A stretch of DNA of 37,686 bases from Opitutales bacterium (lineage in GTDB: Bacteria; Verrucomicrobiota; Verrucomicrobiia; Opitutales; Opitutaceae), in NCBI GenBank assembly GCA_018700525.1, contig JABITN010000092.1, positions 1 to 37,686 on the forward strand, given 5' to 3'. The notes beneath the pieces were generated by a model. It saw nothing but the letters and a program-made list of their open reading frames with translations, did no database searches and had not been told where the DNA came from. The position numbers were made by a program, and so were the translations under genes. The stretch's first letter is position 1, and each line of letters opens with the position of its first letter. This document shows, in pieces, positions 1 through 37,686 of this stretch.

Positions 1-1197
1 ACGCAGACGCGTGGGTTGTTGATTCGGAAGGTGGATAAGTCGGTCTTGAATCGCCGGGAGTCGTTGCTGGGCGATTGCGCGAATAGCGACTTGGTCGCCC
101 AAATGCGGGCTTGGAGCGCGGCGAACGCGAATCGTTTCGAAATCGGATTTTGCAAAGAACTTGGGATTCACGCTCAGAGTGCTCGGCAAGCATCGAATCT
201 GTCGAAGCAGATATTTGGATACGCGAAGTATGCGGACCTTTCGCTGATCCAAAATGCGCCGGCGACTGAGGAAGCGATTGTGAAGAGTTTGCTGTCAGGG
301 TTTCCGGATCGTGTGTGTCGACGTTTGGATCGGGGGACCTTGCGTTGCGAGATGACGGGGGGGCTTCGCGGAATGTTGGCTCGAGAGAGTTTGGCTCGAG
401 ATGCGGAGCTGTTGGTCGTTTGCGAAATTAGCGAGATTGGAAAGCAGAGCGGGGAAGTTTCGACGGTACTGAATCTGTGCTCGAAGATCCAACGTTCCTG
501 GTTGGAGGATTTGTTTCCAGGCGATTTTCAATCCGGCCGCGAGACGGCGTTCGATGAACGCAAAAAGCGGGTCGTTGAGACGGTCTTCGTTCGTTACCGG
601 GATCTCGCGATCGAGGCGAAAGAGAATTTAGATGTCGACCTAGATGCGGCAGCGGAGTCTTTGGCTTGTTTGGTCAAAGAAGGCAAAGCGAAACTTGATA
701 AATGGGATGCGGCCGTGGAGTCGTTTATCGAGCGCGTGGGTTTTATAGCGTCGCAGTTTACCGAATACGAAATTGGGGCGTTCGATGATGATTCCCGGGC
801 CTTGTTGATAGAGCAATGCTGCTATGGAGCGAAAAGCATTCGGGACCTGAAACGTCAGGATGTTTTGCCGCATGTGAAGACATGGTTCGGAGTCGAGGTG
901 GAGCGACTGGTGGAAAGCGAAGCACCTGAGAGGTTGAAGCTTACGAACGGGCGAACCGCTCGGATTCGCTACGAAGCAGGAGCTCGTCCCGTATTGTCGG
1001 CCAAAGTGCAAGAGCTGTATGATTTGGATACAGACCCGACCTTATGCCAAGGACGTTGCAAGCCGATGATCGAAATCCTCGGGCCGAATAGGCGACCGGT
1101 TCAATTGACCGATAACCTGGAAGCTTTTTGGACGACGTCCTATCCGAATATCAAAAAGGACTTAAAGGGACGCTATCCGAAACATGAATGGCGTTGA
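1..1197 (+). CDS. hrpB: ATP-dependent helicase HrpB, C-terminal part (5' truncated by window edge)
   Basis: The reading frame is open from base 1, so the first in-frame TTG at 16 is not the true start. About 398 residues are visible. The last ~130 residues match the HrpB C-terminal domain: a conserved stretch with LTNGRTARIRYE, then VQELYDLDTDPTLCQGR, and a terminal block with LKGRYPKHEW, which is the hallmark ending of this DEAH-box helicase family. The N-terminal RecA-like helicase motifs lie outside the window. HrpB is a putative DExH RNA helicase whose cellular role is poorly defined in bacteria. Family proteins are about 800 residues, so roughly half is present. The family call is firm because of the C-terminal signature; the function is only known at family level. 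Confidence 0.9.
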   Translation, partial: TQTRGLLIRKVDKSVLNRRESLLGDCANSDLVAQMRAWSAANANRFEIGFCKELGIHAQSARQASNLSKQIFGYAKYADLSLIQNAPATEEAIVKSLLSGFPDRVCRRLDRGTLRCEMTGGLRGMLARESLARDAELLVVCEISEIGKQSGEVSTVLNLCSKIQRSWLEDLFPGDFQSGRETAFDERKKRVVETVFVRYRDLAIEAKENLDVDLDAAAESLACLVKEGKAKLDKWDAAVESFIERVGFIASQFTEYEIGAFDDDSRALLIEQCCYGAKSIRDLKRQDVLPHVKTWFGVEVERLVESEAPERLKLTNGRTARIRYEAGARPVLSAKVQELYDLDTDPTLCQGRCKPMIEILGPNRRPVQLTDNLEAFWTTSYPNIKKDLKGRYPKHEWR

Positions 1198-1305
1198 GCA
1201 AATGGGTTCGCTTGATTCTGTACGCAAATTGATGGCCCGTTCAGTTGACCGATGATTTCGTGCATCATTCTAAGAACTTCGTAGACACAAATGATCTTAG
1301 AGCGA

Positions 1306-1382
1306 TTTTAACCACTGATGACACTGATGAACACCGATATGATGGAATGGGTTTTAGCCATCAGTGTCATCAGTGGTTAAAA
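1306..1382. repeat. Inverted repeat with 24-bp perfect arms (ACCACTGATGACACTGATG type)
   Basis: The arms are 1306-1329 and 1359-1382, and 24 of 24 bases are complementary. They enclose a 29-base loop. Each arm contains a tandem 9-mer (ACTGATGAC, ACTGATGAA). The element fills the middle of the hrpB to dehydrogenase spacer, and a short ORF across it (1245-1469) is an artefact of the repeat. I recall near-identical strings recurring between genes in verrucomicrobial and planctomycete genomes, often mis-called as small proteins. Only one copy is evident here. As RNA it would form a long stem, but no T-tract follows directly on either strand, so it is not a canonical terminator. Confidence 0.8.
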
Positions 1383-1472
1383 ATCCAGCTGCGGTTTTTT
1401 GGGATCCTCTTTGAATACGATGGCAGTTTCGTTTCGGGTTGTAAAATCGACCTTGGTTTTATGGATTGAGGG

Positions 1473-2405
1473 ATGGGATTGAGATTTTCCGTTTTTTTGA
1501 AAAGTCAAGTGCCGGAGTTTTCGATAGGACCTGAGGCGTTTGCGTTGTTGAAAGAAATGCATCCGTCGGTAGCGATACGATTTTTGGATACTTACGACGA
1601 GTTTGTTGGTAGCCTATCGGAATGCAATATTGGTATTACATGGAGAATGGCTGCTAGCGATTATCCGCCCGCTGGTCATCTGAAAGCCATCGTCACTCCG
1701 GCAGCGGGAAAAGACTGGGTTCATTCGGATCCAAGCGGTCGGATTCCGACGTTTCATGGATCGTTTCATGGCAAAATAATGAGTGAGTCTCTGTTGGCGA
1801 TGATTTTGCACTTCAATAATGGACTGCATGTTCAGTTGCAGAATCAACGGAATTCAAAATGGGAACGGGGGTTGCCCTTTCGGCGGAGGAGGCTCGAAGG
1901 ACAGAGCGTGTTAATTCTTGGATACGGAAATTTAGGCCGAGAGAGTTCAGCGCTTTTAGAGCGTTTGGGTTTGAAGGTTCGGGGGACGAAGCGGTCTTTG
2001 GCTGGGGAAGAGGGAAATAATAATCTGGTGCAATTCGATGATGCATTAGAGAATCTTGGCGAGTTCGATCATGTCGTGAGTCTGTTGCCGGGGGATGAGT
2101 CGACACGTGGTTTAATCGGACGGGAGCATTTTCAAGCGATGAAAAGAAGCGCTGTATTTTATAGTCTCGGTCGTGGGCTAGCTATACGAGAAATCGAGTT
2201 GGTAGAGGCCCTGCAGGAAGGAGAAATTGCGGGAGCTGGTTTGGATGTATTCGAAGTCGAACCACTTAGCGTTGATTCTCCTCTTTGGTTATTGCCGAAT
2301 GTGTTGGTGACGCCACATACGTCTGCCTGCTATTCGGATTATGGGCGGCTTTTTGTTGAAGAAATGGTAAGCAAAACGTTGCCGAAAATAGTTGGTCGAA
2401 GCTGA
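1473..2405 (+). CDS. D-2-hydroxyacid dehydrogenase family protein (NAD-binding)
   Basis: A 310-residue protein with the two-domain plan of the D-isomer-specific 2-hydroxyacid dehydrogenases. The catalytic N-terminal part is divergent. The Rossmann part carries the GxGxxG loop at G150-G155 (ILGYGNLGRE). The catalytic triad candidates are R234 (SLGRG), E263 (FEVEPL) and H282 (TPHTSA), in the expected order and spacing. It should reduce a 2-keto acid or oxidise a D-2-hydroxy acid with NAD(P)H; the substrate cannot be told. Length is typical (310-330). The ATG start at 1473 has a GAGGG-like sequence just upstream. It stands alone between the repeat-bearing spacer and the DUF1549 gene, 160 bp before the latter. 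Confidence 0.82.
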   Translation: MGLRFSVFLKSQVPEFSIGPEAFALLKEMHPSVAIRFLDTYDEFVGSLSECNIGITWRMAASDYPPAGHLKAIVTPAAGKDWVHSDPSGRIPTFHGSFHGKIMSESLLAMILHFNNGLHVQLQNQRNSKWERGLPFRRRRLEGQSVLILGYGNLGRESSALLERLGLKVRGTKRSLAGEEGNNNLVQFDDALENLGEFDHVVSLLPGDESTRGLIGREHFQAMKRSAVFYSLGRGLAIREIELVEALQEGEIAGAGLDVFEVEPLSVDSPLWLLPNVLVTPHTSACYSDYGRLFVEEMVSKTLPKIVGRS

Positions 2406-2565
2406 GATTTCGTTTTGAGGACGTTCCATTCGTATTAGAGAAAATGGGAGTAGGTCGATTCTCTGATTATCGACTGTCAGACCGAATGCCGTAAGGATCC
2501 ATATTGACTTTTTAGGATCGTTGGATCTCGCTGTGCGTGAGTCTTGGAAAACGAAAACCGGTCAG

Positions 2566-5397
2566 ATGAGAACCCCAATGTTGAAGAACATAATCGCTAT
2601 TGCTTGTCTTGTGAGCGTTACCGATTTGATTGCGGAGGAAAGCATCAATTTTAATAGAGATATTCGTCCAATCCTTTCTAATAAATGCTTTCACTGCCAT
2701 GGTCCGGACGAAGAGGATCGCGAGGAGGATTTGCGTTTGGATATTCCGGACGGGGAATTTGGAGCCCTTACGCCGAGAAAGGATTATAGCGTTATAAAGC
2801 CAGGTGAAATTGAGGAGAGCGAATTGTGGTTTCGGATCGTATCGGAGTATGAGGATGAGGTTATGCCTCCGCCGAAATCGCGTAAGGAGGCTCTCACTGA
2901 AGGTGAAGTCGCGCTTTTCAAGCAATGGATCGAGGAAGGGGCGGAGTATCAGGATTTCTGGGCGTTTATACCTCCGGAAAAATCCGCTCCATCGAGGATT
3001 GAAAATTCGGCTTGGAATGGAAACGCGATCGATAATCGCGTCATGGCTCAGCTCGAAAGCAAAGGACGGCAGCCTAAGTCGGAAGCCGACAAGCGGACTT
3101 TGATTCGCCGATTGACCTTTGATTTGACGGGGCTCCCTCCAAGTCTAGATGAAATCGAAACATTCCTCGCCGACAAAAGCTCGAAGGCGTATGAGAACCT
3201 CGTGGACCGCCTCCTAAGCGAAGACGCGTACGGCGAACACATGGCTCGCTATTGGGCGGATCTAGTTCGGCTCGGCGATACGAATGGCATGCACAAGGAT
3301 TTCCATCGGGACTTCTCCACCTACCGCGATTGGCTTATTCGATCGTTTAATGAAAACCTGCCGTTCGATGATTTTATTCGCTACCAGTTGGCGGGAGATC
3401 TCTACGATGAGCCGACATTCGACCAGTTGATCGCTTCTGGGTTTAATCGTTTGCATATGATCATCGACAAGGGAACGGCCTTGCCGGAAGAAAGCTTGCA
3501 CAAGAATGTTCTCGATCGGATCGAGGCGTTCGGAACGGCGTTTCTTGGACTGACAGTTCAATGCGCTCAGTGCCACGATCACAAATACGACCCTATTAAG
3601 CAGAAGGATTTTTATCAGCTCTACGCGTTCTTCAATAATTTCAGCGGTGGAGCGGAGACCGTGCGGCGGCCGGAACGAGGAATGCAGCCGCCTTTTATCA
3701 ATCTCACTACTCCGAAACAAGATCAGCAAATCGCCAGTTTCGAGGCGGCAAAGCAGCGTTTGGATCTCGAGTTGGAGTCCGTGACGCGTCGTCAGCGATT
3801 GAATGAAAAATGGGGCGATATCAATGAGAAGGTATCAGTTCCGTGGATTTGGAATGATGCTGAATTGAATTCCAAGTCTGTGGAATTGCGAGTAACGCTG
3901 CCGTTGGATGAAATTCCTGATGTTGCGATGGTTCGGTACGTTGGAGTGTCGAATGCGGAAGTTGAGATCAATGGCGTCGCTTTTGGAAAAGCCCGCTCGG
4001 AAAATAAAGGAATCGTTGCCGAGGCGACAAGTCTCCTAAAAACCGGAGACAATGAGATTATTGCGAAAGCTTCAGGCAAAGCAGGGTTTGCTTTTATTCT
4101 CGAATATCGAATTGGGAATGAAACATCTACGTTTGTATCCAATTCGCAATGGCAGGCAAAAGCTCAATCGGACTCTCAATGGGGAACTGCTCAAGTGATC
4201 AAGGAGCTCGCGAAGCGAAATGATTGGACGACTAAGGTTCGTACGCGGGAAGCTCACGAGATCCTCGATCGGACAGAGGCCTCGGAAAAGGAACGCGTAG
4301 CATTTTGGGAGGGGGTTCCGGCGGCGATGATTATGAGCGAATTGAATCCGCCCCGTCAGGCTGCCGTTTTGGTCGGAGGCGCTTACGATGCTCCTGGAGA
4401 AATCGTCGAACGGAATGTGCCATCGTTTCTGCCTCTAATGAGAAAAATTGAGGGCTCGTATTCGCGTATGGATTTAGCTGAGTGGCTTGTCGCTCCCAAT
4501 CATCCGCTTACCGCTCGCGTAACGGTTAATCGGTTTTGGCAACAGCTTTTCGGTGTGGGGATCGTTAAGACGTCCGAGGATTTCGGTGCTCAGGGAGAAT
4601 GGCCTAGCAATGCTCAGCTATTGGATGATCTTGCGCTTTCGTTTATGGATTCAGGCTGGGACGTTAAAGGTCTACTCCGTAGCATGGTGACATCGAATAC
4701 ATATCGACAAAGCTCGGATGCGAGTCGGGAAGAATTCGAGGAAGATCCTGAGAATCGATTGCTCGCGCGCGGTTCTCGCTATCGGATGGATGCGGAGATG
4801 ATTCGCGATCAGATTTTGGCTGTTAGTGGTCAGTTGAATATGAAGATGTTTGGCAAAAGCGTCAAACCGCCACAGCCGCCTGGGCTTTGGGAAATGGTGA
4901 GTATGGATGCCCCTTTTACTTACGTTGCGGATAAGGATGATAATGTTTTTAGGCGCAGTCTCTATACGTATTGGCGTCGCGGGATGCCGCCTCCTCAGAT
5001 GACAATTATGAACGCGCCTTCGCGCGAGTTTTGCGTGTCACGTCGCGAACGAACGAATACGCCCTTGCAAGCGTTGCTATTGATGAATGAGGAAGAGTAT
5101 TTCAAAGCTGCAAAGACAATGGCCAAGGCGATCTTGGAAGAGACTCGAGATGTGGGAACGGGTTTAAGCTTGGCATACGAAACGATCACTTCTCACGAGC
5201 CGGATTCGAAACGCATCGAATTGATGAAATCTGCATTAGCGGATTTCGAAGAATTGTATTCGAGCGACCATGACTTGACCGAATCGCTCACTTCTGAACT
5301 GGGCTCGGACCGAATTGATCGACGCGTTCAGGTAGCGGCCTGGACGATGATGACCCATAGCCTTTTAAACCTGGAACTCGCGAAAGTAAGAAGATGA
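2566..5397 (+). CDS. PSCyt1/DUF1549/DUF1553 secreted cytochrome-like protein
   Basis: A large exported protein (943 aa from the ATG at 2566; an alternative ATG at 2578 gives 939). The N-terminus has a short hydrophobic signal-like stretch (LKNIIAIACLVSV). Domain order: a planctomycete cytochrome C domain with CFHCH (bases 2686-2700, residues ~41-45); a DUF1549 domain (~155-365) with a second haem-type motif CAQCH (bases 3562-3576) followed by DHKYDP; a beta-rich insert (~425-530) resembling a galactose-binding-type module; and a DUF1553 domain (~635-900) with NRFWQQLFG and RYRMDAEMIRDQIL. The family is abundant in Planctomycetes and Verrucomicrobia, and its biochemical role is unproven. Both CxxCH motifs suggest periplasmic haem attachment. 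The stop overlaps the next start (ATGA at 5394-5397), so it is translationally coupled to the DUF1501 gene. Which ATG is used is uncertain, as neither has a strong ribosome site. Confidence 0.9.
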   Translation: MRTPMLKNIIAIACLVSVTDLIAEESINFNRDIRPILSNKCFHCHGPDEEDREEDLRLDIPDGEFGALTPRKDYSVIKPGEIEESELWFRIVSEYEDEVMPPPKSRKEALTEGEVALFKQWIEEGAEYQDFWAFIPPEKSAPSRIENSAWNGNAIDNRVMAQLESKGRQPKSEADKRTLIRRLTFDLTGLPPSLDEIETFLADKSSKAYENLVDRLLSEDAYGEHMARYWADLVRLGDTNGMHKDFHRDFSTYRDWLIRSFNENLPFDDFIRYQLAGDLYDEPTFDQLIASGFNRLHMIIDKGTALPEESLHKNVLDRIEAFGTAFLGLTVQCAQCHDHKYDPIKQKDFYQLYAFFNNFSGGAETVRRPERGMQPPFINLTTPKQDQQIASFEAAKQRLDLELESVTRRQRLNEKWGDINEKVSVPWIWNDAELNSKSVELRVTLPLDEIPDVAMVRYVGVSNAEVEINGVAFGKARSENKGIVAEATSLLKTGDNEIIAKASGKAGFAFILEYRIGNETSTFVSNSQWQAKAQSDSQWGTAQVIKELAKRNDWTTKVRTREAHEILDRTEASEKERVAFWEGVPAAMIMSELNPPRQAAVLVGGAYDAPGEIVERNVPSFLPLMRKIEGSYSRMDLAEWLVAPNHPLTARVTVNRFWQQLFGVGIVKTSEDFGAQGEWPSNAQLLDDLALSFMDSGWDVKGLLRSMVTSNTYRQSSDASREEFEEDPENRLLARGSRYRMDAEMIRDQILAVSGQLNMKMFGKSVKPPQPPGLWEMVSMDAPFTYVADKDDNVFRRSLYTYWRRGMPPPQMTIMNAPSREFCVSRRERTNTPLQALLLMNEEEYFKAAKTMAKAILEETRDVGTGLSLAYETITSHEPDSKRIELMKSALADFEELYSSDHDLTESLTSELGSDRIDRRVQVAAWTMMTHSLLNLELAKVRR

Positions 5398-6839
5398 GTA
5401 TGAAATCATTTCAACCATTCTGCGACGTCCTCAATCGTCGACAATTTATCAAGAACGCGTCTATTGGCCTGGGTACGGCCGCATTGACGGGTTCTATGAA
5501 TCCGTTGATTGCATCGACGCAGCCAGGCTTGCATTTCCCAGCCAAAGCGAAGCGCGTCATCTTTTTGTTCATGGCGGGCGCTCCGAGTCAGTTGGACTTG
5601 TTTGATTACAAGCCCGGTTTGGAAAAACTGCATGGCCAGGCATTGCCGAAATCGATTAGTCAAGGACAGCGCGTTACGACTATGACGCGCGGTAAGAAGC
5701 AGGAGATCTGCGCTTCGATTTTTAAGTTTGCTCCGCAAGGTCAGAGTGGATTGGTGATGAGCGAGTTGCTGCCGAATTTGTCGAAACATGCGGACGACAT
5801 TTGTATGATCAAGTCGACGCATACAGAGGCGATTAACCATGACCCTGCTAAAACGTTTTTTTGCACCGGTTCTGAAATGCCGGGCAAGGCGAGTATGGGT
5901 TCTTGGCTCAGTTATGGACTAGGTTCGATGAATAAGGATCTTCCGGATTTCGTGGTGCTGAGTTCGGCCTTTTGGTCGGGCAAGGTGAATGTTCAGGCTT
6001 TATACAGTAGACTCTGGGGCACGGGCTATTTGCCTGGGAGGCATCAAGGTATAGCATTTCAATCGGTCGGCGACCCCGTGCTCTTCCTTTCGAATCCCAA
6101 AGGGGTGGATCGGAAAGCTCGCCATAAGATGTTGGACTTCGTGGCGAAGGTGAATGCCGAGCAAGAAACGATAACGGGCGATCCGGAGATCGGCACCTCA
6201 ATAGCCCAGCAAGAGATGGCTTTTCGGATGCAGACATCCGTACCAGAGCTTACCGATTTAAAACAAGAAAGCCAGACCACGCTCGATATGTATGGTCCGG
6301 GAGTGGGCAAGTCGGGCTCTTTTGCCCGCAATTGTTTGCTCGCCCGTCGTATGGCTGAACGGGATGTTCGATTCATTCAGCTTTTTCACCGAGGCTGGGA
6401 TCACCACACCCGTTTGCCGGCGAATTTGAGAGGCCAGGCCAACGATGTGGATCAGCCGATTTCGGGATTGCTGACGGATTTGAAGCAACGAGGCTTGCTA
6501 GATGATACCTTGGTGGTCTTCGCGGGTGAATTTGGCCGAACGACCTATGCCCAGAATATGGATGTGGGCGATCGCGAGAATTATGGACGCGATCATCACC
6601 CGCGCTGCTTTACGACCTGGATGGCAGGAGGCGGTATCAAAGGAGGTATGAGCTATGGACAAACCGATGACTTTTGCTACAATGTCGTTCAAGACCCGGT
6701 TCATGTGCGAGACCTGCATGCGACTATGTTTCATCAACTAGGAATCGATCACAATAAATTGATATTCCCGTTCCAAGGATTGGATCAGCGGCTTACGGGA
6801 GTTGAGAAAGCAACGGTGATACGCGATATCTTGGCGTAG
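5394..6839 (+). CDS. DUF1501 family protein with Tat signal
   Basis: A 481-residue protein whose N-terminus is a twin-arginine signal: R15-R16 in NRRQFIK followed by a weakly hydrophobic Gly/Ala-rich segment. The mature part begins a DUF1501 domain with VIFLFMAGAPSQLDLFDYKP, then INHDPAKTFFCTG, WDHHTRLP, FAGEFGRT and GRDHHPRCF. These are His/Asp-rich motifs resembling the alkaline-phosphatase/sulfatase fold. The partner gene immediately upstream overlaps by 4 bases. DUF1549/DUF1553 and DUF1501 genes are a standard pair in Planctomycetes and Verrucomicrobia. Folding before Tat export is consistent with a metal-containing periplasmic enzyme, but no substrate is established. Length is normal for the family. 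Confidence 0.92.
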   Translation: MSMKSFQPFCDVLNRRQFIKNASIGLGTAALTGSMNPLIASTQPGLHFPAKAKRVIFLFMAGAPSQLDLFDYKPGLEKLHGQALPKSISQGQRVTTMTRGKKQEICASIFKFAPQGQSGLVMSELLPNLSKHADDICMIKSTHTEAINHDPAKTFFCTGSEMPGKASMGSWLSYGLGSMNKDLPDFVVLSSAFWSGKVNVQALYSRLWGTGYLPGRHQGIAFQSVGDPVLFLSNPKGVDRKARHKMLDFVAKVNAEQETITGDPEIGTSIAQQEMAFRMQTSVPELTDLKQESQTTLDMYGPGVGKSGSFARNCLLARRMAERDVRFIQLFHRGWDHHTRLPANLRGQANDVDQPISGLLTDLKQRGLLDDTLVVFAGEFGRTTYAQNMDVGDRENYGRDHHPRCFTTWMAGGGIKGGMSYGQTDDFCYNVVQDPVHVRDLHATMFHQLGIDHNKLIFPFQGLDQRLTGVEKATVIRDILA

Positions 6840-7045
6840 TATAAGGGAAGACGGTTGGGAGTTTCGGTCGAATATTGGCGGATTGACTCCTCGCTTCGCC
6901 TATCGGGGATTTGCCCTCAGTGCTTCACCTTCGCTCGTGCTGCTAGCTTCATCGAACCGTTTCGGCGGTTCAAATCCGCTGTTGGAGACTTCCCCGTTTC
7001 GATGGCAATTTTCGGTAGCATTTCAATTCAATACTTCGTCAAAAA
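6840..7045. other. Spacer between the DUF1501 gene and tRNA-Val
   Basis: Together with the tRNA and 142 bp before recN this makes a 425-bp gap without a protein gene. I see no convincing terminator after the DUF1501 stop. Two overlapping ORFs here run into the tRNA and translate it, so I treat them as spurious. A lone T-arm-like string at 6964-6980 lacks the rest of a cloverleaf. Confidence 0.5.
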
Positions 7046-7122
<77 letters not shown>

Positions 7123-7264
7123 CGAGGGTCGCCTGATACGCCGTTTGAGCGTAGTTTTAGCGAGAGCGGAGAAGTTGCGGAAGACATATATTCGGAGCAA
7201 GAACAATTTTCGTTTTCTTTGTCGCACAAACTTGCCTTAACTGTGGTTGTCTTTTGATCCTCTT

Positions 7265-8932
7265 ATGCTTCAATATTTGAATATCGCGAATCTGGCTTTG
7301 TTGGAACGGGCTTCCATCGAATTCGACCCGGGCTTTACTGTTGTCACCGGTGAAACAGGCGCTGGAAAGAGCGTCCTTCTGGGAGCCTTGAGCCTACTTT
7401 CGGGGGCGCGTTCGGATAAGACGATTATTCGCGGCGGAACGGATTGTTGCGAAGTGGAAGCGGCATTGTATTTCGAGAATCAAGGGGAGATCGATACAGT
7501 TTTACAGGAGTTGGGTTTGCCGCTTTGCGAGGAAGGGGCGTTGTTGTTGAAGCGCAGTTTGCACCTTTCCAAACCATCACGGATTTCGATCAATGGCAGT
7601 CTGGCTACTTTGGCGAACTTACAGGCTTTGGGCGGGTGTTGGATTGATTTTCACGGTCCTGGCGAGCCTCAGCGATTGCTGCGCAGCGAGCATCAGTTGG
7701 AGATGATTGACTTGTATGCCAAGCTCGGTTGCGAGGCGTTAGCCTTTGAAGGCGATTATCGGGCTTGGAAGGAAACGCTGGGAGAGATTGATCGCTTGCG
7801 AAATGAAACGCAGTTGGACGCGGATCAAATAGAATTCCTGAAGGTTCAGATCGCACGGATCGATTCGCTGGAATTATCGAACGAGTCGGTTGAGCAGCTG
7901 GAAACTGATTTCAATCGCGTGGCAAGCAGTCAAGATCTACTTGAACTGTCGAATGAGTTGTCGAACGGGTTGACCGGCGATGATGGGGCGATTTTGATTT
8001 TGAGTCAAATGACCCGAGCGGCTAACGAGGCGGCTGGGATGGATCCTTCCTTGAGCGAATTGGCGAGTCGTTTGGAGAGCGTGATTCTGGAAATCCAAGA
8101 ATTGGGAGCGGAGTATGAAACGATCGGCGCTTCTTTGAATTTCGAGCCGGAGTTTGCGGTCGAGGTGCAAGAGCGAATGGCTACTTGGCAGGAAGCCCGG
8201 CGTAAGTATGGCCGTGAAGTCGGGGATGTATTGAAGGCTCAAGACGAGATGGCTCGGAAAATCGAGGATCAAGGCGACATCGAGGGTTCGCTGAATCGGC
8301 TGAACGAAAAGGCTGACGATCAGGAACGGAAATTGAAGGCCAAGGCGGCCAAGTTGACAGGCAAGCGCAAGAAGGCCGGGGAGGCCTTGGCCCGCAAGGC
8401 GGAAGCGGTTTTGTTGGAACTGGGTTTCAAGAAAGGGAAGTGCGGGCTTGAGATGATCGCTCAGTCGGGTTTGAAACCATACGGGGATGCTTTGCCTGAG
8501 TTGCAATTTTCGCCGAATGTTGGGGAGCCGTTGAGGCCATTGAGCAAGGTGGCTTCAAGTGGAGAGCTTGCTCGGGTGATGCTGGCTCTGAAGACGATTT
8601 TAGCAGATGTTGATGAAGTCCCAGTTTTGGTGTTCGACGAAGTAGACGCTAATGTCGGCGGGGAAATTGGCCGGATAGTCGGCGATCGCCTGCATGGCAT
8701 TGGCCGATCCCATCAAGTGATTTGCATTACTCATTTGCCTCAGGTTGCATCTCTTGGGGACAATCACTTTGTCGTGGAAAAAGATCAAAGCGGCGATCGA
8801 GCCCTGGTGAGTATCGGAAAACTGGGTGCAAACGCAGATGCGCGCGTGATTGAACTCGCTCGAATGTTGGGAGATCGATCGGCGGAAAGCGCTTTGTCGC
8901 ACGCACGCGAATTGCTGGCGGAAAGCGTTTAG
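7265..8932 (+). CDS. recN: DNA repair protein RecN
   Basis: A 555-residue SMC-like ATPase acting in recombinational repair of double-strand breaks. The N-terminus (LQYLNIANLALLERASIEF) is the usual RecN start, followed by Walker A GETGAGKS at residues 29-36. The centre (~150-370) is helical and charged, as expected for the RecN coiled coil. The C-terminal half has the ABC signature ASSGELARVMLALK and Walker B VLVFDEVDANVGG, then CITHLPQVAS. Length matches the family (about 550-560). I chose the ATG at 7265 over an upstream TTG at 7247 because it gives the conserved N-terminus. The next gene begins 17 bp downstream, so they may share a transcript, though the functions are unrelated. Confidence 0.96.
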   Translation: MLQYLNIANLALLERASIEFDPGFTVVTGETGAGKSVLLGALSLLSGARSDKTIIRGGTDCCEVEAALYFENQGEIDTVLQELGLPLCEEGALLLKRSLHLSKPSRISINGSLATLANLQALGGCWIDFHGPGEPQRLLRSEHQLEMIDLYAKLGCEALAFEGDYRAWKETLGEIDRLRNETQLDADQIEFLKVQIARIDSLELSNESVEQLETDFNRVASSQDLLELSNELSNGLTGDDGAILILSQMTRAANEAAGMDPSLSELASRLESVILEIQELGAEYETIGASLNFEPEFAVEVQERMATWQEARRKYGREVGDVLKAQDEMARKIEDQGDIEGSLNRLNEKADDQERKLKAKAAKLTGKRKKAGEALARKAEAVLLELGFKKGKCGLEMIAQSGLKPYGDALPELQFSPNVGEPLRPLSKVASSGELARVMLALKTILADVDEVPVLVFDEVDANVGGEIGRIVGDRLHGIGRSHQVICITHLPQVASLGDNHFVVEKDQSGDRALVSIGKLGANADARVIELARMLGDRSAESALSHARELLAESV

Positions 8933-8949
8933 TCCCATTGCTTCGAACG

Positions 8950-9948
8950 ATGATCGCTAGTGAAATATTAGTAACTGGCGCAAGTGGCTTTTTGGGCGGG
9001 TATTTGGCTAATCGATTGGCGGATGACGGTCGGAAGGTACGGGTGCTCGCAAGGCGTTCTAGCGATGTTTCCAGGCTGAATAAGGATGGCTCGATTCAAT
9101 TCTGCTATGGAGAATTGGAGGACCTGAATTCTCTTCGCGAATGTATGAGGAATGTAAAAACGGTATTCCACTGCGCGGCTATGAGTTCGGATTGGGGCGA
9201 TGAACGTGCGTTTTGGAGAGCAAACGTTTTAGCAATCGAAAACTTGGTGGAGATAGCGAAGGAGAGCGAAGGGTTTAACTGCTTTCTTCATGTGAGTTCG
9301 ACGGATGTTTACGGGTACCCGATGTTTCCCGGAGACGAATCACGCGAACTTAAGAAAGTTGGGCTGCCGTACAATGAATCGAAAATCGAAGGAGAAGCAG
9401 TTTTGTGGAGAGCTTATCGGGATGTTGGCTTTCCAGTCACGATTCTAAGGCCGGCGACGATTTACGGTCCCCATTCAATGAGCATCGTTAAGGAAATCTA
9501 CGATCACTTGAAATCTCGGACTATGTTGTTGGTCAATCGAGGCGAGTCGCCTGCGGGACTAGTGTATGTCGATAATCTGGTTGATGCTGCGATTGCAGCC
9601 GCTGATTCGCATGATACGGCGGGAAAGGCGTATGACATTACTGATGACGAGGTCGTTTCGTGGTTTGGTTTTGCGAATACGTTGGCTGACCGAACGGGGA
9701 CGAAACGACCGTTTCTAAATCTTTCCGAAAGTATTGCCCTTAAGTGCGGATATTTATTTGAGGCTCTTTGGAGAGCGCTGAACATTTCAACTCGGCCGCC
9801 GCTGACGAGGCATGCGGTGTACTTGTTTTCCAGAGATCAACAATACGACAACCGAAAAGCGAAGGTCGAATTGGGTTACGAGAGTCGTGTTTCATTCGAG
9901 GAAGGGATGAATCGGACTGTCGAATGGTTGAAATCGGCAGATGATTGA
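8950..9948 (+). CDS. NAD-dependent epimerase/dehydratase (extended SDR)
   Basis: A 332-residue extended short-chain dehydrogenase/reductase. The NAD(P) glycine motif TGASGFLG is at residues 9-16, VFHCAA at 72-77, the catalytic serine region HVSSTDVYG at 114-122, and the YxxxK pair is Y141/K145 (YNESK). The C-terminal domain with LRPATIYGP and VYVDNLVDA is typical of sugar epimerases and 3-beta-HSD-like reductases, including the HpnA and CerR type proteins of lipid pathways. The substrate is unknown. An upstream TTG at 8938 is possible, but the ATG at 8950 fits the family N-terminus. It precedes three glycosyltransferase genes on the same strand, which hints at sugar-nucleotide or lipid modification; this is inference. 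Confidence 0.85.
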   Translation: MIASEILVTGASGFLGGYLANRLADDGRKVRVLARRSSDVSRLNKDGSIQFCYGELEDLNSLRECMRNVKTVFHCAAMSSDWGDERAFWRANVLAIENLVEIAKESEGFNCFLHVSSTDVYGYPMFPGDESRELKKVGLPYNESKIEGEAVLWRAYRDVGFPVTILRPATIYGPHSMSIVKEIYDHLKSRTMLLVNRGESPAGLVYVDNLVDAAIAAADSHDTAGKAYDITDDEVVSWFGFANTLADRTGTKRPFLNLSESIALKCGYLFEALWRALNISTRPPLTRHAVYLFSRDQQYDNRKAKVELGYESRVSFEEGMNRTVEWLKSADD

Positions 9949-10139
9949 GTTGGGGGGTGACTGCGAATAAAAGCCCTGGTCGTACCGGAAAACGGAACAT
10001 ACATTCACACGTTAGCCTAATAAGGACGGCATTTGAGGAATTGTTAGCAGTAGCGCTAGTGCAACCATTCCGTTACTAATTATTTTGACCTCGCGTTTTT
10101 CAGCGATTTTTTTGGTTTTAAGGTAAATACTGTTTTGGG

Positions 10140-11366
10140 GTGAAAAAGAGAGTAAGCACATTGTCTGGAGTTAGAATTCTAGTATTAACATCAAGTACCG
10201 GTGGTGGCCATGACGCTCGAGCGATTGCCTTCCGCAGGTGGGTACGCAAACTCTACGGGTGGGAAGTGGAAGTACGCGTAGAGAGCATGCTTGAAGACTC
10301 GTCTCGGCTAAATCGATTGGGGGTCAATTTCTACAATTTCATTCAAAAGCACGCTCCGTGGTTTCATCATCCTTACCATGTTTTTGTAGAAGGCTTGAGT
10401 TATTTGAATCGTTCGAAGGTTACTTTGGGGCGTAAGTATTACTCGGAAGTCATTGAGAATTTTAAGCCTCATTTGGTTTTCAGCGTTCATGATTGCTTGA
10501 ATCGCGGCTATTTTCAAGTAGCTCGGGAAATTCTTGGGAAAGAGAATGTTCGCTGCGCAACTTATTGTTCGGAGTTTTCGGGAGGTTATGGTTACAGTCG
10601 CAATTGGGTAGAGCCGAGTGTAGATCTCTATCTTTCGCGAACTGAAACGGCTAAGGATTTTGCGATTTCCCGCTTTAAGCTGAATTCGGAGAAGATCATC
10701 GTGCGCGGGCATTTCTTGATACCCCGGATTTACGAGGAGAAATTGTCGGCCTACGAGCGTCACCGGTTTATTACGGAGCGTCTTGGTTTGAGGCCCGATC
10801 GGAAAATTATATTTTTGGCAACAGGAGGAACGGGAGCGAATAACCATATGGCGTTGCTGCCGGCGATCAAGAAGTACTCTGAAACCTATCAGGTCTTGGT
10901 TGTCTGCGGTCGGAATCAAGAAGCCTTCATGAAAGTGCGTCAATGGCAGCGGAATAATCCGGAGCTATCGTGCCACGTCGAAGGTTATTGCAACGAAATG
11001 CATTTATTTCTACAAATAAGCCACATGGTAGTGACTCGTGGGGGAACGACGACTTGTTCGGAAGCGCTGCACTTCGAATGCCCGATCGTTTTCAACGGAA
11101 TCGGTGGAGTCATGCCTCAGGAGAAACTGACAGTGAAGTACTTCATGCAAGACGATGCGGCGGTGAAGATATCTAACAGCAATGATTTTGAAATGCTTCT
11201 CATGAATTTGAGTCGCTATCCCGAGCGTTTCAAGGAATTGAGACGTCGGTTTCGCACTATGAGATTTCAAGATGCTCCATCGAGAGTGATCTACGATTTG
11301 GTGGATCTTGCCCATGAAGCGTTGCCTGAAGAAAAGCGTCCGGTTTTGAAGGTCGTCGGCGAATAG
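10140..11366 (+). CDS. MGDG synthase/UgtP-like GT28 glycosyltransferase
   Basis: A 408-residue GT-B enzyme of family GT28. The N-terminal domain opens with a glycine-rich lipid-acceptor loop, LTSSTGGGHDARA (about 16-28), characteristic of monogalactosyldiacylglycerol synthases and processive diacylglycerol glucosyltransferases (UgtP). The middle has FSVHDCLNRGYF. The C-terminal donor site contains FLATGGTGANNH and VTRGGTTTCSEALHFECPIVF, the nucleotide-sugar binding signature. It probably transfers a hexose from a UDP-sugar to a lipid at the inner membrane. GTG is the only sensible start, preceded by a G-rich run rather than a clean ribosome site. The next glycosyltransferase begins 14 bp after the stop, so the two are probably cotranscribed. 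The actual acceptor (diacylglycerol, ceramide or other) cannot be read from sequence. Confidence 0.86.
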   Translation: MKKRVSTLSGVRILVLTSSTGGGHDARAIAFRRWVRKLYGWEVEVRVESMLEDSSRLNRLGVNFYNFIQKHAPWFHHPYHVFVEGLSYLNRSKVTLGRKYYSEVIENFKPHLVFSVHDCLNRGYFQVAREILGKENVRCATYCSEFSGGYGYSRNWVEPSVDLYLSRTETAKDFAISRFKLNSEKIIVRGHFLIPRIYEEKLSAYERHRFITERLGLRPDRKIIFLATGGTGANNHMALLPAIKKYSETYQVLVVCGRNQEAFMKVRQWQRNNPELSCHVEGYCNEMHLFLQISHMVVTRGGTTTCSEALHFECPIVFNGIGGVMPQEKLTVKYFMQDDAAVKISNSNDFEMLLMNLSRYPERFKELRRRFRTMRFQDAPSRVIYDLVDLAHEALPEEKRPVLKVVGE

Positions 11367-11380
11367 CTGGCAATGTTCGG

Positions 11381-12586
11381 ATGCGTATCCTTTATGTGAC
11401 GACAACGTTTCCGGTGTACTCGGAAACCTTTCTGCAGCGAGAGGCGCATGCGTTGCGCGATTTGGGAGTGGAGCTGACTATTATGTCGCTGCATCGTGGG
11501 GATGCCGAATTCGATGGATTAGAAATCGATCGTTTCTCGAAGTGGGAATTACTGGCTTTGATTTGGCGTCTTCCTTTAATTGTTCTGATGCGTTTTCCGG
11601 TTTTCAGGAAATGGTTCAAAGAATTGTTTACGCATCGTCCGCCGACTGGATTGAGCTTTTGGGCGAACATGCTGGGAATGGGCGTTGCTGTTGTCAGGGA
11701 ACCGCAAATACGATCGATGAACCCCGATCTCGTTCATTGCGTCTGGTCTGCCGATCCAGCTTCGTTTGGCTGGGTGACGTCTTTGCTGGTCGGTTTGCCG
11801 TTTTCGGTGGGGGCGCATGCGTACGACGTCTTTGATCGAGGAGGGGATTGGCTTTTACGAACGAAAACACGCGAGGCTATTCTTGTTCATACTTCGACTG
11901 AATCGGCGTATTCACGTCTTGTGGATTTCGTGCCGGAGAAGAAGTTGAAATTGATTCGTCGCGGTATGAATCAGTTTCCGGAGTTCAAGTTATTACGAAG
12001 CGAGAGAGAGGTGCTTCGGATAATTTGCGTTGCGCGGTTGGTCGAGAAAAAGGGATTCCCTTATCAAATAGAAATTTATGCGGCATTGCGTGATGCGGGA
12101 GTTGCTTTTGAGGCCCGGATTATTGGAGAGGGAGAGTTGCGCAATGAAATTGAAGAGGAGTTGTGCAAAAGAGGGTTGGACGATCAAGTCTTTTTGAAGG
12201 GTCGTTTGTCTCAAGCAGAAACTATGAAGGAATTGGCCTGGGCTGATATCCTTTTTCATACGGGTGTGATTGGCAGTACCGGGGATCGAGACGGGCTACC
12301 GAACGTTATTCCTGAGGCAATGGCGGCAGGAGTTGTCGTGGTTGCGTCGCCTATTTCCGGAGTAGTTGAAGCGATTGAGGATGATGTGTCCGGAATTCTG
12401 AGAGACGTTAATGATCCAGGAGCATGGGTTTCTGAGTGTCAGCGCATCCAACATGAGGACGCTTTTTCCGAACGTCTAAGGGAAGAAGGGCGCGCCTGGG
12501 TGGATCGAGAATCTGTGGCTTCGCGCAATTCCGGAAAATTGCTGTATGCCATGGAGGAGTGCCTTTCGTCGGATAAGAAGGCGTAA
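11381..12586 (+). CDS. Glycosyltransferase family 4 protein
   Basis: A 401-residue GT-B fold enzyme. The N-terminus VTTTFPVYSETFLQRE is typical of GT4 enzymes that build exopolysaccharide or lipid-linked glycans. The C-terminal Rossmann domain starts near VARLVEKKG (217-225) and contains IIGEGELR (247-254). The donor motif DRDGLPNVIPEAMAAG lies at about 302-317, with E312 as the second glutamate of the EX7E-type motif; the first position is Asp rather than Glu. Retaining chemistry with a nucleotide sugar is expected. It lies 14 bp after the GT28 gene and 49 bp before another GT4, forming a three-gene transferase run. Confidence 0.88.
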   Translation: MRILYVTTTFPVYSETFLQREAHALRDLGVELTIMSLHRGDAEFDGLEIDRFSKWELLALIWRLPLIVLMRFPVFRKWFKELFTHRPPTGLSFWANMLGMGVAVVREPQIRSMNPDLVHCVWSADPASFGWVTSLLVGLPFSVGAHAYDVFDRGGDWLLRTKTREAILVHTSTESAYSRLVDFVPEKKLKLIRRGMNQFPEFKLLRSEREVLRIICVARLVEKKGFPYQIEIYAALRDAGVAFEARIIGEGELRNEIEEELCKRGLDDQVFLKGRLSQAETMKELAWADILFHTGVIGSTGDRDGLPNVIPEAMAAGVVVVASPISGVVEAIEDDVSGILRDVNDPGAWVSECQRIQHEDAFSERLREEGRAWVDRESVASRNSGKLLYAMEECLSSDKKA

Positions 12587-12635
12587 ATTCTTGAGACTTG
12601 TTTCTCAGTCACTATAATGTGTCGAAGTTCAACCG

Positions 12636-13721
12636 ATGATTAAGGGCCGAATATTATTTGATGTCACGAAGGCTTCCAGGCAGCGGCAAAAGTCTGGGCT
12701 TGCTCGGGTTTCAAGCTGTCTGAAACATGAGCTGCAAACCTTGCTTGGAGCACGCTTTCTTGAAGTGATCTGGGATGGCCGGAAGGAGACTTTTAGGCCT
12801 CGATTAAAGCAAAAGGACTTTCGCGTCGAAGAGAATGACGTTTTCTTGACCGGCGAGCTTTTTTGCGAATTCGAGCGAGTTGGAGTTGAGCGCTTGTTGC
12901 GTGAGTGGCCTTGTCATGCCTATGCGATTTTCCATGATGCGATTCCGATGCAGCATCCGGAGTTTACTTGGCCGCATAGCGTTCAAAGACACCCGAGCTA
13001 TATGAAAATGCTAACGCTCTTTACTGGAGTTTTTGGCGTTTCGAGTCATAGTTCGATTTTGCTTGAAGAGTATTGGGAGTGGTTGGACGTGGGAGCGGCT
13101 CCGTCCGTAAAATCGATTCAATTGGGAGCGGACGGGGTATTTGCAGAATCATCGCCTCCGAAGACTGTTCATGAAGATCGGCTGCAGGTAATGATGCTGG
13201 GAATCGTCGAAAAGCGAAAAGGTCAGGACTTGGCTTTGCAAGCGGCGAGATTCTTATGGGACGAAGGCTTGGAATTCGATCTTCACATAGTTGGGAGAAC
13301 CAATCCTTATTTCGGAAAAACCACAGAACGGCTTCTTAAGGATGCAGCGAAAGCGGGGTACCCTGTAAGATTGCATGGTCAGGTTGGCGAGACTGCTTTG
13401 CAGCAGCGTTTTTTGAATACGGATTTGATATTGCTGCCTTCGCTCGCCGAAGGATGCGGGCTTCCGGTTTTGGAATCACTTTGGAAGGGAGTACCGACTT
13501 TGAGTAGCGGCTTGCACTCGGTTCGCGAGAATTCGCGATTCGGCGGCTGCGAATTGTTCGATACAGGCAACGTGAAAGCCTTAACCGAAGCGTTGCGCAG
13601 CATGGTTTTGAATCGTCGGAAGCTTCAACAACTGACTGATGGGATTCAAACGAGCATATTGCCTCGTTGGGAAAAAACCGCTCGCGATATAATTGATCAC
13701 ATGGTGACCGAAGGAGGCTAG
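12636..13721 (+). CDS. Glycosyltransferase family 4 protein (mannosyltransferase-like)
   Basis: A 361-residue GT4 enzyme. The N-terminal domain has FHDAIPMQHPE (99-109), a pattern common in mannosyl/rhamnosyl-type GT4 proteins. The C-terminal domain has LGIVEKRKG (188-196) and a canonical EX7E motif, E272 to E280 (AEGCGLPVLE). It is the last plus-strand gene of the transferase group. Its stop at 13719-13721 is 5 bp from the stop of a converging gene, leaving no room for a separate terminator. Sugar and acceptor are unknown. Confidence 0.87.
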   Translation: MIKGRILFDVTKASRQRQKSGLARVSSCLKHELQTLLGARFLEVIWDGRKETFRPRLKQKDFRVEENDVFLTGELFCEFERVGVERLLREWPCHAYAIFHDAIPMQHPEFTWPHSVQRHPSYMKMLTLFTGVFGVSSHSSILLEEYWEWLDVGAAPSVKSIQLGADGVFAESSPPKTVHEDRLQVMMLGIVEKRKGQDLALQAARFLWDEGLEFDLHIVGRTNPYFGKTTERLLKDAAKAGYPVRLHGQVGETALQQRFLNTDLILLPSLAEGCGLPVLESLWKGVPTLSSGLHSVRENSRFGGCELFDTGNVKALTEALRSMVLNRRKLQQLTDGIQTSILPRWEKTARDIIDHMVTEGG

Positions 13722-13726
13722 TGCCC

Positions 13727-14926
13727 CTACATTTTCTTGGCTGCGTAGCGTAACGCTTTTTCGATGATTTCGAAATCCTCGTTGGTGTGGCGTGCGGAAA
13801 CGGCAGTGCGGACGAGATCTTTTCCAGGCGGGACGCCGGGCGCTGTCGCGAAAATAGTGAAGACTCCTTGGTCGCATAGGTTCTTCCAGAAATGGTAGGC
13901 TTTTTCACGGTCGCCGATAATGATCGGAATAGCGGGTGTTTCGCTTTCCCAGGTATCGAGGCCAAGGTCGTCTAGGAGGGCTTTGTAGCGTTTGGTGTTG
14001 GCCCAAAGACGATCCAGCCATTCCGGCTCGGTTTCTATGACATCCAAAGCGGCCATCGCGCAGGCAGCCTGGCATGGCGAGAGGGCTGCGCTGAAAATGA
14101 TCTGTTTGGAGCGTGTTCGAAGGTATTCGATCGCCGCTTCGTCGCCTGCGACGAATCCGCCAGTACTTCCGAGCGATTTGGAGAGGCTGCCCGTGATGAT
14201 GTCGACTCGATCGGTGAGCCCGAAGTAGTTAGCCGTACCGCGGCCTTGGTTGCCAAGCACGCCGATACCGTGGGCATCGTCCAGTACGGTGAAACACTGA
14301 TATTGTTGGGCGATATCTAATATTTCGGGCAGTTTTCCAATATGACCTTCCATCGAGTAGACGCCTTCTATTGCGATGATTTTCGCCGTGGCTGAATCGA
14401 GCTCTTCTAGCAGGGAACGCAAATGGTCAGGGTTGTTGTGGCTGAAGCGTTCGACATCGGCCATCGATAGTCGAATACCGTCCCAGACGCTTGAATGCAT
14501 GTTTTTGTCGACCAAAACGACATCGCCTCGTTCGGCGAAGCCAGTGATCGAGGACATGCACGATAGGTAGCCTGCCGATGCAACATGACAGGCTTCCTTC
14601 CCCAAAAAATTAGCTAGACGTTGCTCAAGCTCCGCGTGGAAACTCCGACCGCCATTTGCCGAGCGGGCACCCATTGTGCCTCCGCCCCACTTTGCGAGCG
14701 CTTTTTGGCCAGCTTCGATTACTTTCGGGTGATCATAGAGGCCGAGGTATTCGTTGCTTGCTAGCATTACCATCTCCTTGCCGTCCATGCTAACCCGAGT
14801 GCCGCGTTGCTCGTTAAGGATGTGATACCAAAGTTCGTAGCGCTTGCGAAGGCGTGTGTGGTCATCGTTCGCGCAGCGCTGTAGAATGGGATTGCTGACT
14901 TTTTTCTTAAAGACGGAACGGATCAT
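13727..14926 (-). CDS. PLP-dependent alpha-oxoamine synthase (KBL/BioF/SPT-like)
   Basis: A 399-residue fold-type I aminotransferase of the alpha-oxoamine synthase family, which condenses an amino acid with an acyl-CoA and releases CO2. Visible motifs: SNEYLGL (57-63), SANGGRSFHAELE (89-101), a His stacking residue at H144, DDAHGIG (216-222) with D217/H219, and the Schiff-base lysine K250 in TGSLSKSLGSTGGF. The segment after H144 reads SSVWDGIRLS, with the DG pair seen in 2-amino-3-ketobutyrate ligase and serine palmitoyltransferase rather than BioF. No other biotin gene is present. Serine palmitoyltransferase-like activity is possible in view of the nearby SDR and lipid-type glycosyltransferases, but a glycine C-acetyltransferase role is equally open. 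It is the last gene of a minus-strand run after the GT2 gene (71 bp gap). Confidence 0.85.
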   Translation of the reverse strand: MIRSVFKKKVSNPILQRCANDDHTRLRKRYELWYHILNEQRGTRVSMDGKEMVMLASNEYLGLYDHPKVIEAGQKALAKWGGGTMGARSANGGRSFHAELEQRLANFLGKEACHVASAGYLSCMSSITGFAERGDVVLVDKNMHSSVWDGIRLSMADVERFSHNNPDHLRSLLEELDSATAKIIAIEGVYSMEGHIGKLPEILDIAQQYQCFTVLDDAHGIGVLGNQGRGTANYFGLTDRVDIITGSLSKSLGSTGGFVAGDEAAIEYLRTRSKQIIFSAALSPCQAACAMAALDVIETEPEWLDRLWANTKRYKALLDDLGLDTWESETPAIPIIIGDREKAYHFWKNLCDQGVFTIFATAPGVPPGKDLVRTAVSARHTNEDFEIIEKALRYAAKKM

Positions 14927-14997
14927 GGCAGAGTTTGATGTTCGGACTGTTGCCTAGTTAAGGTGATAAATGAAGGAAATTCGAATTGGGAGAATTT

Positions 14998-15840
14998 CTA
15001 GCGACGAAACAAAAGCATAAAGAGTGCCTTCCAGGCTAGTCTTGGATTCATGCGCCACCAGTAGCGGGCATAGCGATGAAAATATTCCTCGGGCCATTCC
15101 TGAATACCGGTTTTGCGCATGCTATTAGACCATTGCTGTCGAAAGAGTTCCGAGTTGCGGTCGTTGTGCTCGTGCCGGCCTGGCGAGCTGCTGATGTGGT
15201 GACGAATGACGCTTTTGTGGGACACAATGAGACGATAGCCTGCAATTCGAAGGCGAAGACAGAGATCAACGTCTTCCATCCCGTTACGGTAAGACTCGTC
15301 GAATCCGTTCATTTCCTCGAAGAGCGAACGTTTCATTAGGAGACACGCGGCGGTAATGGCGCTGCGTTCTTTCCAATCGCCTTTGGGGAGTTTTTTTCGA
15401 TTTTTCCAAGCATGGGTAGGCATTCCGTTCTGATCGAAGAAAATACCTGCATGGTCAATGAGACCGGTTTGAAAATTCTTCTGAATATTGCCGATGGCGC
15501 CGATTTTTGGCAGTCTGCACTCTAATTCGAGCATTGGTTCGAGCCAACCGGGAGCAAACTCCAGGTCGTTGTTGAGAAAAACGAGGTAGGTGCCGGTAGC
15601 GTGATGGGCGGCTTTGTTATTGGATGCGCTAAAACCGAGATTGGTTTCGTTGCGCAGTGTGTTGTAGGGAGCTTTGAGAGTTTGGACGTATTTGGCGGTA
15701 TCGGGTCCGGAAGCGTCGTCGATAAGGATGACTTCGCACTTCGAAAGGTCGACGGTGTCTTCGAGCGATCGAATCATGGAGCGAGTGAGGTCCAAGCAAT
15801 TGTGGACCGCCACGATAAACGATATTCGAGGCTCATGCAT
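14998..15840 (-). CDS. Glycosyltransferase family 2 protein (rhamnosyltransferase-like)
   Basis: A 280-residue GT-A fold enzyme. The start ISFIVAVHNCLDLT and VILIDDASG (D41/D42) form the nucleotide-binding region; FLNNDLEFAPGWL (88-100) is the DXD-equivalent motif. NGFDESYRNGMEDVDLCLRL holds the acceptor-site ED pair. This WbbL/rhamnosyltransferase-like subgroup makes polysaccharides or lipid-linked glycans. I chose the ATG at 15840 because AAGGTG sits 9 bases upstream. The upstream in-frame GTG (15852) overlaps that ribosome site. The stop of the prenyl synthase gene is 13 bp before this start, so they form one transcript. Confidence 0.88.
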   Translation of the reverse strand: MHEPRISFIVAVHNCLDLTRSMIRSLEDTVDLSKCEVILIDDASGPDTAKYVQTLKAPYNTLRNETNLGFSASNNKAAHHATGTYLVFLNNDLEFAPGWLEPMLELECRLPKIGAIGNIQKNFQTGLIDHAGIFFDQNGMPTHAWKNRKKLPKGDWKERSAITAACLLMKRSLFEEMNGFDESYRNGMEDVDLCLRLRIAGYRLIVSHKSVIRHHISSSPGRHEHNDRNSELFRQQWSNSMRKTGIQEWPEEYFHRYARYWWRMNPRLAWKALFMLLFRR

Positions 15841-15853
15841 GTGACAATGCACC

Positions 15854-16726
15854 TTAGTTGGTGCGGCGATTCAGGTAAATCGCTAGATCTTTTAGAAATG
15901 GCATGTCGAGGCCGTCGCAGATTTGGTAGGCCTTCGTTGCGAGTTCAGTGGCGTATTGACGCGATTTTTCGAGTCCGTGTAGGGCGACGTAGGTGGATTT
16001 GTTCGATGCCTCGTCGGCCCCGACGCTTTTGCCGAGCGTTTGAGTATCGCTGGTAGCGTCGAGAATGTCATCCACAATTTGAAACCCCAACCCTATGCAG
16101 CGTCCGTAGGATATGATGGATGAGGTTTGTTCGGGAGTAGCGCCTCCAATAATGGCTCCCATCTCGAGGCTCGCTTCAATGAGAGCGGAGGTTTTGTTGA
16201 TGTGGATGAAGTTGAGTTCGTCCTGTTCGAGTACACGCTGCTCGCCGAGGATGTCCTCCATTTGGCCGCCGATCAGGTGTTCGCTACTCGAGGCTTCCGA
16301 TAGGACTTGAATGAGTTCGATGCCTTTGTCCGAAGAACCGGCGTAGTGTCGTGAAAGTAGTTGAAAGGCGTAGGTGAGCAGAGCGTCGCCTGCGAGGATG
16401 GCCGTAGCCTCGTCGAATTGAATGTGGCAGGTCGGGCGACCTCTTCTCAATGGCGAATCGTCGACTGCTGGTAGATCGTCGTGGATCAGCGTGTACGTGT
16501 GCAGGCATTCGACGGCCACGGCTGCAGGTAGAGCGTTTCGGGGGTTATCGAAGCGTTCGCAAGCGGCGAGAACGAGAGCGGGGCGAATGCGTTTCCCTTC
16601 AGCGAAGAGACTGTACCGCATTGCTTGATGGATGCGAACCGGACGAGCGCTCTCGGGCGGTAGCAGTGTTTCGAAGGCTTGTTCTATTTCGGCGACGTAT
16701 GTGGATAATTTCTCTTTGAACTCCAT
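15854..16726 (-). CDS. ispA: Polyprenyl synthetase, farnesyl diphosphate synthase-like
   Basis: A 290-residue trans-isoprenyl diphosphate synthase. The first aspartate-rich motif is DDLPAVDD (D83, D84, D89) followed by RRGRPTCH. The second is DDILD (D219-D223). GKRIRP (44-49) binds diphosphate. The residues ahead of the first motif (HTYTLIHDD, with Tyr five positions before it) follow the E. coli IspA pattern, suggesting C15 (or C20) product length. E. coli-type IspA has DDDD at the end of motif one where this protein has DDSP; the DDxxxxD core is intact. ATG at 16726 fits the family N-terminus better than the 54-base upstream extension. It heads the minus-strand series with GT2 and the oxoamine synthase, and is divergent to the DUF4013 gene (44 bp between starts). 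Confidence 0.92.
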   Translation of the reverse strand: MEFKEKLSTYVAEIEQAFETLLPPESARPVRIHQAMRYSLFAEGKRIRPALVLAACERFDNPRNALPAAVAVECLHTYTLIHDDLPAVDDSPLRRGRPTCHIQFDEATAILAGDALLTYAFQLLSRHYAGSSDKGIELIQVLSEASSSEHLIGGQMEDILGEQRVLEQDELNFIHINKTSALIEASLEMGAIIGGATPEQTSSIISYGRCIGLGFQIVDDILDATSDTQTLGKSVGADEASNKSTYVALHGLEKSRQYATELATKAYQICDGLDMPFLKDLAIYLNRRTN

Positions 16727-16770
16727 GCGAAATGCGCGATTGTTATGCAAAATCGACACAAGGAATCCGA

Positions 16771-17355
16771 ATGCCGACAATTGAGCAAGTATCTAAACGA
16801 CTGAGGTCTGATCGTAACTGGTTTACCAAGTGCCTAATGGGCGTCTTGTTTTGCTGTATCCCAATCCTACATTTTTTCGCATGCGGGTACCTTTATCGAA
16901 TGTTTCGAGCAGGCAAGGCTCAGAAAGCGTTTGTTCTACCGGAATGGGGTGATTGGAAGGGGCTTTTTATCGATGGGTTGAAGTTTTTTTTAATAGCGTT
17001 TATTTTTGGTCTAATACCTATCGCTCTGATGACTTTTGCGAAGTTAGCCATAGGTTGGAGTACGGGTTCCTATTTTGCCCACATCCCGGTGGCTCCAGCA
17101 TTTTTTATCGCGGGTCCGCTGACTTGTTCGGCGCTTTACCTGTACATGCTAGACGAAGACTTTTCGAATTGCTTTAATATTCAAGCGCTTACGGGTCTTT
17201 TGAAACGAACGGTGGAGGAATTTTGGGTGCCGACGCTTGCTTTGCTAGGGTTGAGTTTGCTGTTGCCGTTCGCATTCTTTTTTGGAGCGGTGATTTATTT
17301 TTATTTAATGGGTTATGTTTTCAAGAACTTTGAGCAGAGCACCGATAAGGGATAG
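16771..17355 (+). CDS. DUF4013 family membrane protein
   Basis: A 194-residue integral membrane protein with about four to five hydrophobic segments (around 20-42, 70-92, 100-120, 150-183). The loop AGKAQKAFVLPEWGDWKGLF (about 47-66), with its LPEWxDW core, is the mark of DUF4013. Function is unknown. The start is set by an AAGGA ribosome site at 16760-16764, six bases before the ATG; an upstream in-frame ATG at 16732 has none. The next gene follows after 6 bp with its own AGGAG, so the two are cotranscribed. Confidence 0.85.
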   Translation: MPTIEQVSKRLRSDRNWFTKCLMGVLFCCIPILHFFACGYLYRMFRAGKAQKAFVLPEWGDWKGLFIDGLKFFLIAFIFGLIPIALMTFAKLAIGWSTGSYFAHIPVAPAFFIAGPLTCSALYLYMLDEDFSNCFNIQALTGLLKRTVEEFWVPTLALLGLSLLLPFAFFFGAVIYFYLMGYVFKNFEQSTDKG

Positions 17356-17361
17356 GAGTTT

Positions 17362-18021
17362 ATGAAAGGAGGATTACCAAAGGAACCGACGATTAAAGGA
17401 ATGCTTTTCACGGCATTGTCGGGCGCTGCGCTCGGTTTGTTGCTCGGTGCCGTGATTTTGTTGAAGGAAACCCCAACGAAATCAAGGAGTGTAGGTGCGG
17501 GGGTGGAAAATTTGGGAATATACACGGCTGAATATTCGGTTGGGTCTGTGGCATCCGCGGAATCGGCCACGATGCGTTCGCGATTGAGCCGTTTAAGCCG
17601 GAAGACGCCTGGGCCTATTCCGTTTTCGGAGTCCGAGTTGAATCAATATCTTAGCCAATTTCAGAGCACGGATACGAACGCGGACGGCACTCCGGTCGAT
17701 ATCTCGTTTTCGTTGCCGAATATTCGCCTAGAAGAAAAAGCGTTCGTTTTGAACTCAAAGGTGGTCGTGAATCCGAAATCCGATCGTTTCGAAATAATGG
17801 TGCAGGCGTTTTGCCATTTTGAAACTGGACCTGACGGGATTGAAATGAAAATGGATCGAATCATTTTGAATTCGTTTGTCGTACCGGAATTCGGCGGATT
17901 CGTCGGCGATATGTTCCTGTCGAAACTCTCTGCTATATCTTGGCCGGCTGATGTCGTGGATTCCTGGAACGCGATTCGTGAAATCGAATTACTCGAAAAA
18001 AGCCTCGTACTGGTGCTGTAG
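17362..18021 (+). CDS. Unknown single-pass membrane-anchored protein
   Basis: A 219-residue protein I do not recognise. Residues ~11-34 form one hydrophobic segment (MLFTALSGAALGLLLGAVILL), with basic residues before it, so the remainder is probably periplasmic. A linker rich in Ser/Arg follows. The rest looks beta-rich, starting with FSESELNQYLSQF (~89-101) and continuing with alternating strands. This FSExELNxxL start of an extracytoplasmic beta domain recalls anchored lipid-binding or assembly proteins, but I cannot assign a family. AGGAG lies just before the ATG. It is coupled to the DUF4013 gene (6-bp gap), so the two probably act together. Confidence 0.75.
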   Translation: MKGGLPKEPTIKGMLFTALSGAALGLLLGAVILLKETPTKSRSVGAGVENLGIYTAEYSVGSVASAESATMRSRLSRLSRKTPGPIPFSESELNQYLSQFQSTDTNADGTPVDISFSLPNIRLEEKAFVLNSKVVVNPKSDRFEIMVQAFCHFETGPDGIEMKMDRIILNSFVVPEFGGFVGDMFLSKLSAISWPADVVDSWNAIREIELLEKSLVLVL

Positions 18022-18057
18022 CAGGTCCATCGACATTTGCCGAGCGATGTAGTCGTT

Positions 18058-19191
18058 CTAGAAAGATTTTTCGAGCGTCTTCAGATCGATGTTCTCCAGG
18101 ATCATTTGCTGGATCAATGGAATCTTGTCGGTGTCATCGGGTTGAGTTTTTACGGTCATTCCGTGAAGTCGAGACGCGATGACGTAACTATCTTTTTCCG
18201 CTATGATGACTGGTATTGAGCTTTGTCGGATCAATTCGATAAGGCGCGGGTGCGGAGTTATTCCGCGAGTGAGCACGATTCCGGAAATCGATCCGGCCTT
18301 GGACGTGGCTTCGTAGGATAGAGCAGCCATGATGATGTCTTCTCTATCCCCTGGAGTGATTAGTAGAGTGCCTGGCGTGATCGTATTCAGAAATCCAGGA
18401 GCAGTCATTGCTCCGATAATGATATTGCTGACGCGACGCGAAGCGGTGTTATGGATCTCGTGCAGCCACTCGTCACCGGTTTGCCCGAAAATTTGCCGTA
18501 AGTTAGGAGACGTGAGTATCTTTTCGACGGGAAGTAGGCCGAGAAGAGGGATGCCGAGGCTTTCGAGAGCAATGCTGGTGTATTTGCGGATGTAGTCCAT
18601 TTTTTCGATTTGGACTTTGTTTATGATGGCACCGATAACTTCTACGCCTTCTTTGTCGAAGAGCGCTTTATTTAGCGCGATTTCGTCAATGGGTCGTCCT
18701 ATGCCGCCGCGGCTAATGATAATAGCTTTGGCTCCGAGCAACTTTGCTACTCGGGCGTTCGACATATTGAATACGGAGCCGACGCCGGCGTGACCACTTC
18801 CTTCGATGATCGTTAGGTCTTTTTCCCAGGATGCTTGATCGAATGCACTACAAACCTTGTGAGTGAGTTCAGCTCCAGTTTCAATTGGGTTGTCTAGATA
18901 GCGTTTTGTGAATGAGCTATCGATTGCGATAGGGCTCATGCTAGCGATAGGCGTTTGGACTTTGTAGGTCTTTTCCAGCAATACGGAATCTTCGTCGATC
19001 AACTGACCTTCGATTTTGACGAAACGCTGGCCGACTGGCTTGATGAAACCTACCCGCTTATACCTATCCTGGAGTGCCCCAAAAAGACCAAGGCAGGTCG
19101 TAGTCTTACCATCATTCATGCGCGTTGCAGCAACGAATATCCGGTTTGTTTTCGTGTTTTCCGGTCTGGTTTTGAGAGGAGTTTGCGTCAT
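18058..19191 (-). CDS. P-loop/DRTGG protein, separate regulatory half of phosphotransacetylase
   Basis: A 377-residue protein corresponding to the N-terminal half of long phosphate acetyltransferases. It has an AAA_26 (BioD-like) P-loop domain with RMNDGKTTTCLGLFGAL near residues 24-40, a TIIEGSGHAGVGSVF motif, and a DRTGG domain in the C-terminal third (SGIVLTRGITPHP, IPVIIAEKDSY). In E. coli this half is fused to the catalytic domain and affects oligomerisation and allosteric control. Here it is a separate gene, beginning one base after the stop of the catalytic gene (TAG-C-ATG), so the two are translationally coupled. A TTG 24 bases upstream inside the other gene is a less likely start. 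Confidence 0.87.
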   Translation of the reverse strand: MTQTPLKTRPENTKTNRIFVAATRMNDGKTTTCLGLFGALQDRYKRVGFIKPVGQRFVKIEGQLIDEDSVLLEKTYKVQTPIASMSPIAIDSSFTKRYLDNPIETGAELTHKVCSAFDQASWEKDLTIIEGSGHAGVGSVFNMSNARVAKLLGAKAIIISRGGIGRPIDEIALNKALFDKEGVEVIGAIINKVQIEKMDYIRKYTSIALESLGIPLLGLLPVEKILTSPNLRQIFGQTGDEWLHEIHNTASRRVSNIIIGAMTAPGFLNTITPGTLLITPGDREDIIMAALSYEATSKAGSISGIVLTRGITPHPRLIELIRQSSIPVIIAEKDSYVIASRLHGMTVKTQPDDTDKIPLIQQMILENIDLKTLEKSF

Positions 19192-19192
19192 G

Positions 19193-20236
19193 CTAGAGAT
19201 CGCTTTGGCGGTCAAGTAGAAGGCGGTGATCGATGGCCTGGCAACCGACTATGGCGGCCGCCCCGAGAATGTCATGGGCAGTGGCCCCACGGCTTATATC
19301 TGCGGCGGGTTGTTCGAGACCCATTATTATTTGACCGTACTTATTGGCTCCGGAAAGAATGTGAATGAGTTTGGAGGCGATGTTGCCGCTATTCAGATCT
19401 GGAAAAACGAGTACATTCGCGTCGCCGGCGACTGGACTGTCTTCGATTCCTTTTACGTGAGCGGTTGCTCGGTCCAACGCGGCATCGATTTGAATATCGC
19501 CTTCGATGTCGGTCTCCAAATTCCATCGCTTCGCTTTTTCGCGGGCGAGTTTCGTGGCGGCTTGAATTTTGGCGATTGGCGCGTAACGCGGGTTTCCGTG
19601 AGTGGAGTAGCTGAGCATGGCCACCTTAGGGCGAGCGTCGGTGAGGTGATGGGCGAGCGAGGCTGTGGTGATTGCGATGTCTGCAAGCTGCTCTTCTGTA
19701 GGCTCTGGGATAACGCCACAGTCACCCATGAAAAGAGTACCGTCGATACCGACGTTCTTCGCTTCCATGTCGATTACGAGAAGAGATGACGCGGTTTTGA
19801 CGCCTTCTTGAGTGCCGATGATTTGAAAGAGAGGGCGCAAGGCGCTGGATGCTTTGTCAGTAGCACCGGCGATCAGCGCATTCGCTTGCTTGCGTTTGAG
19901 CATCAGGGTCGCGAAGACGTTGGGGTCGAGCGCTGTTTGGCGAATTTCTTCGTCGGATAAGTTTGAGTATTTGGGAAGGGCTTTCAGGTCTTCGACGAAT
20001 TGGTCTAGTTCACTGCTTCGTTCGGGTTCGATAATTCGAATGCCTTTTGTGACGATGCCAAGTTTGGCTGCTTTGTCTTTAATGCGGGCTCGATCGCCTA
20101 TTAACATGGGGGCTCCCATTTGACGGGTTACGATTTGTCGGGCGGCTTGGAGGACTCGAGCGTCTTCTCCGTCGGTAAATACGAATCGCTTGGGGTGATT
20201 CTGAAGCTTACCTATGAGTGTTTCGATTAAGTTCAT
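19193..20236 (-). CDS. pta: Phosphate acetyltransferase, catalytic domain
   Basis: A 347-residue stand-alone PTA_PTB domain, which interconverts acetyl-CoA plus phosphate and acetyl phosphate plus CoA. The family pattern is clear: RFVFTDGEDARVLQAA at the N-terminus, DPNVFATLMLKRKQANALIAGAT, GVKTASSLLVID, GDCGVIPEPTEEQLADIA, AMLSYSTHGN, and VFPDLNSGNIASKLI near the C-terminus. Short Pta enzymes (~330 aa) have only this domain. Acetate kinase is not in the window. It is followed by the P-loop/DRTGG gene one base after its stop. ATG at 20236. Confidence 0.93.
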   Translation of the reverse strand: MNLIETLIGKLQNHPKRFVFTDGEDARVLQAARQIVTRQMGAPMLIGDRARIKDKAAKLGIVTKGIRIIEPERSSELDQFVEDLKALPKYSNLSDEEIRQTALDPNVFATLMLKRKQANALIAGATDKASSALRPLFQIIGTQEGVKTASSLLVIDMEAKNVGIDGTLFMGDCGVIPEPTEEQLADIAITTASLAHHLTDARPKVAMLSYSTHGNPRYAPIAKIQAATKLAREKAKRWNLETDIEGDIQIDAALDRATAHVKGIEDSPVAGDANVLVFPDLNSGNIASKLIHILSGANKYGQIIMGLEQPAADISRGATAHDILGAAAIVGCQAIDHRLLLDRQSDL

Positions 20237-20337
20237 TTTATGCGCGTTTAGTGGCTGCTTAGTCAGCTAATCGAGGATCTTGTTCTGTTACAGGGGTGTT
20301 TTGCTTGGTTGGATGAACAGGATTTTTCGGGTTAAGT

Positions 20338-20365
20338 TAACTAAATGGGATGGGGTAGGTGTCAA
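20338..20365 (-). promoter_or_regulatory. Candidate promoter for the pta pair
   Basis: On the minus strand a perfect -35 hexamer TTGACA (20365-20360) is followed after 16 bases by TAGTTA (20343-20338), which is a poor -10. It lies about 100 bases before the pta ATG in the divergent pta/murJ spacer. The -35 is good; the -10 makes this only tentative. Confidence 0.3.
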
Positions 20366-20471
20366 TCGCAGGAATAGGATTTGTCGGAAAATCGAGGGTT
20401 CAGTTTGGGGCCTTGGCAATTGTTGAGCCAAATGTCTTGCTCGGTAGCAGTCTTTGTCTGTGATTTAGGCA

Positions 20472-22019
20472 ATGTCGAAAATGCTCTCTCGAATTGGTTT
20501 GGTTTCCGCGATGACTCTGATGTCACGCGTGTTCGGACTTTTTCGAGATATTTTGGTGACCGCGGTTTTTGGTACGAGTCTGTTGAATTCGGCATTTGCG
20601 ACAGCGTTTACTTTGCCGAATCTTTTTCGGCGTTTGTTGGGCGAAGGCGCTTTGTCGGCAGCGTTGATGCCGCACCTATCAGAGGAATTAGAGGAGGACG
20701 GCAAGGAAGCAGTATTCCGTTTGATAAACAAAACGTTATCCTGGCTTGTTATCGTGTGCCTGCTCGTGATTGGAGTGGCATATGTTGGATTCGAATACAT
20801 TGAACGAAATTGGGTATCTAGTGAATGGATACTAACGGCAGGGATCGCTAAGTTGGTTTTTCCTTATATTTTGTTTATTTGTTTGGCGGCGGTAGTTTCC
20901 GCTGGTCTGAACCTTCTTGGGCGATTTGCAATTCCTGCAATGACGGCTGTATGGCTGAACTGCAGCATTTTGATTTTGCTGGGAATCGGTGGGTGGCTGT
21001 GGGGCGAGGGTGCTCGTGAGAAAATGAACTTTCTTTGCGGGGGAGTAATGATAGGAGGAGCTTTGCAGTTGATAGCTCCGTCCGTGGCTTTGATGCGCGA
21101 GGGGTGGCGGCCGAGATTGGATTATAGTGTTTCAACGCGATTAAAGGCTGTGCTTTTCCTGACGCTTCCTGGGATTTATGGAACGGCAGCGCATCAGATA
21201 AATATTATGGTTTCGCGCGTTTTGGCACTGGATTTCAATGATTCGGGCGCTGCGTTAATTAATTTGGCAAATCGTCTTGTTGAGCTTCCGATGGGGGTGT
21301 TCGTGATAGCGATTTCGACGGTGGTTTTTCCTGCATTGGCAAAGGCTTCCGCTTCTGGTCGAAATGAAGATTTTTCGGTGACTTACCGAAATGGAATCTC
21401 ACTATCGATAATGATAGCCTTGCCCGCGGCAGTTGGACTATCGATTTTGGCTCCGGAAATTATCGCGACACTTTTCGAACATGGCGAGTTTACTGAACCG
21501 GATACAGCTGACCTGGTGCCGATCCTGATTATTTGCGCGATTGGAATGCCTTTCTATTCCTTTGTTTCTATTGAAGTACGTGCTTATTATTCGCTTAAGG
21601 ATGTAAAGACTCCGGTGAAGAGTTCGACGATTGCATTGGTTTTGAACCTTGCTCTTAGCATTACGTTATTGCGATGGCTAAACCGTATTGAAGCTTTGGT
21701 TATCGCTAGTAACGTTGCAGTAGTACTACAGGCAACTTATCTGCACTTCGGCTTGCGATCAAAGGGTATAAATTTGCGATTGCGATTGGTTCTTCCGACA
21801 ATTTTTAAGTTCATATGCGGAAGTGTAGTAATGGGGATTGTTTTGTGGTTTGGGAAATGGGGATTAGAGCAGTTCGATTTTGGAATTTGGCGTTCTTCAG
21901 TTTATTTGGTGATATTGATTCCCCTGGGAGCTCTGGTATATTTCGTCTTTTTGAAAGCATTGGGATTGAGAGAAATCGAAGAGGTATTGACTGCTATTCG
22001 GAAAAAGCGGCGGAATTAG
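20472..22019 (+). CDS. murJ: Lipid II flippase MurJ (MviN)
   Basis: A 515-residue polytopic protein of the MOP superfamily that flips the peptidoglycan precursor lipid II across the inner membrane. The N-terminal signature SAMTLMSRVFGLFRDILVTAVFG and then FTLPNLFRRLLGEGALSAALMP is diagnostic. Further along are INIMVSRVLA, LPMGVFVIAISTVVFPALAK and LFEHGEFT. About 14 hydrophobic segments are visible, as expected. The start ATG at 20472 gives the canonical N-terminus. The FAD oxidase gene follows after 75 bp on the same strand. Confidence 0.96.
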   Translation: MSKMLSRIGLVSAMTLMSRVFGLFRDILVTAVFGTSLLNSAFATAFTLPNLFRRLLGEGALSAALMPHLSEELEEDGKEAVFRLINKTLSWLVIVCLLVIGVAYVGFEYIERNWVSSEWILTAGIAKLVFPYILFICLAAVVSAGLNLLGRFAIPAMTAVWLNCSILILLGIGGWLWGEGAREKMNFLCGGVMIGGALQLIAPSVALMREGWRPRLDYSVSTRLKAVLFLTLPGIYGTAAHQINIMVSRVLALDFNDSGAALINLANRLVELPMGVFVIAISTVVFPALAKASASGRNEDFSVTYRNGISLSIMIALPAAVGLSILAPEIIATLFEHGEFTEPDTADLVPILIICAIGMPFYSFVSIEVRAYYSLKDVKTPVKSSTIALVLNLALSITLLRWLNRIEALVIASNVAVVLQATYLHFGLRSKGINLRLRLVLPTIFKFICGSVVMGIVLWFGKWGLEQFDFGIWRSSVYLVILIPLGALVYFVFLKALGLREIEEVLTAIRKKRRN

Positions 22020-22094
22020 GTCAATTGCTGGTCTGATTTTGCAATTGCTTGTAGCGTTGCTGGCGAAACGTTTATACCAATCAGCATCTTGATT

Positions 22095-23555
22095 ATGAAA
22101 AAGAGAAAGACTTTTGGGAAAGCGACTCAGGAACTTCGCGAGCAATTGGGCTCTAGGAAAGTATTGTTGGAGGGTAACCGAAAATTCATGGCATCTTTTG
22201 ACAGCAGTAAGCTGTCCTTTGAATACGATGCTTTGATTCGCGCTCGAGTGGACTCGGATGTCGGAGTGGTCCTCAAGTTGGCAAATGCCTACAAGGTGCC
22301 AGTGACGGCACGGGGAACCGGTACATCGTTAACGGGTTCGGCCAGTCCTGTTCGCGGCGGCTGGGTGTTGGATATGACTCTTATGAAACGCATCGCGATT
22401 CGTAAAGAGAAAGCGATGGTTGTGGTTCAGTCGGGCGCAGTGGTTTCGGATATTCAGGCGGCAGCGGATGCGGAGGGGCTTTTCTATCCGCCCGATCCTT
22501 CGTCGCTGAAGTATTGTACGATTGGTGGCAATATTGCCTGTAATGCCGGTGGTATGCGTTGCGCGAAGTATGGGGTGACACGGGATTTTGTTTTGGCATT
22601 GGAAGGCTATTTGCCGAATGGTGAAAAGGTGTCTTGGGGCGGCGAATACAAGAAATATGCCACAGGCTACAATATTCGAGATCTTTGGATCGGCAGCGAG
22701 GGTACCTTGGGCGTGGTTACGAAAGCAGTACTGCGTCTCGTTCCGAAACCCGAGGGGAGATGGACTTGCGTGGCTGCTTTCGAGAATGAACGTAAAGCAT
22801 TGTCGGCGGTTAAGTCTCTGTTGGGCGAAGGTTTGGTTCCCTCTATTCTTGAATACTTGGATGTGAACTCGGTTCATTGCGCGGAAGATATCGCAGGAGT
22901 GAGGCTTTTTAAGGAAGTGGGTGGAAAGCCTCTTCTGTTGATCGAGTTCGATGGTAATCCGAGCGACCTTAGATTGGCGAAGCGAACCGTTAGGGCTTGG
23001 GCGGATCGTTTAGCTTTGGCGTTCAAAGAAGCCCGTGGCGACAAAGCAGCCGACAATTTGTGGGAAGTTAGGCGCAAGTGTAGTGGAGCGATGTTTGCTT
23101 TGGGCAATGCGAAGATTAACGAAGACATTGTGGTGCCGCTGGAAAGTCAGCTGAAGTTTTCGGATCAACTAAAGCGTTTGCAAAAGCGTTGGAATTTGCC
23201 GATGCCGACTTTCGGGCACGCAGCGGATGGGAATTTTCATGTGAATATCATGTTCCACCGCGAGGACCCGGATGAGCTGGAACGAGCGGAAGGCGCGGTG
23301 GGAGACCTCATGAAAATGGTAGTGGATCTCGGGGGAATGATCTCAGGCGAACATGGGATCGGACTCGCGAAGTCACCATTTCTTCGCATTGCTAAAAGCG
23401 AGGCGGAGGTCGCCGCAATGTTAGCGATTAAGAAGGCGTTGGATCCAAAACGAATCTTGAACCCAGGTAAGATATTCGAACCCTATCAGGTTTGGAAGCA
23501 GCAGCCGATTACGGCAGGGCTTCCTTGGGATAAGAAGCCGATCTTGAGAAAGTAA
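22095..23555 (+). CDS. FAD-binding oxidoreductase, GlcD/D-lactate dehydrogenase type
   Basis: A 486-residue flavoprotein of the vanillyl-alcohol oxidase superfamily. The FAD-binding PCMH domain has PVTARGTGTSLTGSASP (69-85), PPDPSSLKYCTIGGNIACNAGG and GYNIRDLWIGSEGTLGVVT. The C-terminal FAD-linked oxidase domain has FGHAADGNFHVNIM with the metal- or substrate-binding histidines, and SGEHGIGLAKSPFL. It probably oxidises glycolate, D-lactate or a related 2-hydroxy acid. The Fe-S partner subunits (GlcE/GlcF) are absent nearby, so a single-subunit D-lactate dehydrogenase-like enzyme is as likely as GlcD. ATG at 22095 is preferred to the TTG two codons before. Confidence 0.88.
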   Translation: MKKRKTFGKATQELREQLGSRKVLLEGNRKFMASFDSSKLSFEYDALIRARVDSDVGVVLKLANAYKVPVTARGTGTSLTGSASPVRGGWVLDMTLMKRIAIRKEKAMVVVQSGAVVSDIQAAADAEGLFYPPDPSSLKYCTIGGNIACNAGGMRCAKYGVTRDFVLALEGYLPNGEKVSWGGEYKKYATGYNIRDLWIGSEGTLGVVTKAVLRLVPKPEGRWTCVAAFENERKALSAVKSLLGEGLVPSILEYLDVNSVHCAEDIAGVRLFKEVGGKPLLLIEFDGNPSDLRLAKRTVRAWADRLALAFKEARGDKAADNLWEVRRKCSGAMFALGNAKINEDIVVPLESQLKFSDQLKRLQKRWNLPMPTFGHAADGNFHVNIMFHREDPDELERAEGAVGDLMKMVVDLGGMISGEHGIGLAKSPFLRIAKSEAEVAAMLAIKKALDPKRILNPGKIFEPYQVWKQQPITAGLPWDKKPILRK

Positions 23556-23749
23556 TTTGTTGTGTGGGGCTTTGTCGCCGAAAGGTGGGAGGTGGTTTTT
23601 CTAATTTCAGAGATCTGTTTCGCGGTCAATATACCTCGTATGTACGTGCCAAGGAGGGTTTATTGAGCTAGGGCAACCTTGATCGTTTGGAGATGGATGA
23701 AGGTGCACTCGGTTTTTGCTGGAGGATTGAATTGGTATTGGCAATACAC

Positions 23750-25264
23750 TTACAGGTTTGGCCATTGGGGTTTTCCGCCTTTTTTCGTCAGTGGCATTTG
23801 GGCATCGGAATCTTTTAGGGCGGTATTCATCGCTTTTAACATGGCCTGAAGCTTCTCAGGGTTGGACGAGGCGAGGTTGTGCGATTCGTAAGGGTCTTCG
23901 GTTAAGTGAAAGAGTTCGATCTTGGCGTCGCTGGGGCCAGAGGTTTTGTCGTAGTGGTAGATCAACTTCCAATCGCCGTTGCGGTAGGCGGTGAAGTAGG
24001 AGCTGCGGTGGCTGTGGGGGAAGTGCATGAGAAACTCCCGGTCATTGGCGCTGCCGGCTTCGTCGGCGAAGAGCGGACTGAGGTCGATACCGTCCACGAT
24101 GTGGTTGCCCTGCTCGCCTCCCGCGGCTGCGAGCACGGTACTGAAGATGTCGTAGACGGTACCGATGTCGCGGCTATTGATCACGTCTTGTGGAATAGGG
24201 CGTAGTTTCTGAAAGGCGTTGCTGGAATCCGGCCTGGCCCAGGCGGCGATGAATGGCACGCGCATGCCGCCTTCGTAGTGCGTGCCTTTTTTGGCGCGGA
24301 GAGGGGCGGAGCTGGAGATGGCGTGGACATCTCCCATCGGAGCGTCGGTGCCGTTGTCGCCGAGGAAAAACACGAGCGTGTTGTCGGCGACGCCGAGTTT
24401 TTCGAGATGATCGAGCATATCTCCGAGGGATTTGTCCATGCCTTCGATCATAGTGGCGAAGTTGGCGTGCCGTTCGGATCCAGCGTCTTTGTAATTGGCG
24501 GCGAAACGCGCGTCGCCTTGGAAGGGCGAGTGAACGGCGTAGTGGGACATGTAGGCGAAGAAGGGCATTTCGTCGTCTACGGCCTGGGTGATGGCATCGT
24601 TCATTTCGAGGGTCAGCGCTTCGGTGAGGAAGATGTCTTGGCCGTGGTATTTCTCTAGTCCGGGAACGGCTCGCTGCACGCGGTTCTTTTTGGCCCAGCC
24701 GAAATGTTCGGTTCCTAGGTAGCTGCCGGGCTGACCGTAGGCACAGCCTCCTATGTTGATTTCGAAACCGATGTTTCTGGGATCCGAGGCGTAGGAGTCG
24801 TTGGGGCCGAAATGGGCCTTGCCGGCGTGGATGGTGCGATAGCCCACTTCGCGCAAGAGCGAGGGAAGTGTGACGGCCCCTTTGGTGAATCCTTGCCAAT
24901 TCCAGTCGGCGGGACCGAGTTCGCCAGTGTTTTTGGTTTCGGGTTTGATGAACTGAGTGGTGGTATGGCGGGCTGAGGTTTGGCCATTCATGATCGAAGC
25001 GCGGGTAGGGGAACAGACGCTCATGGCGTAAAACTGACTGAAACGCGTGCCCTGTTTGGCGAGTCGTTCCATGTTAGGTGTGCGATAGAAGTCGTTGAGG
25101 GCGTGACGCTCCGGATTACCGTCTTTGTCGGTCAGAAAGGGGAGCGAGCTATCCATCAGTCCCATGTCGTCCACCAGGAAGACGACGATGTTGGGTTTTT
25201 CAACGGCGAATGCGGAGAGCGTACCGATGATCAGGCAAAGGATAAGAAGGCGAAACGATTTCAT
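23750..25264 (-). CDS. Secreted sulfatase (S1 family, Cys-type)
   Basis: A 504-residue exported sulfatase. Residues 1-20 form a signal peptide (KSFRLLILCLIIGTLSAFA). The metal site starts with D32/D33 (VDDMG). The modification motif is C84-S-P-T-R88, where Cys becomes formylglycine. K149/H151 (AGKAHFG), H241, D303/N304 (GDNG) and K326 (KKGTHYEGGMRVP) complete the active site. Sulfate ester hydrolysis is secure; the substrate is not, though algal or host polysaccharides are usual in marine Verrucomicrobia. I chose the ATG at 25264 because it begins the signal peptide; the frame stays open 135 bases further upstream. No maturase gene is visible. It lies downstream of the serC gene, 317 bp away, and probably has its own promoter. 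Confidence 0.93.
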   Translation of the reverse strand: MKSFRLLILCLIIGTLSAFAVEKPNIVVFLVDDMGLMDSSLPFLTDKDGNPERHALNDFYRTPNMERLAKQGTRFSQFYAMSVCSPTRASIMNGQTSARHTTTQFIKPETKNTGELGPADWNWQGFTKGAVTLPSLLREVGYRTIHAGKAHFGPNDSYASDPRNIGFEINIGGCAYGQPGSYLGTEHFGWAKKNRVQRAVPGLEKYHGQDIFLTEALTLEMNDAITQAVDDEMPFFAYMSHYAVHSPFQGDARFAANYKDAGSERHANFATMIEGMDKSLGDMLDHLEKLGVADNTLVFFLGDNGTDAPMGDVHAISSSAPLRAKKGTHYEGGMRVPFIAAWARPDSSNAFQKLRPIPQDVINSRDIGTVYDIFSTVLAAAGGEQGNHIVDGIDLSPLFADEAGSANDREFLMHFPHSHRSSYFTAYRNGDWKLIYHYDKTSGPSDAKIELFHLTEDPYESHNLASSNPEKLQAMLKAMNTALKDSDAQMPLTKKGGKPQWPNL

Positions 25265-25385
25265 AGAAATAGGGGGAATTTCAATTTTTTTGATTAGCGA
25301 GTGCGTTGCAGAAATGTTGCGCTTTTGAAGAGTAAGGTGAATTTCGTCCGCTAAAAGGCTGTTAGTGAACATAGGAGAGTTTATC

Positions 25386-25411
25386 CCTCGATCCCACAAG
25401 CTAGATCGAGG
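25386..25411. promoter_or_regulatory. Perfect 8-bp inverted repeat upstream of the sulfatase
   Basis: CCTCGATC (25386-25393) and GATCGAGG (25404-25411) are exact reverse complements around a 10-base spacer. The site is about 122 bases before the sulfatase start, a reasonable place for an operator. It could also act as an RNA hairpin. The binding protein is unknown. Confidence 0.4.
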
Positions 25412-25553
25412 CGTAAAGCCTATTCCAAGAGGTTCTTAATCGTATCCCTAATCGGTTGTGATTAAGATCATGATTGAGGTTTTTATGAAGATTTCGGGAT
25501 GGGCTCTGCTTCGGACTAGAGCTTGCTCTGCAATGGTCCAGCTTAGCGGGAAG

Positions 25554-25566
25554 ATCGGCCGCTACC
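25554..25566 (+). repeat. Intergenic 13-mer ATCGGCCGCTACC, copy 1
   Basis: Identical 13 bases occur at 37062-37074, also in a spacer and also followed within 10 bases by ATGAAA. The 9-mer core GGCCGCTAC appears a third time, inverted, at 30644-30652. Probably a remnant of an intergenic repeat family. Confidence 0.45.
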
Positions 25567-25581
25567 AAAAAATGAAAACCG

Positions 25582-26730
25582 TTAGGCGTTCTTAATTTCC
25601 TGATAGGCCCAGTCTAGCCAAGGAAGTAGGGCTTCGGTGTCGCTTGCGTCGACTGTCGCGCCGCCCCAAAGGCGAATGCCGGATGGTGCGTCACGGTAGG
25701 ATCCGAAGTCGTAGGCGACTTCTTCTTTGGCGACGAGGGCTACGAGTTGTTTCGCTTTGGCTGCTTGATCTTCTGGCGAAAGTCCCTGGTACCATGGATC
25801 GACGATTTTCAAGCAAATCGAAGTATTGGAACGTTCATCGGCCTTCTCGGCCAGAAAGTCGATCCAGTTCGATTGTTCAACCCAGGATTCGACTGTTTTG
25901 AGATTTGCTTCGGAGCGTTGGATGAGAGCCGGTAGCCCGCCGATTTCTTCGGCCCAACGCAATCCATCGACTGCGTCTTCGATGCAGAGCATGGAGATCG
26001 TGTTGATGGTTGCTCCCGAGAAAATGCCTTTGATGAGCTTGCCGCCTTTTGTGAGACGGAAAATTTTCGGAAGCGGCCAAGAAGGAGTATAGCTCTCGAG
26101 GCGTTCAATCGCCCGCGGACTGAGGACGATCATGCCATGAGCGCCTTCGCCTCCCATGACTTTCTGCCAGGACCAAGTGACGACATCGAGTTTGTCCCAT
26201 GGTAAGTCCATTGCGAACGCAGCCGATGTGGCATCGCAGATTGTGAGTCCTTCGCGATCGGAGGGAATCCAATCGCCATTGGTGACTTTGACTCCCGAGG
26301 TCGTTCCGTTCCAGGTGAAGACAACATCGTTGGCGAAATTGACTGAAGAAAGATCGGGGAGCTTGCCGTAGTCGGCAGTGAGCGTGTTGACGTTGTCGAG
26401 TTTGAGTTGCTTTTGTACGTCGGTGATCCAGCCGGAGCCGAATGATTCCCAGGCGAGCATGTCTACGCCACGTTGGCCAAGTAGAGACCACAAAGCCATT
26501 TCAACGGCACCGGTATCGGATGCGGGTACAATGCCGCAAACGTAAGTTTCTGGAAGTCCGAGGATCGCTTTCGAACGATCGATAACCTCTTCGATGCGCT
26601 CCTTAGCGGGTTTGGCGCGATGCGATCGTCCGACAAGCGCGTTTTCCAGGCTCGCGATAGACCAGCCAGGTCGTTTCGAGCAAGGCCCCGAAGAGAAGAA
26701 CGGGCGATTCGGTTTTTGTGTTGGTTTCAT
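25582..26730 (-). CDS. serC: Phosphoserine aminotransferase
   Basis: A 382-residue class V PLP aminotransferase making 3-phosphoserine from 3-phosphohydroxypyruvate and glutamate in serine (and possibly pyridoxal phosphate) synthesis. The N-terminus [17 protein letters not shown] and [19 protein letters not shown] mark the SerC type found in alphaproteobacteria and archaea rather than the E. coli form. D166 (CDATSA) and the Schiff-base K190 ([14 protein letters not shown]) are in place. Length 382 fits that subgroup. It lies 56 bp downstream of surE on the same strand, and cotranscription is likely. Confidence 0.93.
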
Positions 26731-26786
26731 GGCTATTCAAAAAAGAAGTGGGGGGTATCTAATTGAGGATAGGCTGTCAATCACCG

Positions 26787-27560
26787 CTACTTGTACGATT
26801 TTTGATCGATAGTTGAGTAGTCGATGATGGTGTGGGTTATCTGGCCTTGGTGGACGAAATTGCGATCGGTCGGGTCCTCGTCGCCGTCAAGGGTTTCTAA
26901 GGGTTTGTAGGCGAACCTGAATTGATCGCCATCGCGCTCGAAAAGGGAACTGGAAAGCGTGCGTGCAGTGCGGGCTTTGTGAATGCTCGCTTGGTCGAGA
27001 TTTCGGTTTGGAAAGTTCAAGCTATGCACTTGGCCGTATTGGGGACGGTGATTTTCGATGAACGAAGAGGCGAAGGTCTTCAGGATGCGAGTGGCGTGGA
27101 CAAGGTGATCTTCGAGGTCGTTTGAAAGTGCTTTGTCGCGTTGGCTGACTGCACGAAACGCTTCGGGATCGAGATACATGGAAGCGGCGATTGCGGGTAG
27201 GTTTTGAAGCGATGCTTCCAGGGCTCCCCCGATCGTGCCGGACGAGGCGATGAAGCTCAGGCCGGCATTGTGGCCGATGTTAATTCCGGAGATGACTAGG
27301 TCCGGTTGCGTTGGGCAGAGGTGGGCTAGGGCAATGTTGACGCAATCGCTTGGCGTTCCAGACAAGCTGTATGCGGGGCCGGGGAAATCGGTATGAGTTT
27401 CCATTTCGACTGTGCCGCGGCGGCTCATGGCTTTGCCAATCCAGCTTTGCTCGGCCCGTGGAGCGACGACGGTGACGTCGTGATTCTCTGCAAAGGTTTC
27501 CGCGAGCGGCTTGAGAAATGGAGAATCGATTCCGTCGTCGTTGGTAATTAGTATCTTCAT
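26787..27560 (-). CDS. surE: 5'/3'-nucleotidase SurE
   Basis: A 257-residue metal-dependent nucleoside monophosphate phosphatase. The metal site residues are N7-D8-D9 ([10 protein letters not shown]), S39 (RAEQSWIG) and N94 ([10 protein letters not shown]). SGTPSDCVN at 67-75 and [10 protein letters not shown] follow in family order. It cleaves 5'- or 3'-nucleotides and may trim polyphosphate. It begins 28 bases beyond the pnp terminator, so it needs its own promoter or read-through. Confidence 0.95.
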
Positions 27561-27587
27561 ACGTTGGTTATGATTTTAAATGGACCG

Positions 27588-27619
27588 AAAAAAGGCCAGA
27601 GCGTAGAGCTCTGGCCTTT
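27588..27619 (-). terminator. Rho-independent terminator of pnp
   Basis: The minus strand gives a 12-bp perfect stem (AAAGGCCAGAGC pairing with GCTCTGGCCTTT) with a 5-base loop, ending in a run of six T (27593-27588). It begins 27 bases after the pnp stop. The inverted arrangement has only three A before the stem on that strand, so it is directed mainly at pnp. Confidence 0.9.
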
Positions 27620-27646
27620 GAAATTAATCGGAATCCGATGTAAGGA

Positions 27647-29905
<2,259 letters not shown>

Positions 29906-29952
29906 GTTATTTATTACAGTATCGCGACTAAACTGGGAGGCTCGAAAGAGAG

Positions 29953-29992
29953 ATTTCCGGATGAAATCGAATACTCGATCTCATTCGGAAAT
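29953..29992 (-). promoter_or_regulatory. Long stem-loop in the pnp leader
   Basis: On the minus strand two 18-base arms (29992-29975 and 29970-29953) pair over 17 of 18 positions, with one A-C mismatch and one G-U, around a 4-base loop (GTAT). It ends 47 bases before the pnp ATG. No T-tract follows, so it is not a terminator. In E. coli the pnp leader has a long stem cut by RNase III, after which PNPase represses its own mRNA. Position and shape fit an equivalent here, by inference. Confidence 0.65.
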
Positions 29993-30049
29993 ATCCCTGT
30001 TAGCCATATCCCCTTCAGTTGCGATTTTGGTTATTGGTTTTTTAGGTAT

Positions 30050-30095
30050 AAAAAAGGACCTGAGCCTCTGGACAGAGTCGAGAGGATGCAGGCCC
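30050..30095 (-). terminator. Rho-independent terminator between rpsO and pnp
   Basis: The minus strand folds as GGGCCTG/CAGGTCC (7 bp, one G-U), a small internal loop, and CCTCT/AGAGG (5 bp) around an 11-base loop. Six T follow (30055-30050). It lies about 70 bases after the rpsO stop, so pnp should have its own promoter in the ~145 bases that remain or depend on read-through. Confidence 0.82.
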
Positions 30096-30146
30096 AAATT
30101 AGATAAAGCGAGTGCTTCTGAATACGCAGAGCGCTCATTCGATGGC

Positions 30147-30166
30147 AAAATAGGTCGGAAACCTAT
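30147..30166 (-). terminator. Short hairpin with T-run overlapping the rpsO stop
   Basis: ATAGGT (30166-30161) pairs with ACCTAT (30155-30150) on the minus strand around a 5-base loop, ending in TTTT. The rpsO stop codon TAG lies in the stem. It is only 6 bp and A/T-rich, so it is a weak terminator or an mRNA end protector ahead of the stronger site at 30050. Confidence 0.4.
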
Positions 30167-30435
30167 CTGCGGAGATTGAGGCGCTGCAGCATCTCGTTGT
30201 ACTTAGAGAGATCGTGTTTCTTTAAGTAGTCGAGGAGCTTGCGACGGCGACTTGCCATTGCGAGGAGTCCACGGCGTGTATGGAAGTCCTTACGGTGTGT
30301 CCGCAAGTGCTCTGTTAGGTGGTTGATGCGAGCACTCAGAAGAGCGATTTGTACATCGCAGGAACCTGTGTCCGAATCGTGCGTTTTGAAGTCGCCGATG
30401 ACTTTAGTTTTATCGATTGCTTTGCTGTGTGGCAT
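30163..30435 (-). CDS. rpsO: 30S ribosomal protein S15
   Basis: A 90-residue S15, the primary 16S rRNA binding protein of the platform. Diagnostic stretches are [40 protein letters not shown] (given in part: [31 protein letters not shown]) and [13 protein letters not shown]. Length is normal (88-90). The ATG at 30435 has no Shine-Dalgarno sequence; the bases before it are A/T-rich and come from a series of hairpins. pnp follows on the same strand. Confidence 0.97.
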
Positions 30436-30446
30436 ATTAGTCTATT

Positions 30447-30509
30447 ATCTCACGGAAAAAGAGATTTCCCGTTTGGGAAACCGTTAGCCAGGCTCGTCGC
30501 CGAGCTAAC
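30447..30509 (-). promoter_or_regulatory. Hairpin-rich leader upstream of rpsO
   Basis: Three adjacent stems are seen before the rpsO ATG. 30483-30509 has GTTAG/CTAAC with an inner GCTCG/CGAGC on a 4-base loop. 30465-30480 is TTTCCC-loop-GGGAAA. 30447-30465 has 5-bp arms ATCTC/GAGAT and ends 12 bases before the start. The last two share a base and may be alternatives. rpsO leaders in several phyla bind S15 to repress translation, using unrelated structures; this could be such a site. Confidence 0.45.
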
Positions 30510-30643
30510 CGCTATTTTCCAAGATTACCCCGGAATTTCCGTGGAGGAGAGCGGGAAAACCGCAGACCTCTAGCGTAAAGGGGTCCACAAGAAGCGTTTT
30601 TTCGACTAGCGCAATACTAAAAGTAGGGCTTGGTCACGGTTCT

Positions 30644-30700
30644 GTAGCGGCCTCTGGCTACGCTCTTCGAGCTACGACAGACGTAGTCGGCGATGCCGCC
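30644..30700. repeat. Four back-to-back small hairpins (REP-like element)
   Basis: Perfect small inverted repeats tile this stretch: GTAGC/GCTAC at 30644-30661, GCTC/GAGC at 30662-30672, CTACG/CGTAG at 30672-30686 and GGCG/CGCC at 30689-30700. It lies between the stop of the response regulator (30717) and rpsO. Dense tiling with G/C-rich arms suggests an extragenic palindromic element or a structured RNA. No T-run follows for a terminator. Confidence 0.5.
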
Positions 30701-30716
30701 CTCGCTTTCTAGGCTG

Positions 30717-31427
30717 TTAGCCGAGGGAGGATCGGAGGCACATCGCGAAACGGATGAGCTCGTTGGGACTGTCGAGTTTGAGCTTGGACTTAATACGCGA
30801 GCGATGGGATTCGATGGATTTCCGACTGATTTGCAGTTCGTGGGCGATTTCCTGGTTGTTTTTCGATTGGCTAATGTGGTGGACAATCAAGAGTTCACGG
30901 TCGGAGAGAAGTTCGACATGCGGAGTTTCATCGATCTCCGAGGAATGTTGGTTCACGCGATCGAGGATTCTCGAGCGAATGCGATCGCTTACATGGAGAT
31001 GCCCTTTGGCTATGGCTTGGAAAGCTTTGATGAAGGCCTCTTTTGGGGCGGTTTTCATAAGGTATCCATTGGCGCCGGCTTTGAGGCAGCGTTCGGCGAA
31101 TAGGATTTCATCGTGTGAGGTGATGACCAGAATGGCGGATTGCGAGAAGCGACGCTTCAAATCTTTGATGGCTGCGATACCTCTGCATTTGGTGACTGCG
31201 ATATCCAGCGCGACGATATCGGGCTCTTGAATCGGCTGGATGGCGTCGTCTAACGAGCTTGCGAATCCGTTGAATGAAAATTCGTTGGAGTGATTGAAGA
31301 TGCGTTCGAGCCCATGGTGACAAACTGGTTGGTTGTCGATGAGTAAGACGTGTTTGGGTGTTGGTTTTCTTTTATCCACGCTAGGAGAGATTGTGCGTGG
31401 ACTATATCGATTTGGGGAGAGCGGCAC
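30717..31427 (-). CDS. NarL/LuxR-type response regulator with altered acidic pocket
   Basis: A 236-residue two-domain regulator. The receiver (about 26-145) has phospho-acceptor D75 (PDIVALDIAV), S104 (VITSHDE) and K125 (YLMKTAP). The usual acidic pair is D31-N32 (LLIDNQPV) instead of DD, losing one Mg2+ ligand. The LuxR-type helix-turn-helix is at about 171-225 (LSDRELLIVHHIS, IAHELQISRKSIESHRSRIKSKL). The start is uncertain: the GTG at 31427 gives a 25-residue unstructured extension, and a GTG at 31379 would remove most of it; neither has a ribosome site. No histidine kinase is adjacent. It resembles the regulator 210 bp upstream and may be an old duplicate. Confidence 0.87.
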   Translation of the reverse strand: MPLSPNRYSPRTISPSVDKRKPTPKHVLLIDNQPVCHHGLERIFNHSNEFSFNGFASSLDDAIQPIQEPDIVALDIAVTKCRGIAAIKDLKRRFSQSAILVITSHDEILFAERCLKAGANGYLMKTAPKEAFIKAFQAIAKGHLHVSDRIRSRILDRVNQHSSEIDETPHVELLSDRELLIVHHISQSKNNQEIAHELQISRKSIESHRSRIKSKLKLDSPNELIRFAMCLRSSLG

Positions 31428-31637
31428 AATCGGGGGAGAGCCGAGTCGTAGAGTGGAACTAAGGCTTGAGTACCGACCAGGAATGGCTGAGAGCCAGTGA
31501 GTGGATCCGCTAGCTTTTCCCGTGAGGAGTTTTGCCTAGGGAGTCGTAATGGTGATTAGCGACTGACGGGTTTAAAGCGAATTCCGTTCTTCAATTCGTT
31601 CAGATTTCGATCTCAAGAGGTCCCCTTAAGGGCAGGG

Positions 31638-32288
31638 TTACATGACCTGTTGGTCGACCCATTGAACGGCGAATTGAACGAGCTCGGTAGCGTTGCGCAG
31701 ATTGAGCTTTTCCTTCACATGAGCGCGATGGGACTCGATGGTCTTGACGCTTAAATTAAGGCTTCCCGCTATTTCCCGGCTCGATAGGCCGCGTCCAATT
31801 AGCTGAACGACTTCGAGCTCGCGATCGGTGAGGCGATCGACAGGAGAGGCGGACGCGTTTTTCGGCCCATTGACGATCTGGTGAAGTACTTGGTCGGCTA
31901 CGTTAGGGCTTACATAGATTTCGCCTTTAACGATCTTGCGGATGGCCTCGACGATTTTGTCGGAGGATTCCTTTTTCATTACGTAGGCCTTGGCTCCGGC
32001 ACGGAGGGCGCGTTGAGCGTAAATAGACTCGTCGTGCATCGAAAACACGAGGATCGGAATTTCTTCGTGAATCGCCTTGAGATTTTTTATGAGTTCCAGG
32101 CCGTTGTTTCCTATGAGCGAAATATCGACGATGATCGCGTCGGGAATGCATTCGCCCACGCCCTTTATCGCTCCTTGGGCATCTTCAGACTCTCCGCAGA
32201 TTTCCATATCTGCTTCATTATCAATTATTTGAGATAAACCCTGGCGGACCAATGGGTGATCGTCGACTATGTAGATTCTAGTGGCCAT
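31638..32288 (-). CDS. NarL/FixJ-family response regulator
   Basis: A 216-residue regulator with an intact receiver: D9/D10 (IVDDHP), phospho-acceptor D55 (IIVDISL), S83 (VFSMHDE) and K105 (YVMKKES). The LuxR helix-turn-helix occupies about 152-207 (LTDRELEVVQLIGRG, IAGSLNLSVKTIESHRAHVKEKL). It should bind DNA as a phosphorylated dimer. ATG start at 32288. No kinase gene is in the window, so the input signal is unknown. A similar but divergent regulator follows downstream on the same strand. Confidence 0.92.
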   Translation of the reverse strand: MATRIYIVDDHPLVRQGLSQIIDNEADMEICGESEDAQGAIKGVGECIPDAIIVDISLIGNNGLELIKNLKAIHEEIPILVFSMHDESIYAQRALRAGAKAYVMKKESSDKIVEAIRKIVKGEIYVSPNVADQVLHQIVNGPKNASASPVDRLTDRELEVVQLIGRGLSSREIAGSLNLSVKTIESHRAHVKEKLNLRNATELVQFAVQWVDQQVM

Positions 32289-32463
32289 GGTTGCAAAATG
32301 ATCTAGAGGAAAAGATGATAGTGGCTAAGGCGTCACCTTACTTCAAGCCGCAATAACTTTAAGTGAAGCTATCAAGCGGGTTGACCCTCTAAAAGTGAAT
32401 CGGATGTTAACTTGAAATCTTGAATAGATGAAAGCGCTGTAGTTGCGTCTATAAAGAAGAAGG

Positions 32464-33156
32464 CTACAGATTGGCTGCTGCTGCGAGCAGTCCGATGAGT
32501 CCGCCGAAAACGCCACCCCAGACGACGAGCCAGCCGAGGTGTTTGCGGATGATTTTTTCTAAAATGCGTTTAACGTCTTCTGGTTGAAGTTGGTCGAGTT
32601 TGCCTTCGACGAGCTTTTCAACCGTGGGACGAAATGAATCGAAGTGTAAATCGCTTTTCGTAAGATCTAAGTCATCAATGATTTGAGCTATTCGATTGCC
32701 GAATTCGATCTTGAATGGGGCTCTGAGGGGCTCGAGGGCTTTGAGGCCACCGACGAGCGCTAGCATGCTGCCGAATTTGGAATTAGCGATTACGTCGAGA
32801 AAGCCATCGAATGCTTGATCTAGATCGATAGCGGATTCTATGGTCTCGTGGGTGAGGCCTTGGTGAAGAGCGGCGTCGGTGAATTGTTTGAAATTTTCTT
32901 CTGTGAAGAAATTTTCCATAACCAAGGAATAGATGCCGCTTTTGAATTCCTCGAAGCGATCGACGATCACGCCGGAACCGTATAGACCGGGCACCTTTTC
33001 AAAGAGCATGTGGACGGCGAGCCAGTTGGTCACCGCTCCAGAGAGAGAAAAGAGTCCAGCACTCAGTACATACAGTTTGATCGGACCTTCCGGGAGAAGG
33101 ATACCGATGATGCATAGGAGGGCTGAGAGGAGGTTGGTTCCGAGGCTCTTGTTCAT
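32464..33156 (-). CDS. DUF445 family membrane protein
   Basis: A 230-residue protein with two hydrophobic segments near the N-terminus (about 8-22 and 27-45) and one at the C-terminus (about 208-228), enclosing a helical soluble part. GAVTNWLAVHMLFEKVPGLYGSGVI (40-64; core NWLAVHMLFE) is the DUF445 signature, shared with the YheB group. Function is unknown. It follows the esterase gene by 75 bp with no terminator in between, so it may be the third gene of the gcvP transcript. Confidence 0.88.
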   Translation of the reverse strand: MNKSLGTNLLSALLCIIGILLPEGPIKLYVLSAGLFSLSGAVTNWLAVHMLFEKVPGLYGSGVIVDRFEEFKSGIYSLVMENFFTEENFKQFTDAALHQGLTHETIESAIDLDQAFDGFLDVIANSKFGSMLALVGGLKALEPLRAPFKIEFGNRIAQIIDDLDLTKSDLHFDSFRPTVEKLVEGKLDQLQPEDVKRILEKIIRKHLGWLVVWGGVFGGLIGLLAAAANL

Positions 33157-33231
33157 AGAGGGCAGGTTAAAGCGACTTTTTTTCGGTTCGTCCAGCGTTC
33201 CTTTGAGGGCTTCATGAGCACGGGCTCCGAT

Positions 33232-34026
33232 TTAGGAGAAAGCTTGATTGCCGACTTTGCGAAGCGGTAGCCAGTTGATGACGCTTTGGATTTGGCGATC
33301 CCAATAACTCCATTCGTGGGCACCGGGACCTTCTTCATAATGGACGTCTAGGCCGATGTTTCGAGAATGTTGGAGAAAACTTTGATTGGACGGATACAAA
33401 TAATCCTCGGTTCCGCAGCATTGGTAGAGGGCGAGTTTGGGATTATTTCCGGACATATAGTGTCGGGATAGCTCGAGAAGGTCGTGGTCGGATCCGGTGA
33501 TGTCTTGGTTATCGCCAAAAATAATGGGCCATTCGGGCACGAGGGTTTCGGAATCGGCGATTGCTGTAAGATCGAGGGCTCCGGAGAGACTGGCGGCGGC
33601 ACAGTAGAGGTCGGGTCGACTTAAAGCGATTTTGAAGGCACCGAATCCGCCCATGGAAAGTCCAGCGATAAAGCGATCGGAGCGCTCTTGCGAGAGCGGG
33701 AAGAGTTGGTTGACGATTTGCGGTAGCTCGTTCGTGAAAAAATCGAAGTATCGATAACCATGAACCATGTTGGTGTAGAAGCTTCTGCCTGCTTCCGGCA
33801 TGATAACTGCAAGGTTCTTTTCGTTCGCGTACCGTTCGATTGAGGAGTAGCGGGACCATACGTCGAAATTCGAGTGGAGGCCGTGTAGCAGAAAAAGGGT
33901 TTGGCGAGGCACGGATTGGCTTTGTCGAGTCTCGGGCTCGCCGCCGAGGGGCAGCGGAATGATGGCGTTGAGCTTGCAGCGCGTGCCCAGCGTTTCGGAG
34001 TGGATGTCGGTTTGAATGAAGGCCAT
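33232..34026 (-). CDS. Putative serine esterase (EstA/esterase D family)
   Basis: A 264-residue alpha/beta hydrolase. The oxyanion-region motif LLHGLHSNFDVW (47-58), nucleophile S124 in GLSMGG (122-127), acid D208 (CCGTEDYLYP) and H237 (GPGAHEWSYW) complete a catalytic triad. The family includes tributyrin esterases, S-formylglutathione hydrolases and acetyl-xylan esterases. No signal peptide is seen with the ATG at 34026, so it should be cytoplasmic; the frame stays open upstream into gcvP, but those residues lack family features. It starts 22 bp after the gcvP stop. The substrate is unknown. Confidence 0.88.
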   Translation of the reverse strand: MAFIQTDIHSETLGTRCKLNAIIPLPLGGEPETRQSQSVPRQTLFLLHGLHSNFDVWSRYSSIERYANEKNLAVIMPEAGRSFYTNMVHGYRYFDFFTNELPQIVNQLFPLSQERSDRFIAGLSMGGFGAFKIALSRPDLYCAAASLSGALDLTAIADSETLVPEWPIIFGDNQDITGSDHDLLELSRHYMSGNNPKLALYQCCGTEDYLYPSNQSFLQHSRNIGLDVHYEEGPGAHEWSYWDRQIQSVINWLPLRKVGNQAFS

Positions 34027-34048
34027 AGGAGAAACTGGTTTCGAACAA

Positions 34049-36967
34049 CTATTCTGCGTAGTCGGACATCGGTAGGCACGAACAGACGAGATTTCGGTCT
34101 CCGTAAACGTTGTCGACCCGTGCAACGGTCGGCCAGTATTTGTATTCGAACACCCATGCCGCTGGGAAAGCGGCGATTTCTCGACTGTAGGGGTGACTCC
34201 AGTTGTCGGATACGACGCGTTGGCTGGTGTGCGGCGCGTTTTTCAAAGGGTTGTCGTCTTCCGGCCAATCCCCATTAGCGATAGTTTCCATTTCCGCTTT
34301 GATTGCGATGAGTGTATCGCAGAGGCGGTCGAGTTCTTTGCGGGATTCGCTTTCGGTCGGTTCGATCATCATGGTACCGGGTACGGGCCAGGACATTGTC
34401 GGCGCATGGAATCCGTAGTCCATGAGCCTCTTGGCAACATCTTCGACTTCGACGCCTGCGAGCTCTTTCCAGTGTCGGAAATCGATTATGAATTCGTGGG
34501 CGACTAATCCATTTTCACCGCGGTAGACGATTGGAAAATGCTTTTCCAAGCGCTTGGCCATATAGTTCGCGTTGAGAATGGCGATCTTGGTGGATTCGGT
34601 TAGGCCGCTTTCGCCCATCATTCGAATGTAGGACCAGGAAATGGGGAGAATGCTCGCGCTGCCGTACGGCGCTGCGGAAATGGCTCCGATGGATTTCTCT
34701 CCGCCAACATCCGGATTCAAACGGTGTCCCGGAAGAAATGGCGTGAGATGTTCGGCGACGCCGATAGGACCGACGCCGGGGCCGCCACCGCCATGCGGGA
34801 TGCAGAATGTTTTATGTAGATTGAGGTGGCAGACGTCTGCTCCGATCGAGCCGGGGCTGGTGAGACCGCATTGGGCGTTCATATTGGCGCCGTCCATGTA
34901 GACTTGTCCGCCGTTATTGTGGATGATGTTGCAAATCACCTGTATGGATGACTCAAATACGCCGTGGGTAGATGGGTAAGTGATCATTAAGGCAGCGAGA
35001 TTGTCGCGATGCTTTTCCGCTTTGGCCTCGAGGTCGTCGACGTCGATATTGCCTAGCTCGTCGCAATTGACGGGAACGAATTTCATTCCGGCCATCACCG
35101 CGCTGGCGGGGTTGGTTCCGTGGGCGGAAACGGGGATGATGCAGATGTTGCGGTTGGCGTTGCCTCGGCTGCGGTGGAACGCGCGAATCACTAGGAGGCC
35201 TGCGTACTCGCCTTGAGAACCGGCATTGGGTTGGATGGATACCTCTGCGAAATCGGTCGTTCTGGCGAGCCAGTTCTCTAGTTGTGAAATCAACTCGATG
35301 TATCCACTTGTCTGATAACTCGGAGCGAATGGATGAATGGCGCCAAATTCCGGCCAGGTAACCGCTTGCATTTCAGCGGCCGCATTCAGCTTCATCGTAC
35401 AGGAGCCCAAGGGGATCATGGACGTGGTTAGGGAGAGGTCCTTGTTTTCCAAGCGCTTGAGATAGCGCATCAACTCGGTCTCCGTGTGATAGCTGTTGAA
35501 GACTTCTTGAGCGAGGAAATCGGATTGGCGGGCTAGCTGGGGGACGATCGACTCGTCGAGGTTCATTATGCTTTGTTTAATCCTGTTTAGAGTGATGGAA
35601 CTCTTGGGATCGAAGGTATTTAGAGCATCGATTAAATCGGAAGGGGAGAGCGTTTCATCGAAAGAGATGCCAATTGATTCCGTATCGATTTTTCGGAAAT
35701 TGATTCCTTGGTCTTCGGCAGTTTTATGTATGGCGGCGGTTTCGATTGGTTTTGATTTGACGACGATCGTGTCGAAGCGTTCGCCTTCGATGATTGCGTA
35801 TCCCAGTTCTTGTAAGAGGGATTTTGCGATGAGCGTTAGTCTTCGAATACGTTGGGCAATTGCGGCGAGTCCTTGGGGACCGTGGTAGATCGCGTAAGTC
35901 GAAGCGATGTTGGCGAGGAGGACTTGGGCGGTGCAGATGTTGCTGGTGGCTTTGTCGCGACGGATATGTTGCTCGCGGGTTTGGAGGGCCAGGCGAAGTG
36001 CGGGGTTGCCGTCGACGTCCTTGGATAAGCCGATGAGGCGACCGGGGATTTTGCGTTTGTGAGCTTCCTTGGTCGCGAAAAAGGCTGCGTGCGGTCCGCC
36101 GAAACCGAGCGGTACGCCAAAGCGTTGAGCGGAGCCGACGGCAATGTCCGCTCCCCATTCCCCTGGCGCTTTGAGGAGCGTGAGAGCTAGCAGGTCGCAG
36201 CAAGCGATTGTGAGGGCCTTATTTTCGTTGGCTCTTTGAGCGAGCTGTTCGAAGTTTTCCGCGATGCCATTGGTGTCCGGGTATTGAACGATAACTGCGA
36301 ACGCTTTTGAAAAATCCGAATCTTCGTCGAAGTCTACTACCTCGGCTTGAATTCCGAGTGGCTCGGCCCGGGTTTGGACTATTTCGATCGTTTGGAGGTG
36401 ACAGTCTTTGGAAATTAGAACGGATTGTTTGGGGCCTCTGCCGCGTAGTCCGTAAGCCATGGATACAGCTTCGGCAGCTGCGGTGCCTTCGTCGAGAAGC
36501 GAGGCATTGGCGATGTCCATGCCGGTGAGGTCGGTGATCATAGTTTGGAAGTTTAGGAGCGCTTCCATGCGACCCTGCGAGATCTCAGCTTGGTAGGGTG
36601 TGTATTGGGTGTACCAACCGGGGTTTTCGAGAATGTTGCGGAGTATCGGAGGAGGGGTAATCGTGTTGTGGTAGCCAAGACCAATAAGCGATCGGAAGAC
36701 TTGGTTTTTGGAAGCGATCTTTTTGAGCTCGGCAAGCATGTCTTGTTCGCCGACCGGGGCGGGGAGTCCGTCAATACCCGATGTCCGGATGGCGGAGGGG
36801 ACGGCTTGGTTTATTAAAGCATCGACTGAGCCGAAGCCGATTTCCTTGGCCATTAGGGAAGCTTCCGTTGGGCCCACTCCGAGGTGGCGTCTGGAGAAAG
36901 AATCGAGTTTGTCGAGGGAGTGGTCAGCTTGGTGATTGATGGATGAACCTTCCGGGGTCTTTGGCAT
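34049..36967 (-). CDS. gcvP: Glycine dehydrogenase (decarboxylating), fused P-protein
   Basis: A 972-residue fused (alpha plus beta) P-protein of the glycine cleavage system. It decarboxylates glycine on PLP and passes the aminomethyl group to lipoyl-GcvH. The N-terminal half begins with [21 protein letters not shown] and contains [22 protein letters not shown]. The C-terminal half has the PLP lysine K719 in [16 protein letters not shown] and [14 protein letters not shown] earlier. Full length is normal (about 950-975). The ATG at 36967 is preferred; a GTG three codons upstream is possible. The gcvT and gcvH genes are not next to it. I found no glycine riboswitch in the leader. Confidence 0.97.
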
Positions 36968-37061
36968 AGGGCGCACAGTAGAATCGAGCGTTGGTAAATC
37001 AATCTGAAAGGGCGAGAGACTCTTTCCCGGGGGTAATTATCTCTGTCGTTAGAATGAAAAC

Positions 37062-37074
37062 ATCGGCCGCTACC
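37062..37074 (+). repeat. Intergenic 13-mer ATCGGCCGCTACC, copy 2
   Basis: Same 13 bases as 25554-25566, here in the 182-bp divergent spacer between gcvP and nth. Apart from this I saw no clear promoter or riboswitch in that spacer. Confidence 0.45.
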
Positions 37075-37149
37075 TATCATGAAACTTTGATGCTCTTTGT
37101 GAGGTAGATTACGGTTGCACGGTTTTTGGGGAAAAGCAGTGTCGGGCGT

Positions 37150-37686
37150 ATGCTAAAAAAGGAGCGGGCGGCGTATGTAGATGAGGAGCTGGAACGGCTG
37201 TATCCGAATCCGCCGATTCCTTTGGATCATAGCGATTCCTATACGTTGTTGGTGGCAGTGTTGTTATCGGCTCAGTGTACGGATGTTCGGGTGAATCAGA
37301 TCACTCCGGGCTTGTGGGCTTTGGCGGATAATCCGGAGGCGATGGCGAAGCAGTCTGTGGAGGATATTCGGGCGATTATTCGGCCCTGCGGTTTATCGCC
37401 GCGCAAGTCCCAGGCGATTCGCGATTTGTCGCAAATCTTGATGGATCAGCATGAGGGCCAAGTGCCGCACAATTTTGAAGACTTGGAGGCATTGCCGGGA
37501 GTGGGTCATAAGACCGCATCGGTAGTGATGTCTCAGGCGTTTGGCTATCCGGCGTTTCCGGTGGATACGCATATTCATCGATTGGCCCAGCGTTGGGGGC
37601 TGACGAATGGTAAGAATGTTGAGGTGACCGAGCGGGACCTGAAGGCTTTGTTTCCGAAGCAGCGTTGGAATGCGCTGCATCTGCAG
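37150..37686 (+). CDS. nth: Endonuclease III (3' truncated by window edge)
   Basis: The first 179 residues of a DNA glycosylase/AP lyase for oxidised pyrimidines. LLSAQCTDVRVNQ (38-50) is the usual N-terminal motif. The helix-hairpin-helix LEALPGVGHKTASVVM (112-127) includes catalytic K121, and D139 lies in FPVDTHIHRLAQR, matching K120 and D138 of the E. coli enzyme. The frame is open to the last base. The C-terminal 4Fe-4S cysteine cluster lies beyond the window. ATG at 37150 fits the family start. It is transcribed away from gcvP. Confidence 0.95.
   Translation, partial: MLKKERAAYVDEELERLYPNPPIPLDHSDSYTLLVAVLLSAQCTDVRVNQITPGLWALADNPEAMAKQSVEDIRAIIRPCGLSPRKSQAIRDLSQILMDQHEGQVPHNFEDLEALPGVGHKTASVVMSQAFGYPAFPVDTHIHRLAQRWGLTNGKNVEVTERDLKALFPKQRWNALHLQ

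Follow-up and report, generated by a model that had tools for sequence, protein, structure and literature searches.

A conserved, mismatch-bearing hairpin between rpsO and pnp in the Opitutaceae and its possible role in PNPase autocontrol

Autocontrol of polynucleotide phosphorylase (PNPase) is best known from E. coli. There, synthesis of the enzyme is autocontrolled in an RNase III-dependent manner, as stated in PMC3839596. Excerpts of PMC5872136 describe the gap between rpsO and pnp, in E. coli as well as in Streptomyces, as holding a terminator and a second stem that is cut by RNase III. According to PMC8708148, the cut destabilises pnp mRNA of E. coli and leaves rpsO unaffected, and repression of PNPase by RNase III extends to several further bacteria, among which burgdorferi, S. 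coelicolor, S. pyogenes and C. jejuni are named.

In this study, we analysed the rpsO–pnp gap of an Opitutales bacterium (contig JABITN010000092.1), in which, as in E. coli K-12, rpsO, a terminator, a long imperfect hairpin and pnp follow one another. The locus lies in a window of 37,686 nt, by which we mean the whole stretch of DNA that was analysed, and all features named below are on its minus strand. A first-pass annotation had described a stem in the pnp leader as a possible site of RNase III/PNPase autoregulation. We follow this stem through relatives of the genus, the family and the order, and weigh the functions that the resulting picture allows.

The hairpin upstream of pnp

The pnp gene (27647–29905, ATG at 29905) was identified by an NCBIfam match over cut-off to polynucleotide phosphorylase (TIGR03591, 881 bits), and rpsO (30163–30435) likewise by a match over cut-off to ribosomal protein S15 (TIGR00952, 119.5 bits). 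The stem as first reported (29953–29992) was seen as described, with two 18-base arms (29953–29970 and 29975–29992) that enclose a GUAU tetraloop and are paired at 17 of 18 positions, with a folding energy of −20.0 kcal/mol (z −5.83) that none of 200 shuffles equalled, and it indeed begins 47 bases upstream of the pnp ATG. Its boundaries, in contrast, had been drawn too narrowly: the described arm stopped at a U·C mismatch (U29993·C29952), beyond which the helix continues outward, and the stem is the tip of a hairpin of about 105 nt (29921–30025). This whole hairpin folds at −50.7 kcal/mol in its minimum free energy (MFE) structure, compared to a shuffled mean of −26.9 kcal/mol (z −6.90, reached by none of 200 shuffles), and is built from a variable outer stem, an asymmetric internal loop, a conserved core and a variable apical stem. 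The core, as delimited by an alignment of 50 relatives and by the model R1 (a CM), spans 29948–29997 and reads GGGA-U-AUUUCCG..AUG ... CAU..CGGAAAU-C-UCUC, the single U (29993, 5' member) and the single C (29952, 3' member) forming a 1x1 mismatch that is conserved in relatives (alignment columns 17/76). Between the hairpin and the pnp start codon, the MFE structure leaves an A/U-rich stretch of 15 bases unpaired (29906–29920), and the leader as a whole (29906–30053) folds at −51.7 kcal/mol (z −7.15).

The claim that the stem follows an rpsO terminator agrees with folding of the region on the rpsO side, where a terminator-like stem (30056–30095; z −3.63, one of 200 shuffles equally good) is followed by a T-run (30050–30055). 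This feature (30050–30095) was absent from the output of a simple terminator scan. A terminator-like stem after rpsO, ACGGGCGACCCGATCCGCGGGTCGCCCGT, is sequence-conserved across many genera (rpsO-proximal leaders such as L029–L099). A scan limited to one promoter type found no sigma-70-like promoter in 29800–30700, and we therefore assume that transcription runs through the stem.

A conserved RNA element of the Opitutaceae

The hairpin is a conserved RNA element of the Opitutaceae. A search with the first 200 residues of PNPase gave matches in 10 of 11 genomes of the genus and in 138 of 150 genomes of the family, a few of them partial. From these, 94 leaders were examined, 34 taken from the searches (10 of the genus, the window's own included) and 60 chosen for genus spread, and the core was counted as present at a similarity score of at least 16 of 24 to two 12-base arms. 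By this arm score, 93 of the 94 leaders have the core between rpsO and pnp, including one doubtful case with a poor 3' arm (L032) and three (L022, L085, L100) whose scores of 17–18 do not exceed what shuffled leaders reach (up to 18) and which were retained for place and pairing; the remaining leader, L082, is without it. Three more members of the family had been missed by the model search, two of which have the core with long loops (L139, L140) and one of which does not have it (L141). Both leaders without the element, L082 and L141, belong to the same genus (g46), two other genomes of which do have it (L046, L051).

We additionally scanned a named collection, comprising 84,980 genomes by the tool's description, with a pattern that requires the arms and hence tests the place of the element, not its conservation. 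All 92 matching stretches were examined, and 91 of them adjoin rpsO or pnp (82 lie between the two genes, 3 have only pnp as a neighbour and 6 only rpsO), leaving one with neither. This last match, in a contig titled Candidatus Abyssobacteria (L218), has neither rpsO nor pnp nearby and was taken as chance. Among the 80 of the 92 matches that were listed, titles read Opitutaceae, Opitutae/Opitutia or Verrucomicrobia, with a few genus names, of which Geminisphaera and Ereboglobus belong to the Opitutaceae in the NCBI taxonomy, and one Puniceicoccaceae (L183). One contig titled as a Rubrivivax MAG (L177, JAIYCN010000209.1) has the element between rpsO and pnp; since it is 99.6% identical to L230 over its whole length and about 90% identical over 1.05–1.1 kb to L150, L189 and L204, which are titled Opitutia, Opitutaceae and Verrucomicrobia, we take it as mis-binned.

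Model R1 places the element at a single site of its own genome, where the pnp leader scores 57.0 bits (E 1.2e-11) and the next place has an E-value of 5.7 (150 of 1166 first-look candidates scored). A looser arm pattern, run over the whole genome, gave five places there, of which the four besides pnp were without matching inner pairs. In an order-wide search of 223 genomes with strict filters and 21 candidates scored per genome, R1 matched 19 genomes, of which 18 belong to the family of the window, out of its 22 members searched; among the four family members missed, two carry the element with loop insertions and the other two are without it. The nineteenth match (G204, E 0.006) does not lie at pnp, which is on another contig in that genome, and was set aside.

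The first-pass annotation had named compensatory changes in relatives as one way to check the stem, and these are strongly present. For alignment A1, we picked 50 cores for spread from the 74 with short loops, the other 19 of the 93 having longer ones. Over 21 core pairs, 90.1% of cells are paired and 14 pairs change on both sides, three never vary and four vary on one side only, with a covariation score of 0.325 versus 0.056–0.089 when partners are slid by 1 to 3 columns; as the arms were located by similarity, arm conservation is partly given by construction, and the apical pairs and the outer stem are the parts that are independent of how the element was found. Coevolution of this outer stem is visible from a swap test, in which native partners fold at −25.5 versus −15.0 kcal/mol for swapped ones among the 24 leaders of the window's type, and at −24.8 versus −18.1 kcal/mol among the ten leaders of the genus, in both cases with none of 2000 permutations as low. 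When the full structure of the window is imposed on the ten genus leaders, 86.0% of cells are paired versus 35–46% on sliding. Here the core is nearly invariant (15 of 22 core pairs never change), and in the outermost helix 8 of 13 pairs show two-sided changes. Of the five measures compared with shuffles, one, further pair types, was unexceptional, being reached by 102 of 500.

The structured RNA belongs to the pnp strand. The 75 G·U cells versus 28 A·C cells favour this sense strand, as do the R1 scores of 57.0 bits for sense versus 34.2 bits for antisense. That the antisense strand scores at all, together with the near symmetry of the helix, could be read as a sign of a DNA-level palindrome, a repeat or a transcription terminator in place of a functional RNA. 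The excess of G·U over A·C cells and the lack of a second credible genomic copy argue against a palindrome or repeat, and a terminator is opposed by the missing T-run after the hairpin stem and by the separate terminator-like stem upstream, so that we give this explanation next to no weight.

Family-wide conservation, the conserved mismatch and a second placement adjoining rpsO, which is described below, had not been foreseen by the first-pass annotation.

Placement, core anatomy and proposed function

The main reading that we weigh in the following is cleavage of the leader by RNase III in the service of PNPase autocontrol. In the rpsO-proximal type, found in 69 of the 93 leaders, the core starts at most 105 nt from the rpsO stop (58 of the 69 at 64–75 nt), with a distance to pnp that varies from 48 to 350 nt. 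The pnp-proximal type, to which the window belongs, comprises the other 24 leaders, from the window's genus and its neighbours, and is located 42–60 nt before the pnp start and 132–271 nt from the rpsO stop. MFE folds of the rpsO-proximal leaders suggest four arms: P1, a stem that closes the fold directly behind the rpsO stop; P2, a stem resembling a terminator; P2b, a small hairpin; and P3, the long hairpin. By our own thresholds, this set is complete in 39 of 69 structures (P1 in 48, P2 in 68, P2b in 51 and P3 in 69). An RNAalifold consensus on a MAFFT alignment of 39 rpsO-proximal sequences (A2) did not recover P1, P2b and the outer stem of P3. In swap tests, the mean was significant for P1, with one of 2000 permutations as low but a weak signal per genome (median rank 0.40), and also for the outer stem of P3 in this class, with none of 2000 as low and a similarly weak signal per genome (median rank 0.38). 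From these folding models, the rpsO-proximal element is likely one arm of a multibranched four-armed fold.

The tight spacing to the rpsO stop, the loose spacing to pnp and the resemblance to an arm of a multibranched structure directly behind rpsO would all suit an element that processes or stabilises the rpsO–pnp operon without any PNPase feedback, in which cutting or end protection merely uncouples rpsO from pnp mRNA. The 24 leaders tied to the pnp start at 42–60 nt do not fit this proposal, which we regard as rather unlikely. The compact multibranched fold in 39 of the 69 rpsO-proximal relatives could also be the body of a small RNA acting in trans, whose source would be the 3' region of rpsO or the pnp leader, and the E. 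coli gap does carry a gene annotated as an sRNA, sraG, albeit on the other strand. A conserved unpaired seed was not seen among the relatives, and the apical part varies freely, the core ranging from 48 to 122 nt and some members carrying repeat insertions; a small RNA is therefore very improbable in our view. As to these insertions, REP-like palindromic repeats sit in the apical loop of L039, L050, L055 and L098, the insert of L055 having 33, 52 and 20 matches in the genomes G013, G041 and G094 and none in that of the window, and L139 and L140 carry a different palindromic insert.

The apical and outer stems are variable, and the core is strictly conserved. From its 5' end, the core reads GGGA, the mismatch, AUUUCCG, two variable positions and UG; after the variable apical part, it resumes with CA, two further variable positions, CGGAAAU, the partner of the mismatch and UCUC. 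The two mismatch columns of A1 (17/76) form no standard pair in 49 of 50 sequences, with C·C in 26, A·C in 8, U·C in 5, C·U in 4, U·U in 3, C·A in 3 and a single A·U. Taken together, a helix of conserved sequence, a conserved mismatch and the tie to rpsO and pnp hint at specific recognition that goes beyond generic cutting of double-stranded RNA. RNase III sites usually need little sequence, and the strict conservation of core and mismatch therefore exceeds what a generic RNase III role would ask for; a purely generic role is hard to square with so strict a core, with selection on the mismatch and with the rpsO–pnp tie. We found no support for reading the core as a general signature of RNase III: the window's genome has no further credible site.

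These features could also be explained by a sequence-specific operator that is bound by PNPase through its KH/S1 domains, or by another protein binding double-stranded RNA, such that binding would control translation or decay and RNase III would be secondary. The strict core with its three invariant and four one-sided pairs, the column pair that does not pair in 49 of 50 sequences and the occurrence of the element in the rpsO–pnp gap only are in line with such an operator, and the long outer stems of freely changing sequence better fit a nuclease of double-stranded RNA. We consider a putative operator of this kind decidedly unlikely as the primary function.

We return to RNase III cleavage for PNPase autocontrol, as in E. 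coli and without sequence similarity to it, as the most likely function of the leader, to which we assign moderate confidence. The layout of E. coli and Streptomyces is shared, and RNase III is encoded: the window's genome has it at G000:C165:15866-16519 (TIGR02191, 199.8 bits versus a cut-off of 166.25), and it scores over cut-off in all 12 genomes tested. In the proposed mechanism, the conserved cis-acting element of the Opitutaceae rpsO–pnp transcript would fold into a long double-stranded hairpin, which RNase III would cut, so that rpsO and pnp become separated and pnp retains a processed leader. On this cut double-stranded leader PNPase would then act, thereby limiting its own mRNA. The conserved mismatch may fix the position of the cut or confine it to one strand. 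Several observations count against this reading. In 69 of 93 leaders the position of the element follows the rpsO stop and not the pnp start, two of the genomes tested (L082, L141) have RNase III yet no element, the genome of the window offers no second credible site and its leader no sequence similarity to that of E. coli, and transcription through the stem has to be assumed. On balance, the interpretation of the leader as a site of RNase III/PNPase autoregulation, with which the first-pass annotation had started, is strengthened and partly supported by the comparison of relatives, and it is one that we infer by analogy.

Other families of the order and known pnp leaders

To place the element within the order, we considered 57 leaders of other families, 37 of which were core-scored and scanned with R1 without filters, and the last 20 (L236–L255) inspected by eye and by motif only. 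The Opitutaceae core is absent from the 37 scored leaders, whose best scores of 13–16 compare with 18 reached by shuffled family leaders. The sole R1 matches at E <= 1 among these 37 were L118 (E 0.0017), a palindromic stretch that matched on both strands, and L121 (E 0.1).

Several other families have leaders with long hairpins of their own. In family f21, 7 of 11 leaders (L131, L132, L236–L239, L244) contain a hairpin of the form (U/C)AGGAAGU-C-CGC...GCG-A-(A/G)CUUCCU(A/G), located 44–81 nt upstream of pnp. Its C·A mismatch is invariant, and over these seven sequences only, 97.3% of cells pair and 5 of 16 pairs show two-sided changes. In family f8, 4 of 6 leaders (L113, L114, L247, L248) have a pnp-leader hairpin with the common 3' arm GCCTCATrTCAC. 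A further motif, GTCCKATCC, starts 31–53 nt before pnp in five families (f11, f12, f16, f20 and f23; L118–L121, L124, L129, L135), seemingly framed by a short stem in several leaders, and is present in 3 of 94 leaders of the window's family. As a tentative generalisation, which we regard as possible but doubtful, each lineage of the Opitutales could have its own double-stranded operator in the pnp leader, conserved in sequence, bearing a conserved mismatch and read specifically by PNPase or an adapted RNase III, so that these leaders would be more than generic RNase III stems. The Opitutaceae and f21 elements would be two versions of it, the regulatory principle persisting as the operator sequence is replaced between families.

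Searches against Rfam release 15 assigned no family to the element at gathering score, the only hit in the window being a tRNA elsewhere, and permissive searches with the window's leader and the loci of seven relatives gave matches far below gathering scores only; these, 'mir' among them, were taken as chance matches to hairpins. No published description of the element was found in titles and abstracts among the matches listed, a search whose coverage excludes most subscription journals. The element, a structured RNA found family-wide, is new and occupies the site of a known regulatory device, and it adds an RNA family to be annotated.

Compared to E. coli, the hairpins are alike in length class (97 nt there in the MFE structure versus 105 nt here). 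The first-pass statement that the sequence is unrelated to the E. coli leader holds, the core score of that leader being 14 and thus within the background of 282 shuffled family leaders (mean 14.8, maximum 18), and R1 gives no match in it (L235) at E <= 1. Streptomyces coelicolor likewise has an intergenic hairpin after the rpsO terminator, which is cut by RNase III there; no sequence-conserved core is described in the excerpts of PMC5872136, and the likeness to its hairpin is drawn from layout. What sets the Opitutaceae element apart from that of E. coli is a core that is strictly conserved throughout the family, together with its conserved mismatch, and a position adjoining rpsO in most sampled leaders, cleavage here being predicted. 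In a distant phylum, this genomic position holds an RNA element with a defined core, a defined mismatch and a second placement, which roughly one hundred sampled genomes have retained and a few have naturally lost. Such a set of genomes allows one to ask experimentally whether structure preserves the autocontrol of RNA decay as its sequence changes, and whether the RNase III or PNPase of a bacterium can read sequence within double-stranded RNA.
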